From an uncultured Trueperaceae bacterium (lineage in GTDB: Bacteria; Deinococcota; Deinococci; Deinococcales; Trueperaceae), in contig CALMXZ010000010.1 in assembly GCA_937873495.1 (NCBI GenBank), positions 558,001 through 622,000 of the forward strand: DNA of 64,000 nt. The letters run 5' to 3'. The position numbers and the translations under genes are program-made. Position 1 is the first letter of the stretch, and each line of letters begins with the position of its first letter. Positions 1 through 64,000 of the stretch are shown here, in pieces. Under the pieces are notes generated by a model. It saw nothing but the letters and a program-made list of their open reading frames with translations, was not told the origin of the DNA and did no database searches.

Positions 1-85
1 CCGCGACGCCCTTGATCAGGTCGGCTTTCGACACGGACTTGGACTTCGACGGCTTCGACTTCGCCTGGGCCTTGGCTTTCGCCAT
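1..85 (-). CDS. HU-family DNA-binding protein, 5' end only
   Basis: Only the first 28 codons lie in the window; the gene runs off the left edge. The protein opens with a Lys/Ala/Ser-rich tail (MAKAKAQAKSKPSKSK) followed by VSKADLIKGVA, which matches the first helix of HU/IHF histone-like proteins. A basic N-terminal tail ahead of the HU fold is known from Deinococcus HU, so this is probably the main nucleoid protein. The start ATG has a strong AAGGAGG 5 nt upstream. The body of the protein is not visible, so the identity rests on a short stretch. Confidence 0.6.
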   Translation of the reverse strand, partial: MAKAKAQAKSKPSKSKSVSKADLIKGVA

Positions 86-122
86 GCTGTCCTCCTTGAG
101 ATCCGCTGCTTTTTTGGGAGGC

Positions 123-151
123 ACTTTAGCAGACGGCGCGGGTGTGGGCAA
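123..151 (-). promoter_or_regulatory. Promoter of the HU-like gene
   Basis: On the minus strand TTGCCC (146-151) and TAAAGT (123-128) are separated by exactly 17 bases, a sigma-70/SigA-type pair. Transcription would start about 30 nt before the ATG at 85, leaving room for the AAGGAGG site. Nothing else is seen in 152-254. Confidence 0.5.
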
Positions 152-254
152 CGCGCGCCGCCACGCCCGCGGCGGAGCGCGCGTGCGCCGGGGCGCGGTT
201 CGCCGGCGGGCGCGCCGTCACGTCAGGCTTCGCAGCGCCGTGCTCGCGCCGATC

Positions 255-887
255 TCAGGCGCCGCCGTGCCGCTCTTCACCAGGCGGCAGCAGCGCGGCG
301 ATCTCCCGCATCACGGTCAGCGTCAGCTCGGACGCGTCGTCCCGCGTGCGGCCGACGGCCGCGAGCGGTGGCCCGAACGCGACCCTGAACTTGCCGTTCT
401 CCCGCCAGATGGCGGCGGGCAGGAGCTGCGTGCCGGCGCGCTGGGCGAGGAAGGCGGCGCCGTCCAGGGCGGCGGCGCCACCGGCGTTGCGCGTGCCCTG
501 CACGAAGATGCCGATGGCCCTTCCCTCCTTGAGGCGCCGCAGCGCCTCCTTGATGGCGCCGATGTCCTGCCCCTCCCGGTCGACGGGGAACGCGCGCAGG
601 CCGCGCATGACGGCGCGGGTGAGGGGCTTGACGAACAGCTCCTTCTTTGCCATGAACTCGAGCCTCCGGTTGATGGAGACGCCGACGATGGGCGGGTCCC
701 AGCTGCTCTCGTGGTTGCAGGCGACCACGAGCCCGACGCCCTGCGGCACGTTCTCGAGCCCGGTGACCCGCAGGCCGCGGAACAGCCGGGCGTAAGTGCG
801 CACCGCCCAGATGGCGGTCGGCATGAACCACCCCGGCGAGAGGAGCCACTCCAGGAAGCCGCGGCGTTGCTTAGGGCGTTCGGACAT
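255..887 (-). CDS. plsC: 1-acyl-sn-glycerol-3-phosphate acyltransferase
   Basis: A 210-residue acyltransferase of the PlsC/LPLAT family, which acylates lysophosphatidate at the inner membrane in phospholipid synthesis. The catalytic NHx4D motif is NHESSWD (about 58-64), and block II is FPVDREG (about 100-106). Block III reads FVQGTRN (about 128-134), where most PlsC proteins have F-PEGTRS, so the conserved Glu of the phosphate-binding block is Gln here. The start MSERPK was chosen because the family fold begins shortly after it; longer in-frame extensions are low-complexity Arg/Ala. It lies 8 nt downstream of a membrane-protein gene and is probably cotranscribed with it and uvrA. Confidence 0.85.
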   Translation of the reverse strand: MSERPKQRRGFLEWLLSPGWFMPTAIWAVRTYARLFRGLRVTGLENVPQGVGLVVACNHESSWDPPIVGVSINRRLEFMAKKELFVKPLTRAVMRGLRAFPVDREGQDIGAIKEALRRLKEGRAIGIFVQGTRNAGGAAALDGAAFLAQRAGTQLLPAAIWRENGKFRVAFGPPLAAVGRTRDDASELTLTVMREIAALLPPGEERHGGA

Positions 888-895
888 CCCGGAGC

Positions 896-1486
896 TCAGC
901 GGAGGCGCTCGGCCGAGCGCGGCCGCTCGGCGGGCTGGCGTGGACCGCCTTGCGGGTCGCGGCGGGGGTCGGCGATGCGCGGCGCGTCGCCGTCCGGCGC
1001 GGCGCGGGCCTCCCGCCGCCGGTCGAGGAAGAGCGAGACGAGCACGCCGAGCGCCGCCACGAGCAGGTGCAGGGCTATCCAGGCGCCTTCGCTGACGTGC
1101 CACGGGAGCGACACCTCGAAGAGCGGCTTCTTGGAGAGCTGCCACGACACGACGGCCGGCGCGACGAGCAGGACGGGCGAGAGGACGAGCGCCCCGTAGC
1201 GCCAGCCGAACTCGAGCCCGAGCATGGCGAGCAGGTTGCCGCTCAGAACGATGGGGAGCATGACGAGCCAGTCAGGGTCGCCGCCGATGAGCCCGAACGG
1301 GGGCGCGAGCAGGGCGCACAGGTAAGCGACGGGCATGCCGGCGGCGGAGAAGCCCAGGTAGGCCGAGAGCACTATCCCGAGGCTCCTGAACACGGCCGGC
1401 ATGGGCGCCACGGCGCAGACGATCGCGGCCAGGACGAAGAAGACCCCGGCGAAGAGGCGTTGGGGCATGGGCGCTCTCCGGATCAC
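896..1486 (-). CDS. Hypothetical multi-pass membrane protein
   Basis: A 196-residue protein with about five hydrophobic segments across residues 8-150, followed by an Arg/Pro-rich, probably cytoplasmic tail from about 153 ([10 protein letters not shown] onward). I do not recognise a family. The start is a GTG whose last two bases form part of the TGA stop of uvrA (GTGA overlap), so translation is coupled to uvrA; an internal ATG at 1468 is an alternative. The plsC gene follows 8 nt later, so the three genes look like one operon. No function can be assigned from the sequence. Confidence 0.65.
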
Positions 1487-4344
1487 GCGGCGCTCTTCCG
1501 GACGGCCGCCCGTACCTCCGGCACGTGCAGGAGGAACTGGCCCGTCGAGCTGGCCTCGTTGGCCGCCACCTCCTCCGGCGTGCCGACCGCCACGATGGTG
1601 CCGCCGCGGGCGCCCCCGTCGGGCCCGAGGTCGATGATCCAGTCGGCCGTCTTGATCACGTCGAGGTTGTGCTCGATCACGACGAGCGTGTTGCCGGCGT
1701 CGACGAGGCGGTGGAGGACCTCGAGGAGCTTCCGCGTGTCGTCGAAGTGCAGGCCGGTGGTCGGCTCGTCAAGGATGTAGAGCGTCTGGCCCGTGCCGCG
1801 GCGCCCCAGCTCGCTGGCGAGCTTGACCCGCTGCGCCTCGCCGCCCGAGAGGGTGGGCGACGGCTGGCCGATCTTGAGGTAGCCGAGGCCGACGTCCTGC
1901 ATGAGCTGTAGCTTACGCGCTATGGCCGGGATGTTCTCGAAGAACTCCAACCCCTCGTCCGTCGTCATGTTGAGCACCTCGGCGATGGACTTGCCCCGGA
2001 TCTTAACCTCGAGCGTCTCACGGTTGTAGCGCGCGCCCTTGCACACCTCGCACGGCACGTAGACGTCGGGCAGGAAGTACATCTCGACCTTCACGGTGCC
2101 GTCGCCCTTGCACGCCTCGCAGCGGCCGCCCTTGACGTTGAAGGAGAACCTGCCGGGCTTGTAGCCGCGCTTGCGCGCCTCGGGCGCGCGCGTGAAGAGG
2201 TCGCGGATGTCCGTGAAGATGCCCGTGTAGGTCGCCGGGTTCGAGCGCGGCGTGCGGCCGATGGGCGACTGGTCGATCTCGATGACCTTGTCGACGTGCT
2301 CGGTGCCCTTGATGCGCGCGTGGGCGCCGGGTTGGGCCTTGGCGCGGTAGAGCTGCTTGGCGAGCGCGGCGTGGAGGATGCCGTGCACGAGGGTCGATTT
2401 ACCGGAACCGGACGCTCCGGTGACGCATGTGAGCGTGCCGAGCGGGATCTCGACGTCGATATCGCGGAGGTTGTGCTCGCGCGCGCCCTGGATGAGGAGC
2501 TTCTTGCCGTTCCCGTCGCGCCGGCGCTCCGGCACCGGGATCTTGAGGTCGCCTCGCAGGTACTTGGCGGTGAGCGACTCCTTGTCCTGCGTGAGGAGCT
2601 CCGGCGTGGCCGCGGCCACGACCTTGCCGCCATGCACCCCGGCGCCCGGCCCGAGGTCGACGATGTAATCCGCGGCGCGCATGGTCTCCTCGTCGTGCTC
2701 GACGACGATGAGCGTGTTGCCAAGGTCGCGCAGGCTGAGCAGGGTGCGCAGCAGGCGCGCGTTGTCGCGCGGGTGGAGGCCGATGGACGGCTCGTCCAGC
2801 ACGTAGAGCACGCCCGTCAGGCCGCTGCCGACCTGGGTGGCGAGGCGGATCCGCTGCGCCTCGCCACCCGAGAGGGTGTTGGCGCTGCGGTCAAGGCTCA
2901 GGTAGTCGAGCCCCACGTCCTCGAGGAAGCCGAGGCGCGCGTTCACCTCGCGCAGGATGGGCCGCGCGACGTCGTTGCCGACGCCCTGCAGGCCGAGGGC
3001 GGCGAAGAACTCGCGGCCGTCGCGGACGGTCATGCGGCTGACCTCGGCGATGTTGCGCTCCGCCACCGTCACGGCCAGCACCTCGGGCTTGTAGCGGGTG
3101 CCGCCGCATTCCTTGCACGGCACCAACGACATGTACTCCTCGAGGCGCTCGCGCATGGCGTCGGTGGCGGCCTCGCTCAGGCGCCGCCGCAGGTTCGGGA
3201 TGACCCCCTCGAACTCGGCTCGGAAACGCATGGTCTCGCGCCCGCCCCGCTCGTACACGACGAGGATGGGCTCCTCGGTGCCGTGCAGGATGGTCTCGCG
3301 CGCCTTCTCGGGCAACTTCTCCCACGGGACGCCGATGTCGAAGTCGAGGTACTCGGCCAGCGCCTTCAGGCGGTCCCAGTAGTACACCTTGCCGTTGTCG
3401 CCGCGCGCGCCCGTCCACGGCGCGATGGCACCTTGGGCCACCGAGAGCTTGGGGTCGGGGACGATCAGCTCGGGGTCGAACTGCTGCAGGTAGCCGAGGC
3501 CGCTGCAGTGGCTGCAGGCGCCGTATGGCGCGTTGAACGAGAACGTGCGCGGCTCCAGCTCCTCGAGGAACGTGCCGTGCTCCGGGCAGGCGAACTTCTC
3601 GCTGAAGAGCTCGTCGACGCCGTCGTCAGGCAGGAAGGCGCGCAGCAGGCCCTCGCCCTTCGTGAGGGCGAGCTCGGCGGACTCGGCGATGCGCGAGCGG
3701 TCGTTCTCGTCGATCACCACGCGGTCGATGACGACGTCGATGTCGTGCTTCTCGTGGCGCTCCAGGTCGGCCTCGAGCGCCTGCTCGATGGTCTGCACGA
3801 CCCCGTCGACGCGCACGCGCGCGAACCCCTCCTTCTTGAGGTCGAGGAAGAGCTTGCGGTACTCGCCCTTGCGGCCGCGCACGACGGGCGCCAGGAGCAT
3901 GGCGCGCTTGCCCGCGAAGCGCTCGACGAGCCGGTCGACGATCTCGGTGGCCGACTGGCGCTGGATGACGCGCCCGCAGACTGGGCAGTGCGGGGTGCCG
4001 ACGCGCGCGAAGAGCAGGCGCAGGTAGTCGTGGATCTCGGTGACGGTGCCGACCGTCGAGCGCGGGTTGTGGCTCGTGGTCTTCTGGTCGATGCTGATGG
4101 CCGGGCTCAGGCCGTCGATCGAGTCGACGTCCGGCTTGTCCATGATGCCGAGGAACTGCCGCGCGTAAGCGGAGAGGCTCTCGACGTAGCGCCTCTGCCC
4201 TTCGGCGTAGATGGTGTCGAACGCCAGGGTCGACTTGCCCGAACCGGACACGCCGGTGAAGACGATGAACTTGTTGCGTGGCAGCACCAGGTCGATGTTC
4301 TTGAGGTTGTGAGCGCGTGCCCCACGGATGACGAGGTCCTGCAA
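1483..4344 (-). CDS. uvrA: Excinuclease ABC subunit A
   Basis: A 953-residue UvrA, the damage-sensing ATPase of nucleotide excision repair. Two ABC ATPase halves are visible. The first Walker A is GVSGSGKST (31-39), followed by the first zinc module starting CPVCG (about 121). Both halves have LSGGEAQR signatures, and the second Walker A is GASGSGKST. The C-terminal zinc finger has paired CEAC and CEVC motifs 19 residues apart (about 740-765), which contact DNA. Length is normal for the family. The start is TTG at 4344, supported by AGGGAGG 4 nt upstream; the next conserved residues ([14 protein letters not shown]) begin at once. It heads the uvrA-membrane protein-plsC run. Confidence 0.97.
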
Positions 4345-4416
4345 GGTGCCTCCCTAACACGCCGGGAGCGCGGGCGGTCTTCGCCGGCGCTGCAACGTGG
4401 CGGCGCTAAACGTGAC

Positions 4417-4422
4417 AGTGTA
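4417..4422 (-). promoter_or_regulatory. Candidate -10 for uvrA
   Basis: TACACT on the minus strand, about 70 nt upstream of the TTG start. No convincing -35 is seen. It lies in the 185-base divergent gap shared with the gene at 4530. Confidence 0.3.
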
Positions 4423-4499
4423 CCAGAGCTTCGCGGACCCGCTGTATGCCGGGAGCCGGGCGACCAGGCAGGCGCAGGGCTGCGCGGCGCGCTTGCTGC

Positions 4500-4524
4500 T
4501 AAGCTGTTGTCAGCTTTTAGGAGG
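4500..4524 (+). promoter_or_regulatory. Stem-loop and Shine-Dalgarno before the small membrane protein
   Basis: AAGCTG-TTGT-CAGCTT (4501-4516) forms a 6-bp stem followed by TT and then AGGAGG, just ahead of the GTG at 4530. TAAGCT at 4500-4505 could instead be a -10 hexamer. The two readings are hard to separate by eye. Confidence 0.3.
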
Positions 4525-4529
4525 CAGAA

Positions 4530-4883
4530 GTGGCAAGCGCGAGCATCTCCAGGCCCCAGGAAGTCGACAACACTGCCCTGCTCGGCCTGTACGGCATGAT
4601 CCTCGGGTTCATCGGCAGCCTGATCATCGGGGTCTTCTGGGCGATGGCGGCGAACCTGAAGGCGACGGGCAACGGCGGCACGATCGTCCAGCAGCAGTTG
4701 AGCGGGCTCTGGAACACGCTCTTCTGGGCCTACCCGTTCGTCGTGCTCGGGACCATCGTCGTCGGCATCGGCCTGTTCGCCATCAAGCGCTACAAGGAGG
4801 CCGCCGGCATCGCCGTTCTCCCCATCCTCGGCGTCATCGGCTACTACTTCGCGCTGGTCACGTTCCACGTCGGCCCGCGCTGA
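4530..4883 (+). CDS. Small three-span membrane protein, unknown
   Basis: A 117-residue protein with three clear hydrophobic segments: about 17-41 (LLGLYGMILGFIGSLIIGVF), 66-87 and 94-112. A short basic loop (IKRYKEA) lies between the last two. I do not recognise a family. The start is GTG at 4530 with AGGAGG 7 nt upstream. It reads in the same direction as the leader ORF, hydrolase and kinase that follow, with 25 nt to the next ORF, so it may be cotranscribed with them. No catalytic motif is visible. Confidence 0.7.
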   Translation: MASASISRPQEVDNTALLGLYGMILGFIGSLIIGVFWAMAANLKATGNGGTIVQQQLSGLWNTLFWAYPFVVLGTIVVGIGLFAIKRYKEAAGIAVLPILGVIGYYFALVTFHVGPR

Positions 4884-4902
4884 GGCGGGTAACCAGGAGG
4901 TC

Positions 4903-4998
4903 GGCAGCATGAAGCTGCAATGGCAGCATGAAGCTGCGGATGGCAGCACGAAGCTGCAATGGCAGCGTGCGGTCGCTGAGGGCACGGCGTGAAGCTGC
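4903..4998 (+). repeat. Tandem repeat of a gene-start region
   Basis: Imperfect units of 19-20 bases start at 4903, 4922, 4942 and 4961, based on GGCAGCATGAAGCTGC. The fourth has diverged. The sequence GTGAAGCTGC at the true start of the hydrolase gene (4989-4998) belongs to the same series. The repeat therefore carries copies of the start codon context of the following gene. Confidence 0.8.
4909..4992 (+). CDS. Leader ORF upstream of the UPF0173 hydrolase
   Basis: A 27-codon ORF beginning MKLQWQHEAADGS and repeating KLQWQ further on. Its ATG has a textbook AGGAGG (4895-4900) 8 nt upstream, a better site than that of the gene it precedes. Its TGA (4990-4992) overlaps the GTG start of the hydrolase gene at 4989 as GTGA. 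The first codons, MKL, copy the MKL that begins the hydrolase, because the ORF lies inside a tandem repeat of that start. It is most simply read as a coupling leader peptide. It could also be a by-product of the repeat with no function of its own. Confidence 0.5.
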   Translation: MKLQWQHEAADGSTKLQWQRAVAEGTA

Positions 4999-5663
4999 GC
5001 TACCTCGGCCACTCCGGCGTGCAGGTGCTCGTCGACGGGCACGAGGTCGTCTTCGACCCGTTCGTCACGCAGAACCCGCGCGCGGGCGTGAAGCTCGAGG
5101 AGCTCCAGCCCGAGGCCGTCCTCATCACGCACGCCCACGGCGACCACTGGGGCGACACGCCGGAGCTCGCGAAGCGCGCCGGCGCCCTCGTCGTCGGTAC
5201 GGCCGAGGTGGCCGCCTACGCCGGGAAGCTCGGCCTGCGGAGCCACGCCATGAACATCGGCGGGAGCCGCGCGCTCCCGTTCGGGCGCCTCACCCTGACG
5301 CCGGCTTGGCATTCGAGCTCGTTCCCGGACGGCACGTACGGCGGCATGCCGACGGGCATCGTCCTCGAGTCGGGCGGCAAGCGCATCTACCACGCCGGCG
5401 ACACGGCGCTCTTCTCCGACATGCGGCTGATCGGCCGCAGGCCGCTCGACCTCGCGTTCGTGCCCATCGGCGACAACTTCACGATGGGCCCGGAAGACGC
5501 GGTGGAAGCCGTGAAGCTGCTGAACCCGCGTTACGTCGTGCCCGTTCATTACGACACCTTCCCCCTGATAGCCCAGGACGCCGCCGCGTTCAAACGCGAG
5601 GTCGAGCTCTCCTGCGGAACGACCTGCGTTGTACTGGCACCAGGCGAGGAAGTATCGCTCTGA
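4989..5663 (+). CDS. UPF0173 metallo-beta-lactamase-fold hydrolase
   Basis: A 224-residue metal-dependent hydrolase of the UPF0173 (YtkL-like) group. The metallo-beta-lactamase motif is HAHGDHWGD (about 47-55); further ligands are the His in PAWHSS (about 108), the Asp in HAGDTALF (about 138) and the His in VPVHYDTFP (about 192). Length is typical. The biological substrate of the family is not established. The start GTG overlaps the stop of the leader ORF, with GAGGG about 6 nt upstream as a weak site of its own. The kinase gene follows with a CTGA overlap, so the two are probably translated together. Confidence 0.88.
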   Translation: MKLRYLGHSGVQVLVDGHEVVFDPFVTQNPRAGVKLEELQPEAVLITHAHGDHWGDTPELAKRAGALVVGTAEVAAYAGKLGLRSHAMNIGGSRALPFGRLTLTPAWHSSSFPDGTYGGMPTGIVLESGGKRIYHAGDTALFSDMRLIGRRPLDLAFVPIGDNFTMGPEDAVEAVKLLNPRYVVPVHYDTFPLIAQDAAAFKREVELSCGTTCVVLAPGEEVSL

Positions 5664-6700
5664 ACGAGAGCCGGCCCGCGCCGTCCTTCGTCCCGCCCGG
5701 TTACGAGGTCATGAACCGTCTCGGGTCGGGGCAGACGGCGCATGTCTACGCGGCGCGGCACGCGGTGTTCGGCGACGTGGCCCTCAAGCTGCCGCGCCCC
5801 GAGTTGGCTCATCGCCCGGTGCTGCGCCGCATGTTCGAGAACGAGGTCGCCATCACGACCAAGCTCACCTCGCCGCATGTGGTCACCGCGTACGAGGGGT
5901 TCCCAACCGGCCCCGGCGCGTTCCTCGCCCTCGAGTACTGCCGCGGCGGCACCCTCGACCAGCTCCTCCTCGAGAAGGGCCTCATGCCGCTCGATCGGTG
6001 CTACCGGCTCATCCTCGACGTCGCCGCCGGACTGGCGCACAGCCACGAGCGCCAGGTGCTCCACCGCGACGTCAAGCCGGCCAACGTCTTCCTGACCTCC
6101 GAGGGCGCCGCGAAGCTGGGCGACTTCGGCACCGGCATGTTCATGAGCGACGACAGCAGCGACCGCGTCGGCACGGCGTTCTACATGGCCCCCGAGGTGT
6201 TCGAGGGGAAGCCGGCCGGGGTCAGGTCGGACATCTACTCGCTCGGTGTCCTCGCCTACGAGGTGATCGGCGGGGAGCGCCCGTTCACCGGGAACTCGTA
6301 CGACGCGCTCATGGTGGCGCATAGGACGGGCGTGCCGAAGGACCTCCGCGGCTTGCGGCAGGGGCTAGCGCCCGAGGTCGTCCGCGTGGTGGCCATGGCC
6401 ATGATGCGCGACCCGGCGAAGAGGTTCGCGAGCGCCGTCGAGTTCGGCGAGGCCCTCGCCGCCGTCACCTCGACCTCGATGCGGCGGCCGGAGTCGGCCT
6501 CCCGCTCCGGTGTGGTCGAGCCGGCGCAGACGCGCGTGACCGGCCGCGGCAGCCGTGCCGTCGGGCGCGGCACCGGGGAAGAGGACGGCGGTAAGCCGTC
6601 CGACGCGCTCAAGCAGCGCGACGCGGGCAAGCGGCCCGACGACAGTGCCGCACCTTCGAAGCGCGGCGTCTTCGGCTGGTTGAAGCGCGGCCGGGGCTGA
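5660..6700 (+). CDS. Hanks-type Ser/Thr protein kinase
   Basis: A soluble Ser/Thr kinase. The glycine loop is LGSGQTAHVY, the ATP-binding Lys sits in VALKLPRP, the catalytic loop is HRDVKPANVF, and the metal loop is DFGTGM followed by MAPE. After the kinase domain (to about residue 265) come a low-complexity Arg/Gly/Asp-rich linker and a basic end (KRGVFGWLKRGRG), with no membrane span. The start is uncertain. The N-terminal beta-strand (PPGYEVMNRLGSG) needs a start before the only ATG at 5711. The best candidate is CTG at 5660, which overlaps the hydrolase stop as CTGA and has GAGGA 9 nt upstream. Targets are unknown. Confidence 0.85.
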   Translation: MNESRPAPSFVPPGYEVMNRLGSGQTAHVYAARHAVFGDVALKLPRPELAHRPVLRRMFENEVAITTKLTSPHVVTAYEGFPTGPGAFLALEYCRGGTLDQLLLEKGLMPLDRCYRLILDVAAGLAHSHERQVLHRDVKPANVFLTSEGAAKLGDFGTGMFMSDDSSDRVGTAFYMAPEVFEGKPAGVRSDIYSLGVLAYEVIGGERPFTGNSYDALMVAHRTGVPKDLRGLRQGLAPEVVRVVAMAMMRDPAKRFASAVEFGEALAAVTSTSMRRPESASRSGVVEPAQTRVTGRGSRAVGRGTGEEDGGKPSDALKQRDAGKRPDDSAAPSKRGVFGWLKRGRG

Positions 6701-6804
6701 AGCGCTGGCGCGGCTTGGGTTCTCGGCGACCGCGCAGCGACGGGCCGACTTGGTAGCCTTGAAGCCAAGCGGCGCGCTCGGTGTTCCCACCGCGCCCGCC
6801 AGAA

Positions 6805-6824
6805 CCGATCCGAGTTAGAATCGG
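6805..6824 (+). promoter_or_regulatory. Inverted repeat upstream of the suf operon
   Basis: CCGAT-N10-ATCGG lies about 90 bases before sufC in the otherwise featureless gap 6701-6915. TAGAAT (6816-6821) inside it would serve as a -10 hexamer. An Fe-S-responsive repressor site is plausible but unproven; no regulator gene of that kind is in the window. Confidence 0.3.
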
Positions 6825-6915
6825 AACGAGTCCAAGTTGTTGCCATCGGTGGCGATCGCCCCGCTGCGAGGCCTAGGCAACGAACAGCTCCGGACCTTCC
6901 ATGAGAGGTGTAGGT

Positions 6916-7677
6916 ATGAGTGACAAGCAACTGGAGATCCGAGGTCTGCGCGCTCGCATCGTCGGCGGTGAAGAGATCCTCAAGGGCGTAGACCTCGTGG
7001 TGCCGCGTGGCGAGGTCCACGCGCTCATGGGGCCGAACGGCTCCGGCAAGTCCACCTTGGCCAAGGTCATCGCGGGCGATCCGCAGTACGAGGTCACGGG
7101 CGGCGACATCATCCTGGAGGGCCAGTCGATCCTCGAGATGGAGCCCGACGAACGCGCCCGCGAGGGCCTCTACCTGGCGTTCCAGTACCCCGTCGAGGTG
7201 CCGGGCGTCTCCATCGCGAACTTCCTGCGCCTCGCCCTCAACGCCCGCCGCGAGGAAGGCGACGAGATCGGCGTCATGGAGTTCTACAAGAAGCTCCAGC
7301 GCGCCGTGAAGGAGCTCAACTGGGACGACTCGATCATCGAGCGCAACCTCCACGAGGGCTTCTCCGGCGGGGAGAAGAAGCGCTCCGAGATCCTGCAGCT
7401 CCTGGTGCTCGAACCGCGCTACGCCATCCTCGATGAGACCGACTCCGGCCTCGACGTCGACGCGCTCAAGGTCGTGTCGCAGGGCGTGAACGCGGCGCGC
7501 GGCCCGAACTTCGGCGCGCTCGTCATCACCCACTACCAGCGCTTGCTCAACCACATCGTCCCCGACCGGGTGCACGTGATGGTCGGCGGCAGGGTCGTGC
7601 GCGATGGCCCGAAGGAACTCGCCATGGAGCTCGACCAGAAGGGCTACGAGTGGATCCGCGAGGCCGTCGGCGCCTGA
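6916..7677 (+). CDS. sufC: Fe-S cluster assembly ATPase SufC
   Basis: A 253-residue ABC-type ATPase that drives the SufBC2D scaffold on which Fe-S clusters are built in the cytoplasm. Walker A is GPNGSGKST (39-47), the signature is FSGGEKKR (about 146-153), and Walker B ends in AILDETDSGLD, the form typical of SufC. The start at 6916 is preferred over the in-frame ATG at 6901 because AGAGGT lies 8 nt before it and the protein then begins in the usual way. It is the first gene of sufC-sufB-sufD-Rieske. Confidence 0.97.
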   Translation: MSDKQLEIRGLRARIVGGEEILKGVDLVVPRGEVHALMGPNGSGKSTLAKVIAGDPQYEVTGGDIILEGQSILEMEPDERAREGLYLAFQYPVEVPGVSIANFLRLALNARREEGDEIGVMEFYKKLQRAVKELNWDDSIIERNLHEGFSGGEKKRSEILQLLVLEPRYAILDETDSGLDVDALKVVSQGVNAARGPNFGALVITHYQRLLNHIVPDRVHVMVGGRVVRDGPKELAMELDQKGYEWIREAVGA

Positions 7678-7713
7678 CGGGCGTCCGACGCGAAGGGCTG
7701 AAGGGACACCATA

Positions 7714-9151
<1,438 letters not shown>

Positions 9152-9162
<11 letters not shown>

Positions 9163-10486
9163 CGTGGCCGCACTGACAGACAACCCGGCCGTCGACCTTG
9201 GCGCGGTCGAGAGCATCGTCTCCGCCTACGGGGAGCCCGCGTGGCTGGCCGACGAGCGCCGCGCCGCGCTGCGCGCGTACGCCGACCAGCCGTTCCCGAC
9301 CGAGAAGACCGAGGAGTGGCGCTACACGCAGCTCAAGCGCTTCTCGTTCGCCGGGCTCGAGCTCGCCAAGGCCCCGAAGGACGAGAGCGTGCCGGAGCGC
9401 ATCAGCATGCGCATCGCCGACTCCGACGCCGAGGGTGTCATCGTCCACAAGGGCAACAAGGTCGTCATGCACAAGGCGGCCATCAAGGAGGCCGGCGTCG
9501 TCTTCACCGACCTGCGCACGGCGCTCCGCGACCACGAGGCCCTCGTGCGCGAGCATCTCTACGACGTCGTGAACGCGCGCCAGACGAAGTTCACGGCCCT
9601 CAACTCCGCCCTGTGGGAGAACGGCACCTTCGTGTACGTGCCGAGGGACGTCGAGGTCGAGCTGCCGCTCGGCGCCTTCACGACCGCCGATTCGGGCGGC
9701 ATCGGGCTCGGGCGCACGCTCATCGTCGTCGACGTCAACGCGCGCCTCACCTTCATCGACGAGTACACGAGCGAGCCGTTCGACGAGCGCCTGTTCTTCG
9801 ACGCGGCCACCGAGATCGTGCTCAAGGACGGCGCCAAGCTCCGCTACGTCAGCCTCCAGAACTGGAGCCGTAACGTCGCCCACATCAACAAGCTTCGGGC
9901 GCACCTCGGCAGGGACGCGCGCCTCGAGTCCGTGACGGTCAGCCTGGGCGCCGACGCCGCGCGCGCCGAGGTCGAAAGCCGCCTCGAGGGCCCCGGCTCC
10001 GAGAGCGAGATGCTCGGCCTCTACTTCGCGGACGAGGGCCAGCACTTCAACCAGTTCACGCTTCAGCACCACGCCACGCCGCGTGGCTTCTCCGACGTAC
10101 TCTTCAAGGGCGCCGTGCGCGACGCGAGCCAGGCCGTCTACTCCGGCATGATCATCGTCGACCCGCACGCGCAGAAGACGGACGCCTACCAGACGAACCG
10201 CAACCTCCTCCTCGACGAGGCGGCCGAGGTCGTGTCCATCCCGCAGCTCGAGATCGCCGCGAACGACGTCAAGTGCTCGCACGGCTCCACCACCGGCCCC
10301 GTGCCGGAGGACCAACGCTTCTACCTCATGAGCCGCGGCCTGCGGCCCGAGGTCGCCGAGCACGTGCTGGTGACCGGCTTCCTCTACGAGGTGATGAGCC
10401 GCGTGACGCTGCCGAAGGTGGCCGAGTACGTGGAGCGCGTTGTGCAGGCCAAGCTGGGCGTGCCAGGGGTGAAGGAGAAGCTGTGA
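9152..10486 (+). CDS. sufD: Fe-S cluster assembly protein SufD
   Basis: A 444-residue SufD, partner of SufB in the SufBC2D complex. The N-terminal helical part (PTEKTEEWRYTQLKRFSF) and the beta-helix core with CSHGSTTGPV and FYLMSRGL are typical. The start is GTG at 9152, inside the end of sufB, with GGAAGGGAG nearby; GTG at 9164 is a possible alternative. The stop overlaps the Rieske gene's GTG as GTGA, so the last two genes are coupled. Confidence 0.95.
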
Positions 10487-10806
10487 GCGTTACCGCGGAG
10501 GCCTTCGATGTCGGGGCCTCCGAGGAGTTCCCCGAGGGCTCCATAACGGCGCGGGTCGTCGGCGACGCCGAGATAGTGGTCATCAGGCAGGGCGGCGAGC
10601 TGTTCGCCCTGCCTGATCGCTGCACCCACCAGCGCTACCCGCTGAGCGACGGCGAGCTGGAGGACGGCAAGATCCGCTGCCTCCACCACGGCGCCACGTT
10701 CGACCTTCACACGGGCAAGGCGACGCTGCCGGCCGTGAAGAAGATCCAGCTCTTCCAGGCGTTCGAAGCGAACGGGCGCGTGATCGTGTCGTTGCAGGAG
10801 CTGTGA
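10483..10806 (+). CDS. Rieske [2Fe-2S] ferredoxin of the suf operon
   Basis: A 107-residue Rieske protein of the small non-haem-oxygenase ferredoxin type. The cluster ligands are CTH (Cys47, His49) and CLHH (Cys66, His69), 17 residues apart. The C-terminal part has the usual TFDLHTGKAT turn. There is no membrane anchor, so it acts in the cytoplasm as an electron carrier. The GTG start overlaps the sufD stop. A Rieske ferredoxin at the end of a suf operon suggests electron supply to Fe-S assembly or a cluster recipient; which of these is inference. Confidence 0.92.
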   Translation: MSVTAEAFDVGASEEFPEGSITARVVGDAEIVVIRQGGELFALPDRCTHQRYPLSDGELEDGKIRCLHHGATFDLHTGKATLPAVKKIQLFQAFEANGRVIVSLQEL

Positions 10807-10891
10807 GGGGCGCTAGGGCGTCGTGGCTGCGTCGGGTTGCCGAGGTGCCCACGACCGTTCTCCGGCGCCTGACGATGCCGCCCGCGACCAT

Positions 10892-10928
10892 CCTTGCAAA
10901 TTGAAAGTCTGACTTTTAATATGCAAGG
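10892..10928 (+). promoter_or_regulatory. 37-bp palindrome carrying the promoter of the DUF4143 ATPase
   Basis: Arms CCTTGCAAATTGAAAGT (10892-10908) and ACTTTTAATATGCAAGG (10912-10928) pair at 15 of 17 positions around a 3-base centre. It is strongly AT-rich in a GC-rich genome and ends directly at the ATG at 10929. TTGCAA (10895-10900) and TAATAT (10917-10922), 16 bases apart, look like -35 and -10, with TAATAT 6 nt before the ATG. This is the spacing for a leaderless transcript. A repressor bound here would block the promoter; autoregulation by the gene product is a guess. Confidence 0.65.
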
Positions 10929-12077
10929 ATGAATGTCAGGCGGCGTCTCCAGGCGGAGGTGGAAAGGGCGCTCACGCGCTTCCCCGTCGTGGCGCTGCTG
11001 GGCCCCCGTCAGGTAGGCAAGACCACGCTGGCGGCCGACGTCGCGGAGCGCTCCAAGCTCGACGTTCTCCGCCTGGACCTCGAACTGCCTTCGCACGTGG
11101 CCAGGCTGGCCGACCCCGAGCTGTACCTGGGCCGCTACAGCGGGGCCCTCGTCGTGCTGGACGAGATCCAGCGGGTTCCAGAACTTTTCCCCGTACTGCG
11201 CGCGCTAGTCGATGCCGACCGGCGTCCAGGGCGGTTCCTGCTCCTCGGCTCTGCTTCCCCTGACCTGCTCAGGCAGTCGGCCGAGACCTTGGCGGGCAGG
11301 ATCCGCTACCTGGAACTGGCGCCTTTCACGCTCGACGAGGTCGGACGGACCCAGGAGAACATGCTGCGCCTATGGCTGCGCGGGGGTTTCCCGGGCAGTT
11401 ACTTGGCCGACTCGGACGAGGAGTCGCTCGAGTGGCGCGCCGAGTTCATCCGCACCTACCTGGAGCGCGACGTTCCGGCGCTGGGGATCGGGCTCGGCCC
11501 TGAACCTCTGCGGAGGTTCTGGCGGATGCTGGCCCACCGCCATGGGCAGCTGTGGAACGCGAGCGAGATGGGGCGCAACCTCGGGGTGAGCCCGCCGACG
11601 GCAGCTTCCTACCTGGACATCCTGGTGGGGACGTTCCTGGCGCGCCGTCTGGAGCCCTATCAGACCAACCTCGGCAAGCGGCTGGTCAAGTCGCCCAAGG
11701 TGTACCTGCGCGATCCCGGCCTGCTACATGCGTTGCTAGGCGTCGCGGACCTGGACGACCTGCAGGGGCACCCGATCGTCGGGGCGTCCTGGGAAGGGTT
11801 CTTGATCGAGCAGCTCCTGACCATCCGGCAGCCACGGGACGCCGCGTTCTACCGAACGGCGGCGGGCGCCGAGCTGGACCTCGTGGTGTCGGGTGAGCGG
11901 CGCCGGAAGGTCGGGTACGAGATGAAGTACTCGTCCGCGCCCGCGGTTGCCAAGGGGTTCTGGCAGTCACTGGAAGACCTGGAGATAGAGACGGCCTCCG
12001 TGCTGTATCCGGGGGAGGAGCGCTGGCCGCTACGGCCGGGGGTCGAGGTGGTGCCGGCGACCTCGGTCGGGGAGTGA
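10929..12077 (+). CDS. AAA ATPase with DUF4143 domain
   Basis: A 382-residue protein of the AAA_14/DUF4143 group. Walker A is GPRQVGKT (25-32), Walker B is LVVLDEIQ (about 77-84), and the sensor-like LLLGSASP follows. The C-terminal DUF4143 part contains a winged-helix-like stretch (ASEMGRNLGVSPPTAASYLDIL) and ends with a nuclease-like ELDLVV...YEMKYS core (E...D...E.K spacing of the PD-(D/E)XK fold). The biological role of the family is not established; it is often carried on mobile or variable DNA. The gene stands alone behind an AT-rich palindrome and has no Shine-Dalgarno, pointing to recent acquisition with its own control element. Confidence 0.88.
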   Translation: MNVRRRLQAEVERALTRFPVVALLGPRQVGKTTLAADVAERSKLDVLRLDLELPSHVARLADPELYLGRYSGALVVLDEIQRVPELFPVLRALVDADRRPGRFLLLGSASPDLLRQSAETLAGRIRYLELAPFTLDEVGRTQENMLRLWLRGGFPGSYLADSDEESLEWRAEFIRTYLERDVPALGIGLGPEPLRRFWRMLAHRHGQLWNASEMGRNLGVSPPTAASYLDILVGTFLARRLEPYQTNLGKRLVKSPKVYLRDPGLLHALLGVADLDDLQGHPIVGASWEGFLIEQLLTIRQPRDAAFYRTAAGAELDLVVSGERRRKVGYEMKYSSAPAVAKGFWQSLEDLEIETASVLYPGEERWPLRPGVEVVPATSVGE

Positions 12078-12145
12078 CGGGCCCGGCTTGGGCCATGAGC
12101 GTTTCGTACACACCTCACTCTGCCGGGTAGGTCGACGATGCCGAC

Positions 12146-12625
12146 TCAGTCGACGAGCACTCCAAGCACCACGCTGGCCTGCACGTGGTCCGGCGCGAGC
12201 CCCTCGCTCGTCTTGAACGTGATGCCGACCCGCTCTGGCGGCAAGCCGAGCAGGTCGGCGACGGTCGCCGCGATCCGCTCGCGCAGCGCCCCCAGCTTCG
12301 GCGCGTCGAGGGTGACCACCGCCGCCACGTTCGTGATCGTGGTCGGCCCGGCATAGCTCTCCAGGTCGGCGCGGACGCGCCGCACGATGGCCCGGCTGTC
12401 GAGTCCTTCGAAGGCGGGGTCGGACGGCGGGAAGAGCTTGCCGATGTCGCCGAGCGCGTGGGTGGAGAGGAGCGCGTCCGCCAGCGCGTGCAGGAGCACG
12501 TCGCCGTCCGAATGGGCGTCGGCGCCGCGCTCGGACGGGACCGCCACCCCGCCGATCACCAACGGCCTGCCCGGCACGAGGCGATGGGCGTCCTGGCCGT
12601 GGCCGATGCGGGAAGCGCCTGGCAT
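12146..12625 (-). CDS. ispF: 2-C-methyl-D-erythritol 2,4-cyclodiphosphate synthase
   Basis: A 159-residue IspF that forms the cyclodiphosphate in the MEP route to isoprenoids. Metal ligands are Asp12 and His14 (GHGQDAHRL) and His46 in [16 protein letters not shown]. The [10 protein letters not shown] loop is typical. The late substrate motif reads [12 protein letters not shown] instead of the common NVKATTTEkLGF, a variant in a conserved region. TAGCAT sits 6 nt before the ATG and no Shine-Dalgarno is present. The gene ends facing the end of the DUF4143 gene and starts divergently from the carbamoyltransferase. Confidence 0.95.
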
Positions 12626-12631
12626 GCGTCG

Positions 12632-12637
12632 ATGCTA
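12632..12637 (-). promoter_or_regulatory. Leaderless -10 of ispF
   Basis: TAGCAT on the minus strand, 6 nt before the ATG at 12625; no Shine-Dalgarno. Confidence 0.5.
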
Positions 12638-12682
12638 CCGCGGCGGGCACCAGGCCCCTCGGGGCGCCGGGCGCATATACGT

Positions 12683-12688
12683 TAGCCT
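12683..12688 (+). promoter_or_regulatory. Leaderless -10 of the carbamoyltransferase
   Basis: TAGCCT, 6 nt before the ATG at 12695; no Shine-Dalgarno. It is back-to-back with the ispF hexamer, 45 bases apart. Confidence 0.45.
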
Positions 12689-12694
12689 CGTGCC

Positions 12695-13516
12695 ATGCGG
12701 CACCTGCTGCGCCTGAGCGACCTCACCTTGCCCGACCTGCGTGAACTGCTCGCGCTGGCCGAGGCGTACCGCACCGGCGCCGGCCCGCGCTTCGAGGGCT
12801 GCGCGGTGTTGTTCTTCCCGCCCACCAGCCTGCGCACGCGCGTGGCGTTCGAGCTCGGTGCCGCCAGGATGGGGCTGCGCCCCGTGACGTTCCCGCCCGA
12901 GACGCTCGACAAGCCCGAGGCGCTAACCGACGTCGCGGGCTACCTCGCGCAGTGGGCCGACGTGCTCGTGGTGCGCCACAAGGACATCGTGGTGCTGGAA
13001 GGGCTGGCCGCCGCCGAGGCGCTGCCGGTCGTCAACGCGATGACCGACGTGAACCACCCGTGCGAGGTCCTGTCGGACCTGTTCGCCCTCTCGGCCACGT
13101 CCGATCCTGTGACGCTGCGCTACCTGTTCGTCGGCGCGGACGGCAACATCGCGCGGGCGTGGTCGGAGGCGGCGTCGGCGTTCGGGCTTGACCTGGTGCA
13201 ATGCTGTCCGGAAGGACTCGCCGCGCCGGATGTCGCGTGGGTGGACGACCTCGTGGAGGCCGTCTCCCAGGCGGATGTGATCGTCACGGACGCCCCCGGC
13301 GTGCATCAGGATGCGCTGGCGCCGTACCGGATCACCGCCGACGTGCTGCGCCACGCCCCGCCTGACGCGCGCTTCGCCCCGTGCCCGCCGTTCGTGCGGG
13401 GGCGCGAGGTGGCGGCCGACGCCCTGCTCCACCCGGCCTTCGTCGGGTACGGGTTCAAGGCCGCCCTGCTGCCCGTGCAGCAGGCGGTCATGGTGCTGCT
13501 GATCGGCGCGGGCTGA
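12695..13516 (+). CDS. Divergent aspartate/ornithine carbamoyltransferase-family protein
   Basis: A 273-residue member of the transcarbamylase fold, shorter than typical OTCase (about 310). The carbamoyl-phosphate motif is SLRTR (about 45-49; STRTR in classical enzymes), and HPCEVLSDL replaces HPTQ-LLDL. The amino-acid side has changed more. The ornithine DxxxSM loop is VTDAPGVHQD, and the HCLP motif is APCPPFVRG, so the catalytic Cys context is altered. This suggests a carbamoyltransferase with a different acceptor. No arginine or pyrimidine gene is adjacent; ispF is divergent and an EamA exporter follows 111 nt later. The start has TAGCCT 6 nt upstream. Confidence 0.75.
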   Translation: MRHLLRLSDLTLPDLRELLALAEAYRTGAGPRFEGCAVLFFPPTSLRTRVAFELGAARMGLRPVTFPPETLDKPEALTDVAGYLAQWADVLVVRHKDIVVLEGLAAAEALPVVNAMTDVNHPCEVLSDLFALSATSDPVTLRYLFVGADGNIARAWSEAASAFGLDLVQCCPEGLAAPDVAWVDDLVEAVSQADVIVTDAPGVHQDALAPYRITADVLRHAPPDARFAPCPPFVRGREVAADALLHPAFVGYGFKAALLPVQQAVMVLLIGAG

Positions 13517-13528
13517 GACCGAGGGAGC

Positions 13529-13601
13529 GTCGCCGCCGGGTCGGTCTGGCGTGCTCCTGCCCGCTTGCTCTGGCCCCCGCCCGCCGGCACCCGGCGGCGA
13601 C
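13529..13601. repeat. Long inverted repeat before the EamA transporter gene
   Basis: GTCGCCGCCGGGT (13529-13541) and ACCCGGCGGCGAC (13589-13601) are perfect 13-base complements separated by 47 bases. They lie in the gap between the carbamoyltransferase and the transporter. It could be a terminator-like or leader RNA structure; there is no T-run after it. Confidence 0.45.
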
Positions 13602-13627
13602 GAAGCCGTTCCCAGCAGGGCCATGCG

Positions 13628-14512
13628 ATGATTGGACGCGTGTCTCCGCTGGTGGGCGTCCTGTCTCTCGTGCTCGTGACGCTCATCTGGGGCAGCACCT
13701 TCGTCGTCGTCAAGGAGGCGCTCGGCACGATCCCCGTGCCGCTCCTCCTCGCCGTGCGCTTCACCCTGGCCGCGTCGACGCTCGCTTGGGCGAAGTGGGA
13801 CAAGCGGGCGGTCGTGCCCGCGCTCGTGCTCGGGCTGTTGTCGTTCGCCGGCTTCGCCACGCAGACGGCCGGTCTCACGGTCACGAGCGCCTCGAACGCC
13901 GCCTTCATCACCGGCCTGTCGGTCATCCTCACGCCGATCGTGGCGCGCGTCTGGCTCAAGCGAGCACTCTCTGGACGCATATACCTGGCCGCCGTCGTGG
14001 CGCTGGCGGGACTCGCACTGATGACCTTGCGCGAGGGCGTCGAGTCCATCAACGGCGGCGACATCCTCGTACTATCCACCGCCCTGTGCTACGCCCTCTA
14101 CATCGTGTACCTGGGCGAAGTGGCCGGTAAGGTGCGCGGCACCTCGCTCGCCATGATGCAGCACCTGCCCATGGCGGGGCTCGCATGGCTGTGGGCCGCC
14201 CCGCAGGTAGGCAAGCTCGCCACCGTGCCCGTCGAGACGTACCTGGCGATCGCCTACCTGGCCGTCGTGGCCACGGCGCTCGTGGCGATCCTACAGACGT
14301 ACGCGCAAAGGGTCGTGCCCGCCCACCTCACCGCCCTGATCTTCGTGCTCGAGCCCGTGTTCGCCGCGGGTTTCGCGGCCGTGCTCCTCGGCGAGCGGCT
14401 GGGCACGCTTGGCTGGATCGGGGCAGCCTTGATCCTGGTGGCCATGCTCGTGGCCGAGCTGAGGCTGCCCGTTCCGGCACGCGACCGCCTCGCGCCGCGA
14501 GATGGGGGATGA
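13628..14512 (+). CDS. EamA/DMT-family transporter
   Basis: A 294-residue membrane protein with ten predicted spans in two EamA repeats, the drug/metabolite transporter superfamily (RhaT/YdcZ-like exporters). The first repeat opens with LVTLIWGSTFVVVKEAL, the classic EamA start, and the second has a WxxA...LxxVF-AA pattern ending LGERLGTLGWIGAALIL. The substrate cannot be read from sequence. The ATG at 13628 is preceded by AGCAGGG; a longer in-frame start at 13565 would add an Arg-rich stretch unlike the family. The iron ABC ATPase gene starts 9 nt after the stop. Confidence 0.88.
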   Translation: MIGRVSPLVGVLSLVLVTLIWGSTFVVVKEALGTIPVPLLLAVRFTLAASTLAWAKWDKRAVVPALVLGLLSFAGFATQTAGLTVTSASNAAFITGLSVILTPIVARVWLKRALSGRIYLAAVVALAGLALMTLREGVESINGGDILVLSTALCYALYIVYLGEVAGKVRGTSLAMMQHLPMAGLAWLWAAPQVGKLATVPVETYLAIAYLAVVATALVAILQTYAQRVVPAHLTALIFVLEPVFAAGFAAVLLGERLGTLGWIGAALILVAMLVAELRLPVPARDRLAPRDGG

Positions 14513-14521
14513 TGGTCGTTA

Positions 14522-15619
14522 GTGAACGAGCGGCCGGCAGCGGACCTCATCGTCGACGTGGCGGGCGTCTCCAAGCGCTTCCTCGGAGAGGGTCCGCGCG
14601 CGGTCAACGACCTGAGCCTGGCGGTGGAGCGTGGTGAGATCCTCTGCCTGCTGGGCCCGTCCGGCTGCGGCAAGACGACGCTCCTCAGGCTGCTCGCCGG
14701 GTTCGAGCGCCCCGATGCCGGCGAGGTCCACGTGGCCGGGAAGCTCGTGGCCTCGCCCACTCTCTCGGTGCCGCCGGAGCGCAGGCGCATCGGCTTCGTG
14801 TTCCAGGACTTCGCGCTCTTCCCGCACCTGAACGTCACGGACAACGTGGCGTTCGGCTTGGCCGGCACGCGCGCCGCGCGGCGGGCCAGGGCGGCGGAGG
14901 TGCTCGACCTCGTCGGCCTGTCGGTGTTCGCCGCGCGCATGCCGCACCAACTGTCCGGCGGTCAGCAGCAGCGGGTCGCACTGGCCCGCGCCCTCGCTCC
15001 CCAACCCCACATCCTGCTGCTCGACGAGCCCTTCACCAACCTCGACGCGTCGCTCAGGGGCGCGACCCGCGACGAGGTGCGCTCGGTCCTCAAGCGCAGC
15101 GGCATGACGGCCATCGTCGTGACCCACGATCAGGACGAGGCGCTGTCGCTCGGCGACCGCGTCGCCGTCATGCGCTTCGGGCGCGTCGAGCAGATCGGCA
15201 GGCCGGAAGACGTGTACATGCACCCGGCCACCCCGTTCGTGGCCGGCTTCGTCGGGCGCACGAACCTGCTGCGTGGGCAGGCCGAGGGCCGCTCTGCGCG
15301 GACCGGGCTGGGGCCCGTCGCCCTCGCGAACGAGGCCACGGGCCAGGTCGTCGTGTCGTTGAGGCCCGATCAGCTGCAGCTCGTGGTGGGCGCGAAGCCG
15401 GACGGGGCCTCGGTCAGGGCCAAGGTGGCGCGGCGCGAGTTCAGGGGGCACGTCGTCACGTACGAGGCGCACATCGACTGGACCCCGCCGGGCGCGGCCT
15501 CGAAGGGCGGCCTGCAGGCCGGTGAGAGGCTCCTGGTCGATGAACGGCCCGACTGTCGCCTGCAAGTCGGCGACGAGGCCTGGGTGATCGTCAAGGGCGC
15601 GGGCGTGAGCCTCGCCTAG
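14522..15619 (+). CDS. fbpC: Iron(III)/polyamine-type ABC transporter ATPase
   Basis: A 365-residue ABC ATPase of the FbpC/PotA/CysA group. Walker A is GPSGCGKTT, the signature is LSGGQQQR and Walker B is LLLDEPFTNLD, with the H-loop VTHDQDEAL. A C-terminal TOBE-like domain (from about 270) regulates or docks to the permease. The start is GTG at 14522. It lies just after the EamA gene and ends convergently with the permease gene, the two sharing the CTAG at 15616-15619. Pairing with the adjacent Fe(3+) permease and binding protein makes it the likely energiser of that importer, although it is on the opposite strand. Confidence 0.88.
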   Translation: MNERPAADLIVDVAGVSKRFLGEGPRAVNDLSLAVERGEILCLLGPSGCGKTTLLRLLAGFERPDAGEVHVAGKLVASPTLSVPPERRRIGFVFQDFALFPHLNVTDNVAFGLAGTRAARRARAAEVLDLVGLSVFAARMPHQLSGGQQQRVALARALAPQPHILLLDEPFTNLDASLRGATRDEVRSVLKRSGMTAIVVTHDQDEALSLGDRVAVMRFGRVEQIGRPEDVYMHPATPFVAGFVGRTNLLRGQAEGRSARTGLGPVALANEATGQVVVSLRPDQLQLVVGAKPDGASVRAKVARREFRGHVVTYEAHIDWTPPGAASKGGLQAGERLLVDERPDCRLQVGDEAWVIVKGAGVSLA

Positions 15620-17232
15620 GTGTCCTTGCCCTCGTGCGCGAGGATGAGCCCCACGAACAACCCGGAGAAGAGCACGATGGCGAGCGCGTACGGCGCCGCG
15701 GCCGCCATCATGGCCTCCGACGTGAGCCCGAACACCCGCACGGCCAGGTTACGGTACCCGGTCGGCGCCAGGAGGTAGGTCATGGGTAGTTCCTTCATGA
15801 CCGCCACGAGCGTCAGCGCGCCGCTGGCCAGCAGGCTGCGGCTCAGGAGCGGCAGGACCGTCTGGGCGAACGCGCGGAACCTACCCCTGCCGAGCGTGCG
15901 GGCCGTCTCCTCGACGCGGGGGTTGACCTGCATCAGGCCGCTGCGCAACGGCCCGAGGGCCAGGGCGAGGAACGAGATGACGTACGCGAAGACGAGGATA
16001 CCGAAGCTCTGGTAAGCCCACGGTGCGAAGCGCAGGCTGAACATCACGAGCGCCAGGGCGAGCGCTACCGGAGGTACGGCGTAGCCGAGGTAGACGAGGC
16101 GCTCGAGCAGCCGGCCGCCGAACCAGTTGGCGCGCACGGCCGCGACGGCAACGGGTAGCGCGAGCAGCGTCGTGAGCGCGGCGGTTGGGATCGCCAGCTG
16201 CGCCGTTCCGATGAACGTCTGCCACACCTGCGCCAGTTGCGACAGGTCGGGGGGTACGAGCGCGATCCAGCTCAGGAGGGTGGCGAGCGGCAGGCCGAGG
16301 GCCGCGGCCAGCGTCACGCCGACGAAGAGGTAGGACGGGACGGTGAGGGGGCCGAGGCGCTCCGGCGTCGGCTTGCGCGCCGCGCCGCGGCCCAGCCTGG
16401 CGTAACGGCGCTTGCCGAGGAGCCGCAGCTCCAGCACGACGAGCGCGCTCGTCAGCAGCATGAGCATGAGCGATAGCAGCGCGGCGTTGTGCCTGTCGAA
16501 CGCCGACGTGTACTGGGTGTAGATCGCCAGGCTGAAGGTCTCGAAGCGCATCAGGGCGACGGCGCCGAAGTCCCCGAGCACGTACAGGCCCACCACCAAC
16601 CACGCGGCCAGGAGGGCTGGGCGCAGCTGGGGCAGCACGACCCTGAGCACGACCTGCCAACGGCCGAGGCCGAGGCTGCGAGCGCTCTCCTCGAGGCTGA
16701 CGTCGAGGCCGAGGAGCGCGCTGCGGGCGTTCAGGAAGATGTACGGGAAGGTGTAGAGGGTGAGCGCGGCGGCCGCGCCCACCAGGCCGCTCGGGCGCGG
16801 TACGGAGAGCCCGAAGAGCTTGGCCGCCAGCCCCTGGTAGCCACCGAGGCCGAGGAGGGCGTACGCCATCACGTAGCCGGGCACGGCCAGCGGAGCGGTG
16901 CTCAGCCAGGTGATGAGGCGCCTGCCGCGCAGGTCCGTGCGGGTGACCAGCCAAGCCAGGGGCACGGCGACGAGCGTTCCGGCCAGGAGCACGCTAGCCG
17001 TGAGCGCGGCCGTGTTGCCGAGGAGCCTGAGGTTCCTCCCCCGCCAGACGAGCTTCTCGAAGGTCGCCCAGTCCAACTCGACGGCGCGGAGAACGAGGTA
17101 CGCCAGCGGCAACAGGACCGCCGCCGCCGCCAGAACGGCGGGGACGGCGACGTACCAAGGCGCGCGCGGCCAGCTCCTAGGGAGAGCTGGCCGCTTGAAC
17201 GCGCTTGGCTCCTTGGCGCTCGTTGCGCTCAG
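15616..17232 (-). CDS. fbpB: Iron(III) ABC transporter permease, FbpB type
   Basis: A two-part permease with about twelve membrane spans. Each half carries an ABC coupling motif (EESARSLGLGRWQ and EETARTLGRGRFR), as in FbpB/ThiP-like permeases. It imports ferric iron delivered by the binding protein encoded just upstream. The start is uncertain. The only standard start, TTG at 17112, would cut the first span in half. The frame stays open upstream through WYVAVPAVLAAAAVLLPL to a CTG at 17232 that overlaps the fbpA stop as CTGA, with GAGG about 10 nt upstream. I use the CTG. A strong hairpin (17166-17194) lies in this early part. Confidence 0.85.
   Translation of the reverse strand: MSATSAKEPSAFKRPALPRSWPRAPWYVAVPAVLAAAAVLLPLAYLVLRAVELDWATFEKLVWRGRNLRLLGNTAALTASVLLAGTLVAVPLAWLVTRTDLRGRRLITWLSTAPLAVPGYVMAYALLGLGGYQGLAAKLFGLSVPRPSGLVGAAAALTLYTFPYIFLNARSALLGLDVSLEESARSLGLGRWQVVLRVVLPQLRPALLAAWLVVGLYVLGDFGAVALMRFETFSLAIYTQYTSAFDRHNAALLSLMLMLLTSALVVLELRLLGKRRYARLGRGAARKPTPERLGPLTVPSYLFVGVTLAAALGLPLATLLSWIALVPPDLSQLAQVWQTFIGTAQLAIPTAALTTLLALPVAVAAVRANWFGGRLLERLVYLGYAVPPVALALALVMFSLRFAPWAYQSFGILVFAYVISFLALALGPLRSGLMQVNPRVEETARTLGRGRFRAFAQTVLPLLSRSLLASGALTLVAVMKELPMTYLLAPTGYRNLAVRVFGLTSEAMMAAAAPYALAIVLFSGLFVGLILAHEGKDT
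17166..17194 (-). other. Perfect hairpin between fbpA and the fbpB core
   Basis: GCGGCCAGCTC and GAGCTGGCCGC are perfect 11-base complements with a 7-base loop, 35 nt past the fbpA stop. Stem-loops after binding-protein genes commonly stabilise that part of the message and lower permease output; that role here is inference. Confidence 0.5.
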
Positions 17233-18215
17233 AGCAGTCCGACCTCGCGCAGCAGTTCGAGGGTGCCTTCGAGGTCGTCGATGGCGGTCAGGTCGACGAG
17301 GGGCGAGGCGGCCACCACGGCGGCGTTGCTCTCCAGGCCCTCCGCCGGCTCGACCGTCGTCGTGATCGGGTACTCGTAGTTGACTTCGGTGAAGAACCTC
17401 TGCGCCTCGTCGGACAGCAGGTACGCGATGAACTGATGGGCCGCCGCCTGGTTCGCGCTGCCGGCGAGGACGCCGATGCCCGTGACGTTTGCGAGGTTGC
17501 CGATGTCGCCGTCCGCGAAGAACGTCTGGGCGACGGGGAAGGCCGGCTCTTCCACGAGGCGGCGCATCAGGTAGTAGTTGTTGACGAGACCGAAGTCGAC
17601 CTCGCCGTTGGCCACGGCGTCCAACTGGGCGCCGTTGTTGCCGTACGCCTTGGTTCCGTTGGCGATCATGCCGCGCAGCCAGGCTTCAGCGGCCTCCTCG
17701 CCGTGCGTGACGCGCAGCGCCGTGACGAACGACTGGAAGGAGGCGTTGGTCGGCGCCCACGCGACGCGACCGGCGTAGCGCTCCTGGGTCAGGTCGAGGA
17801 TGCTCGCCGGCAGGTCGGCGGCAGCGACGCGCTCGGTGGAGTAGACGAGGGTCCTGTTGCGAGCGCTGACAGCCACCCACTCGAGGTCGGGGTGGATGTT
17901 CTTGGCCGCCACGTCGGCGACCAGCTCGGCCGGGACCGCGGCCAGCACGCCGGCTCGCGCCAGGGCGCCGAGGGCGCCGGCGTCCTGCGCCCAGAACGCG
18001 TCCGCGGGGGAGGCGGCGCCTTCTTCCGTGATGAGGACGGCCAGTTCGGCCGTGCTGCCGTAGCGGACGTTGACCGTCACGCCGGTCGCCTCGGTGAAGC
18101 CTTGGATGATCGGACCGGCCAGCGCTTCACCGCGGCCGACGTAGACCGTGATGGACTGCGCGAACGCCCCGCCGAGGAGGACGAGGGCTGCCAAGAGGAC
18201 TGAGAACCTACGCAT
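17229..18215 (-). CDS. fbpA: Iron(III) ABC transporter substrate-binding protein
   Basis: A 328-residue periplasmic binding protein of the FbpA/FutA class. It has a signal peptide (MRRFSVLLAALVLLGGAFA, cleaved after about 19) followed by ITVYVGRGEALAGPIIQGF. Tyr residues in YGNNGAQ and VNNYYLMRR match the ferric-iron ligands of the family. Length is normal. Cleavage sites of both the SPI and lipoprotein type were considered; there is no Cys lipobox, so it is probably a free periplasmic protein. An inverted repeat 52 bases upstream may control it. Confidence 0.93.
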   Translation of the reverse strand: MRRFSVLLAALVLLGGAFAQSITVYVGRGEALAGPIIQGFTEATGVTVNVRYGSTAELAVLITEEGAASPADAFWAQDAGALGALARAGVLAAVPAELVADVAAKNIHPDLEWVAVSARNRTLVYSTERVAAADLPASILDLTQERYAGRVAWAPTNASFQSFVTALRVTHGEEAAEAWLRGMIANGTKAYGNNGAQLDAVANGEVDFGLVNNYYLMRRLVEEPAFPVAQTFFADGDIGNLANVTGIGVLAGSANQAAAHQFIAYLLSDEAQRFFTEVNYEYPITTTVEPAEGLESNAAVVAASPLVDLTAIDDLEGTLELLREVGLL

Positions 18216-18266
18216 CTTCTGCTCGCCTTCGCGGGCCGCTAGGGTGGGCCCGTGTTGAGGTGGCGC

Positions 18267-18293
18267 AAATACATAGTAGACAACTAGGTATTT
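18267..18293 (-). promoter_or_regulatory. AT-rich operator-like palindrome upstream of fbpA
   Basis: AAATACATAGT (18267-18277) and ACTAGGTATTT (18283-18293) pair at 10 of 11 positions around AGACA. On the minus strand TACTAT inside it can be the -10 of fbpA. An iron-sensing repressor of the DtxR or Fur type is the obvious candidate, by context only. The rest of the 238-base divergent gap shows nothing else clear. Confidence 0.5.
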
Positions 18294-18441
18294 ACTTCAG
18301 CAGCCTACTTGGCCTCCTGGGCCGCGTCAAGGGGAGCGGCCGGGCGCAGGGAAACACCCGCCGATCGAGCGGGTACCGGTGTCGACCGCGCCGACGGATG
18401 GCTGCCCCGCCGGCCCGTTGACCAGTTCGGTTCACGGTCTA

Positions 18442-18447
18442 TATCGT
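18442..18447 (+). promoter_or_regulatory. Leaderless -10 of the cyclase-fold gene
   Basis: TATCGT, 6 nt before the ATG at 18454; no Shine-Dalgarno. Confidence 0.45.
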
Positions 18448-18453
18448 TCCTCC

Positions 18454-19371
18454 ATGTCCACCGAGAGCTCCACCGTTCGCTGGCTCCTGCGCGGTGACCC
18501 TGCCATCAGGTGGCAGACCCTGCGCGACCTGGTTGGCGCCCCCACCGCCGAGTACGAAGCGGAGCGCGCCGACGTCGCCATGCGCGGCTGGGGCGCGGAG
18601 TTGCTTGCACGCCAGAGCGACGACGGTCGATGGCGCGTCGAGCGGGCGGAGTGGCCGTTGGCGCCCACGCTCTACTCGTTGCAGCTCCTGCGACAGTGCG
18701 GGCTCGACCCGCGGAGCGAACAGGCCCGGCGCGCCATCGCGAGGGTGCAGGAGGGGGTGCGCTGGGAGTTCTGGGGCGACGCCCCGTTCTTCGACGGCGA
18801 GGTGGAGCCGTGCATAAACGGCGGCGTGCTGGCGGTGGGGGCCTACTTCGGTGTGGCCTCCTCCAAGCTGCTCGATCGCCTGCTGGGAGAACAACTCGCT
18901 GACGGCGGCTGGAACTGCGAGGCGGAGAACGGCTCGGTGCGCTCGTCGTTCCACACGACGATCTGCGTGTTGGAGGGCCTGCTCGAGTACGAGAGGTCGA
19001 TAGGGCCCGCGCCCGCCGTGACCCAGGCGAGGTTGCGCGCCGAGGAGTACCTGCTGGAACGCGGCTTGCTGAGGCGCGCCAGCACGGGCAAGGTCATCGA
19101 TACGTACTGGACGCGCTTCCCGTTCCCCACCTACTGGCGTTACGACGTGCTACGCGCCCTCGAGCACCTATGCGCCGCTGGGCGCGGGCCCGACCCCCGG
19201 CTGAGTGAACCGCTGGGCATCGTCAGGCGCCGGCGCAGGCAGGACGGCCGGTGGTCTCTGGGTGAGCCGTACGGCTTCGATCACCACGGCGTAGCGCTCG
19301 ACCCTGGTCGCGGGAAGCCGAGCCGCTGGGTGACGCTCCGTGCTGCGCGGGTCCTGAAGCATCTCGGGTAG
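18454..19371 (+). CDS. Terpenoid-cyclase/prenyltransferase (alpha/alpha toroid) fold protein
   Basis: A 305-residue soluble protein with repeated alpha-alpha units of the squalene-cyclase/prenyltransferase type. Visible QW-like repeats are LARQSDDGRWRV, LGEQLADGGWNCEAENGS and RRRRQDGRWSLGEPYG. There is no DxDD acid motif of true squalene-hopene cyclase and no signal peptide, so cyclase activity is not implied. Homologous 'squalene cyclase-like' proteins in many bacteria lack an assigned function. The start ATG has TATCGT 6 nt upstream, favouring it over the longer in-frame start at 18379. Confidence 0.7.
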   Translation: MSTESSTVRWLLRGDPAIRWQTLRDLVGAPTAEYEAERADVAMRGWGAELLARQSDDGRWRVERAEWPLAPTLYSLQLLRQCGLDPRSEQARRAIARVQEGVRWEFWGDAPFFDGEVEPCINGGVLAVGAYFGVASSKLLDRLLGEQLADGGWNCEAENGSVRSSFHTTICVLEGLLEYERSIGPAPAVTQARLRAEEYLLERGLLRRASTGKVIDTYWTRFPFPTYWRYDVLRALEHLCAAGRGPDPRLSEPLGIVRRRRRQDGRWSLGEPYGFDHHGVALDPGRGKPSRWVTLRAARVLKHLG

Positions 19372-19451
19372 GGCCAGGGCGAGGTGGCAAGCTCTGGCAG
19401 GTTGCGCGCTTAGCGCGAACCTCCCACGGCTAGCGCCAGGCCGGGCCACTC

Positions 19452-21500
19452 TCACTGCAGCTCGAAGCTCACCCGCGACGCACGCCCTGCGGCGTCCACC
19501 ACCGAGAGCGTCACGAACCCGGGGCCGTCCAGGTTCAGGCGGGTCTCGCGCTCGTAGCTTCCGACGGCCACCGGAGCGCCGTCGGCGAACCAGGTGAACG
19601 GCGCCTGGCCGCGCTCGACGCGCGCGAGGATGCCGCCCGCCAGCGGAGCGATGGCGGCGCCGTCGGGAGGGAAGACCACCTTGGGCGCGTCGTCAACGGT
19701 CATCTGCCGCGCCCCGAACTGCCTGAGCGGGGGCGGCAGCTCGGCGTTCGATGCCACGATCAGCGTGCCGGGCGGCGCCGGTGGCAGCGGCGTCGGCCGG
19801 GCCGAGAGGCGCGCGAAGACCTCGAACAGCACGGGCGTCGCCACGTCGGCTCCCGTGATGGCAGGCACGGGCGTGCCGTCCGCGCGCCCCACCCATACGC
19901 CGGCCACGTGCGCGCCGTCGAAGCCGAGCGCCAACGCGTCGCGGTGGCCGCTCGACGTGCCCGTCTTGACGGCGAGCGGCCAATCGGGCAGTGCCGCCAC
20001 GCGGCGTATGCCCGCGAGGATGTCCGCGACTTGCCACGCGGCTTGCGGCGTGAGCAGCCGCACGGGCTGCGTCTTCGCGTCGCCGGGCGTGGCGTGGAGC
20101 GCCACCGCTTCGCCGCCGCGCGCTATGGCGGCGTAGAGCTGCACCAGCCCCTGTAGGCTCACGCCGATGCCGCCGAGCGTGATGGCCAGGCCGGGCGTGC
20201 CGCCGGGCACCTGGGCCTCGATGCCCGCCTGCCGCAACGCCGCCAGCACGCGCGCGGGGCCCAGCGCCTGGGCGAGCGCCACCACCGGGAGGTTCAGCGA
20301 CGCCCGCAGCGCCTCGCGGGCGCTGACCGGCCCTCTGAAGGTGCCGTCGAAGTTCTGGGGCGCGTAGCCGTCGTACTCCTCGGGGCGGTCGTTCAGCAGC
20401 GTCTCCGGGTGCGCGATGCCGTCGGAGAACGCCAGGCCGTACACGAGCGGCTTGAGGGTGGAGCCCGGCGAGCGCAGCGCCTGGGTCATGTCGACGAAAC
20501 CCCGGCGCGCGTCGCTCGTGTAGTCGGCCGAACCGACGCTGGCGAGGATGGCGCCGCTGTCCGGGTCGGCGACGAGCAGCGCCAGCGTCGCCTGTGCCGG
20601 CAGGTCGCGCAGCGCGGCGGTGGCGACCTCTTCGAGCGAGGCCTGCAGGTCGGCGTCGAGGGTGGTGAGGTGGACCGGCCGGTCCGGCTCTGCCGCGCGC
20701 AGCCGGTCGGCCAGGTGCGGCGCCAGGCTCGGGAACGGCCGGCGCGCCGTCGGTAGCGCCTCGCGCTCGGCCGCCGCCGCGGCCTCCTGCGTGATGACGC
20801 CGAGCGCGGCGGCGCGTGCCAGCACCCTGGTGCGCGCCTCCAGCGCGGCTTCGGGATGGTCGTCCGGGGCGCGGAGGCCAGGCGCTTGCGGCAGCGCGAT
20901 CAGCAGGGCCGCCTGGGCCTCCGTCAGCCGCTCCGGCTCCTTCCCGAACCACGCCAGGCTGCCGGCGCGCACGCCCTCCAGGTTGCCGCCCATCGGGGCG
21001 AGCTGCAGGTACAACGCGAGGATCTCGTCCTTTGACAGCGCCCTCTCCAGCGCCAGCGCCACGCGCACCTGCCGCAGCTTGCCGGCCCACGAGCCCGTGG
21101 CACCGTCCTCCAGCAGGCGCGCGACCTGCATCGTGAGCGTCGAGCTGCCCGAGACCACCCGCCCGTGCAGGACGAACTGCACGGCGGCGCGCGCGGCCGA
21201 GCGCAGGTCGACCCCGTGGTGCGAGTAGAAGCGCCGGTCCTCGTAGGCGAGCAGCATGGCCAGGTAGCCGGCGTCCACCTGTTTCGGTGCCACCCCGAGC
21301 CGCCACCGCCCGTCCGCGACCGTGAAGGCGCGCAGCAACCGCCCGTCGCGCGCCAGCACCTCGACGGAGGTCGGGACGGCCAGTGGCGGCAGGTCCGTGG
21401 TCGCCACCCACCGGTCGAAGGCGAGCCAGGCGGCGAGCGCGAGCGCCAGCGCGGCCGGCACCGCGACGGAGAGGCGGGGCCTGCGCTCGTGCGTGCTCAC
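19452..21500 (-). CDS. pbpC: Penicillin-binding protein 1C
   Basis: A 682-residue bifunctional class A penicillin-binding protein with one N-terminal anchor (about 11-30). The glycosyltransferase domain has the catalytic Glu in EDRRFYSHHGVD (87) and the GSSTLTMQ motif. The transpeptidase domain has SPGSTLKP (about 343-350), the SLN triad member and KTGTSSG (about 511). The C-terminal region from about 600 is the BiPBP_C domain found in PBP1C. It polymerises and cross-links peptidoglycan outside the membrane. The GTG start overlaps the stop of the alpha-2-macroglobulin gene (GTGA); this pairing is common and suggests a shared envelope-defence role. Confidence 0.95.
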   Translation of the reverse strand: MSTHERRPRLSVAVPAALALALAAWLAFDRWVATTDLPPLAVPTSVEVLARDGRLLRAFTVADGRWRLGVAPKQVDAGYLAMLLAYEDRRFYSHHGVDLRSAARAAVQFVLHGRVVSGSSTLTMQVARLLEDGATGSWAGKLRQVRVALALERALSKDEILALYLQLAPMGGNLEGVRAGSLAWFGKEPERLTEAQAALLIALPQAPGLRAPDDHPEAALEARTRVLARAAALGVITQEAAAAAEREALPTARRPFPSLAPHLADRLRAAEPDRPVHLTTLDADLQASLEEVATAALRDLPAQATLALLVADPDSGAILASVGSADYTSDARRGFVDMTQALRSPGSTLKPLVYGLAFSDGIAHPETLLNDRPEEYDGYAPQNFDGTFRGPVSAREALRASLNLPVVALAQALGPARVLAALRQAGIEAQVPGGTPGLAITLGGIGVSLQGLVQLYAAIARGGEAVALHATPGDAKTQPVRLLTPQAAWQVADILAGIRRVAALPDWPLAVKTGTSSGHRDALALGFDGAHVAGVWVGRADGTPVPAITGADVATPVLFEVFARLSARPTPLPPAPPGTLIVASNAELPPPLRQFGARQMTVDDAPKVVFPPDGAAIAPLAGGILARVERGQAPFTWFADGAPVAVGSYERETRLNLDGPGFVTLSVVDAAGRASRVSFELQ

Positions 21501-24500
21501 GGCCGGATCGTCACGTCCCCGGTGGCGCTCAGCGCGTAGTTGCCTGGGCGGTACATGTCCTCGACCTTTGCCGCCGGGTAGTGGAACGTGCCGGGCGACA
21601 CGGCGCGCATGACGTACGCGAGCCGCAGCGGTTCGCCCGACGTCCAGGTGCCCGCCGCCAAGAAGCGTTCGGAACGCGCCTCGGTTATGTCGGCCGCGAA
21701 CGGCACCGTCAACCAGTCGAGCGCGCGGATGTCGCCCTCGCGCAGGAGGTTGGCGTTGTCGATCTCGAAGCCGGCCGCCAGGGCGTCGTCGATCATCAGC
21801 CGGCCGCCTGCCACGCCGCGGTCGGGGCGTACCTCGAGGACGACGACCAGCCGGTCGCCGACCTGCACGGAGCCGAGGTCGGCCGGCGCGCCTTCCGGGG
21901 TGTAGTGGCTGCGCGTGATGGTGTAGCCGACGCCGCCGGCCGCGGGCGCCACCTCCGGCACCCCGAAGGTCGTGAGCGTGACGAGCACCTCCTCGTCACC
22001 GTCGTTGCGCAGCGTGGCGGGCGTGCCGTCGTAGAGCCGCACGACGTTACCGACGACGGGCCGATCGTTCACGACGAGCCCCTGGTCGCGCGCGCCGAGC
22101 GCCACCGCGGCCCGCAGCGCCCACGCCGCCTCCTGCGTGGAGAGCCAGGTGACGGGGGTGCCGTTGGCGACCAAGTTGGCCAGCTGCGCGCGGTCGACGA
22201 CCCGGCTGCCTGCCTCGACGGCCAAGGCCAGTAGCCCGGCGCGGTCGCGCAGCGACGTGCCGTAGTCGGCTCGCCACCCTCCGTCGTCGTCGGCGGTCAG
22301 CGCCAGGCCTTGCGCCTGGGCGAACAGCGCCTCGGAGCGCGCGGTCTCGCCGTATGCCGCCAGCGCCGCGCCGAGGTGCGCCGCTGCCAGGGGCGTGTCG
22401 AAGCGCTCGGCGAGGGTGTCGGCGTAGTACCTGAGGTCGCCGATGGCGGCCTCGCCGGCGCGGGCCAGCACGTAGAAGGCGTAGGCGTAGCCGGCCGCGC
22501 CGTCCTGCATGGTCCCGGCCTGCGCCACGCGGTTGCGCAGGTTGTCGAGCGCCATGCGCGTGGGCGTGGCCGGCACGCTCAACCCCTGCGCCTCGGCGCG
22601 CAGCAGCACGTCCGTCACGTAGGCGTCGAGCCACAGGTCGTAGTCGTAACCGCCCGCGCCCCACAGGCCGAAGCTCCCGGTGCGCCCTTGGCGCGTGAGG
22701 ATGCGGTCGAGCGCGTCCTGCGCCCGGCTTCGCGCCTCTGCATCGCTCAGGACGCCGAGCCGGCGCACCGGGTCGGGCGCCCACAAGAGCGGGACGAGCA
22801 TGGAGGCGAGCTGCTCGGTGCAGCCGTACGGGTAGGCGAGCAGGCGCTGAACTAGGCCCAGCTGGTCGAGCGCGGCGCCGGCGCCGGCGAACAGGGTGGC
22901 GCGCGCCGTGCCCGGCAGGAAGCCGGCCAACGCCGCCTCGTCGAAGAGGAACGTCTCGCCGGGCGCCAGCGTGAACCGCGAGGTGCGCGCCGTCTCGGGG
23001 TCGGTCTGCCGCACGCTCAGGCGCACCTCGCGCTCCAGTACGCGCCCCTCCGGCGTGGTGAGCGCGATGCGGTAGGTGTACTCGCCCGCTTGTGCAGGCT
23101 GCAGCGGCACGTCGACCACTGCCCGCCCGCCGGCGGCCAGGGTCACGGTGCCGGGCGCCTCGCCAAGGCCGTACCCCTCGACGGCGAGGCCCATCTCGCC
23201 CGCGGGCCCGCTGACATGCGTGAGCTCGATGCGCAGGCGGCTCGCGTCGCCGGGCGCTAGGAAGCGCGGCAGGCTGGGCTGCACCACGACGGGGTCGCGC
23301 ACGAGGACGTCGGCCTGTGCCTGCCCGACGGCGGTGTCGCTCCACACCACGGCCATGAGGCGCACGGTGCCGTTGAAGGCGGGCAGGTCGAACCCGAGCT
23401 CCGCGCGCCCGTCCACCAGCGTGACAGGACCCGAGAACAGCGCCAGCAACTCCTCGGCCGGTGCCGGGCCGGCGTTCACCGCCTCCGTCTCGGCGCCGCC
23501 GCCGGAACGGACCTGGCCGAGCACGCCTTGGGTCGCGTCGATCAGGCGCCCGTAGAGATCGCGCACGGCCACGCCGAGGCGGCGCTGGCCGAAGAAGTAG
23601 TCCTGCGGGTCCGGGGCCGTGAAGCCCGTGAGGTTGAGCACGCCGACGTCGACCGCCGCGACGGTGGCGAACGCCTCGCCGTCCGGCAGGTCGGGCACGG
23701 TCAGCACCACGGCGAGCCGGCCCCGCGGGTCGGCGGCGGCGGGCGCGGTGAGGCTCACGTCGAGCGCGCGCTCCCCTGGTTCCACCGCGGCGTACGCCAC
23801 GCCGAGGCTCCTAGCGGGCGCGTGGCCGGCGGCGGCGCTCGGGCGCACGAGGCTCGCCGTGACGTAGGCGCCGGTGCCCCACTCGCCTGTCACGGTCAGA
23901 TCGACCGTCGTCTCGCCCGTCACCTCGACGAGGCGCAGGTCGACCACGCGGTCCGAGAGCACCGTCACCAACGCGGTGCCGAGCGCTTCAGGCGCCGCGT
24001 CGGGAGCATCCGAAGGAACGCCGTCCGGCACGATGCGCAGGCGCGCCACGTCGCCCGGGGAGTAGCTGGCCTTGTCGAGCGACACCTGGAGCAGGTCCGG
24101 CGTGTCGCGCGTGGCGTCCATGCCGTACCAGCCCGCCGAGAAGGCGACGGAGGAGCTAGCGAAGCCCCCTGCCTGGCGGGTGGCTGCCGCCGGTTGACCG
24201 GCGGAGGTGCCGCTGTCGTACGTGACGCGCAGTTCGTACTGGCCCCACGTGACGGGCACCGAGACGTGGGCCGGGCCGCCCGCCACGCTCGCCACCCCCT
24301 CGCCGATGCGCTGGCGTTGGGTGACGGGCTCCCAGAACCACCGGCCGTCGACGGCGTACCACTGGTAGCGGGTCAGCACCCTGTCGGCCTGCCAGCGCAG
24401 CTCGCCGGTCAGCGCGGCGCCGTCGGGCGCCACGAGCACCAGGTCGAAGCCGGCCTCGCCGTTCTCGGCCAACGCGCCGTCGAAGTTCGGGCGGATGCCG

Positions 24501-27079
24501 ACGACGGGGCCGGCGGGGCGCAGGGCGACCGTGAGGTCGCGTTCGACGGGCCGGGAAGCGCCGTCGATGAGCAGGGCCTGGACGTTGAGGGTGTAGGGGC
24601 GGGCGTCGAGCTGCAGACCGTCGAGGGGCAGCGGCGCCTCCAGGCGCCCAGCGGCGTCGGTCGTTAGGCCCGCGGGGAACATGCGCCGTTGGGTGTCGAG
24701 GCGCTGGTCGTGGCGCCCGAAGGAGAAGCCCGGCCAGCCGGCGAGCTCAGAAGTCGTGGTCACGCTGACGCTGCCCGAGAGCGTCAGGCCGGCCGCCGGG
24801 GCGCCGAACAGGTAGCGCGCCTCGAGGCTGAGGTCGGGCGCCGCCGCCGGGTCAACGGGGCCGCCGTCGCCGAGCGCCAGCGTGAAGTCGCTGCGCTCCG
24901 GCAGGAAGTCCTCGACCAGCACGCTCTTGGCCGCCAGGGCCAGGGCCTCTGGATCGGCGTATGTCTCTATGCGCCACACGCCGCGCGGCACGTCGGCGCC
25001 GAGCGCGAACGCGACCACGTGACCGCCGGCGACGCCGCCGTCCGTTACGACGCGCGCGTACTCGACGCCATCGGGCCTGAGGAGCAGGACGGTCAGCGGC
25101 AGGCCCGTGACGGCGCGTGCTCCGGCGTCGCGCACGAGGGCCGTCAGGTTGACGGTCTCGCCGGGGCGGTAGGCGCCGCGGTCCGTGGTCATGAACACGT
25201 CGAGCGGGCCGGGGGAGACGCGGCCGGCGACGCCGCGGTCCGAGAGGTCGAACTCCGGCTCCTCGAGCGACAGCACCGCCAGGTCGTCATCCCCTTCGAC
25301 GAGCACGAGGGCTGGGGCGGCGTTGCCCGTGCCCCGCGCCAGGCCGGCCGGGAACACCACGTGCCCGTCGGCGTCGGTCGACGCTTCGCCCAGCACGCGG
25401 TTCGAGCGCGCCACCAACTCGACGCGCAGGCCCTCGACAGGCCGGCCGTCCGACAGGCGCTGCACGACCACGTGCAGGCCGTCCGTACCGGCCAGGGTGG
25501 TGACGCCCAGGTCGGAGACGAGGAACCACTGCGTGGCGGGCGGGGTGTCGTAAGGGTCGGCGTCTGGCACGCTCGCGCGCAGCACGTAGACGCCGGGTGC
25601 GAGCGTGCCGACCTCGTCCAGCGGCAGCAGCGACGTGGTCGTGTCGTTGAGGCCACCGATCAGCCGCGCCTCGCCTTCCCAGACCGTCTCGGCCAGGAGG
25701 TCCTCGAAGCGCGCGCCGTCCCACGCGCCAAGGGCTTGGAGGAAGCTGCCCTGGCGGATGGCGGTGACGACGTTCCGGTCCGACACGTGGAGGAGGCGCA
25801 GGTCGAGCCGATCAGCGTTGACGGTCTCCACCGGGAGCGCGCGCGGGCCCGTGGCGGGCAGGACGTAGGTCCGGCCAGGGAAGCGCACCGTCGGCTCGCG
25901 GTCGCGCACGTAGACGGTGAGGGGCACGTCGCGCGCCAGGGAATCGCCGCCGGCGCTCGGCAGGCCGGCGCGCAGCGTGAGATCGTAGGTCTTGCCGTAG
26001 ACGGTGCCCGTGACGCAGAGCTGCTGGCCCTCCACCTCGAGTGCCAGGGAGGCGGTGCGCCGTACGAAGGGCGCGTAGTCGCGCGCCGGCGAGAGGTCGT
26101 CGGAGAAGGTGACGCAGATGCGCGGCGCGGTGGTGCTGGCGTCCACGTCGTGCGAGAGCACGCGGAAGCCGAACGCCTCGCGCAGGCGCGCAAGGTCGGC
26201 AGAGGCGATACCAGGCGTGAGGCGGTCGGCGAGCCGCATGGCTTCCAGCGCCGCCGGGCCGCGGTAGGTGGCTTCCAAGGCTTGTGAGAGGACGACGAGC
26301 GCGGCGCCGCGTGAGGCTTCCGGCAGGCGCAGCGTGGCGTTGAGCGCGGCGAGGAGGGCGCGGCTGTTCAACGTGTAGCGTCGGTCGGGGTCCTTCGCGG
26401 CCTGAGCCGCGAGGGCGCGGGCGTGCGCGAGCCACGCCGGGCCGCTGTCGGCCACGGTCACGGCGGCGCCGGTGAAGGCCACGGCGCCCGCGGACTCCTG
26501 CCCCTGGGCCGCGGCCAGCCAGTCCGCTTCCGTCCGGCCGTCGGCCTGGTACGACTGGGCCAGCGTTTCCGCCTGCCTGCGGGCGGCTTCGAGCTCGCTA
26601 GCGTCCAGGAAGGTGAGCTGCGCTGCGGCGGAGGCGGCGTTCTCGAGCACGTCAGCCGGCTGAGCGGTGATCACCCCGGAGACCGCCCCTGCGAACGGCA
26701 CCGGCTCGCCCAGGTTCTCCTTGAGGAAACAGGCGCCCTGGCGCACGTTGAACGTGAACGCCACGCACCCGCCCTCGCGCAGGCAGTTGGCCTGGCACTG
26801 CTCCAACGTGACGTCGAAGAGCGAGGCCATGTCGTTGCCGGGGTAGTCGGTGTCCGACACGGTGGTGGCGTAGCGCTCGGGGACGGGCGCGGCCTGCGCC
26901 GAGGCGCGCGGCGCCAGCCACGGCAGCGCTTGGAGCAGCGCGAGGGCGAGGGCGAGGGCGCACGCGGAGGATACGAGTCGGGCGCGCTGGTTGCCTGGTC
27001 GCGCTTGCTGGTGGCCGGCCGGGCGGTGACCGTCTCGGGAGTATGCGTTTCGTAGTGAAAAGCGGGTCGGCCGATGCAT
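21497..27079 (-). CDS. Bacterial alpha-2-macroglobulin with N-terminal PAN/Apple domain
   Basis: A 1860-residue secreted or surface protein. After a long basic start and a hydrophobic signal (about 36-62) comes a Cys-rich PAN/Apple-like module (about 78-130, with CQANCLREGGCVAF and GACFLKE). MG-type beta domains follow, and the thioester motif GCTEQ is at about 1420 within the complement-like helical domain. Such proteins trap attacking proteases through the thioester and partner with PbpC in repairing the wall; that is known of the family. The start has AGGAGG 7 nt upstream. The intact thioester argues for an active protease trap. A Cys lipobox is not obvious. Confidence 0.93.
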   Translation of the reverse strand: MHRPTRFSLRNAYSRDGHRPAGHQQARPGNQRARLVSSACALALALALLQALPWLAPRASAQAAPVPERYATTVSDTDYPGNDMASLFDVTLEQCQANCLREGGCVAFTFNVRQGACFLKENLGEPVPFAGAVSGVITAQPADVLENAASAAAQLTFLDASELEAARRQAETLAQSYQADGRTEADWLAAAQGQESAGAVAFTGAAVTVADSGPAWLAHARALAAQAAKDPDRRYTLNSRALLAALNATLRLPEASRGAALVVLSQALEATYRGPAALEAMRLADRLTPGIASADLARLREAFGFRVLSHDVDASTTAPRICVTFSDDLSPARDYAPFVRRTASLALEVEGQQLCVTGTVYGKTYDLTLRAGLPSAGGDSLARDVPLTVYVRDREPTVRFPGRTYVLPATGPRALPVETVNADRLDLRLLHVSDRNVVTAIRQGSFLQALGAWDGARFEDLLAETVWEGEARLIGGLNDTTTSLLPLDEVGTLAPGVYVLRASVPDADPYDTPPATQWFLVSDLGVTTLAGTDGLHVVVQRLSDGRPVEGLRVELVARSNRVLGEASTDADGHVVFPAGLARGTGNAAPALVLVEGDDDLAVLSLEEPEFDLSDRGVAGRVSPGPLDVFMTTDRGAYRPGETVNLTALVRDAGARAVTGLPLTVLLLRPDGVEYARVVTDGGVAGGHVVAFALGADVPRGVWRIETYADPEALALAAKSVLVEDFLPERSDFTLALGDGGPVDPAAAPDLSLEARYLFGAPAAGLTLSGSVSVTTTSELAGWPGFSFGRHDQRLDTQRRMFPAGLTTDAAGRLEAPLPLDGLQLDARPYTLNVQALLIDGASRPVERDLTVALRPAGPVVGIRPNFDGALAENGEAGFDLVLVAPDGAALTGELRWQADRVLTRYQWYAVDGRWFWEPVTQRQRIGEGVASVAGGPAHVSVPVTWGQYELRVTYDSGTSAGQPAAATRQAGGFASSSVAFSAGWYGMDATRDTPDLLQVSLDKASYSPGDVARLRIVPDGVPSDAPDAAPEALGTALVTVLSDRVVDLRLVEVTGETTVDLTVTGEWGTGAYVTASLVRPSAAAGHAPARSLGVAYAAVEPGERALDVSLTAPAAADPRGRLAVVLTVPDLPDGEAFATVAAVDVGVLNLTGFTAPDPQDYFFGQRRLGVAVRDLYGRLIDATQGVLGQVRSGGGAETEAVNAGPAPAEELLALFSGPVTLVDGRAELGFDLPAFNGTVRLMAVVWSDTAVGQAQADVLVRDPVVVQPSLPRFLAPGDASRLRIELTHVSGPAGEMGLAVEGYGLGEAPGTVTLAAGGRAVVDVPLQPAQAGEYTYRIALTTPEGRVLEREVRLSVRQTDPETARTSRFTLAPGETFLFDEAALAGFLPGTARATLFAGAGAALDQLGLVQRLLAYPYGCTEQLASMLVPLLWAPDPVRRLGVLSDAEARSRAQDALDRILTRQGRTGSFGLWGAGGYDYDLWLDAYVTDVLLRAEAQGLSVPATPTRMALDNLRNRVAQAGTMQDGAAGYAYAFYVLARAGEAAIGDLRYYADTLAERFDTPLAAAHLGAALAAYGETARSEALFAQAQGLALTADDDGGWRADYGTSLRDRAGLLALAVEAGSRVVDRAQLANLVANGTPVTWLSTQEAAWALRAAVALGARDQGLVVNDRPVVGNVVRLYDGTPATLRNDGDEEVLVTLTTFGVPEVAPAAGGVGYTITRSHYTPEGAPADLGSVQVGDRLVVVLEVRPDRGVAGGRLMIDDALAAGFEIDNANLLREGDIRALDWLTVPFAADITEARSERFLAAGTWTSGEPLRLAYVMRAVSPGTFHYPAAKVEDMYRPGNYALSATGDVTIRP

Positions 27080-27273
27080 GGCTCGCCTCCTACGCCTTAG
27101 GTGGGATCACGCTAGCACGGGGCCTGTCACCGACCTCGACCAGTTCGAGACCGACAGCCTTCGCCGCTGGGAGGCTAGCCGCGAGGACGACTCGAGCCGG
27201 TGATCGAGTTCGACCTGCTCAGGGTCGTGGCCGCACATCCAGATCTCGATTCCGCTTATCGTTGAGCCTTCGC

Positions 27274-28194
27274 ATGGCTCTGCACGCCGACGAACTTCCG
27301 ATCGACGACGCACTGGTGCGGTCCCTGGTCTACCGCGACCTGCCCGAGTACGCGAGCATGACGTTGACCCCGTTGGGCGCGTCCGGCTCGACCAACGCGT
27401 TGTTCCGGCTGGGCGACGACCTGCTGGTCCGGCTGCCCAGGCAGCCCGGCGGCGGTGCGAGCATCCTCAAGGAAGCGCGCTTGACGCCGCTGTTGGCGCG
27501 GGCCCTACCGGCGGCGGTGCCCGAGGTGGTGGCCGTCGGGAACCCGGGCTTCGGCTATACGGAGCACTGGTCGGTGACCCGGTGGCTGGGTGGCGAGCAC
27601 CCGCGTCGCGCCGGGCCGGATGAGCCGGCCAAGAGCGAGCGCTTGAGTCTTGCGAACGACCTCGCGACGGTGATCCTCGGCTTACGCGCCATCGACGTCC
27701 CTGGCGTGGTGGGCGATGATCTGCGCTGGTACAGGGGCGGCGCGCTCGGCGACTTCGACGTTGCCTTGCGCCGGTACCTGGAACTGTGCCGGGGCATCCC
27801 AGGCCTGGACCTGGACCTGGCTAGGGCCGAGGCCATGTGGGACGAGGCCCTGACACTACCCGGCGCCGCCAAACCCGGCCCGGATCGCTGGTACCACGGC
27901 GACCTCGTAGCGGAGAACCTGCTGGTGACCGACGGCCGCCTGGCGGCTGTGTTGGACCTAGGCTCGGTCTCTATCGGCGACCCGACCGTCGACCTCCACG
28001 GCGCCTGGGAGGTCCTTGACGCGCCGGCGCGCGCGGCGTTCGCCGCGCGGCTCGGCGTCGGCGAGGCCGAGTGGTTGCGAGGGCGGGCGTGGGCGCTGGG
28101 GATCGCGCTCGGTGCGCTGTCTTACTACTGGGACAGTATGCCCGGTCGTCGAGACGATCGGTTGGCGATGGCTCGGAACGTGCTTGGCGACTGA
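27274..28194 (+). CDS. Aminoglycoside phosphotransferase-family kinase
   Basis: A 306-residue APH/choline-kinase-fold protein. The nucleotide loop is LGASGSTNALFRLG, the catalytic loop is WYHGDLVAENLL (HGD...N), and the metal loop is LDLGSVSIGDPTVDL in place of the usual IDFG...GDPA-DL. Small-molecule phosphorylation is likely; resistance to an antibiotic cannot be inferred. The ATG at 27274 was chosen over an in-frame start at 27043 because the fold begins soon after. No Shine-Dalgarno is visible; TATCGT lies 11 nt upstream, a little far for the leaderless pattern. The 194-base gap before it holds nothing I recognise. Confidence 0.82.
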   Translation: MALHADELPIDDALVRSLVYRDLPEYASMTLTPLGASGSTNALFRLGDDLLVRLPRQPGGGASILKEARLTPLLARALPAAVPEVVAVGNPGFGYTEHWSVTRWLGGEHPRRAGPDEPAKSERLSLANDLATVILGLRAIDVPGVVGDDLRWYRGGALGDFDVALRRYLELCRGIPGLDLDLARAEAMWDEALTLPGAAKPGPDRWYHGDLVAENLLVTDGRLAAVLDLGSVSIGDPTVDLHGAWEVLDAPARAAFAARLGVGEAEWLRGRAWALGIALGALSYYWDSMPGRRDDRLAMARNVLGD

Positions 28195-28295
28195 CGCCTG
28201 GCAGAGGGACCGCTGTCGGCGGGTTCCGCCAGAGACGCGTGGGTAGCCCGCCTCGACAAGTCCCCTTCGGCTTCGGCGGGTGCTTGGCTGTGTGC

Positions 28296-28622
28296 CTAGA
28301 GTGCGAGGTGAAGCCTGAGTGCGGCGTCCAGCGCCCTGATCTCGGCGGGGGAGAGGCGCGCTATGACCGAGCCCGACAAGCGCTCCTTGCTTACCGTACG
28401 TACTTGATTGGCTTGGGCTTTGCATGGACGGTCCAAGGAGTCCGGTAGGGCCACGTCGAACGGATAGATCTTGGAGACGTTGGAGGTGATCGGCACGACG
28501 GTGAGGATGGTAGAGGCCCGGTTGCTGGCGTCTCGTGAGACGATCACGCACGGCCTGAGCTTGTTCGCTTCCGAACCGCGCGACGGCTCGAGGTCCACCC
28601 AATAAACATCGCCGCGGTTCAC
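28296..28622 (-). CDS. mazF: MazF/PemK-family toxin (endoribonuclease)
   Basis: A 108-residue protein of the MazF/PemK fold. The opening MNRGDVYWVDLEPSRGSEANKLRPCVIVS is the family hallmark, with the conserved RP and the Thr/Ser of VVPITSN. These toxins cut mRNA and are silenced by a partner antitoxin. The GTG start shares one base with the TAG stop of the antitoxin gene just upstream (TAGTG), the usual coupled order. G+C looks lower than in surrounding genes, consistent with a mobile toxin-antitoxin module. The 100 bases downstream hold nothing clear. Confidence 0.93.
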   Translation of the reverse strand: MNRGDVYWVDLEPSRGSEANKLRPCVIVSRDASNRASTILTVVPITSNVSKIYPFDVALPDSLDRPCKAQANQVRTVSKERLSGSVIARLSPAEIRALDAALRLHLAL

Positions 28623-28846
28623 TACCAGGCCTCTTCGGTGAGTCCGTCTGCAAGCGTGACCTCCCAGCCTGGGTCGATCTCGCTGGCCGCTTCAGCGTAT
28701 GCCCTCTCGAGCTCCTGCTCTCTGAGTAGGGTCAAGGCGCGCTCTACGACCTCGGACTTGGTCTTGAGGGCATGCTCGCGTTTGTATGACTCGACGAAGC
28801 TGGCGATTGACTCCGGAACGGACACCGAAAGCTTCTGAGGGTTCAT
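28622..28846 (-). CDS. Ribbon-helix-helix antitoxin of the MazF pair
   Basis: A 74-residue protein. The N-terminal half (MNPQKLSVSVPESIASFVES, then KTKSEVVERALTLL) is a ribbon-helix-helix DNA-binding fold. The acidic C-terminal tail, with DPGWEVTLADGLTEEAW, would wrap the toxin. It is predicted to neutralise the adjacent MazF and repress the pair. The ATG at 28846 is preceded by TATGAT at 7 nt and no Shine-Dalgarno, so translation is probably leaderless; the much longer in-frame upstream extension is not protein-like. Confidence 0.85.
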   Translation of the reverse strand: MNPQKLSVSVPESIASFVESYKREHALKTKSEVVERALTLLREQELERAYAEAASEIDPGWEVTLADGLTEEAW

Positions 28847-28853
28847 GCTCCAA

Positions 28854-28859
28854 ATCATA
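28854..28859 (-). promoter_or_regulatory. Leaderless -10 of the antitoxin-toxin operon
   Basis: TATGAT on the minus strand, 7 nt before the ATG at 28846; a five-of-six match to TATAAT. Confidence 0.55.
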
Positions 28860-29004
28860 CGACAAAGCGGATTATGCGAGGTCTTCTTATCACGGAAGAA
28901 GCGAGTGGGGACCCCAATAGCTGGCCAGCGGCTGACCGTCACGGCGTGAAGCCGCCCCTGCGTATAAAAGGGCGCACGTGCGTTGGCGGGCGATCCGCGT
29001 GCGG

Positions 29005-29232
29005 CTAGCCGGCCCTCTTCGCCGCCCTGAACGCCTTGCCGTTCATCGGCCGACCGACGAGCGGGCCAAGTAGGCAGACGTCCAGCGCGCCGACCAGCAC
29101 GAACACGGCGCCGACGCCGGCGAGGACCCACGCCCACCCGCCGTTCAGCGCGCCTAACAGGATCAGGACCGCGCCGAGGATCATGCGTGCCCAGCGGCCT
29201 GCCGGTGAACCGAGGAAGTCTAGGATGCCCAT
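29005..29232 (-). CDS. YgaP-like (DUF2892) small membrane protein
   Basis: A 75-residue protein with two hydrophobic segments (about 15-32 and 34-56) and a GRWARMILGAVLILLGAL opening typical of the DUF2892/YgaP transmembrane family. The family is often joined to rhodanese or sulfur-handling proteins; no rhodanese is fused here. The start ATG has AGGAG 6 nt upstream. The CsoR-type palindrome about 85 bases upstream ties it to copper or reactive-sulfur control, by inference. Confidence 0.75.
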   Translation of the reverse strand: MGILDFLGSPAGRWARMILGAVLILLGALNGGWAWVLAGVGAVFVLVGALDVCLLGPLVGRPMNGKAFRAAKRAG

Positions 29233-29267
29233 GTCGCTCTCCTATCCCTAGCTGTTCTCGCGTGCTG

Positions 29268-29300
29268 GCGGCGCCGAGGGCTTGGCTCCCTCGGCGCCGC
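29268..29300 (-). other. Perfect 13-bp hairpin in the leader of the DUF2892 gene
   Basis: GCGGCGCCGAGGG and CCCTCGGCGCCGC enclose a 7-base loop. It lies between the palindromic promoter and the start codon. No T-run follows on either strand, so an ordinary terminator is unlikely. It might be the end of the antiporter transcript or a stability element. Confidence 0.45.
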
Positions 29301-29312
29301 GCACGTTACGCC

Positions 29313-29331
29313 AATATACCCCACGGGGTAT
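29313..29331 (-). promoter_or_regulatory. CsoR/CstR-type operator overlapping a -10
   Basis: ATACCCC-AC-GGGGTAT (29316-29331) is a perfect palindrome of the form bound by CsoR-family repressors (copper CsoR, persulfide CstR). On the minus strand TATATT (29313-29318) overlaps it and is a good -10 for the DUF2892 gene. No csoR gene is in the window. Confidence 0.6.
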
Positions 29332-29382
29332 TCTAAGAGTCGGCGAGCGTGCTAGATGATGGAACCAAAGGCTTCAAGGCTT

Positions 29383-30639
29383 CTAGAAGAACCGGAACGC
29401 CGCGGCGGCAACCAGCGTGGGCAGCAACGCCGCCGATACCAGGCCGAGCGGGTTGACGGTGCCGCCGTCGAGGTACTTACGTAGGATGGCGCCGCCGGCC
29501 GGGTTGGGGGCGTTGGCGATGAGTGTGAGCCCGCCGCCGGTCACCGCCCCAGCCACGAGCGCGTACTTGAACTCCTCCGACAGACCCTGCACGAGCGAGC
29601 CAAGGTAGGTGAGGGCAGCGTTGTCCGTGAAGGCGGTGAGCGCGGTGGCGCCGAAGAACACTTGATCTGCCGTCATGCGGGTGAGCAGTGGCTGGAGCCA
29701 CCAGGACTGCATGCCGCCGAGCACGACCAGGCCGGCCAGGAAGAACGCGACCAGCAGGCCCTCGCGCAGGATGAGGCGGTCGTGATGCCGTTCGTAGGCG
29801 CTGGCCACGCCTAGGAACAGGAGAAAGATGCCCATGAACATGGCTGGATGATGGGCGAAGACGACGACCCCGGCCAGGAAGGCGATGTGGGTGATCACGA
29901 GAGGGAGCGGCACGGGGTTCGCGTGGGAGCCGGAGGTTGGTGCCAGCCGCCTGAGTTCCTTGCGGAACAACAGCGTGGCACCGGCCGCGTTCACAAGGAC
30001 GGCTATGGCAGCCTTCCAGCCGAAGTGGCCGAGCATGAAGTTCAGATCCCAACCCCACGTGCCGGACACCATGAGCACTGGCGGAGCGGCGAAGTTGGTC
30101 AGCGTGCCGCCGATCGAGACGTTGACGAACAGCACGCCGAGGGTGGCGTACTTGAGGCGGTTCGAGATCTGCCGGGCGAACAGGCTGTTGGCCAGAACCA
30201 GCGCCGCCAACGTCATGGCGGCTGGCTCCGTGATGAAGGAGCCCAGCAGCGGTACCACGGAGAGGACGACGAAGTAGAGGCCGGCGCTGCCGGGTAACGG
30301 GAGCGCGCGTGACAGGAGCCGTACGAGACGCATGGCCGTTTGGATGATAGGTCGCGTTCCGGCGATGACCATGATCGCGAAGACGAACATAGGCTCCGTG
30401 AAGTTGCGTGAGTCTATGTACTCCGTCGCGGCCTTGGGCCCTTCGGTCGCGACGAACGCCACGACGAGCACCATCGCCCAGAAGCCGAAGACCACCTCGA
30501 CCTCGCCGAGCAGGTGCCACACTCCGGCGTGACGAGGGTTGGAGCGCTCCAGACGCGAGAACACCTGAGCGGAGAACGTGTGCAGTATCGCGACACCGAA
30601 CAGAGCGGCGGCGATCAGCTCGATCGTGGCGGGGGTCAT
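29383..30639 (-). CDS. Putative Na+/H+ antiporter (PF07399-like)
   Basis: A 418-residue membrane protein with about eleven spans, resembling the 'putative Na+/H+ antiporter' group of the ion-transporter superfamily (ArsB/NhaD-like). Conserved stretches include FVNVSIGGTLTNFAAPPVLMV and FTDNAALTYLGSLVQGL, two half-helix loops rich in Gly, Thr and Asn that resemble the ion-binding loops of this superfamily. Ion specificity is not known. The start ATG lacks a clear Shine-Dalgarno. It reads toward the DUF2892 gene, with a palindromic operator between them. Confidence 0.75.
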   Translation of the reverse strand: MTPATIELIAAALFGVAILHTFSAQVFSRLERSNPRHAGVWHLLGEVEVVFGFWAMVLVVAFVATEGPKAATEYIDSRNFTEPMFVFAIMVIAGTRPIIQTAMRLVRLLSRALPLPGSAGLYFVVLSVVPLLGSFITEPAAMTLAALVLANSLFARQISNRLKYATLGVLFVNVSIGGTLTNFAAPPVLMVSGTWGWDLNFMLGHFGWKAAIAVLVNAAGATLLFRKELRRLAPTSGSHANPVPLPLVITHIAFLAGVVVFAHHPAMFMGIFLLFLGVASAYERHHDRLILREGLLVAFFLAGLVVLGGMQSWWLQPLLTRMTADQVFFGATALTAFTDNAALTYLGSLVQGLSEEFKYALVAGAVTGGGLTLIANAPNPAGGAILRKYLDGGTVNPLGLVSAALLPTLVAAAAFRFF

Positions 30640-30748
30640 GGCTGAGGGTCCGTCACGGCGGTCGACCTTAACATCCGAGGCGTGGGTCCAAGGTCCTCGC
30701 GCAACGCAGCTGCCGAAGCCGGGGAGACTCTAGAGATCGCCTCTCAGC

Positions 30749-30773
30749 CTCCCGGAGCAGGAGGCTCCGGGAG
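30749..30773 (-). terminator. Hairpin after acs
   Basis: CTCCCGGAGC and GCTCCGGGAG form a perfect 10-bp stem with a 5-base loop, 4 nt past the acs stop. There is no clear T-run, so termination may be weak or factor-assisted. Confidence 0.5.
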
Positions 30774-30776
30774 CGC

Positions 30777-32723
30777 TTATGCCCCCTCCTGCCGCAACTG
30801 GTCCACCACGCCCCTGTCCTCCAACGTGCTCGTGTCCCCGATCAGCTCCTGGCCCGTCGCCACGCTGCGCAGGAAGCGCCGCATGATCTTGCCGGAGCGG
30901 GTCTTGGGTAGGGCGTCGGCGAAGCGCACCTCGTCAGGGCGGGCGATGGCGCCGATCTCGGCGGCCACGTGCTTGCGGAGCTCCTCGCGGAGCTTGTCGG
31001 TCGCCTCGAAGCCCTTCTCGAGGGTGACGAACGCCACGATGCCCTGGCCCTTCAGCTCGTCCGGGCGGCCGACCACGGCCGCTTCGGCCACGGCGGGGTG
31101 GGAGACGAGCGCCGACTCGACCTCCATGGTGCCGAGCCGGTGCCCGGACACGTTCACGACGTCGTCCACGCGGCCCATGACCCAGAAGTAACCGTCGGCG
31201 TCGCGGCGCGCGCCGTCGCCGGAGAAGTACACGTGCGGAACCTCGCCCCAGTACTGGTTGCGGTAGCGGTCGTCGTCGCCGTACACGGTGCGCAGCATGC
31301 CCGGCCAGGGGCGGCGCATTACGAGGTAGCCGCCCTGGTCGACGCCCGTCTCGTTGCCGTCCGCGTCGACCACCGCGGCGTCGACCCCGAAGAGCGGCAG
31401 CCCGGCCGAGCCCGGCTTCGTGGCGTGCACGCCCGGGATGGTCGAGATCATGATGGCGCCCGTCTCCGTCTGCCACCACGTGTCGACGATCGGGCAGCGG
31501 TCGCCGCCGATGACGCGGCGGTACCACATCCACGCTTCCGGGTTGATGGGCTCCCCGACGGTGCCGATGAGGCGCAGGCTCGAGAGGTCGTGCTTCTCCG
31601 GGTACTCGCGCCCGAGCTTGATGAAGGCGCGGATGGCCGTCGGCGCCGTGTAGAACACGCTCACGCGGTAGCGCTCGATCATCTCCCAGAACCGGTCCGG
31701 CGCCGGGTAGGTTGGGTTGCCCTCGTACATGACCTGCGTGGCCCCGTTGGACATGAGGCCGTAGACGACGTACGAATGGCCCGTCACCCAGCCGATGTCG
31801 GCCGTGCACCAGAAGATGTCGTTGTCGCGCAGGTCGAACACGTACTTCGACGTGAGGGACGTATGGACGAGGTAGCCGCCCGTCGAGTGCAGCACGCCCT
31901 TCGGCTTGCCGGTTGAGCCCGACGTGTAGAGGATGTAGGCGGGGTGCTCGGCATCGACGGGCACGGCCTCGCACTCGTCCGAGGAGTCGCGCATCAGCTC
32001 GTGGTACCACTCGTCGCGCCCGGCCTCCATGTCGATGGGGTTCTCGGCGCGTCGCACGACGATCACATGCTTCACGCTCGGGGCGGAGGCGAGCGCCTCG
32101 TCGACCGCCGGCTTGAGCGGCAGCACGGCGCCGCGCCGGAAGCCGCCGTCGGCCGTGATGACGACACTGGCCTGGGCGTCGTTGATGCGATCGGACAGGG
32201 CGTGTGAGGAGAAGCCGCCGAACACGACGGAGTGCGGGGCGCCGATGCGCGCGCACGCGAGCATGGCGACGACCGCCTCGGGGATCATGGGCATGTAGAT
32301 GGCCACGCGGTCGCCCGTCCTCACGCCCTTGCTCTTGAGGACGTTGGCGAAGCGCTTCACCTCGGTGAGCATCTGGCCGTAGGTGATGGTGCGCTTGTCG
32401 CCCGGCTCACCCTCCCAGAAGAACGCGACCTTGTTGGCCTTGCCCTCGTTCACCTGGCGGTCGAGGCAGTCGTACGCGAGGTTCGTCTTACCGTTCACGA
32501 ACCACTTCACGTGCGGTTCAACCCATTCGCGCACCTGCGTCCACGGCTCGAACCAGTGGTGGCGCTTGGCTGCCTCGCCCCAGAACGCCTCCGGGTCGTC
32601 GAGCGATCGGCGGTAGAGCCGCTCGTACTCGGTGGCGTCGTTCAGCAGGGCGGCGCGCTGGAAGGCCTTGGGCGGCTGGAACTCGCGCGCCTCTTGCAGG
32701 ACGGATTCGATGGTGTCTGCCAT
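30777..32723 (-). CDS. acs: Acetyl-CoA synthetase
   Basis: A 648-residue AMP-forming acetyl-CoA synthetase that activates acetate through acetyl-AMP. The P-loop is [11 protein letters not shown], the Trp that restricts the acyl pocket sits in WWQTETG, and the hinge/adenylation motif is SGDGARRD. The C-terminal [11 protein letters not shown] carries the catalytic Lys that is regulated by acetylation in homologues. Length is normal. The start ATG has GGGAGG 5 nt upstream. The gene appears to stand alone, with a hairpin just past its stop. Confidence 0.97.
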
Positions 32724-32850
32724 GGGTCCTCCCGGATCATGGAGTCTGCGGCGTGGCGTTCTAATGTGAGCGTAGCGCGCGCCTGACAGTGGTCCTAGTC
32801 GTCGTGGAGCATAGCCCAGCGGCGGGTGCGTGGCAAACGCGTGAACACGC

Positions 32851-34353
32851 TCAAACCTTGCGCCGCCGCCGCGGCAGTTGCCACCACCCGGGCGTGAAGA
32901 TCACGAACACCGTCACGACCTCGAGGCGCCCGGCGCACATCACGAACATGAGCACCAGCTTGCCGATGGCCGGCAGGTCGCTCAGTTCACCGATGGGGGC
33001 GAACCCGTTCAGGCCCGGCCCCGTGTTGCCGAGCGTGGCGATGGCGGTGCTGAAGGCAGCCGTGAAGTCGGCGCCGAGGAACACGAGCACGACGGCCGTG
33101 AACGCGAACAGGCCGACGTACAGGGTGAGAAACGCCGCCACCGCCCGCAGGGCGTCCTCCGGGATGATGCGCCCGCCGATGCGGATGGGCATGACGGCGC
33201 GCGGATGCAGCGCCCGCCGCACTTCGCGGCCGGTGATCTTGGCGATCATCAGCCAGCGCAGCACCTTTACCCCGCCGCTGGCGGAGCCGGCGCTGCCGCC
33301 GACGAACATCAGCGCGAGGAGTACGGCCTGCGCCGGCGTGCTCCAGGTCCGGTAGTCGAGGGAGGCGAAACCGGCCGTGACCACCATGCTGGTGGCCTGG
33401 AAGAGCCCGTGCCGGATGGCGTCGAGAGGCGCGAGGTCCTCCCCGAGGAGCAGCACGCCGAGTAACGCCCCGGACGCTAGCTGGATGGCCAGGTAGACGC
33501 GGAACTCGGCGTCGCGCAGCATGCTGCGCTTGCGACCGGTGAGGGTGCCGTAGACGAGGAAAAAGCTCGTGCCGGAGAGGAACATGAAGATAACGGCGAC
33601 CCACTGGGCGGCAGCGCCGTAACCGATGAAGCTCTCGGCGTTGGGGCTGAACCCCCCGGCGGCCAACGTCCCGAGCGCATGGGCGACTGCGTCGAACGGG
33701 CCCATGCCCGTGAAGTAGTAGGCGACGGAGCACACGAGCGTGAGGGCCGTGTACAGCCCGACGACCGCCATCGCCGTCTGCCGCAGTTTGGGCGTCAGGC
33801 GCTCCTCCTGCGGGCTCGGTACCTCGGCGTTGAAGAGCTGGCGACCCGCGATGGCGAGCTGAGGGAAGACGGCGAGGAAGAGAACGAGGATGCCGACGCC
33901 ACCGACCCACTGCGTCAGAGCGCGCCAGAGCATGAGCGAGGGCGCCATGGCCGAGAAGTCCGTGATGGTGGTGGCGCCGGTGGTGGTGAAGCCGCTGACG
34001 GACTCGAAGGCGGCATCGACCAGCGACATGTGGTGGCCCAGCGCGTACGGTAGGGCCCCGAGCGCAGGCAGCACCACCCAGGAGAGCATCACGGCCGCCA
34101 GGGCCTCGCGGCGGCTCGGTTCCGCGTCGGCGCTGCCTGCGCTGCGCAGCCACCACCCCAGCGGCACGCCGACCACGACGACGGCCAGGAAGCCGAGCAG
34201 GGGCTGGCGGTCGATCAGCGCGTAGACGGTGAAGACGGCGGCGGCCACGCTGAGCGCCTGAACGCCCGTTCCAAGGACGTACGGTAGGAACCGCCCTCGA
34301 CCACCGCCCGGTCGCGTCGTCCGGGCCGGCGAGAGCCTGACCGGCGGGATCAT
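32851..34353 (-). CDS. trkH: TrkH-type K+ uptake subunit, second copy
   Basis: A 500-residue TrkH/KtrB-family K+ transporter subunit with four pore-loop repeats. The first selectivity segment is [12 protein letters not shown]; a Gly-rich loop lies in [11 protein letters not shown] and a later pore segment in [10 protein letters not shown]. The C-terminus ([17 protein letters not shown]) is basic. The ATG overlaps the stop of the preceding trkH as ATGA, so the two copies are translated together. The two proteins are alike along their whole length, indicating tandem duplication. Confidence 0.93.
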
Positions 34354-35873
34354 CTCGCCGCCTTCCCGACCGCGCTCGCAGCCCTCACGTCGCTACGGCT
34401 ACGCCAAGGCCGCGAGGCGCGCCTGGGCGGCGATCTCCACCACCCGGGGGTGAAGATCACGAACACGGTCACCACCTCGAGGCGGCCTGCGTACATCACG
34501 AAGGTGAGCAGGCCGCGGCTGATCGGGTGCAGGTCGGCGAAGCTCGCCATCGGGCCGATGCTCTCCAACCCCGGCCCAACGTTGCCGAGGCAGGAGATCG
34601 CCGCCGTGAACGCCACCACGAAGTCGGCCCCCAGCACGACCAGGATCAGGGTCGTGACCGCGAACAGCCCGATGTAGAGGGTGAGGAAGGCCGCAACGGC
34701 GCGCACCACCTCCTCCGGTACGGTGCGCGCGCCTACTCTCACCGGCAGCACGGCGCGCGGGTGGAGGGCGCGGATCAACTCGCGGGCCGTGCCCTTGGCG
34801 ACGACGATCCAGCGCACGACCTTGACGCCGCCGCTCGCCGAGCCTGCGCAGCCGCCCACGAACATCAGCACCACCAGCACCATCTGAGCGGGTAACGACC
34901 ACAGCGCGAAGTCGGCGGAGGCGAAGCCCGTGCTGGTCACGATGCTCGCTACCTGGAACAAGGAGTGCCGGACGGCGTCGAGAGGGGAGTAACTGTTCGC
35001 AAGCAAGAGTGTTAGCACGCCGCTCGCGGCCAGGAGTATGAGCGTGTAGGTGCGAAGCTCGGCGTCGCGAAGCAGGTCGCGCGGCCGTCCGGTGGCGGCG
35101 CGGTAGAGCAGCGCGAAGTTGGCGCCGGCGAAGAACATGAACAAGATGGCGACCCACTCCGCGGCGCTGTTCTGGTACCCCGCGAAGCTGAGGCCGTTGG
35201 GGCTGAAGCCTCCCGCGGCGAGCGTGGTGAGCGCATGCGCGATCGCGTCGTACGAGCCCATCCCGGCGACGCCGTAGCCGACCGCGCAGGCGAGCGTGAG
35301 GGCCGAGTAGACGCCAAGGACCGCCCCCGCCGTGTTCCGCAGGCGCGGGGTCAGGCGCTCCTCGGTCGGCCCTGGCGCCTCGGTGAAGAAAAGCTGACGC
35401 CCGGCGATGGCCAGTTGCGGGAACACGGCGATGAACAGCACCAGGATGCCGATGCCGCCAACCCATTGCGACAAGGCGCGCCACATGAACAGCGCCTTCC
35501 CGAACGCGGAGAAGTCCGTCAGTACCGTGGCTCCCGTGGTCGTGAACCCGCTCATGGACTCGAACATGGCGTTGAGGGCGGACATGCCGCCGTCGATGAC
35601 GTATGGTGCCGCGGCGAGCGCCGGTAGCAGGAGCCAGGACGTCAGCACGGCGACGAGCGCTTCGCGTCGGCCCGGCTCGGCGCCGCTACGGCCCCGGCTT
35701 CGCAGCACCAACCCAGATACGAGCGCCACCACCGCGGTAGCCGCGAAGCCCAGGAAGCGCTCGTGCAGCAGCAGCGCGTACACGGAGAAAGCCGCGGCGC
35801 CGCAGGCCAGGGCGAGCAGACCCGCCCCGAGAACGTACGGAACGAACCGCCCCCGGGCACCGCCGTCCGGCAT
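34350..35873 (-). CDS. trkH: TrkH-type K+ uptake subunit, first copy
   Basis: A 507-residue paralogue of the next gene, with the same pore segments ([33 protein letters not shown]). The start was set at the ATG of MPDGGARGRF, which shares one base with the trkA stop (TGATG); an upstream in-frame ATG at 35912 would overlap trkA by 40 bases. It works with TrkA, the NAD-binding gate, at the inner membrane. Confidence 0.93.
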   Translation of the reverse strand: MPDGGARGRFVPYVLGAGLLALACGAAAFSVYALLLHERFLGFAATAVVALVSGLVLRSRGRSGAEPGRREALVAVLTSWLLLPALAAAPYVIDGGMSALNAMFESMSGFTTTGATVLTDFSAFGKALFMWRALSQWVGGIGILVLFIAVFPQLAIAGRQLFFTEAPGPTEERLTPRLRNTAGAVLGVYSALTLACAVGYGVAGMGSYDAIAHALTTLAAGGFSPNGLSFAGYQNSAAEWVAILFMFFAGANFALLYRAATGRPRDLLRDAELRTYTLILLAASGVLTLLLANSYSPLDAVRHSLFQVASIVTSTGFASADFALWSLPAQMVLVVLMFVGGCAGSASGGVKVVRWIVVAKGTARELIRALHPRAVLPVRVGARTVPEEVVRAVAAFLTLYIGLFAVTTLILVVLGADFVVAFTAAISCLGNVGPGLESIGPMASFADLHPISRGLLTFVMYAGRLEVVTVFVIFTPGWWRSPPRRASRPWRSRSDVRAASAVGKAAR

Positions 35874-37225
35874 CAGGGCACCGGCGTCTTGGCCCGCCGC
35901 TCGTCCAGCCACTCCTCGACCTCGTCCACCTTGTCGGGGGTGGTCACGAGGTAGAGGTGGTCGCCGGGCTGCACGACGGTATCGCCGCCCGGCACCATCA
36001 CGCGCCCGTCGCGCTCTATGGCGCCTATCAGCATGGCCTCCGGCGTGCCGAGGTCCCGGACGCGCCCCCCGAGGGAGCCTTCCGGGAACGTGACCTCCAT
36101 GACTTCCGCGCGGTCCTCGATCGTGGCCAGGTGCTCGACCTCGTCGACCTGGAGCCAGTTGATCACTTCCTGGACGGCGGCGGCGCGCGGGGTCAACGGC
36201 GCGTCGATGCCGACGCGCGTGAAGAGGCGGCGATTACGGGTGCGGCCGACGCGCGTGATGACCTTCGGGATGCCCAGCTGCTTGCTCATCAACGACACCA
36301 GGAGGTTCTTGGCGTCGTCGTCCGTGACGGCGACCATCACGTCCGCGTCTTCCGCGCGCTCCTGCTCGAGGAGTTCCAGGTCCGTGCCGTCGCCCTTGAG
36401 CACGAGCGCGCGCGGCAGCAGTTGCGCGAGCTTCTCGCAACGCTCCGGGTCTTCCTCGATGATCGTGATGTTGGCCCTGTCGGTCATCAACTGCTGGGCG
36501 ACCATGAACCCGACGTTGCCGCCGCCTACGATCACCACCCTCGGCGAGCGCTTGTGCGGGGCGAAGCGCCGCTGCAACTCGCGCATGCGCTCGGTGGTGC
36601 CCATGAACACGACCCTGTCGCCGGCCTCGAACACCGTAGCGCCGGTCGGGATGATGAAGTCTTCGCCCTTGATGGCGCCCACGGCGAGCACGCCCTGCGG
36701 CAAGGCCAGGGAAGACAGGTTCTCGCCGCGGAACGGGTCGTGGGGCTCCAGCAGGAACTCGAGGAGGGTGATACGCCCGTTGGCGAAGCGCGCGCTGTCT
36801 ACGGCGCGAGGGGCGCGCACGATGTCGGCGATCTGATGCGCGAGGATCCTCTGCGGCCACAGTACGCGGTCGATCAGAAGCCCGACGGACTCGAAGGCGC
36901 CGTCGCGCTTGAAGGCGTCGACGTAGCGCTGGCGGGTGACGAAAGCGAGCGTCAGCTTCGCGCCAAGGCCTTTGGCCGCGAGGCAGGCCAGGACGTTGAC
37001 GTCGTCCGACGCCGTGCAGGCGATGAAAGCTCTGGCGCGCTCCACCTGGGCGGTGCGTAGGTCGTCCGGGTCGGTGCCGTTGCCGCGGACGAACTGCACG
37101 TCGAGGGAGGCGAACGCGGCCTCACGCTCGGGGTCCTGGTCGATCACGATGACACCGTGGGTACGGTGCAGGGCGGCCGCGAGCAGGGCCCCGATCTCGC
37201 CGCCACCGACGATGACTACCTGCAT
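35873..37225 (-). CDS. trkA: Trk K+ uptake regulatory subunit TrkA
   Basis: A 450-residue peripheral protein with two RCK units, each an NAD-binding Rossmann domain followed by an RCK_C domain. The first begins VIVGGGEIGALLAAAL, the second VVIVGGGNVGFMVAQQL (about residue 228), each with the acidic residue that binds the adenosine ribose. It gates TrkH in response to nucleotides. It heads the trkA-trkH-trkH operon. The ATG is preceded by TAGTAT at 9 nt and no Shine-Dalgarno. Confidence 0.95.
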   Translation of the reverse strand: MQVVIVGGGEIGALLAAALHRTHGVIVIDQDPEREAAFASLDVQFVRGNGTDPDDLRTAQVERARAFIACTASDDVNVLACLAAKGLGAKLTLAFVTRQRYVDAFKRDGAFESVGLLIDRVLWPQRILAHQIADIVRAPRAVDSARFANGRITLLEFLLEPHDPFRGENLSSLALPQGVLAVGAIKGEDFIIPTGATVFEAGDRVVFMGTTERMRELQRRFAPHKRSPRVVIVGGGNVGFMVAQQLMTDRANITIIEEDPERCEKLAQLLPRALVLKGDGTDLELLEQERAEDADVMVAVTDDDAKNLLVSLMSKQLGIPKVITRVGRTRNRRLFTRVGIDAPLTPRAAAVQEVINWLQVDEVEHLATIEDRAEVMEVTFPEGSLGGRVRDLGTPEAMLIGAIERDGRVMVPGGDTVVQPGDHLYLVTTPDKVDEVEEWLDERRAKTPVP

Positions 37226-37234
37226 AGGTCGCTC

Positions 37235-37240
37235 ATACTA
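37235..37240 (-). promoter_or_regulatory. Leaderless -10 of the trk operon
   Basis: TAGTAT on the minus strand, 9 nt before the ATG at 37225, the longest spacing in the set. Confidence 0.4.
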
Positions 37241-37281
37241 CAGGTCCGCGCTCCGGGCGCAAGGGAATCGGTCGCGCCCAG

Positions 37282-37300
37282 GTGAGGCGTGACGCCTCAC
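37282..37300 (-). terminator. Hairpin at the end of lnt
   Basis: GTGAGGCGT-G-ACGCCTCAC is a perfect 19-base palindrome overlapping the lnt stop codon and lying before the trk promoter. It lacks a T-run, so it is only a candidate terminator. Confidence 0.35.
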
Positions 37301-38907
37301 GCTTGCCCTGCCGGATCGGTCCGCGAACCGGACCGTACGGCCAGGATCAGCCCCGCCGCCACCACGATGCCGGCCAACGCGAGGAGCACGAGCGGTGCCA
37401 AGGCGCCGTAGCGGGTCCAGAACGTGAGGTCGTCGCGCGTGTCGAACGACACGGCCAGGGTGGTCGCCACCCCGCGCGGGACCTCGGCCGTCACGCGCCC
37501 CCACGGGTCGACGGCGGCCGTGACGCCGTCGTTGCCGGCGCGGAGCAGCCAACGCCTGGTCTCGATGGCACGCAGGCGGCCCATGTCGAAGTGCTGGCGT
37601 GCGCCCGTTCCGACCCCGAACCAGGCGTCGTTCGTACCGAGGACGAGCACGCCGGCGCCGCGCTCGACGAGCAGGCGCTGCACCTGGGGGAACACCGACT
37701 CGTAGCAGACGAAGGCGCCGAGCGGCCCGAGGGGGGACGGCAGGGGCTCGATGGTCTCACCCGGCGTAGTGCCGGCCAGCATGGGGAGCCCGAACGCCCT
37801 GAACACGGCCGCGTAGAGGCCGCTCAACGTGTCGATGAGCGGCCACCGCTCGCCGAAAGGCACGAGGTAGTGCTTGTCGTAATGCCCGAGTGCCGCGTCC
37901 GAACGCAGCGCGATGAGCGAGTTGTAGCTGCCGCTGCTCTCGTACACGCGTCCGCCCACGACGAAGGTGGCGCCTGGCGCGCTGTCCGTGATGGCCTTGC
38001 GCAGGCCGGTTGCGTCGCCGGTCGTCAGGTCGTAACCGATGACGGCGCCCTCCGGCCACACCACGAGGTCGAACGGGCCGGCGGCACCCGCGGTGAGCGA
38101 GGCGTCCTCCGTCAGGCGCAGGTGGATGCCGAGCTCCTGCGCCGCCGCGGCGGCGCGCGCGAACGGGTCGACGTTGCCTTGGACGAGCAGCGCCCGGTAA
38201 GGGGCCGCCGCCTCGGCGGCCAGGGTCGGAGCGCCGCGCCCGACGGCTGCGCCCCAGACGAACGCGCCCGCTACGAGCGCGGCGGCCAGGAGCGGGGCGG
38301 GGGCGGCCAGGAGCGCGGCCGTCGCGCCGCCGGGGAGGGATGCCTTGCGTGCGCGCCCCACCGCCCAAGGCCAGGCCAGGAGCGCGGAGGGCACGGTGAC
38401 GAGCAGGCTCAACCCGTACACGCCCCCGAACTCGGCGAGCTGCGCCACCGGCGTCTCGAGCCACGCGTAACCGAGGGTGCCCCATGGGAAGGCGAAGTAG
38501 CCCTGGGTGCGCGCCCACTCGACCAGCACCCAGGCGAGGGGGAGGAGGAGAAGGACGCGCGCCGCCCTGGCGCGCGGGGAAGAGGCCCCCCCGGCGAGCC
38601 CGGCCACGCGCCAGGCGCCCCACGTGGTCAGGCCCCAGAAGGTGGCCAGGATCAGGAGGAGGAACGGGTAGACGAACCAGAAGGCCGGGCCGAAGAGCAC
38701 GGCGAACGAGCGCGGCAGCCACAAGATGTAGAGGGCGAAGAACGGCAGGCCGAACGCCGCGCCGGTACGGAACGCCGCGCGCCCATCCTTGGCGCGCGCG
38801 ACGAGCGCGAAGACCGGAGCAACCGCGAAGGCGAACGGCCACCACCCCAGGGGCGGCAGGGCGAGCGTCAGGAGCAGGCCGCAGGCCGCGGCTAGCAGCA
38901 GCGGCAT
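37297..38907 (-). CDS. lnt: Apolipoprotein N-acyltransferase
   Basis: A 536-residue Lnt that adds the third acyl chain to lipoproteins in the inner membrane. The N-terminal half has six or more membrane spans. The periplasmic nitrilase domain carries the triad: Glu in VVWPEGAVIGYD, Lys in HYDKHYLVPFGERWP and the nucleophile Cys in CYESVFPQ. A final span lies near the C-terminus. Length is typical. It starts 6 nt after the M20 peptidase stop and is probably cotranscribed with it. Confidence 0.95.
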   Translation of the reverse strand: MPLLLAAACGLLLTLALPPLGWWPFAFAVAPVFALVARAKDGRAAFRTGAAFGLPFFALYILWLPRSFAVLFGPAFWFVYPFLLLILATFWGLTTWGAWRVAGLAGGASSPRARAARVLLLLPLAWVLVEWARTQGYFAFPWGTLGYAWLETPVAQLAEFGGVYGLSLLVTVPSALLAWPWAVGRARKASLPGGATAALLAAPAPLLAAALVAGAFVWGAAVGRGAPTLAAEAAAPYRALLVQGNVDPFARAAAAAQELGIHLRLTEDASLTAGAAGPFDLVVWPEGAVIGYDLTTGDATGLRKAITDSAPGATFVVGGRVYESSGSYNSLIALRSDAALGHYDKHYLVPFGERWPLIDTLSGLYAAVFRAFGLPMLAGTTPGETIEPLPSPLGPLGAFVCYESVFPQVQRLLVERGAGVLVLGTNDAWFGVGTGARQHFDMGRLRAIETRRWLLRAGNDGVTAAVDPWGRVTAEVPRGVATTLAVSFDTRDDLTFWTRYGALAPLVLLALAGIVVAAGLILAVRSGSRTDPAGQA

Positions 38908-38913
38908 GTCGGG

Positions 38914-40050
38914 TCAGTCTCTCGCGAGCAACCCCGTGAGAAGCGCGACGCGTTGCAGCGACTCGCGCACGCGGATGTGCTCATGGCGAGCGTGGGGGCC
39001 GCCCCCGACCGAGCCGAGGCCGTCCAGGGTCGGAACGCCCATGGCGGAGGTGAAGTTGCCGTCCGAACCGCCGCCAACGACGCCGCCGTCGAGCTCGAGG
39101 CTAAGCGCGTTCCCGACCGCCTGCGCGCGCTCGAACAGGGCCCTGTTGGCCGCCGTGAGCTCGAGGGGCGGACGGTTGAGGCCGCCTGTCACCGTGAGGG
39201 TCACGCGCGAGTCGCGCGGCGTGTAGTCGTGGATGGCGTTCGTAACGCGCTCCGCCTCGCTCGCCTTGAGCACGCGGAAGTCGACGAACGCCTCCGCCTC
39301 CTCCGCGATCACGTTGGTGGCGAAACCGGCCCGCGCCACGGTCACGTTGACGGTCGTGCCAGCCACGTCGTCGCTCAGGTCCTCGATGAACACGAGCATG
39401 TGCGCCAGTTCACGAAGCGCGCTCGCGCCGTCGGACGGGTTGTTGCCCGCGTGCGCGGACCGGCCGCGGAACTGGAGCCTGAAACCCCCGACGCCCTTGC
39501 GCCCGACCTTCAGGGCGCCGTCGTCGCGCCCCGGCTCCAGCACGAAGACCCGGTCGTGCGCCCGCGCCAGGCTCTCGATCAGCTCGCGCGAGGAGCGGGA
39601 GCCCGTCTCCTCGTCGCTCGTCAGGAGCAGGGTGACGTCGCCGGCCAACTCGAGGCCGAGCTCTGATACGAGCCTCAGCGCCGTGAGGGCGTTGGCGATG
39701 CCCGCTTTCATGTCCAGGGTGCCAGGGCCGGAGACCTTGTCGCCGGCGCGGGTGAACGGCATGGCGCCGAGGGTGCCGAGGGGCCAGACGGTGTCGTAGT
39801 GGCAGAGCAGGAGCGTCGTCTCGCCGCCCGCGCCGCGCGCGCGCCCTTCTAGGACGTCGCCGACTCCCTGGCGCGCGTGACGCTCGACCGTGAGGCCACT
39901 GGCGCGCATGTGATCGGCCAGGCGCGTGGCCAGCACGTCGCACGCGGCTTCGTCGTCGGTCGGGCTCTCGTGCGTGACGAGGTCGGCGAGCAGCTCCAGG
40001 TACTGGGCCTCGGCGGCGTAGGCGGCTTGCAGGATGGCGGACTCGCTCAT
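38914..40050 (-). CDS. M20-family metallopeptidase (glutamate carboxypeptidase-like)
   Basis: A 378-residue zinc exopeptidase of the M20A/CPG2 group. Zinc and catalytic residues are visible in order: HYDTVW (His and catalytic Asp), GPGTLDMK (bridging Asp), SDEETGS (catalytic and ligand Glu), VLEPGRDD (ligand Glu) and the late His in ARHEHIRV. The dimerisation domain with RSAHAGNNP lies between. There is no signal peptide, so it is cytoplasmic; the substrate is unknown. The ATG has TAACAT 7 nt upstream and no Shine-Dalgarno. Confidence 0.9.
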   Translation of the reverse strand: MSESAILQAAYAAEAQYLELLADLVTHESPTDDEAACDVLATRLADHMRASGLTVERHARQGVGDVLEGRARGAGGETTLLLCHYDTVWPLGTLGAMPFTRAGDKVSGPGTLDMKAGIANALTALRLVSELGLELAGDVTLLLTSDEETGSRSSRELIESLARAHDRVFVLEPGRDDGALKVGRKGVGGFRLQFRGRSAHAGNNPSDGASALRELAHMLVFIEDLSDDVAGTTVNVTVARAGFATNVIAEEAEAFVDFRVLKASEAERVTNAIHDYTPRDSRVTLTVTGGLNRPPLELTAANRALFERAQAVGNALSLELDGGVVGGGSDGNFTSAMGVPTLDGLGSVGGGPHARHEHIRVRESLQRVALLTGLLARD

Positions 40051-40057
40051 GGCGCCG

Positions 40058-40063
40058 ATGTTA
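40058..40063 (-). promoter_or_regulatory. Leaderless -10 of the M20 peptidase gene
   Basis: TAACAT on the minus strand, 7 nt before the ATG at 40050. It falls just before the stop of the RG-rich protein gene, giving an internal promoter. Confidence 0.45.
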
Positions 40064-40071
40064 CCCCCCGG

Positions 40072-40656
40072 CTACGCCCCGTGGGCGCCTCCTTGGCCGC
40101 CGCCCTGACCGCCCGTTTGGCCGCCGCCCTGGCCACCACCTTGGTTACCGCCGCCGCGCCGCCCGCGCCGGTTGCCTCGCCTGGGCCTCTGATCCGGCTC
40201 GGCGCCGCGCCGGTCCTCGCCCCGCGCGCTCGGCCGGTCATCCCCCTGGCTGAAGCCTTGGCCTTCGGACCGGCCTGCGTTCTGGGAGGCTTGGGGGCGC
40301 CGCCTGCCGCCGTCGCCGCCCTGGCCCCGCGGCGGCACCACGGACGGACGCAGCATGCGCTCTTGCCACAGGCCCTCCGCGAGCTGCCTCACGGTAGGTT
40401 CGAACGTAGTGCGAGCGTAGCTGTAGCCGAGGCGCAGGTCGCTGTCGGCCCTCAGCGGGTCGGCCTCGCGGCCGAGCTGGTAGCGGGAGAGGTAGACCTG
40501 CGCGAGCAGGACATCGCGCATGCGTTGCGGTTTGACGGCGTGGAGGTCCTTGAGCGCGTCCTCGAACGCGACCATGGCGCCGCGCGAGTCGCCCCGCTCG
40601 CCCAACGCCTTGCCGCGCTTGAAGTGCTTGGCGGCGTTGTAGAGGAGCTCGCGCAT
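40072..40656 (-). CDS. Helical-repeat protein with RG/Gly-Gln-rich tail
   Basis: A 194-residue protein. Residues 1-105 are helical and TPR-like (YNAAKHFKRGKALGERGD, GAMVAFEDALKDL, then LRLGYSYARTTFEPTVRQLAEGL). Residues from about 110 are disordered and basic (RGQGGDGGRRR, RRGNRRGRRGGGNQ), ending in a run of GGGQ/GGQ repeats. RG-rich tails often bind RNA, but no enzyme motif is visible and I do not recognise the family. The ATG at 40656 has TATGAT 6 nt upstream. The GGDEF gene ends 7 nt before it on the same strand. Confidence 0.7.
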   Translation of the reverse strand: MRELLYNAAKHFKRGKALGERGDSRGAMVAFEDALKDLHAVKPQRMRDVLLAQVYLSRYQLGREADPLRADSDLRLGYSYARTTFEPTVRQLAEGLWQERMLRPSVVPPRGQGGDGGRRRPQASQNAGRSEGQGFSQGDDRPSARGEDRRGAEPDQRPRRGNRRGRRGGGNQGGGQGGGQTGGQGGGQGGAHGA

Positions 40657-40662
40657 GAGGGC

Positions 40663-40668
40663 ATCATA
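40663..40668 (-). promoter_or_regulatory. Leaderless -10 of the RG-rich protein gene
   Basis: TATGAT on the minus strand, 6 nt before the ATG at 40656. It overlaps the stop-codon region of the GGDEF gene. Confidence 0.5.
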
Positions 40669-42334
40669 AGGTGCCGGCGAGCACGACGCGGTTGCGCCCT
40701 TCGCGCTTGGCCGCCAGCAGCGCCGCGTCGGCGGCCTCGATCAGGTACTCGAGCTCCTCCTCGGCCACCGGCGGCCCGGCGCTCCCCGCGATCCCGACGG
40801 ACACGGCGAGCGGCCAGGCGACAGGCTTGAGGAGCGCCGCGCCGAGCTCATGCCTGACGCGCCTGATGACCTCGGCGGCCTGCTCCGTGTCCGTGCCGGG
40901 CAGCACGACGACGAACTCCTCGCCGCCCCACCGCACGGCCTGGTCGCTAGGGCGCAGCTGGGCGCGCAGCACCCCGGCGAGCGCCCTGAGGACGTCGTCG
41001 CCGACGCCGTGGCCGTACACGTCGTTGACGCGCTTGAAGTGGTCGATGTCGAGCATCGCCACGCTGATGGGCTTGCCGTCCGCCTTGGCCTGTCCGACCA
41101 ACAGCCCGGCCCGCGCCTCGAGGCCGCGCCGGTTGAGCAGTTCGGTGAGCGGGTCGGTGAAGGCGGCCGCCGCCCACCTATCGCGGTCGCCGAGGAGGAG
41201 CAGGCGCGAGGCGAGGATGGGCGCGCACGTGTCCAGCACGGAGGAGCGGTGCGGTTTGCCGGTCAGGTAGAGGCGTCCGATCTCGGCGCCGTCGGCCACC
41301 AGCGGGTACTGGTAGCCGCCGAACGTGCCGGCCCCGCCGTGCTGGTGGAGCTCGATGCCATGGGCGTTCGGCACGAGCCTCACGGTGTCGCCAAGGATGT
41401 GCTCGAGGGCGGTGCCGTGCGGGTGAACGGCGACCACCGGGTTCAACAGGCGTGTCCACGCTCGCAGCTCGCGCTCGGCGGCCAACTGATTCGTGCGGCT
41501 CGTCGCGAGGACCAGGAGGACGACGGCCAGCTGCACGTACGTGAGGAGCGTGACGATGACGAGGGCGTACGGATCCTGCAGCATGCCCAGCTTGAACAGG
41601 ACGAGCAGGAGGGCGGCGCTCACGAGCTGCAGGCTCGTCACGGCCACGGCTATCGGCAGGTAGTCCGTGTGCTGGTCGTCGAGCTCGAGCTGCACGCCCA
41701 GCGCCAGCGTCGCGTACGAGAGCAGCCAGAGGAACTGCGCCCCGGTGTCGCTCGTCGGTCCGGCGAGCCACGCGAACGAACCGGCGCCGAGGGCGCGCAG
41801 GTAGAACGACAGCGCGACGAGCACGCGGCCCTCGGACGCCCCGCCCACCATGGTCCCGCCGAGCAGCGGCAGGGACGCGAGCACGAGCACGGTCTCGAAC
41901 ACCGGGAAGCCGAGCGCGAGGCTCGAGGGCACGTCGAGGAGCAGCAGCCAGATGAGGAGCCCGACGGCCGGGACCGCCGCCAGCAGGAGCGATGGCGGCA
42001 GGCGCTTGCCGGGGATGAGCAGCAGCGCGGCGAACCACCCGACCAGGCCGAGGTAGTACGTGACGTCGGTGAGCGCGGGCAGGTAGACGCCACCCAGGCG
42101 TTGGAAGGCCCAGGCGATCTCCTCGACCGCCCAGAGGCAGGCCGCGATGGTGGCGATGCGCCAGGGGAGGGTCCTGGCCGGCCTCCACAGCATGAGGGCT
42201 GCGACGAAGACGGCGGAGACCGCCAGCGCCGCCTTCAGGTACGCTCCGCCCGCCGCCGCCACGGCGATCAGCGCCACTGCTACCGCGAGCGTCAGGCGCG
42301 TGCGCGAGTTGAGGGTGTCCGCGATCACTCCCAT
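40664..42334 (-). CDS. Membrane diguanylate cyclase (GGDEF)
   Basis: A 556-residue protein with about eight membrane spans in residues 10-300, a linker, and a C-terminal GGDEF domain. The active-site loop is WGGEEFVVVLPG (about 470) with RPSD exactly five residues upstream, the inhibitory I-site, so it is predicted to make c-di-GMP and to be product-inhibited. The region between (about 330-400) may be a degenerate GAF-like sensor. The start ATG at 42334 lies inside the SpoU gene end; GTG at 42328 (GTGA overlap) is equally plausible. Confidence 0.9.
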   Translation of the reverse strand: MGVIADTLNSRTRLTLAVAVALIAVAAAGGAYLKAALAVSAVFVAALMLWRPARTLPWRIATIAACLWAVEEIAWAFQRLGGVYLPALTDVTYYLGLVGWFAALLLIPGKRLPPSLLLAAVPAVGLLIWLLLLDVPSSLALGFPVFETVLVLASLPLLGGTMVGGASEGRVLVALSFYLRALGAGSFAWLAGPTSDTGAQFLWLLSYATLALGVQLELDDQHTDYLPIAVAVTSLQLVSAALLLVLFKLGMLQDPYALVIVTLLTYVQLAVVLLVLATSRTNQLAAERELRAWTRLLNPVVAVHPHGTALEHILGDTVRLVPNAHGIELHQHGGAGTFGGYQYPLVADGAEIGRLYLTGKPHRSSVLDTCAPILASRLLLLGDRDRWAAAAFTDPLTELLNRRGLEARAGLLVGQAKADGKPISVAMLDIDHFKRVNDVYGHGVGDDVLRALAGVLRAQLRPSDQAVRWGGEEFVVVLPGTDTEQAAEVIRRVRHELGAALLKPVAWPLAVSVGIAGSAGPPVAEEELEYLIEAADAALLAAKREGRNRVVLAGTL

Positions 42335-43119
42335 GCGGCCTCGTACGCGTCGTTCGTTCGTCCCTTGCCCCGGCCGGCCGCGTACGCCGCCAGCGAGACG
42401 GCGACCGCCAGGTTGAGCGATTCGACGAGCGGTCGCGAAGCGATCCTGACGCTCAGGCCGGGCGGTGGCTCGTCCGGAGCCCCCGCGCCGGGCCACTCCG
42501 GACCGAACCAGAGCGCGAACGGCGAGCGGAACTCCACGCTCCCGAGCTCCGCGTCACCTGAAGCGCTGAACGAGTACACCCGGTGGTTAGGGTGGGCGGC
42601 CAGGTAGTCGGCGGGGCGCGCCAGCGCCTGACAGCGCATGGCGAAGCGCATGCCGACCGACGCGCGCAGCACGTGCGGGCTCCAGGCGTCCACCTTGGGC
42701 GCGACCATGACCACGTCGTCGATGCCGAACGCCGCCAGGCTCCGCAGCGCGCTGCCGACGTTGCCTGCCTGGCCGGCCGCCACGAGCACGGCGTGATCGC
42801 GCTCCGGCAGCACCGCGTCGAGCGCCTTGCTTACCACCGCCAGGCACCTGACCTGGTCGTGGCGCCTGAGGCGAGCCACGCCGGCGTCGTCGCGCTCGCA
42901 CGGCACGCCGGCGCGTTCGGCGGAGCGCTCCAGCTCGCGGCGCCAGTGCGGCTCGAGCGCGCCGTGGACGAGCACGGCGCGCACGTCCGCGGGGCGGTGT
43001 TTGAGCGCCTCGAGGGCCGTGAAGTGGCCGAAGGCGTACGTGTACGGCAGCCCGGCCTTGTACGGCTCGAGCCCGTGGCCGACCGGCGGGCGGCTGGCGG
43101 CGAGGGGGCCGTGCCTCAT
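42325..43119 (-). CDS. TrmH/SpoU-family RNA 2'-O-methyltransferase
   Basis: A 264-residue SPOUT methyltransferase. The N-terminal substrate-binding domain (about 25-100) precedes the knotted catalytic domain with motif 1 (AGNVGSALRSLAAFG), motif 2 (LWFGPEWPG) and motif 3 (VRI-ASRPLVESLNLAVAVSLAAY). It methylates a ribose in rRNA or tRNA; which one is not clear. The first ATG overlaps the stop of the upstream gene as ATGA. Confidence 0.88.
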   Translation of the reverse strand: MRHGPLAASRPPVGHGLEPYKAGLPYTYAFGHFTALEALKHRPADVRAVLVHGALEPHWRRELERSAERAGVPCERDDAGVARLRRHDQVRCLAVVSKALDAVLPERDHAVLVAAGQAGNVGSALRSLAAFGIDDVVMVAPKVDAWSPHVLRASVGMRFAMRCQALARPADYLAAHPNHRVYSFSASGDAELGSVEFRSPFALWFGPEWPGAGAPDEPPPGLSVRIASRPLVESLNLAVAVSLAAYAAGRGKGRTNDAYEAAWE

Positions 43120-44204
43120 CGCGCGTCCGCGCCGCCTTCGCCGTGCCGGTCCTCGGCGCGCTGCGCCGGCTCCGCCGCTCCGAACGGTGCGCCGATGCCG
43201 GCGGTGGCCGCTTCGACCGCCTCGGCCGGGGCGTAGTCGAGAGCGAGCACCCCGCGATACGAGCGCAGCGCCGCCTGGCGGTCGCCGACGAGGTCGTAGA
43301 CCTGGCCGATGCGCGCGAGGAGGAAGCCGGGCAGGTAGTAGGGCTGCGCGAAGTCCGAGCGCAGCGCGAGTTCTAGCACGGCGAGCGCGTCGCCCGTCTC
43401 GCCGTGCTCCAGGATCAGGTTCGCCTCGTGGTAGCGGGCCTCGGGCGCGTCCACTGCCCGCAAGGCCCCCAGGAGCGCTTCCGGGTCGTTGGTGTCGCCT
43501 CGCATCGCCACGTCGAGCAGGGAGCGCGTGCGCTCCTCGTCGCCCGATTCGGCGGTCAGGGTGGTGTCCGGGTACTCGAGGCGCGGTGGGGCCGTCAGGG
43601 TCGCCAGCGCCCTGCGCAGCTCCGGCAGGTCGTCAACGCCCGCCAGGAGGGCGACGCGGCGGTAGGGGAGGGCCGCGACGCGCTCGGCCACGACGACCGA
43701 GCGGGCGGCGAGCCAGCCGGTGCCAGGACCCTCGCCGAACTCGGCGGCGCGGTTCGCCTGGTGGGCGTCGATGGCAGGCAGGAGCTCCGCGAGGATGCGG
43801 TTCAGGTCGAGCGGCGCGCGCAGCAGCTCCTCGAGCGGCGCTTGCATGCCTCGCACGCGCCTAACGCGCTGGGCTCCCGCCTCGAAGCGCTCGAGGTAGG
43901 CGACGAAATCGCGCTCGTCGTCGGCCTCTCCAGGTTCGCCCGGCAGGCCGGGGAAGCTGCCGACGGTGTGGACGGGCACGCCGCGCCGCACGGCCCACGG
44001 CACCACGCTCAGGGGGAGGGCCACCTCGTGGGTGCCTTGCCAGCCCGGATCGGCGAGCGCGCCAGGCGGGAGGGCGGCGACGGCCAGCGCCTCGACGCCG
44101 GCCGCCTTCACGACCTCCCTCACCCTCACGGCGTTGTAGCGCGGGAAGCGGGTGTGGAACGGGCCGACCAGGGGGACGAGGACGACCTCGGAAGGTCGGT
44201 TCAT
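43116..44204 (-). CDS. Unknown protein with TPR-like C-terminus
   Basis: A 362-residue soluble protein I cannot place with confidence. Residues 1-200 hold an alpha/beta region ending in RSVVVAERVAALPYRRVALLAGVDDLPELRRAL. That stretch faintly resembles the R-N...GxxH-L end of TraB/ChaN-like proteins, but with Asp where their His would be. Residues 230-330 look like tetratricopeptide helices (LLDVAMRGD, ALAVLELALRSD, ALRSYRGVLALDYAPA). The tail is charged. The ATG at 44204 is chosen because TACCAT lies 6 nt upstream; GTG at 44210 is in frame. It is translationally coupled to the SpoU gene. Confidence 0.65.
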   Translation of the reverse strand: MNRPSEVVLVPLVGPFHTRFPRYNAVRVREVVKAAGVEALAVAALPPGALADPGWQGTHEVALPLSVVPWAVRRGVPVHTVGSFPGLPGEPGEADDERDFVAYLERFEAGAQRVRRVRGMQAPLEELLRAPLDLNRILAELLPAIDAHQANRAAEFGEGPGTGWLAARSVVVAERVAALPYRRVALLAGVDDLPELRRALATLTAPPRLEYPDTTLTAESGDEERTRSLLDVAMRGDTNDPEALLGALRAVDAPEARYHEANLILEHGETGDALAVLELALRSDFAQPYYLPGFLLARIGQVYDLVGDRQAALRSYRGVLALDYAPAEAVEAATAGIGAPFGAAEPAQRAEDRHGEGGADAR

Positions 44205-44210
44205 GGCCAC

Positions 44211-44216
44211 ATGGTA
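44211..44216 (-). promoter_or_regulatory. Leaderless -10 of the TPR-like gene
   Basis: TACCAT on the minus strand, 6 nt before the ATG at 44204. It sits back-to-back with the plus-strand hexamer at 44246. Confidence 0.45.
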
Positions 44217-44245
44217 CGTTTTCGCGTTGGTCGGAGGCGGCGGGG

Positions 44246-44251
44246 TAAGGT
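44246..44251 (+). promoter_or_regulatory. Leaderless -10 of the leader ORF at 44258
   Basis: TAAGGT, 6 nt before the GTG of a 31-codon ORF that runs up to the membrane-protein gene. Confidence 0.4.
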
Positions 44252-44257
44252 GACGGG

Positions 44258-44353
44258 GTGATCGCCATCGCGGCCAACGACCCCTTGGACGGTCCTTATG
44301 TACCGGACCGTATAGACAATCGTCTTGCCGGCGCGGCCCAATGGACGGCGTAG
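44258..44353 (+). CDS. Leader ORF directly upstream of a membrane-protein gene
   Basis: A 31-codon ORF (beginning MIAIAANDPLDGPY) with a leaderless-type start. Its TAG stop is immediately followed, in the same frame, by the ATG of the membrane protein at 44354. Its second half overlaps a duplicated copy of the downstream gene's start, read in another frame. It may be a coupling leader. Less likely, it is an N-terminal extension of the membrane protein interrupted by an amber codon. Confidence 0.45.
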   Translation: MIAIAANDPLDGPYVPDRIDNRLAGAAQWTA

Positions 44354-44390
44354 ATGTACCGGACCGATAGACAACCTGCTTGGCAGCGCG
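44282..44390 (+). repeat. Direct duplication of a gene-start region
   Basis: Two imperfect copies of about 53 bases, offset by 56, both containing ATGTACCGGACCG (44298 and 44354). The first copy reads ATG TAC CGG ACC GTA and then a TAG stop. The second is the functional start of the membrane-protein gene. Confidence 0.75.
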
Positions 44391-45796
44391 ACCTCGCCTG
44401 GGCGAGCGCCGTTCTCCTCGCCGTGTCGGTGGCCGTCGGCGCAGCCCTGTTCAGCTTGGCGCGCTCCAGCGGCCCGCAGACTGGCGTCGGCTTCATCGAG
44501 AGCGTCGTGCGCCTCACGCTGAGGCCCGGCGACGGCGGCGCGGCCGTCGGCGTAACTACGCTCACCGAGTACCGCGCGGGCGAGCGGCTCCGGCTCCTGC
44601 CCGGGCTCGACGTGTACGCGGACGCCACCGAGATCCCCGAGTTCACCGCCGAGGCGGCCGTCAACCGCGGCGCCGGCGTGCTGAGCGACGACTTCGTCAA
44701 GGGTGGCGCCGGCGCCGTCCTCGCCTCGGTCACCGACCCGGCGCTGAGCGCCCAGCTCGAGCTGGCGTTGAACGGGCCGATCGCCGCGCTCGTGAACGCC
44801 GACCTGAGCCGCGAGCTGCTCGGCGCGGGCCTCGACGATGGCACACGGTTGGCCGACTGGCCCGCCCAGGCCGCCGCCAACCCCGGCGACCGGGTCCAGC
44901 CCATCGTCGGCGTGTTCGTCACCTTCCCGCCGCGCGAGCTTCAGGGCGCGACCAACCGCGAGATCGGCGCCGTCGTCGTGGCGGCCCTGGCCGACGAGGT
45001 GATGCAGGGCGGCCTGCCCCAGGCGCTCGGCGTGGTGACGAACGACAACCTCCGGGCCCGCCTCACGCGGGCGGTCGACACGAACTTCAGGGCGCAGGCG
45101 CACGAGCTCTTCTCCGCGGTGCTCGCGGGCTACGCCCCCGAGATGGCCACGCGCCTCTCGGAGGCCGGCAGCGTGCTGGCCGGCGCCGCCGGCGTCGAGT
45201 CGGGCAGCCTCAGCGGGCTGCTGCCTGCTTCCGCGCTGGCCGGCCTCACCCCCGCGCAGGCGGACGCTCGGATCGTCGAGGCCCTGGCGGAGCGGGCGTA
45301 CTCGGGCGGCACGGCCGCCGCGGCCCAGCAGCTCACGAACGCCGGTCAGGCCCAACGCCTGCGGCGGGTCGCGCCGCTCGTAGACGCCTTCGGCTTGGCC
45401 GCGCACCGCCGCTACCTCGCGTACACGTACCTCGCCGGCGCGGTGATCCTGCTCCTTATCGTGGCCTTGGTCGCTTTCTCGCGCGCGCTGCAGCGCCTCG
45501 TCAACCCCGGTCTCGCCATCATGCTTGGCGCGGCGCCCCTCGCCTACACCCTCGACCGGGTGCGCGCCTGGGTGACGCCGAACCCCGTACTGCCCCCCGG
45601 CGCCGGCGCAGAGGGCGTTCCCGCCACGCTTACCGGCCTGACGGCTTACGCCCTGGCGGCGCTCCCGCCCGAGGCCGTTTCCGGCCCGCTCCGGTACCAC
45701 GTCGTCCTGCTGCTGGTCGGGGCGGCGCTCGTCGTGCTTGCGCTCCTGCTCTGGCTCCTGCGCGGCCTGCGGCCGCGGCGGCGGGGCTACCGCTAG
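44354..45796 (+). CDS. Hypothetical membrane protein with large external domain
   Basis: A 480-residue protein of unknown family. It has one N-terminal span (about 14-36), a roughly 315-residue Ala/Leu-rich helical domain predicted outside the membrane, and then spans at about 355-377, 388-402 and 448-472, ending in a basic cytoplasmic tail (RGLRPRRRGYR). No catalytic motif or Cys is evident. The start ATG abuts the stop of a leader ORF and has only a weak GGACGG as ribosome site. Neighbours give no functional hint. Confidence 0.7.
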   Translation: MYRTDRQPAWQRDLAWASAVLLAVSVAVGAALFSLARSSGPQTGVGFIESVVRLTLRPGDGGAAVGVTTLTEYRAGERLRLLPGLDVYADATEIPEFTAEAAVNRGAGVLSDDFVKGGAGAVLASVTDPALSAQLELALNGPIAALVNADLSRELLGAGLDDGTRLADWPAQAAANPGDRVQPIVGVFVTFPPRELQGATNREIGAVVVAALADEVMQGGLPQALGVVTNDNLRARLTRAVDTNFRAQAHELFSAVLAGYAPEMATRLSEAGSVLAGAAGVESGSLSGLLPASALAGLTPAQADARIVEALAERAYSGGTAAAAQQLTNAGQAQRLRRVAPLVDAFGLAAHRRYLAYTYLAGAVILLLIVALVAFSRALQRLVNPGLAIMLGAAPLAYTLDRVRAWVTPNPVLPPGAGAEGVPATLTGLTAYALAALPPEAVSGPLRYHVVLLLVGAALVVLALLLWLLRGLRPRRRGYR

Positions 45797-45851
45797 CCGT
45801 ACCGCTCGACCCTGGTCGCCTGGCCCGTACGCTCGGTCGAACCTCGAACGC

Positions 45852-46985
45852 TCAGTCGAACACGGTAGGCAAGGCTGCCGCCTGGAAGGCGGCCAGCGGG
45901 CCGTCCTCCCGCGCGAGCCCCGCCAGGGCCGCGTAAGGCAGCGTCACCTGGAACGCGCCCTGGGCGTACGGACCGACGGCGTAAGGGTCGAACACGAACG
46001 ACAGGCCCGTCGGTCCGAGCGTGAAGGTGGCGAGGTCGGCGGCGGTGAGGGTAACGGCCACCGCGCTGTCCGCCTCATCCTCCAGCCAGGCCGCCCCCTG
46101 GGCGCGCAGGTCTGCCGTCACCAGCTCGAGGACGGGCGTCTGCCAGTCGACGTCGTCGTCGAACACGTCGGCGAGCGACAGGTAGGAGTTGGTGCTCGTG
46201 TCGAAGAGGGTCGAGCCGTAGCCCGTGTTCGGGTGCGCGCCGCCCGTGTAGTTGGTCGAGCTCCGCAGGATGCTCACGTAGCTGCCCGCGACGCCCATCA
46301 CGTCACGGTACGTGTCTTCCGTCCAGCCCCAGCCGAGCTCGAGGGAGTCGACGTTGTCCCGGCCGTCCGCGACGAAGGCCCGCAGCTCGGCGTAGCCGTC
46401 CGACTCCTGCTCCTGCTCGAGGTCCTTCAGGGCGGCGCTCGAGAAGCGTGGCCACACGGCGCTCGTCTCGATACGCCCCTCGGAGAGCGACAAGTAGGCG
46501 TACTGCGCGGCGCGGGCGAGGTCGCCCTCGAGCGCGTCGGCGCTCCCCGCCGGCGCCGCGAAGGTGAGCGCGGTGCTCAGCACGGCGCCGTCGTCCGTCC
46601 ACTCGTCGTGCCTGAGGGCCTGAAGGTGAGCGAGCACCGCGCCCGCCTCGCCCTCGGCGGGCTGGTCGCTCGGGAGCAGGCTGTACAGGATGGCGAAGCT
46701 GGGGGAATCGCGCATGTCGGTGGCGCGCAGGTCGATCGTGATCGTGCCGTCCTCGGCTTCCGCGCCGGACCCGGTCAGGGAGAGACCGCGGGCCTGTAGG
46801 AGCACCCTGGCGGTCGCTTGGCCATCCCCGGTGCGCGCGAGGTCGATGAGGACGTACTCGCCGCCGAGCTGGCCGGCGTAGACGGCGCGCCATGGTTCAG
46901 GGCTGGCCCAGGCCGCCGCGAGCAGGAGGGCGAGCCCGAGTGCGGCCAGTGGCCGTGCGAAGCGGTTGCGTGAGGAAGTGGCCAT
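45852..46985 (-). CDS. Secreted RsiV-like protein (DUF3298)
   Basis: A 377-residue protein with a signal peptide (ALGLALLLAAAWA, cleaved near residue 27) and a C-terminal DUF3298 domain as in the anti-sigma factor RsiV. Marker stretches are YTGGAHPNTGYGSTLFD, LSLADVF and FDPYAVGPYAQGAFQVTLPY. There is no transmembrane anti-sigma segment and no adjacent sigma factor, so regulation like that of RsiV is not implied; a secreted binding protein is more likely. The ATG has TACACT 6 nt upstream and no Shine-Dalgarno. Confidence 0.8.
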   Translation of the reverse strand: MATSSRNRFARPLAALGLALLLAAAWASPEPWRAVYAGQLGGEYVLIDLARTGDGQATARVLLQARGLSLTGSGAEAEDGTITIDLRATDMRDSPSFAILYSLLPSDQPAEGEAGAVLAHLQALRHDEWTDDGAVLSTALTFAAPAGSADALEGDLARAAQYAYLSLSEGRIETSAVWPRFSSAALKDLEQEQESDGYAELRAFVADGRDNVDSLELGWGWTEDTYRDVMGVAGSYVSILRSSTNYTGGAHPNTGYGSTLFDTSTNSYLSLADVFDDDVDWQTPVLELVTADLRAQGAAWLEDEADSAVAVTLTAADLATFTLGPTGLSFVFDPYAVGPYAQGAFQVTLPYAALAGLAREDGPLAAFQAAALPTVFD

Positions 46986-46991
46986 GCGGCC

Positions 46992-46997
46992 AGTGTA
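46992..46997 (-). promoter_or_regulatory. Leaderless -10 of the DUF3298 gene
   Basis: TACACT on the minus strand, 6 nt before the ATG at 46985. Confidence 0.55.
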
Positions 46998-47040
46998 ATG
47001 CGCGTCTGAGCCGGGCCGGGTTCGCGCGTAACGGGCGGTC

Positions 47041-47046
47041 TATCTT
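47041..47046 (+). promoter_or_regulatory. Leaderless -10 of the membrane hydrolase gene
   Basis: TATCTT, 5 nt before the ATG at 47052, facing away from the DUF3298 promoter 43 bases upstream. Confidence 0.45.
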
Positions 47047-47051
47047 GGTGC

Positions 47052-48542
47052 ATGGCACAAGACGGGGCGGGGGAGGCGACGCCACGTGAGCGCGCCACCG
47101 CGCTCGTGGTCGTCCACGGCATCGGGGCTCAGCCGCCGCTGCGCACGCTGGGTCTGTTCGCGCAAGGGCTGGCGCGTGCGAGCGGTCCGGGCGGCGCGCG
47201 GTTCGGGCCGCCCGAGCTGCGGACGGTCGTCATGGGCGGCCGCTTGCGGCCCTGCGTGCGCTTCGAGGAGCGGCGCTCTGGTGGCGGCCCGCGCACGGTG
47301 GACGTGTTCGAGTACCACTGGGCGGAGCACTCCGTCGAGGGGATGAGCGTCTTCGGCAGCTTCGCGTGGCTCCTCGGCGTGAACCTGGCCGGCCTCGACC
47401 TGCGCAGGCAGGTGCCGTTCGTCGCTCACGCCGCCGAACCGGGGCGGCTCGGCGGGCTGCTCGCGCGGCAGCTCGTGCACGTAGCCGGCCTTGCCGGGTT
47501 GGCCGTCGGGCTGCTGGTGGTGACGCTCCTCGTGCTGTCCGGCGCCGACGGCTTGCTCGCCGCGCTCGGGGCGGCGTGGAGCGCCATGCCGACCCTCGAC
47601 GCCCTCCAGGCGCTCCAGCTCTTCGCCTTCCTCAGCCTCGCCGCCACACTGGGCGTGCTTGGCCGCGACGCGTGGCTCTCGTGGCGGAAGGGTGCGCGCG
47701 TGGCGCGCCTTCACGTCGGCGGCAACGGCCAGGCATGGCGGGGCATGTACGCGGCCGCGGGGCGGGCCTGGCGCGCCCCTGCCTTGGTGGGCGCGCTGGT
47801 CGTCATGGCGGCGCTCGTGCTCGTCGCCGCCTGGGCGCGTGGGCCGCTGCTGGCCTTCGCCGACGCCGCGGGGGTGCTCGTAAGCCAGCCTAGCTTCCTC
47901 CTTGGCGCCGTCGGCCTGACGATCGCGTTGGCGGCGCGCTGGGTGCTGCGGCGCTACGTGAACGACATAGCCCTTTACGTCACCAGCGACCGCGTCTCCA
48001 AACGCGCCCGCACCCGGCGCGCCATCCTCGACGAGGGGGAGGCGTTCCTGCGCGACCTGCTCTCGGGCGAACACACCGAGGTATACCTGGCCGGCCACTC
48101 CCTCGGGAGCGTCATCGCCGTCGACCTCCTCGACCGCCTCGCGCGGCAACCAGGCGCGCTCACCGAACCGACCCTCGAACGCCTGCGCGGGCTGCTCACG
48201 TTCGGTTCGCCGCTCGACAAGGTGGCGTACTTCTTCAGGCAGCGCCCCGAGGAGGGCGAGGCCGTGCGTGCCCAGCTCCTATCGTTCCTGCACGGCGTGC
48301 GGCGGCGCGGCAACCTGCGCGACTACGGGCCGTACCGGGCGCGGCCTTACGAGCTGCCGTTCGGCCACCTGAGCTGGTGGCAGGTCCACGCGCCCGGCGA
48401 CGTGCTCAGCGACCGGCTCATCCACTACCAGGTCGACAGGCGCGTCATCCTGGAGCGCTCCAACCCCTTGACGGCGCACGGCGCGTACTGGTCCGATGCC
48501 ACCTTCTTCCGCGTGGCGCTCGACTGGATGGGGTTCGGCTAG
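47052..48542 (+). CDS. Alpha/beta hydrolase interrupted by membrane spans
   Basis: A 496-residue protein. It opens with a hydrolase strand and oxyanion turn (LVVVHGIGAQ, about 18-27) and later has the nucleophile elbow YLAGHSLGSVIAVDLL (Ser about 347), with a candidate catalytic His in LTAHGAYW (about 475). Between the two lie three to five hydrophobic segments (about 150-300), so the hydrolase halves flank a membrane insert. Substrate is unknown; a lipid or ester at the membrane face would fit. The start has TATCTT 5 nt upstream. Confidence 0.78.
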   Translation: MAQDGAGEATPRERATALVVVHGIGAQPPLRTLGLFAQGLARASGPGGARFGPPELRTVVMGGRLRPCVRFEERRSGGGPRTVDVFEYHWAEHSVEGMSVFGSFAWLLGVNLAGLDLRRQVPFVAHAAEPGRLGGLLARQLVHVAGLAGLAVGLLVVTLLVLSGADGLLAALGAAWSAMPTLDALQALQLFAFLSLAATLGVLGRDAWLSWRKGARVARLHVGGNGQAWRGMYAAAGRAWRAPALVGALVVMAALVLVAAWARGPLLAFADAAGVLVSQPSFLLGAVGLTIALAARWVLRRYVNDIALYVTSDRVSKRARTRRAILDEGEAFLRDLLSGEHTEVYLAGHSLGSVIAVDLLDRLARQPGALTEPTLERLRGLLTFGSPLDKVAYFFRQRPEEGEAVRAQLLSFLHGVRRRGNLRDYGPYRARPYELPFGHLSWWQVHAPGDVLSDRLIHYQVDRRVILERSNPLTAHGAYWSDATFFRVALDWMGFG

Positions 48543-48588
48543 CTGCGTCGGGCCCCTGTGCGGCACGGAGACCGCCGGCCTCCGGTGC

Positions 48589-48594
48589 TACGCT
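48589..48594 (+). promoter_or_regulatory. Leaderless -10 of trmFO
   Basis: TACGCT, 7 nt before the ATG at 48602. Confidence 0.45.
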
Positions 48595-48601
48595 GGCCCG
48601 C

Positions 48602-49963
48602 ATGGAAGCTACTCGCAAGCGCATAACGGTCGTCGGCGCCGGCATGGCCGGCAGCGAGGCCGCGCTGGCCGCCGCCCGCCTCGGGGTGGCGGTCGACCTG
48701 ATCGAGATGCGCCCTACGAAGCTCACGCCGGCGCATAAGACGGGTGACTTCGCCGAACTCGTCTGCTCGAACTCCTTCGGGGGCGAGGGCGAGAGCAACG
48801 CCAAGGGTCTCCTGCAGGCCGAGATGCTCAAGGCCGGCGGCATCGTGATGGGCAGCGCCCATGCGAACCGCGTGCCGGCCGGCGCCGCGTTGGCCGTCGA
48901 CCGCGAGCCGTTCTCCCGGTCCGTGACCGCCGCCGTGCGTGCCGACCCGCTCATCACCGTCCACGAGCGGGAGCTGACGAAGGTGCCGGACGGCATCGTC
49001 GTCCTCGCCACGGGCCCGCTGACGGCCGACGCGTTGGCGGCCGACATCAAGGGCCTCCTCGGCGACGAGTTCTTGGGCTTCTACGACGCGGCCGCGCCCG
49101 TCATCGCCTACGACTCGATCGACATGGGCATCGCCTACCGCAAGGGGCGGTACGGCCAGGCCGCCGACTACATCAACCTCCCGTTCACGGAAGCCGAGTA
49201 CGACGCCTTCTACGCCGCGCTCGAGTCCGCCCGCTCGCACACGCCGCACGACTGGGAGAAGCTGGAGTTCTTCGAGGGGTGCATGCCCGTCGAGGAGATC
49301 GGGCGCCGCGGCCGAGACACGCTCCGCTTCGGGCCGATGAAACCCGTCGGGCTCGAGCACCCGGAGACGGGCAAGCGCCCCTACGCCGCCGTGCAGCTCA
49401 GGCAGGAGGACGCCGAGGGGCGCATGTGGTCGCTCGTCGGCTTCCAGACGGGCCTCAAGTGGGGCGACCAGAAGACGGTCGTGCAGTTCATCCCCGGCCT
49501 GCAGGACGCCGAGATCGTGCGCTACGGGGTCATGCACCGCAACACCTACCTCAACGCCCCGCGCCTCCTCGAGGCCACGCTCGGCATGCGCGCCCACCCG
49601 CGGCTGTTCGTTGCCGGCGTGCTGGCCGGCACCGAGGGCTACCTCGAGTCGTCCGCCACCGGCTGGCTGGCCGGCAGCAACGCCGCGCGCCTGGCGCTCG
49701 GCCTGCCCGGCGTCGTCCCGCCGGCCGAGAGCATGCTCGGCGGCCTCGTGCGCTACCTCGCCACCGCGAACCCGCAAGGTTTCCAGCCCATGAACGCGAA
49801 CTGGGGCCTCGTCCCCGACGTGGGGAAGGTCAGGGGCCAGGGCAAGCGCGAGCGACGCGAGGCTATGTACCGGCGCGGGCTGGCGGCGTTCGAGGCTTGG
49901 TTGCCCGAGGTGGGCGATCCGGCCGAGCCGACCGGCGCGGACCAGCAGCTGGTACCGGCCTAG
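48602..49963 (+). CDS. trmFO: tRNA (uracil-54-C5)-methyltransferase, folate-dependent
   Basis: A 453-residue FAD enzyme that makes T54 in the tRNA T-loop, using methylene-tetrahydrofolate. The dinucleotide-binding start is VVGAGMAGSEAALAAARLG, followed by the family signature AELVCSNSFGGEGESNAKGLL and the catalytic Cys in EFFEGCMPVEEI. The C-terminal FAD part has LFVAGVLAGTEGYLESSATG. Length is normal. The ATG with TACGCT 7 nt upstream was preferred over in-frame starts inside the preceding gene. Confidence 0.97.
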   Translation: MEATRKRITVVGAGMAGSEAALAAARLGVAVDLIEMRPTKLTPAHKTGDFAELVCSNSFGGEGESNAKGLLQAEMLKAGGIVMGSAHANRVPAGAALAVDREPFSRSVTAAVRADPLITVHERELTKVPDGIVVLATGPLTADALAADIKGLLGDEFLGFYDAAAPVIAYDSIDMGIAYRKGRYGQAADYINLPFTEAEYDAFYAALESARSHTPHDWEKLEFFEGCMPVEEIGRRGRDTLRFGPMKPVGLEHPETGKRPYAAVQLRQEDAEGRMWSLVGFQTGLKWGDQKTVVQFIPGLQDAEIVRYGVMHRNTYLNAPRLLEATLGMRAHPRLFVAGVLAGTEGYLESSATGWLAGSNAARLALGLPGVVPPAESMLGGLVRYLATANPQGFQPMNANWGLVPDVGKVRGQGKRERREAMYRRGLAAFEAWLPEVGDPAEPTGADQQLVPA

Positions 49964-49971
49964 ACCGGCCC

Positions 49972-49999
49972 GGCGTGAAGATCCAGGCGTGAAGATCCA
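49972..49999 (+). repeat. Perfect 14-bp tandem duplication over a start codon
   Basis: GGCGTGAAGATCCA occurs twice in tandem. The first copy makes a five-codon ORF (GTG AAG ATC CAG GCG, then TGA) whose stop overlaps the GTG start of the acetyltransferase at 49989. Confidence 0.8.
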
Positions 50000-50864
50000 G
50001 AGGTACTACGAACAGCCGGACAAGCTGCTGACGGCCACGCTCGAAGGCCTTGCGCTCGCCGGCGCCGCCGTGGACGGCTTCGTTGCGCCGGTAGACGTCG
50101 ACGCAGCCATGAACGCGGCGAAGGAGATGCCGGTCCTGTACGTCGCCGAGGAAGGCGGAGCCGCCATCGGCTTCCTGTACGTCTTCGCCCCGCGGCGCGA
50201 CGAGGTCGAGGTCAACGCCCTGGTCGTTCCCGAGCGGCGGCGCCAGGGCGTGTTCACGGCGCTCCTGCGTGAGGCGTTGGCGCATAGCGCGCCGTTCGGC
50301 TACGCCAAGGGGTTGCTCGTCTGCGACGCGCGCTCGGCGTCCGGTAGGGCGGTCCTTGAGCGCTGGAACGTGCCGTTCGAACACGCCGAGCACCAGATGG
50401 CGCTCACGCTCACGGCGCGGCCCGGCCCGGTGAGGGAAGGCCTGGACCTGTCCGAGGCGCGCCTGGCCGACCTGCCGGAGCTGGCGGCCTTGAGCGCGGC
50501 GGCCTTCGCGTCGGACCTCAGGACTGCCGCCGAGGTCATGGAGGCGAGCATCCGCTCGCAGGACCGCACGCAGTGGGTGTTGCGTGACGGTGGCCGTGCG
50601 GTCGGCGTGTGCGCCAAGGCGGAGAAGGACGGCGCCTACCTGCTGTACGGGCTCGCCGTCCACCCGGCCGAACGCCGGCGCGGGTACGCGCGCGCCATGC
50701 TCGACCTCGTGGCCGAGCGCGCCTGGGATGCCGGGGTGAGGAGCGTGCTCCTGGACGTTGACAGCACCAACGAGGCAGCGATCGCGCTGTACGAGGGGTA
50801 CGGCTTCGAGCGGACCCAGAGCGTGCTATATCACGCGTTCGAGTTCGGTCGGTTCGGGAGTTAG
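49989..50864 (+). CDS. Tandem GNAT-domain N-acetyltransferase
   Basis: A 291-residue protein with two GNAT folds. The first (about 5-140) has the acetyl-CoA loop VVPERRRQGVFTALL; the second (about 150-288) has VHPAERRRGYARAMLDL followed by the conserved ALYEGYGFE strand. Two-domain GNATs include MshD-like enzymes; which substrate is used here cannot be told. The start is GTG at 49989, the second copy of a duplicated start region 25 nt after trmFO. Confidence 0.88.
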   Translation: MKIQRYYEQPDKLLTATLEGLALAGAAVDGFVAPVDVDAAMNAAKEMPVLYVAEEGGAAIGFLYVFAPRRDEVEVNALVVPERRRQGVFTALLREALAHSAPFGYAKGLLVCDARSASGRAVLERWNVPFEHAEHQMALTLTARPGPVREGLDLSEARLADLPELAALSAAAFASDLRTAAEVMEASIRSQDRTQWVLRDGGRAVGVCAKAEKDGAYLLYGLAVHPAERRRGYARAMLDLVAERAWDAGVRSVLLDVDSTNEAAIALYEGYGFERTQSVLYHAFEFGRFGS

Positions 50865-50870
50865 CTGTGG

Positions 50871-51092
50871 CTAGGTGACCAGGTACGGCTTCTCCGGCGC
50901 TTCCCCAAGCTCGCGGCACCACTCGAGGTACTCGTCGACGGAGTCGTGGAAGGCTTGCTCGGCCTCCTGGACCGTGTTCCCCTCGAAGTGGATCACGTCT
51001 CTTATCCCGGTGACCGCTCCGCCCAGGACGCCTGCGTCGACGTCTATCTCCAGTTCGGCCGAGTAGCCCTTGTATGGGTTGAGCTTGACCAT
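50871..51092 (-). CDS. Short HicB-like protein without DNA-binding end
   Basis: A 73-residue protein matching the N-terminal part of HicB antitoxins of the DUF1902-like type (GYSAELEIDVDAG, GIRDVIHFEGNTVQEAEQAFHDSVDEYLEWC, EAPEKPYLV). Usual HicB proteins continue for about 35 residues with SGKF... and a ribbon-helix-helix or HTH segment; here a stop follows EKPYLVT. No HicA toxin is adjacent. It is either an orphan antitoxin remnant or a naturally short form. The ATG has GGAGG 6 nt upstream; long in-frame upstream sequence is not coding. Confidence 0.75.
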   Translation of the reverse strand: MVKLNPYKGYSAELEIDVDAGVLGGAVTGIRDVIHFEGNTVQEAEQAFHDSVDEYLEWCRELGEAPEKPYLVT

Positions 51093-51121
51093 CGCTGCCT
51101 CCGTTCTCAGTTGTTTCCGGC

Positions 51122-52453
51122 TTAGTTCTCGGTTGGCGTGTCGGTGTGGTTGCTCAGCGTTCGTAGCCAGAGTTGTTGGCCGTCTGGTGAGTACTTGACG
51201 AGGAACGCCCGGTTGCCGGCGTCGTTGCTGACGCCGTTGTGGTGGTTGTGGTCTTCCCAGGTCTCGCCTAGGAAGCCGGCGACGTACACGTTGCCTTGGT
51301 GGTCTGTGGTGACTGCCAGGGCTCGGTCGAACTCGGGTGTGCCGAGGCGATCGGCCCATAGCCGGTCGCCGTCTTGGGTGTATTTGATGACAAAGGCGTC
51401 GGAGGCCCCAAGGGGTTCGCCACCGATGTTGCCGTTGCCGTAGCCGACGACTATCACGTTGCCAGTAGCGTCGACTGCGACGCCGCGTCCCCAGTAGCTG
51501 TGGTAACCGCCGAACTGTTTGATCCACCGGGTGTTGCCGTCTGCGTCGAAGCTTGCCAGGAAGGCGCTTGCGCTTACTCCTCGGTCGTTCGATTCGTAAG
51601 GTTCTTCTTCGGCGTCGAGCAGTCGAAAGAAGCCGCCTCCGGTTATGTAACTGGTTCCCACATCGTTCGAGGCGATGTCTTCGATTGGTTCTGGGAAGGC
51701 TCGGTTCCACTGGATCTGGCCGTCGGTGGTCAGTCGGGCAATGAAACCCCAGAGTTGGTCGGGATGCGTTATCTTCGGCGCCGTATGAGCGTTGCCGGCC
51801 ACCGTTATGAATCCACTGGTGTCCCAGTCTAAATGGTATGGGTGCCTAATCTCGTCGCCGACTATGAGACTTCGCTCCCATTCAACAGTGCCTGAGTATG
51901 AAAGCTTCACTATGACAGGAGCATCTAAGTCTCTGTCTGAGTCTGCATGTATGAATGCAGCGAGATACAAATGATCGTCATTACTAAAAGTGATACCATA
52001 TCCTGTCATTGTTTCTATAGGTTCAATGGATATTGGCCGCCCTGATTGCGCGAGGCGCACCATGGCCATTCCCCAGCTGTAACCAGGTGTCAGGGTGTAT
52101 CCGGTTGAGTTGGTTATGAGGGTTATTTCTTCAGGTGAATTGGTAACAACGGCTTTGGTATCGTCCCAGCCTGCTGTGCCGAACTGTTGGATCCACTGCC
52201 GCTCACCATCGGGGCCGTACTTCGCCACGAACATGTCGCTCTTGCCGAAGCTTGCGTCGCCGACTGTTCCCTCCGTCCAGCCTGCCACGTAGCTGTTGCC
52301 TGCAGCGTCGGTTACGACGTCCAGGGCGGTGATCAGGTGGTCGCGTGTGTAGGTGGGCTGGGCTCGAGCCACCGCAAGTGCAAAACACAGTACGCCCAAG
52401 CTCGTAATCGCTGCCTTGTGCCACTGCATGCTTGCGGTGGTCATGGACCTCAT
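51122..52453 (-). CDS. Secreted SBBP-repeat beta-propeller protein
   Basis: A 443-residue protein with a signal peptide ([18 protein letters not shown], cleaved near residue 31) and seven or so beta-propeller blades of the SBBP type. Repeated patterns are [28 protein letters not shown] and [14 protein letters not shown], with companion DxFVxKYxxDGxxLW strands. Propellers of this kind bind ligands at the cell surface; no enzymatic motif is visible. G+C is clearly lower than in flanking genes, especially 51780-52170, suggesting horizontal origin. The start ATG at 52453 has AGGGG nearby; a second ATG at 52441 region is possible. Confidence 0.82.
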
Positions 52454-52626
52454 GCCCCTGGTCTCACGATACTAGGGCATCTCGTTGCGGTCTAAGGACT
52501 GATCGGAGCAGCGAGGACAACTCCGCACGAGGTTCGGGTCGGCTCCGGCCAGGGGAGCGCTGGTCTGATCGCCGGCGTCCACGCGCCCTTGCGGGGGTCG
52601 CTCCAGGTCGGAGCCGCGCCCAGGCA

Positions 52627-52632
52627 TACAAT
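52627..52632 (+). promoter_or_regulatory. Leaderless -10 of threonine aldolase
   Basis: TACAAT, 6 nt before the ATG at 52639; a five-of-six match to TATAAT. Confidence 0.55.
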
Positions 52633-52638
52633 GCCGCC

Positions 52639-53679
52639 ATGTTCGCCGTCGACCTGCGCTCAGATACCGTCACCGTCCCCACTTCCGAGATGCGCGCCGC
52701 GATGGCCGTCGCGGAGGTGGGCGACGACGTCTACGCCGAAGACCCGACCGTCAACCGCCTGCAGGAGACGGCGGCCGAGCTGACGGGCTTCGAGGGCGCG
52801 CTGTTCGTCCCCTCCGGCACGATGAGCAACCAGATCGCGCTGGCTGTGCACACGCGGCGCGGCTGCGAGGTGATCGTGCCGGAGGGCGCGCACATCTACG
52901 AGTACGAACCTGGGGCGATGGCCGTGCTCTCCGGCGCCCTGCCGCGCTTCGCTCCCGCCTTCCGCGGCGCCCCGAGCGCGGAGGGCGTGCGCGCCGCCAT
53001 CCGGCGTAGCCCGCACCAGGCGCCCACGGGCCTCATCACCCTAGAGAACACGCACAACCTGGCCGGCGGCGCCGTGGTGCCCCTCGCGACCCAGGCGGCC
53101 ATCCAGGCCGTGGCGCGCGAGGAGGGGGTTCCCATCCACCTCGACGGCGCGCGGGCGTTCAACGCCGCCGCCGCCCTCGGTGTCGGGATCGCCGACGTGA
53201 CGCGTGGCTTCGACAGCGTGTCGATCTGCCTCTCGAAGGGCCTCGGCGCCCCGGTTGGGAGCCTCCTCCTAGGCAGCCGCGCCTTCCTGCAGGAGGCGCA
53301 CCGCTACCGCAAACTCCTGGGCGGCGGCATGCGCCAGGCCGGCGTCCTCGCCGCGGCGGGCCTCATCGCGCTCACGCGTATGCCGGCCGGCCTCGCGGCC
53401 GACCACGCGCGCGCCAAGCGCCTCGCGCAAGCGCTCGCCGGGGCGGCAGGCATAACGCTCGATCCGGCGCGCGCCGAGACGAACATGGTCTTCCTGGAGG
53501 TGGACGACGCGGCCGGCCTCGTCGCACGCTGCGCCGCGCGCGGCGTCGGGGTGAGCAGCATGGGGCCGCGCACCGTTAGGCTCGTCACGCACCACCAGGT
53601 CGACGACGCCGGCATCGACCTCGCCGTCGACGTGATCGCGGAGGCGGCCGCCTCCATGGCGCGCGCGGCGCGCGCCTGA
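52639..53679 (+). CDS. ltaE: Low-specificity L-threonine aldolase
   Basis: A 346-residue PLP enzyme of fold type I that splits L-threonine or allo-threonine to glycine and acetaldehyde. It begins with the family signature [16 protein letters not shown] and [17 protein letters not shown]. The [15 protein letters not shown] segment precedes the PLP-binding Lys in [15 protein letters not shown]. Length is typical. The start has TACAAT 6 nt upstream. aroE follows 19 nt later. Confidence 0.94.
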
Positions 53680-53698
53680 CGCGCGGCCCACTCGAGCC

Positions 53699-54547
53699 AT
53701 GCGGCACGCCTACGTCATCGCCTACCCGGCCGGTCACTCGCTCAGCCCGGCCATGCACACGGCCGCCTTCCGGGCCCTTGGCCTCCCTGGCGCCTACGAG
53801 GCGTGGGCGGTGCCGCCCGACGAGCTCCCGGCCGCCTTCGAGCGCCTGCGGCAGCCCGATACTTACGGCGCGAACGTCACCGTGCCCCACAAGGAGGCGG
53901 CCGCCAAGCTCGTGGACGAGCTGACGGACGAGGCGCGCGCGCTCGGCGCCGTCAACACCGTCGTGAACGTGGGCGGCAGGCTCCTCGGGGCCAACACCGA
54001 CCCGGACGGCTTCGCCGCGAGCCTCGCTGCCGCGCTGCCCGGCTACCTGGACGCGCTGCCGGCCGGCATGCGTGCCCTGATGATCGGCGCCGGCGGCGCG
54101 GCGCGGGCCGTGATCTGGACGCTGCTGAGCGGCGGCGTGCAGGTCGACGTCCTGAACCGCGACCAGGGGAGGGCCGAGCGGCTCGTGGCCGCGTTCGACC
54201 CGGCAGGCGGCCGAGCCCGCGCGGTCCGCTCCGACCTCTCCTCCTACGACCTGATCGTGAACACGACGAGCGTCGGCATGGCGGGCGGCCCCGACCCCGA
54301 CGGGCTGCCGCTCGTCACGCGCGCCGAACTCGCGAGCGCGCGGCCCGGCTGCGCGGTCGTCGACCTCGTCTACCGGCCGTCCGTGACGCCGCTCCTGGCC
54401 GCGGCGGCCGAGCTCGGGTTGAGGACCGAGAACGGTGTGACGATGCTGGTGGGCCAGGGAGCCAGGTCGTTCACGCTCTGGACGGGCGCCGAGGCGCCCG
54501 TCGCCGTCATGCGCGCGGCCGTGGAGGCTGGGCTGGCGGGGCGCTGA
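53699..54547 (+). CDS. aroE: Shikimate dehydrogenase
   Basis: A 282-residue AroE that reduces 3-dehydroshikimate with NADPH. The substrate-binding part has HSLSPAMHTAAF and the catalytic Lys in NVTVPHKEAA (about 65). The cofactor domain has GAGGAARAVIWTLL and a later NTTSVGM, and NTDPDGF carries the conserved Asp of the active site. It sits 19 nt after the threonine aldolase gene, probably in the same transcript. Confidence 0.95.
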   Translation: MRHAYVIAYPAGHSLSPAMHTAAFRALGLPGAYEAWAVPPDELPAAFERLRQPDTYGANVTVPHKEAAAKLVDELTDEARALGAVNTVVNVGGRLLGANTDPDGFAASLAAALPGYLDALPAGMRALMIGAGGAARAVIWTLLSGGVQVDVLNRDQGRAERLVAAFDPAGGRARAVRSDLSSYDLIVNTTSVGMAGGPDPDGLPLVTRAELASARPGCAVVDLVYRPSVTPLLAAAAELGLRTENGVTMLVGQGARSFTLWTGAEAPVAVMRAAVEAGLAGR

Positions 54548-54578
54548 CGGGCGGTCAACGCCTGCTTGTGCGCCTTGG

Positions 54579-54584
54579 TACTAT
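54579..54584 (+). promoter_or_regulatory. Leaderless -10 of the phosphoesterase gene
   Basis: TACTAT, 7 nt before the GTG at 54592. Confidence 0.55.
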
Positions 54585-54591
54585 CGCCGGT

Positions 54592-55473
54592 GTGAGGGTA
54601 GCCATCTTCGCCGACGTCCACGGCAACCTGCCGGCCCTCGAGGCCGTGGTGGAGGATATCGGCCGGCAGGGCGTCGACCGCGTCATCGTGAACGGCGACT
54701 CCGTGAACAGGGGCCCGCAGAGCGCCGAGGTGGCGCGCTTCCTCGCCGGTTTCCCGCACGAGGCGACCCTCGGCAACCATGACGACCTCATGGTCATGGT
54801 GAACGAGCGCGACCCGGCGCTCGGCGAGACGCTCGTAGATCCGTTCTGGGCCTCCACGCGCATGACGGCGGCGAGCCTCGCGCCCGGCGGCTTCCTCGAG
54901 ACGGCGAAGACGCTGCCGATGACGCTGCGCATCGACGTGCCCGGCGCCCCGAGCGTGCTCGTCTCGCACGGCAGCCCGCGGCATTACCGGGAGGGGTACG
55001 GGCCGTCCTTGACGCCCGAGACCATCTCTGAGATCGTCGAGGATCACCCGGCCGACGTGCTCGTCGGCTCCCACACGCACCGCCCGCACTTGCAGAGCTG
55101 GGCGCGGTACACGGTGGTCAACAGCGGCTCGGTCGGCGCGCCCTTCAACGGCGACCCGCGCGCCCAGTACCTGATCCTCACGTTGGTCGGGGGTGCGTGG
55201 GAGCTCGAGTTCAGGCGCGTGCCCTACGACCTCGACAGGGCGGTGGCGGCCTACGCGGAGTCGGGCTTGTTGGAGGAGGGCGGCCTCTCGGCGCACATCT
55301 TCAAGGACGAACTGGTGCACGCCCGCTCGTACATCGTGCCGTTCCTGATGAGGTGCGAGGAAGGCGCTCTCGAGCGAACCTGGGAAGGCTGGGAAGCCTA
55401 CAAGCGCACGCGGCCGGAGCGGTTCGTGCCGCCGGTCAGGAACCTGGGGATCGGGTCGAGCGCCGAGCCGTAG
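54592..55473 (+). CDS. YfcE/MJ0936-type metallophosphoesterase
   Basis: A 293-residue calcineurin-like phosphoesterase. Metal-binding motifs follow in order: FADVHGNLPALEAV (D-x-H), VNGDSVNRGP (GD), LGNHDD (GNHD), then SHGSPR and GSHTHRPH. Homologues act as phosphodiesterases with varied substrates. A C-terminal extension of about 80 residues beyond the fold is present. The GTG start is supported by TACTAT 7 nt upstream. It ends facing the dsbB gene. Confidence 0.9.
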   Translation: MRVAIFADVHGNLPALEAVVEDIGRQGVDRVIVNGDSVNRGPQSAEVARFLAGFPHEATLGNHDDLMVMVNERDPALGETLVDPFWASTRMTAASLAPGGFLETAKTLPMTLRIDVPGAPSVLVSHGSPRHYREGYGPSLTPETISEIVEDHPADVLVGSHTHRPHLQSWARYTVVNSGSVGAPFNGDPRAQYLILTLVGGAWELEFRRVPYDLDRAVAAYAESGLLEEGGLSAHIFKDELVHARSYIVPFLMRCEEGALERTWEGWEAYKRTRPERFVPPVRNLGIGSSAEP

Positions 55474-55480
55474 CCACCCC

Positions 55481-55900
55481 TCAGCGAGCCGCGCTCCGCC
55501 GCGCGACGAGCGTGAGCATCACCGTGATCATGATGAACGCCACGAACGCGAGCGTCGGGATCGTGATGAACCCGAGCCAGTCGATGTACTTGAGGCTGCA
55601 CGGCACCCCGCTGGAGCACACCCCGTGACCGAAGCCCGGGATGCGCTCTACGAGGATGTGGTAGCCGCTCACCAAGATGCCGAGGGCGCTCAGCGGCAGT
55701 GCGTAGCGCACGACCTTCGCGTCCTGCGTGAAGCTCGCGACGCCGAGGATGAGCACGAGCGGGTACATCAGGATGCGCTGGTACCAGCAGAGCGTGCACG
55801 GCACGAAGTGCCGGATCTCCGAGAAGTACAGCGACCCGAGGGTGGCGACGATGGCCACCAGCCAGGCTGGGTAGATGAGGCTCGAAGAGCCTTGCTTCAC
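55481..55900 (-). CDS. bdbC: Disulfide bond formation protein DsbB/BdbC
   Basis: A 139-residue inner-membrane quinone-linked oxidase with four spans. The first redox pair is PCTLCWYQR, the second CSSGVPC, as in BdbC. It re-oxidises the DsbA-like partner encoded just upstream; the two genes overlap as ATGA, so they are made together. Confidence 0.93.
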   Translation of the reverse strand: MKQGSSSLIYPAWLVAIVATLGSLYFSEIRHFVPCTLCWYQRILMYPLVLILGVASFTQDAKVVRYALPLSALGILVSGYHILVERIPGFGHGVCSSGVPCSLKYIDWLGFITIPTLAFVAFIMITVMLTLVARRSAAR

Positions 55901-56538
55901 TGGAGGGCGGTCTCGATCGCGCGCTTAATGTTGGCGACGGTGGGGTTGGAGACGAGTACGCCGTTCACGAGCACGGAGGGCGTGCCGGTGAGGTTGGCTT
56001 GGCGGGCGGCGGCCTCGTCGGCAACCACGTCGCGGGCCGTCTCGTTACCGTTCACGCACTGGCGGAGCTGATCGGCGTTGAGCTGCGGGCCGTACTGGAT
56101 GGCGAGGTCGAGGGCGCGGCTCGTGTTGCGGGCCACGTCGTTCTGGGCGCGCATGAGGATGGGTTCGAGGGTGACGAAGGCGTCGTTGCTCTGCTGGTAG
56201 ACGCACTCGCCGAGGACGGCCAGGTAGCGCGAGCGCACGGCCGGGTCGATCACGGGGAAGTTCAGGTAGTAGAAGGCGGCCTTGCCGGTGTCTGCGAACT
56301 CTCGGAGCAGCTGCGGGGCGGTGTTCTCGCTGAAGTCCGCGCAGTGCGGGCACAGGAAGTCGATGAATACCGCGACCTTGACCGGCGCGTCCGCGCTGCC
56401 GGCGTGCGGCTGCGAAGCGTAGTCGATGGTGGCGACCGGCGCGGCCGAGGACGAGGTCAGGCGCGGCACGATGACGGCTGCCAGCACCACGAGCACGGCG
56501 ACGACGATCGTCAACAACGTCAGGCGTTGAGAGTTCAT
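55897..56538 (-). CDS. DsbA-family thiol-disulfide oxidoreductase
   Basis: A 213-residue protein anchored by one N-terminal span (about 7-28), with an external thioredoxin-like domain carrying CPHC (about 64-67) in FIDFLCPHCADF and the cis-Pro in TGTPSVLVNG. This is the Thioredoxin_4/BdbD type that puts disulfides into exported proteins. It is coupled to the bdbC gene. The ATG has TACACT 7 nt upstream and no Shine-Dalgarno. Confidence 0.94.
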   Translation of the reverse strand: MNSQRLTLLTIVVAVLVVLAAVIVPRLTSSSAAPVATIDYASQPHAGSADAPVKVAVFIDFLCPHCADFSENTAPQLLREFADTGKAAFYYLNFPVIDPAVRSRYLAVLGECVYQQSNDAFVTLEPILMRAQNDVARNTSRALDLAIQYGPQLNADQLRQCVNGNETARDVVADEAAARQANLTGTPSVLVNGVLVSNPTVANIKRAIETALQ

Positions 56539-56545
56539 GGTGCGC

Positions 56546-56551
56546 AGTGTA
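56546..56551 (-). promoter_or_regulatory. Leaderless -10 of the dsbA-bdbC operon
   Basis: TACACT on the minus strand, 7 nt before the ATG at 56538. Confidence 0.55.
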
Positions 56552-56597
56552 ACGGACGACGTATGAGGACGCTGCAGTCTGCGGATGCCCGCGAGGC

Positions 56598-56603
56598 TAA
56601 GAT
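56598..56603 (+). promoter_or_regulatory. Leaderless -10 of the AcuI-like gene
   Basis: TAAGAT, 6 nt before the ATG at 56610, back-to-back with the dsbA hexamer 46 bases upstream. Confidence 0.5.
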
Positions 56604-56609
56604 CGGCGC

Positions 56610-57623
56610 ATGGCCGCCTTCGCTCCGCCAGCTTCCTACCGCGCGCTGCGCGTGAGCCTCGAGGGCGGCGCGGCGCGGCGCCGACTGCTCGACGTGCCCT
56701 GGTCGACGCTGCCAGACCACGACGTCACCGTGCGCGTGAGCCACTCCAGCCTCAACTACAAGGACGCCCTCTCGGCCGACGGTAACCGCGGCGTGACCCG
56801 CGACTACCCGCACACGCCTGGCATAGACGCCGCCGGCACCGTCGTCGCTTCCCGCGACCCGCGGTTCGCCGAGGGCGACCCGGTGCTCTGCACGGGCTTC
56901 GACCTCGGCATGAACACGGCCGGCGGGCTCGCGGAGTACGTGCGTGTGCCGGGCGACTGGCTCGTGCGCCGACCGGCGGGCCTGAGCGCGCGCGACGCGA
57001 TGGCGTTCGGCACCGCCGGCCTCACTGCCGCCCTCGCCGTGGCCAGGCTGGCCGCGGCCGGCGCGACGCCGGCGCTCGGGCCCGCGGTCGTGACGGGCGC
57101 GTCGGGCGGCGTCGGGAGCCTCGCCGTGGCCCTGCTGGCCGCTGAGGGCTACGAGGTCGTCGCTAGCACGGGCAAGCCGGCCGCGGCCGCGCTGCTTGGG
57201 CGCCTCGGCGCGGCGCGCACCGTTCCCAGGAGCGAGCTCGCGGCCGAGTCCTCGCGGCCGCTCCTGTCGGCCAGCTATGCGGGCGGCGTCGACACCGTCG
57301 GTGGCGTCACCCTCGCGAACCTCCTCAAGAGCACCGCGATCGGCGGCGCCGTGGCGGCGTGCGGCCTGGTGGGCGGTTCGGACGTGCCGCTGACCGTGTT
57401 CCCGTTCATCCTGCGCGGCGTCGCGCTCCTCGGCGTCGACTCGCAGCACGCCGGCATGGCCGCCCGCCACGCCGTCTGGGAGCGGGTCGCGACCGACCGG
57501 CGGCTGCAGGAGGTCGTCCAGGACCAGGAACTCGTGCGGGAGGCGGGGCTCGACGAGCTCGAGGAGGCGTTCGCCGCGCTGCTCGCCGGCGGCGTGACGG
57601 GCCGGATCGTCGTCCGGCTGTAA
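56610..57623 (+). CDS. acuI: AcuI/YhdH-type acryloyl-CoA reductase (MDR family)
   Basis: A 337-residue zinc-free medium-chain dehydrogenase/reductase of the YhdH/AcuI quinone-oxidoreductase group, which reduces acryloyl-CoA with NADPH. Typical stretches are SSLNYKDALSADGNRGV, PHTPGIDAAGTVV and the cofactor motif VTGASGGVGSLAVALLA. No zinc-binding Cys cluster is present, as expected. The ATG has TAAGAT 6 nt upstream. Confidence 0.88.
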   Translation: MAAFAPPASYRALRVSLEGGAARRRLLDVPWSTLPDHDVTVRVSHSSLNYKDALSADGNRGVTRDYPHTPGIDAAGTVVASRDPRFAEGDPVLCTGFDLGMNTAGGLAEYVRVPGDWLVRRPAGLSARDAMAFGTAGLTAALAVARLAAAGATPALGPAVVTGASGGVGSLAVALLAAEGYEVVASTGKPAAAALLGRLGAARTVPRSELAAESSRPLLSASYAGGVDTVGGVTLANLLKSTAIGGAVAACGLVGGSDVPLTVFPFILRGVALLGVDSQHAGMAARHAVWERVATDRRLQEVVQDQELVREAGLDELEEAFAALLAGGVTGRIVVRL

Positions 57624-57654
57624 CGCCTCGACCGGCACGCGGCGCCCGCGCTGC

Positions 57655-57660
57655 TACACT
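57655..57660 (+). promoter_or_regulatory. Candidate -10 of the superoxide dismutase gene
   Basis: TACACT, about 70 bases before the ATG. The leader then carries a proper AAAGGAG (57716-57722), so this gene does have a 5' untranslated region. Confidence 0.45.
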
Positions 57661-57730
57661 CGCATGACGTAGTCGCGCCGCCCTCCCTGCCGGGACGGGT
57701 CGCCGCCGAACCTCGAAAGGAGCCTCCACC

Positions 57731-58342
57731 ATGGCTTTCAAGCTTCCCGATCTGCCGTACGCCACCGACGCTCTCGAACCGAACATCGACGCCCGCACGA
57801 TGGAGATCCACCACGACAAGCACCATGCGGCCTACACGAACAACCTCAACGCCGCCATCGAGAAGCACCCGGAGCTCGCCGACAAGAGCGCCGAGGACCT
57901 CGTCAAGAACCTCGCGCAGGTGCCGGACGACATCCGCACGGCCGTCCAGAACAACGGCGGCGGCTACCTCAACCACAACCTCTTCTGGGAGATCATGGGC
58001 CCGAAGGGCGGTGGCGAGCCGAGCGGTGCCCTCGCCGGCGCGCTGAACGACGCTTTCGGATCGTTCTCCGCCTTCCAGGAGAAGTTCGCGGCCGCCGCGG
58101 CCGGGCGCTTCGGTTCCGGCTGGGCGTGGCTCGTCGTCGGCAAGGACGGCGCCCTCAAGGTCTACTCGACGGCCAACCAGGACTCGCCCCTCATGCAAGG
58201 CGACACGCCGGTCCTCGGCCTCGACGTCTGGGAGCACGCCTACTACCTCAACTATCAGAACCGCCGCCCCGACTACATCAAGGCGTTCTGGAACGTCGTC
58301 GACTGGAACGCCGTCGGCAAGAAGTTCGCCGCCGCGCGCTGA
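57731..58342 (+). CDS. sodA: Superoxide dismutase, Mn/Fe family
   Basis: A 203-residue superoxide dismutase. Metal ligands are His27 ([11 protein letters not shown]), the His in NHNLFWEIM (about 81), and Asp and His in [19 protein letters not shown] (about 165-169). Sequence style fits the Mn or cambialistic branch; metal use is not certain. It has no signal peptide. The ATG has AAAGGAG 8 nt upstream, and a strong terminator lies 20 bases past the stop, so it is monocistronic. Confidence 0.96.
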
Positions 58343-58361
58343 CCCACAACCACTAGGCCTG

Positions 58362-58397
58362 AGCCCACGCGGAACGAGCGTCCGCGTGGGCTTCTTC
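58362..58397 (+). terminator. Intrinsic terminator after sod
   Basis: AGCCCACGCGGA (58362-58373) and TCCGCGTGGGCT (58381-58392) form a perfect 12-bp stem with a 7-base loop, followed by TCTTC. The next gene's -10 starts at once behind it. Confidence 0.75.
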
Positions 58398-58398
58398 G

Positions 58399-58404
58399 TA
58401 GCGT
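58399..58404 (+). promoter_or_regulatory. Leaderless -10 of comEA
   Basis: TAGCGT, 6 nt before the ATG at 58411, directly after the sod terminator. Confidence 0.5.
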
Positions 58405-58410
58405 CGCGGC

Positions 58411-58911
58411 ATGCGCGCGCTGCGCCGCGACGTCCTCGCTCGGATCCTGGTGCTCGCCTGTCTCGGCCTGGCGGTGGTCGTCGGCTGGGGCACTTTGGCC
58501 CGGCGGCCGGCGCCGCCGCTGGTCGTGAGGCCGCCCATCGCCGTGGCCGTGTCCGGCGAGGTCGTGCGACCCGGCACCTACGAGGTCGAGTTCGGCGCGC
58601 GCGTCGAGGAGCTGCTGCGGCTCGCCGGCGGCTTGCTCCCCACGGCCGCGCGGAGCCTCGTGCAGCTCGCCGCGCCGCTCACCGACGGGCAGACGGTCGT
58701 AGTGCCGGCGCTCGCCGCCCCCGGCGGCACGGAGCGCGTCTCCCTCAACTCCGCCGACCCGGCCCGGCTCGAGACCTTGCCAGGCATCGGCCCGGCTATG
58801 GCGCGGCGCATCGTCGAGCACCGGCCTTACGCGCGCATCGACGACCTGCTGCGCGTCCCCGGCATCGGCCCTAAGAAGCTGGAGCGCCTCAGGGCGCTGG
58901 TGACGTTGTGA
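58411..58911 (+). CDS. comEA: Competence protein ComEA
   Basis: A 166-residue DNA receptor for natural transformation. It has one N-terminal span (about 11-29), an SLBB-type domain (AVSGEVVRPGTYEVEFGARVEE) and two helix-hairpin-helix motifs (SLNSADPARLETLPGIGPAMA and VPGIGPKKLERL) that bind DNA. It acts outside the membrane and hands DNA to ComEC. Its stop overlaps the comEC GTG as GTGA. Confidence 0.93.
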   Translation: MRALRRDVLARILVLACLGLAVVVGWGTLARRPAPPLVVRPPIAVAVSGEVVRPGTYEVEFGARVEELLRLAGGLLPTAARSLVQLAAPLTDGQTVVVPALAAPGGTERVSLNSADPARLETLPGIGPAMARRIVEHRPYARIDDLLRVPGIGPKKLERLRALVTL

Positions 58912-61244
58912 CGGCCACGTTCGTGCCCTGGCCGCTCCCGCTCGCCGTCGGGGTGGTGCTCGGGGTGGTCGCCACTGCGCCGCTCGGCGCGGCTGCCACC
59001 TGGCCGGTCGTCTTCGCGGTGGCCACGGTCGGCGCGCTGGCCTGGCGGAGGGGCGGCCGGCGGTGGCCGTACGCGCTGGCGCACACGGGCCTCGCCGGCC
59101 TCGCGCCGTTCCTGCCGGTGGTGGCCCTCGCGGCCGCGGTCGGCGCGGCGCGCATGCAGGCCTGGCAGGCGGGGCCGAGCGAGCGCCAGCGGGCGGTGCT
59201 CGCCACGCGGTACGCGGGCGAGGAGCGAGAGTGGCGCGGCCGGTCGGACGGCGAGTTCCTATGGGCCACCGCACCCATGGCCGCGCGCCTCGCCATCGTC
59301 ATGCCCGGCGGTGGCCAGGCGCCCGTCGGCGAGGTCGTCCTGGTCGGCACGGCCGAGGCGGCGCCCGGCAAGCGGAACCCCGGTGGCTTCGACTACGCGG
59401 CGCATCTGGCCAGGCGCGGGGTGGCGGGGCAACTGTTCGTGCGTACCGCGAGCGGCGGGAGCGGCGGCCGGCTCGGCGTGGTCGACCGCCTGGCCATCGG
59501 GGTCGCCGCCGGCCTGCCGGACCGGGCGGCCGGGCTCATGCTCGCCCTCACGCTCGGCAAGCGCGATGACCTCGGCGACCTGCGCGACACGTTCGGCGCC
59601 GCGGGCATGGCCCACCTGCTCGCGCTCTCTGGCATGCACGTCGGCGTGCTGCTGCTTGCCATCGGCAGGTCCGTGAGCCGGTTGCCTCGCGCCCGGCTGC
59701 CCGTACTGGCCGCGGCGACGGTGGCGTTCGTGTTCCTCGTCGGCCCGAGCCCGAGCGTGGTGCGCGCGGCCACCATGTCGCTCGCCGCGCTGGCTACCGC
59801 CGCGCTCGGCGCCGGGAGGGCGCATGCCTGGGCGACGCTCGGCCTCGCGGCGCTGGTGAGCACGCTTGCCGCCCCACAGATGGTCTTCGACCTAGGCTTC
59901 CAGCTCTCCTACCTGGCGGTGGCGGGCATGCTCGTCTTCCTGCCGCCGTGGACGAAGGCGCTGGCGGCTAGGGGAGCCGGCGGCCGCCCCAACCGGAGCG
60001 GCGCGCCGACGAGCGTTCGGGCATGGGCCGCCCGGCTCGTCGCGGCGGTCGCCACCGGCGGCCTCGTCAGCGTGGCGGCGCAGCTGCCCACGCTCTCGCT
60101 CGTCGCCGGAACGTTCGGGGGCGTGCCCGTGGCGTCGCCGCTCGTGAACGTCGTGGCGGTGCCGTTGGCCGGCCTGCTGGTGCCGCTCGGCTTCCTGGCC
60201 GCGCTCGTCGGCCTGGTGGCCACGCCTCTAGCGGGCCTCGTGAACGCGGTCACCGGCCCGGTGGCGGCCGCGCTCATCGCGACGGCCGAGCTGGGCGCGC
60301 GCCTGCCCCTCGTCGCTTGGGGCGAGATCGGGCCTGCCGGGCACGCCGCTTGGGTCGGCGCCTCCGTCGGCATCGCGGCTTGGTCGCACGGTCGGCTGCG
60401 CGCGGCCCAGGCGCTCGCCGTGCTGCTGGTAGCCGGCGCAGGCACCTTCGCCCTGACCCCGCGGCACGGCGTGCCCGACGTCTGGTTCCTGGACGTCGGG
60501 CAGGGTGACTCGGCCCTCATCCGGCTACCGGGCGGCACGGGGGTGCTGATCGACGGCGGCGGCACGCCCTTCTCCGACTACGACGTTGGCAGGCGCGTGG
60601 TGCTACCGGCGTTGCGTGCCCTCGGCGTACGCCGGCTCGACGCCGTCGTCTCCACGCACCCCGACGCCGACCATCTCGAGGGGCTCCTCACCGTCCTCGG
60701 TGCCATGCCCGTCGGCCTCCTCGTGGCCGGGCCCGCCGTGCCGGACAACGCCTTGGACGCCGCGTTGCGCGAGTTGGCCGCCAGGCGCGGAGTGGCGGTC
60801 CACGAGGCGTGGCGCGGCGAGCACCTGGTGGCCGGTGGCGGCCGCGTCGTCCTCGACGTCCTCAACCCGGCCCGAGGGCCGGACCCGCCGACCGGCAACG
60901 ACGCCTCGGTGGCGCTCGTACTGCGCCTGGACGGCGTAGCCCGGGCCGTGTTCCTCGGAGACCTGGGCGTGGCGGTTGAGCCGGACCTGCCCGTGCCGCC
61001 GGTCGACGTGCTCATGGTCGGGCACCACGGCTCGCGCGGGAGCACGAGCGAGGGGCTCGTGCGCGCGGCGAGCCCGTCCCTCGCCGTCGTCTCGGTCGGC
61101 AGGAACTCGTACGGCCACCCCACTGCCGAGGTCATGGACCGCCTCGCCGCGCACGGCGTGACGGTTCTGACCACTCGGGAACGCGGCGCCGTGCGCGTCG
61201 GGCTGCGTGGCGGCACGACCTGGTCGACGATGGCGGGGCCGTGA
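58908..61244 (+). CDS. comEC: DNA uptake channel ComEC/Rec2
   Basis: A 778-residue polytopic protein that carries single-stranded DNA across the inner membrane. It has N-terminal spans with a DUF4131-like external part, the central Competence domain (LALTLGKRDDLGDLRDTFGAAGMAHLLALSGMHVG shortened here to its LSGMHVG core) and a C-terminal metallo-beta-lactamase domain (DVGQGDSALI, STHPDADHLEGL, VGHHGSRGST) that may degrade the other strand. The GTG start is coupled to comEA. Confidence 0.95.
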   Translation: MTATFVPWPLPLAVGVVLGVVATAPLGAAATWPVVFAVATVGALAWRRGGRRWPYALAHTGLAGLAPFLPVVALAAAVGAARMQAWQAGPSERQRAVLATRYAGEEREWRGRSDGEFLWATAPMAARLAIVMPGGGQAPVGEVVLVGTAEAAPGKRNPGGFDYAAHLARRGVAGQLFVRTASGGSGGRLGVVDRLAIGVAAGLPDRAAGLMLALTLGKRDDLGDLRDTFGAAGMAHLLALSGMHVGVLLLAIGRSVSRLPRARLPVLAAATVAFVFLVGPSPSVVRAATMSLAALATAALGAGRAHAWATLGLAALVSTLAAPQMVFDLGFQLSYLAVAGMLVFLPPWTKALAARGAGGRPNRSGAPTSVRAWAARLVAAVATGGLVSVAAQLPTLSLVAGTFGGVPVASPLVNVVAVPLAGLLVPLGFLAALVGLVATPLAGLVNAVTGPVAAALIATAELGARLPLVAWGEIGPAGHAAWVGASVGIAAWSHGRLRAAQALAVLLVAGAGTFALTPRHGVPDVWFLDVGQGDSALIRLPGGTGVLIDGGGTPFSDYDVGRRVVLPALRALGVRRLDAVVSTHPDADHLEGLLTVLGAMPVGLLVAGPAVPDNALDAALRELAARRGVAVHEAWRGEHLVAGGGRVVLDVLNPARGPDPPTGNDASVALVLRLDGVARAVFLGDLGVAVEPDLPVPPVDVLMVGHHGSRGSTSEGLVRAASPSLAVVSVGRNSYGHPTAEVMDRLAAHGVTVLTTRERGAVRVGLRGGTTWSTMAGP

Positions 61245-61283
61245 GGCGCACCTGGCGGCGGCACGCGCACGGCGACGCCCGCC

Positions 61284-61365
61284 GATCAGCCGGCCAAGGC
61301 GCGACCCTGTCGCCGGCGGCCGCACACAGATGGGAACACCCGCCGCGATCAGCCGGCCAGGGCGC
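61284..61365. repeat. Pair of 19-bp direct repeats after comEC
   Basis: GATCAGCCGGCCAAGGCGC (61284-61302) and GATCAGCCGGCCAGGGCGC (61347-61365) match at 18 of 19 positions, 63 bases apart, in the 171-base gap between comEC and the kinase gene. Purpose unknown. Confidence 0.5.
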
Positions 61366-61402
61366 TGCGAAGAGCGGGGCCGCCGCGGACGGGGGTGCGT
61401 GA

Positions 61403-61408
61403 TAGATT
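61403..61408 (+). promoter_or_regulatory. Leaderless -10 of the small kinase gene
   Basis: TAGATT, 7 nt before the GTG at 61416. Confidence 0.45.
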
Positions 61409-61415
61409 GCCCACA

Positions 61416-62171
61416 GTGTTGCTGACGGTGCGTGTGCTATCGGAGCAGGGTCCTGTGCGGGTCGAGCTCGCCCGCTGGGAAGACCGGCTCGTGGTCGTGA
61501 AGCGCCTCCTCGGTACGCACCCCGTCGCCAGTCAGCGCCTCGAGCGCGAAGCGGCCGTCGTCGGCAGGCTCCGGCACGAGAACATCGTCCCCCTGCTCGG
61601 CATCTCAGGCGACGCCTCGCTCATCTACGCCTATTGCCCCGGCGTCTCGCTGGAAGCCGCCCTGGAGCGCGGGCCGCTGAGGCCGCGCCGGGCCATGAAG
61701 ATCGCGCGGGACATCCTGAGTGCCCTCGCCTACGCCCATGCGCAGGGCGTGCTGCACCTCGACGTGAAGCCCGCCAACATCCTGGTGAAGGGCGAGAGCG
61801 CGCTCCTTACCGACTTCGGCTTCGCCAAGGACCTCGGTCTCACGGCCATCACCGCCCAGGACATGCTCCTCGGCACCCCGAGCTTCATGGCCCCGGAGCA
61901 GTTCAAGGGCGTGCGCACGGACCACCGTTCGGACCTGTACGCCACAGGCGCGGTGATCTACCACATGCTCACGGGGGCGCCGCCGTTCGGCGGGCAGGTC
62001 GTGCGGTGGCTCGCCGGCGACGACCGCGTGCCGCTCGACCCGCTGCCCGAGCCCGTCGCTCAGTACGCGCCTATCGTCGCTAAGGCGCTCTCGCGCGATC
62101 CCGACGACCGCTACACCTGCGCCGAGGAGTTCCTCGCGGCGCTCGAGGACGTCGCCCTGGCCGCGACGTAA
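61416..62171 (+). CDS. Minimal Ser/Thr kinase, non-RD type
   Basis: A 251-residue protein consisting of a kinase domain only. The ATP-binding Lys is in VVVKRLL, the catalytic loop is HLDVKPANIL (Leu in place of the usual Arg of HRD), the metal loop is TDFGFAKD and the APE motif is MAPEQF. No glycine-rich GxGxxG loop is recognisable (SEQGPVRVELARW), so nucleotide binding may be unusual. There is no membrane span or sensor domain. The GTG at 61416, behind TAGATT, is preferred to a GTG at 61395. holA starts 10 nt after the stop. Confidence 0.83.
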   Translation: MLLTVRVLSEQGPVRVELARWEDRLVVVKRLLGTHPVASQRLEREAAVVGRLRHENIVPLLGISGDASLIYAYCPGVSLEAALERGPLRPRRAMKIARDILSALAYAHAQGVLHLDVKPANILVKGESALLTDFGFAKDLGLTAITAQDMLLGTPSFMAPEQFKGVRTDHRSDLYATGAVIYHMLTGAPPFGGQVVRWLAGDDRVPLDPLPEPVAQYAPIVAKALSRDPDDRYTCAEEFLAALEDVALAAT

Positions 62172-62174
62172 GCT
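62169..62174 (+). promoter_or_regulatory. Leaderless -10 of holA, sharing the kinase stop codon
   Basis: TAAGCT, 7 nt before the ATG at 62182; its TAA is the stop codon of the kinase gene. Confidence 0.4.
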
Positions 62175-62181
62175 CGGCCCG

Positions 62182-63138
62182 ATGATCAGCTCCTTCACCG
62201 GCGATCCGTTCCTGGTGCGCCGTGCCGCCCGCGCGGCGATCCGCGAGGCCGGGTTGGACCCCACCGGGGTCACCGAGCTCGGCGAGGGCATGACGGCGCA
62301 GACGGTGCTGGAGCTCGCGAGCCAAGGCGGCCTGTTCACGCAGGCCGCGCTCCTGCTCGATTTCGACGCCGCGTTCCAGGGCCAGGCGGGCGTGAAGCCG
62401 CGCAACGACGTCGTGAAGGCGCTCGAATCGGTCGGCGACGGCGGCGCCGTGTTCGTCCTCGACCCCAGCGCCACCCCGGCCCGGCAGAAGTCCCTGCAGG
62501 CCCTCGGCAAGCACACGAACCTCGCGCTGCCGCGCGGCGACCAGCTCACCAGGTGGGTGGCCAACGAGTTGAAGGCGGCCGGCGTTACCTTCGAGCCCGC
62601 GGTGGCGGGCTACCTGGCCGAGACGTTCGGAGACGACGCCGCTAGCATCGTCTCCGAGATACAGAAGCTCGCGGTGCTGGACGAGAAGATCGGGCTGGAG
62701 CGGGCGAAGGCGGTCGTGAACGCCATGGCGACGCACTCGGCCTTCGATCTCATCGAGCGCGTCGCCAAGGGCGACGTGGCCGGCAGCGTCCAGATCGCGC
62801 GCAGCCTGGTCGAAGGGGGAGAGGCCGTGCCGCGCGTGTTCGGCGCCCTGACTTGGCAGTTCATGCTCGTCGCCAAGGCGGCGGGGTTGCTGGAGCGCAG
62901 CGGGGGCAAGAGAGTAAGCGGGGCGCAGGCGGCCGGCGAGCTGGGTGCTGCGCCGTACGCCGCCGAGAAGGCTCTGCGGTTGGCGGCGGGCCTGGACGAA
63001 GCTGCCGTGCGCGAGTGCCTGGCCGGACTGCTGGCGGCGGACGTGGCCGCCAAGTCGGGCGGGGCGCCCGAGCTGGCGCTGGAGGCGGCGGTCATCGATC
63101 TGGCGCAGCGGTGGCGGCATGTGAGTGCGCGCGGTTGA
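62182..63138 (+). CDS. holA: DNA polymerase III delta subunit
   Basis: A 318-residue clamp-loader subunit of the HolA family, which opens the sliding clamp. It shows the expected AAA-like N-terminal region (SFTGDPFLVRRAARAAI, and LTRWVANELKAAGVTFEP in the middle) and a C-terminal helical collar (LTWQFMLVAKAAGLLERSGGK). It has no Walker motifs, as expected for delta. holA close to comEA-comEC is a common bacterial arrangement, which supports the call. Confidence 0.92.
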   Translation: MISSFTGDPFLVRRAARAAIREAGLDPTGVTELGEGMTAQTVLELASQGGLFTQAALLLDFDAAFQGQAGVKPRNDVVKALESVGDGGAVFVLDPSATPARQKSLQALGKHTNLALPRGDQLTRWVANELKAAGVTFEPAVAGYLAETFGDDAASIVSEIQKLAVLDEKIGLERAKAVVNAMATHSAFDLIERVAKGDVAGSVQIARSLVEGGEAVPRVFGALTWQFMLVAKAAGLLERSGGKRVSGAQAAGELGAAPYAAEKALRLAAGLDEAAVRECLAGLLAADVAAKSGGAPELALEAAVIDLAQRWRHVSARG

Positions 63139-63182
63139 GGCATTCAGGCCTTGTTCGTGCTTGCATTCTTGATGCAGTGAAC

Positions 63183-63986
63183 TTATGGTCCGCGAACAGG
63201 CTGATCCGATAGACCGTAGACGATTTTCAATGTGTTGATCACCGCCGTCGGGTCTCTAATTTGCAGCCTAAGACTCTTCAAGTCGGCGGGCGTCAGGCGG
63301 GGGTCGTTTACGAAGCGCCGCACGTCGTCGCGTATCTCCTCTGGCACGTCGTTCTCGAGTGGTTCTAGCAAGAGCAGTTGAGCGAGGCGTATGACATCGT
63401 TGCGGTGCTTGTTTACCTTCGCACTATCTATCGCCTCCCCGTTTGCCCGGCTAGTCGATAAATCCAGGAAAGCACGGGCTTTCATGGGAATGAGGTGCTC
63501 TGCGCCGACTACGGTCAACCCGGCAATCTTGCGGCGGCCGTTCAGTATCCAGTGGTAGTAGGTATCGTCGAGCAGGATGGCGGATAAACCCGAAAAGTCT
63601 GAGTCGGTCGGAATCGGTGTCAGGACCACTCCAGCAGGAACCGTGATTCCGTCGGGCTTCCGAGAGAACAGTTCCAGCATGAAAGGAAAGGACTCGTTCC
63701 GTGGGCGACGGAAGCGGTAGTACTTCCGAGGTCCAGACTCCCTCTCCCTTACCGCATAGCCACCTTCGCGAACGAACTCCCAGAACGCGCCGAAGAACCT
63801 GTCCGTCAACGACTCCACACACAGGACGAGGTCCAAGTCGTGCGTTGCGCGGAACTGTAGGTCGGCCTCCCGCAGGACGAGCAAGCTCGCGGTTCCTCCT
63901 ATCAGAACGTAGCTGTCCTGGAACTCGGCGAATCGGTCACGGAACAGGCCGAGCCCTCTCACCAGCTCTGGATCGTTCACTGCCAT
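63183..63986 (-). CDS. Nucleotidyltransferase-fold protein, AbiEii-like
   Basis: A 267-residue protein whose N-terminus has a nucleotidyltransferase core: IGGTASLLVLREADLQFR, then THDLDLVLC (GG...DxD pattern). It resembles the minimal transferases of AbiEii/toxin-type systems. The rest is unassigned, with KARAFLDLS and a helical end. G+C is visibly lower than the neighbourhood, consistent with transfer. The start ATG overlaps the end of a gene that runs off the window, which could encode its partner. Toxin function is inference only. Confidence 0.65.
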   Translation of the reverse strand: MAVNDPELVRGLGLFRDRFAEFQDSYVLIGGTASLLVLREADLQFRATHDLDLVLCVESLTDRFFGAFWEFVREGGYAVRERESGPRKYYRFRRPRNESFPFMLELFSRKPDGITVPAGVVLTPIPTDSDFSGLSAILLDDTYYHWILNGRRKIAGLTVVGAEHLIPMKARAFLDLSTSRANGEAIDSAKVNKHRNDVIRLAQLLLLEPLENDVPEEIRDDVRRFVNDPRLTPADLKSLRLQIRDPTAVINTLKIVYGLSDQPVRGP

Positions 63987-64000
63987 ACCTGCTCCATCGC
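63977..64000 (-). CDS. 3' end of an upstream gene, partial
   Basis: The last codons of a possible ORF (ATG GAG CAG GTA TGG CAG then TGA) enter from the right edge and overlap the start of the nucleotidyltransferase gene by 10 bases. Such overlap is usual for two-gene antitoxin-toxin pairs, but too little is visible to identify a product. Confidence 0.3.
   Translation of the reverse strand, partial: AMEQVWQ

Follow-up and report, generated by a model that had tools for sequence, protein, structure and literature searches.

Introduction

BrxR and CapW are autoregulating winged-helix repressors of defense loci, and BirA is a bifunctional winged-helix protein, at once an enzyme and a repressor. 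Among the most common candidate defense genes in prokaryotes is PDC-S01, in which an ATPase is joined to a domain of the PD-(D/E)XK superfamily and which a 2026 survey ranked as the fourth most common defense across all prokaryotes; for most such candidates, experimental validation is pending (PMC12988326). Its trigger, target and regulation were not described in the literature searched (PMC12988326), nor was any operator, autoregulation or DNA-recognition surface of PDC-S01 / AAA_14-DUF4143 (COG1373). The locus considered here, in a 64-kb stretch of DNA referred to below as the window, carries a gene of this family that starts within a long palindrome.

The Gene, Its Protein and Its Neighbors

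The gene and the relevant parts of its protein are:

10929..12077, + strand: AAA_14-DUF4143 gene, 382 codons plus stop (PADLOC PDC-S01, E 7.8e-93)
10983..11342, + strand: AAA_14 ATPase domain, aa 19-138 (Pfam; Walker A and B residues invariant)
11499..11708, + strand: winged helix-turn-helix, aa 191-260 (AlphaFold model, pLDDT 94.5; MarR-type sequence match weak)
11592-11630, + strand: recognition helix, aa 222-234 (AlphaFold model)
11859..11870, + strand: loop aa 311-314 of the nuclease-like domain, a turn between strands 304-310 and 315-321, with outer-arm coupling
11871..11927, + strand: PD-(D/E)XK-like catalytic residues E315, D317, E331 and K333, with E289 upstream

Both Pfam domains score over their curated cut-offs (AAA_14, 93.3 bits; DUF4143, 149.3 bits), and by its domains, PADLOC match and conserved motifs the gene qualifies as a member of AAA_14-DUF4143 / PDC-S01. 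G25, K31, T33, D78, E79, E289, E315 and E331 are invariant in 35 homologs, and D317 and K333 are conserved in at least 90%. No structure of a DUF4143 protein was found in the PDB by sequence search or among the fold matches listed. In an AlphaFold model built from 35 homologs (pLDDT 94.5, pTM 0.91), the predicted helices and strands can be read as an AAA domain followed by a winged helix and then a nuclease-like core, whose strand 315-321 would hold E315 and D317; residues 311-314 are modeled as an exposed-type turn. For viral contigs, only 11 relatives were found among the candidates scanned.

The gene is solitary, flanked by a ferredoxin-like gene belonging to the suf cluster and by a convergent ispF. 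No real neighbor family recurs in more than four of 80 homologous loci, the larger neighbor clusters being, as judged from their coordinates, other frames of the DUF4143 gene itself; the solitary gene, without a recurrent neighbor in these 80 loci, does not meet the description of a type II toxin-antitoxin two-gene operon.

Promoter and Start Codon Within One Palindrome

The features of the upstream region are:

10889..10931, no strand: putative palindromic operator, 43 bp, center at 10910, arms 10889-10909 and 10911-10931
10902..10906 (mirror 10914-10918), no strand: inner half-site, 4-8 bp from the center, predicted recognition-helix contact, coupled to residues 221-227
10892..10897 (mirror 10923-10928), no strand: outer half-site, 13-18 bp from the center, predicted contact of loop 311-314
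10894..10899, + strand: -35 box TTGCAA, at -35 to -30 counting from the ATG (+1), 17 bp upstream of the -10 box
10917..10922, + strand: -10 box TAATAT, at -12 to -7, 6 nt upstream of the ATG, leaderless geometry

The palindrome reads CATCCTTGCAAATTGAAAGTC-T-GACTTTTAATATGCAAGGATG, two 21-nt arms separated by a single base and complementary at 19 of 21 positions (90%). Its symmetry score of 16 is the highest of all centers in the window; maxima in ten first-order Markov copies of the window were 10.5-14.5. A first-pass annotation had described a 37-bp palindrome (10892-10928) with 15 of 17 positions paired and arms ending exactly at the ATG. That palindrome is real, but it is merely the inner portion of the 43 bp, and the full palindrome takes in the ATG (10929-10931) as its right end. 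The sharp difference in base composition from the genome that was also claimed is borne out by an A+T content of 65% vs 29% for the window, in which only 0.1% of 43-bp stretches are equally AT-rich. The next strongest palindromes in the window, at 10582-10617 and 2835-2869, are GC-rich, and one of them lies within the ferredoxin-like gene.

Promoter, operator and start site were correctly placed within one palindrome by the earlier reading: TTGCAA and TAATAT lie inside it at the proper spacing, and the ATG is included. The -35 box proposed at the time, TTGAAA (10901-10906), has to be given up, since it is only 10 bp from the -10 box and TTGCAA has the 17-bp spacing. The leaderless spacing inferred then also stands, the boxes falling at -35 to -30 and -12 to -7 when the ATG is counted as +1. 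A logo of 27 genes whose palindrome is centered at -19 has TTGCAA at -35 to -30 together with A-11 and T-7. In a second register, comprising 19 genes, the palindrome is displaced upstream by about 12 bp, approximately one helical turn, to a center near -31, and A-11 and T-7 are still present (84% each). Since these two bases stay in place while the palindrome shifts, the promoter keeps its distance from the ATG, and the operator occupies either of two registers. A script assigned the start codons, in some genes incorrectly; centers at about -11 are, by inspection, mostly such cases. With the boxes exactly at -35 and -10 relative to an ATG at +1, the mRNA is probably leaderless, an inference from promoter geometry without 5'-end data.

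This geometry bears on the idea that the inverted repeat functions at the RNA level, as a hairpin serving for attenuation, termination or masking of the start codon. The start codon does lie within the right arm, and G-U-type mismatches in the palindromes number 65 vs 44 expected from composition, although this is not clearly above the A-C type (46 vs 42.6). Transcription from the inferred start at the ATG would, however, leave the left arm untranscribed, and the co-variation of protein residues with single bases described below requires recognition of DNA; a hairpin role is considered highly improbable.

Palindromes Upstream of Homologous Genes

A palindrome scoring at least 8 is found upstream of 71% of 218 homologs from many phyla vs 8% of shuffles, so that the outcome named beforehand as refuting the first reading, no conserved palindrome upstream of close homologs, did not materialize. 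The difference widens at higher scores: at least 11 in 43.6% of the 218 genes vs 0.18% of shuffled sequences, and at least 12 in 34% vs none of 1,090 shuffles. In 79 further loci, also from many phyla, 37% reach 11 or more vs 1.1% of 2,987 windows taken elsewhere in those loci. The share of genes with a palindrome barely drops with distance from the window protein. Palindromes scoring below 8 were excluded by this strict detector, leaving about 29-30% of genes uncounted, some of them clearly with imperfect versions. The sample contains no archaeal genes, and an Actinomycetota group in the 218-gene survey seems to lack the palindrome.

What is conserved is the symmetric architecture; the letters change from gene to gene. 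The outer arm is frequently CC[TA]TG[CA]AAATT, the inner arm is variable, and some homologs have perfect palindromes of 45-58 bp. The window's own genome also encodes a paralog with 37% identity, whose 39-bp palindrome, ATTGCACCGATTGTCAATCTGACTTACAATCGGTGCAAT, shares the architecture but not the letters, a pattern repeated in homologs within the phylum. Operators of paralogs sharing a genome are no more alike than others (mean mismatch 0.60 vs 0.52 for unrelated pairs; 12 pairs). The search signature suggested earlier, TTGAAAGT-N3-5-ACTTT, is accordingly too narrow, as homologs bear other letters.

Two literal patterns were tried and rejected. An extended form of TTGAAAGT-N3-5-ACTTT matches only the window site in its own genome and does not serve as a general signature. 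The literal outer-arm pattern gave four hits in 398 Pseudomonadota genomes, one a DUF4143 operator and three weakly symmetric coding sites; with one true operator in four, a fixed pattern is a poor finder, and symmetry and gene position are needed.

Several individual loci depart from the usual form. A perfect 58-bp palindrome (TGACTGAATTAACGTAAATTGCGTCAGTTAACTGACGC...) occurs with identical letters in two genomes, 5-11 bp ahead of DUF4143 genes (L198, + strand, about 318-375; L199, - strand, about 318-375). In a distinct DUF4143 subgroup (L026, L030, L032), two ACACGNNGCGTGT-type palindromes are nested within a larger one upstream of the start. At L162, two adjacent DUF4143 genes have separate palindromes with differing letters, one perfect across 49 bp, and in the window's own genome a distant DUF4143 relative is preceded by a perfect 18-bp palindrome, TAGAATGTCTACATTCTA (L004, 609-626). 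L220, L232, L237, L240 and the own-genome L003 form a DUF4143 subgroup, mostly from the Actinomycetota search, without long palindromes and with GGTAGCGT-like -10 elements near the start codon.

Could the palindrome be an accident of chance or composition? Short palindromes are common, and TTGCAA/TTGAAA-like words are usual in AT-rich promoters. Against this stand the top symmetry score in 64 kb and the differently lettered palindromes ahead of homologs across phyla, a survey result that refutes chance. In a congener (G092), moreover, the gene is at the same place and the palindrome is kept at 40 of 43 positions, while the intergenic DNA upstream can hardly be aligned. Chance is virtually ruled out.

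Co-variation of Protein and Operator

If the protein reads its own operator, its amino acids and the operator bases should co-vary. Mutual information between alignment columns and half-site positions, corrected for row and column averages, was calculated for 105 non-redundant genes with a base-centered palindrome (about 7,400 pairs; k is the distance from the center). The strongest couplings were 223-k6 (z 11.9), 312-k16 (10.0), 222-k8 (8.7) and 222-k7 (7.6), followed by 223-k5 (7.3), 311-k13 (6.1), 221-k5 (6.0) and 227-k4 (5.0). All eight pairs are confined to the recognition helix with its first flanking residue, or to the turn before catalytic E315. In the inner arm, the positions 4-8 bp from the center co-vary with residues 221-227 of the recognition helix; in the outer arm, positions 13 and 16 co-vary with residues 311 and 312 of the 311-314 loop, which is the basis for the predicted outer half-site contact. 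Partial-correlation windows peak at the wing (241-265); single-column coupling gives a sharper signal, in the recognition helix and the 311-314 loop.

The only controls for kinship were permutation within clades and the use of held-out groups. When operators were permuted within protein clades, defined without the recognition-helix and loop regions, none of 200 shuffles reached the observed mutual information for any of the eight pairs. The familywise 95% limit at the strictest clade level is z = 7.4 (maximum 8.8), and four pairs therefore exceed it; 223-k5 is just under, and the last three are supported by the per-pair test. The associations recur in independent clades, K223 with G6 in 10 of 11 and H222 with G7 in 10 of 10. 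The resulting code pairs Lys or His at 223 with G6, His at 222 with G7, Glu or Asp at 222 with C at 8 or 7, Asn or Gln at 312 with A16, and Asp at 312 with C16. These links suit known side-chain preferences.

Residue-to-base tables frozen from the 105 genes were then applied to 23 operators of new non-redundant genes, obtained by searching the phyla of two loci labeled Acidobacteria and Delongbacteria; the set is small (19-23 genes). For the inner arm, accuracy was 0.79 for k6 and 0.71 for k5 from residue 223, and 0.82 for k7 and 0.85 for k8 from residue 222; for the outer arm, it was 0.71 for k16 from residue 312 and 0.59 for k13 from residue 311. Shuffling gave means of 0.37-0.50 for these six main predictions (p between 0.0005 and 0.008), with about 0.40 against the inner-arm accuracies of 0.79-0.85. 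Predicting k4 from residue 227, a weaker coupling, reached 0.55 (p 0.02). No significance on the held-out set was obtained when the pairings were exchanged (k6 predicted from 312, k16 from 223) or when a column of the ATPase domain served as control. For the window protein, the tables give A at k5 and k6 from P223, T at k16 from A312 and C at k13 from A311, in agreement with the left arm; as the window gene is among the 105, this is consistency and not a test.

A self-operator would be expected to be a symmetric site over the gene's own promoter, with letters set by residues of the protein's DNA-binding domain. The first holds; the second is met by co-variation only. The suggestion in the first-pass annotation that the protein itself recognizes the site through its winged helix gains support from the co-variation, the within-clade permutation and the held-out test, and the DUF4143 protein very probably reads its own operator, although no binding data exist. 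That same gap leaves room for an unlinked host regulator or partner protein as the reader, with the DUF4143 protein not binding at all, and other regulators do control many small genes. Yet the operator letters differ between paralogs in the same genome, they track residues of each gene's own protein in both training and held-out sets, and there is no conserved neighbor gene; a separate reader is given only a slim chance. The putative second reading surface, a loop beside the active site of the nuclease-like domain, was unexpected.

Travel With the Gene

The proposal that the control unit is portable and travels with the gene agrees with the palindromes ahead of homologs in many phyla and with a congener lacking both. 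In this congener (G091), the gap between the ferredoxin and ispF genes is about 107 bp and empty of the DUF4143 gene, and this one clean empty site examined holds no related palindrome or half-palindrome. In the window's own genome, the operator pattern occurs in a single copy.

The palindrome might also be a cleavage or integration target, with a homing-like site-specific nuclease cutting its own palindrome and regulation secondary. Such a reading would fit the conserved nuclease-like catalytic residues, the coupling of the loop adjoining E315 to outer-arm bases, and the patchy distribution of the gene. It is considered improbable: the site is exactly on a promoter of fixed geometry, the G091 empty site has neither palindrome nor half-palindrome, and intact operator and intact gene share one chromosome.

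Signs of turnover were seen elsewhere. One locus (L119; G123:C86:34328-34362) has a clean operator close to the window's letters (CTTGCATATTGAAAGTCTCACTTTGAATTTGCAAG) followed by an ATG without an intact ATPase frame, apparently the leftover of a decayed gene. Five genomes (G716, G829, G803, G119, G931) each match the DUF4143 profile 16-20 times, with several matches fragmentary or interrupted by stops, which suggests rapid gain and decay.

A Possible Mechanism

The preferred explanation, for which confidence is high, is that the palindrome is a dedicated self-operator of the downstream DUF4143 protein, laid over a leaderless sigma-70-type promoter and used for autorepression; binding and repression are both inferred. 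The palindrome would be bound by a symmetric dimer or by two subunits of an oligomer (the oligomeric state is likewise inferred), the recognition helix of the winged helix lying on the inner arm (4-8 bp) and the nuclease-domain loop on the outer arm (13-18 bp). Occupancy from about -39 to +2 would cover the -35 box, the -10 box and the start site and exclude RNA polymerase, so that the protein would repress its own gene and remain scarce. Autorepression is deduced from the position of the operator; in the absence of binding, footprint or expression data, activation is not excluded. The AAA ATPase would be a natural switch, sensing a signal (phage infection is a candidate) and releasing the protein from the operator, with increased expression and the freeing of an ATP-driven nuclease as possible consequences; the trigger, the nuclease target and the nuclease activity itself are all presumed.

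If the loop beside the active site reads the outer arm, the nuclease might be parked while bound to the operator, or the operator might itself be a possible substrate. An extension, speculative and rather doubtful at present, is that PDC-S01 proteins are self-addressed nucleases, the winged helix and nuclease-like domain jointly reading a gene-specific palindrome, with one address per paralog: occupancy would silence the gene and hold the nuclease inactive, and firing of the ATPase would let these reading surfaces guide it to other DNA or to incoming copies of the address.

The operator offers a first handle on PDC-S01, providing for each protein a specific DNA ligand, predicted contact residues and a transferable recognition code, and it makes the uncharacterized DUF4143 family directly testable. 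The co-variation is also evidence that the nuclease-like domain meets specific DNA, binding again being inferred. It suggests how many paralogs may share one genome without cross-regulation, and the family could be a source of orthogonal protein-operator pairs.

Comparison With Known Systems

As with BrxR and CapW, a winged helix would sit on a palindrome that covers a defense-related promoter; those are separate regulators, whereas here regulator, ATPase and nuclease-like effector would be a single polypeptide, encoded by a gene that stands alone. Like BirA, one protein would be both an enzyme and the repressor of its own gene, but the enzyme is a different one, and in the DUF4143 protein operator reading appears to involve a second domain, the nuclease-like one, as well. 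The best near whole-length fold match besides RuvB-type motors is 2qen, an archaeal Walker-type ATPase from Pyrococcus abyssi (TM 0.49), which is only 18% identical to the DUF4143 protein and for which, to our knowledge, no operator is known. In type II toxin-antitoxin systems (reviewed in PMC4803016), too, a toxic or effector activity is kept low by a palindromic self-operator at its promoter, but the window gene has no antitoxin partner, and its DNA-binding domain is fused to the effector. Another close system is PDC-S01 / COG1373 itself, a candidate single-gene phage defense (PMC12988326), to which the window gene belongs by domains, PADLOC match and motifs.
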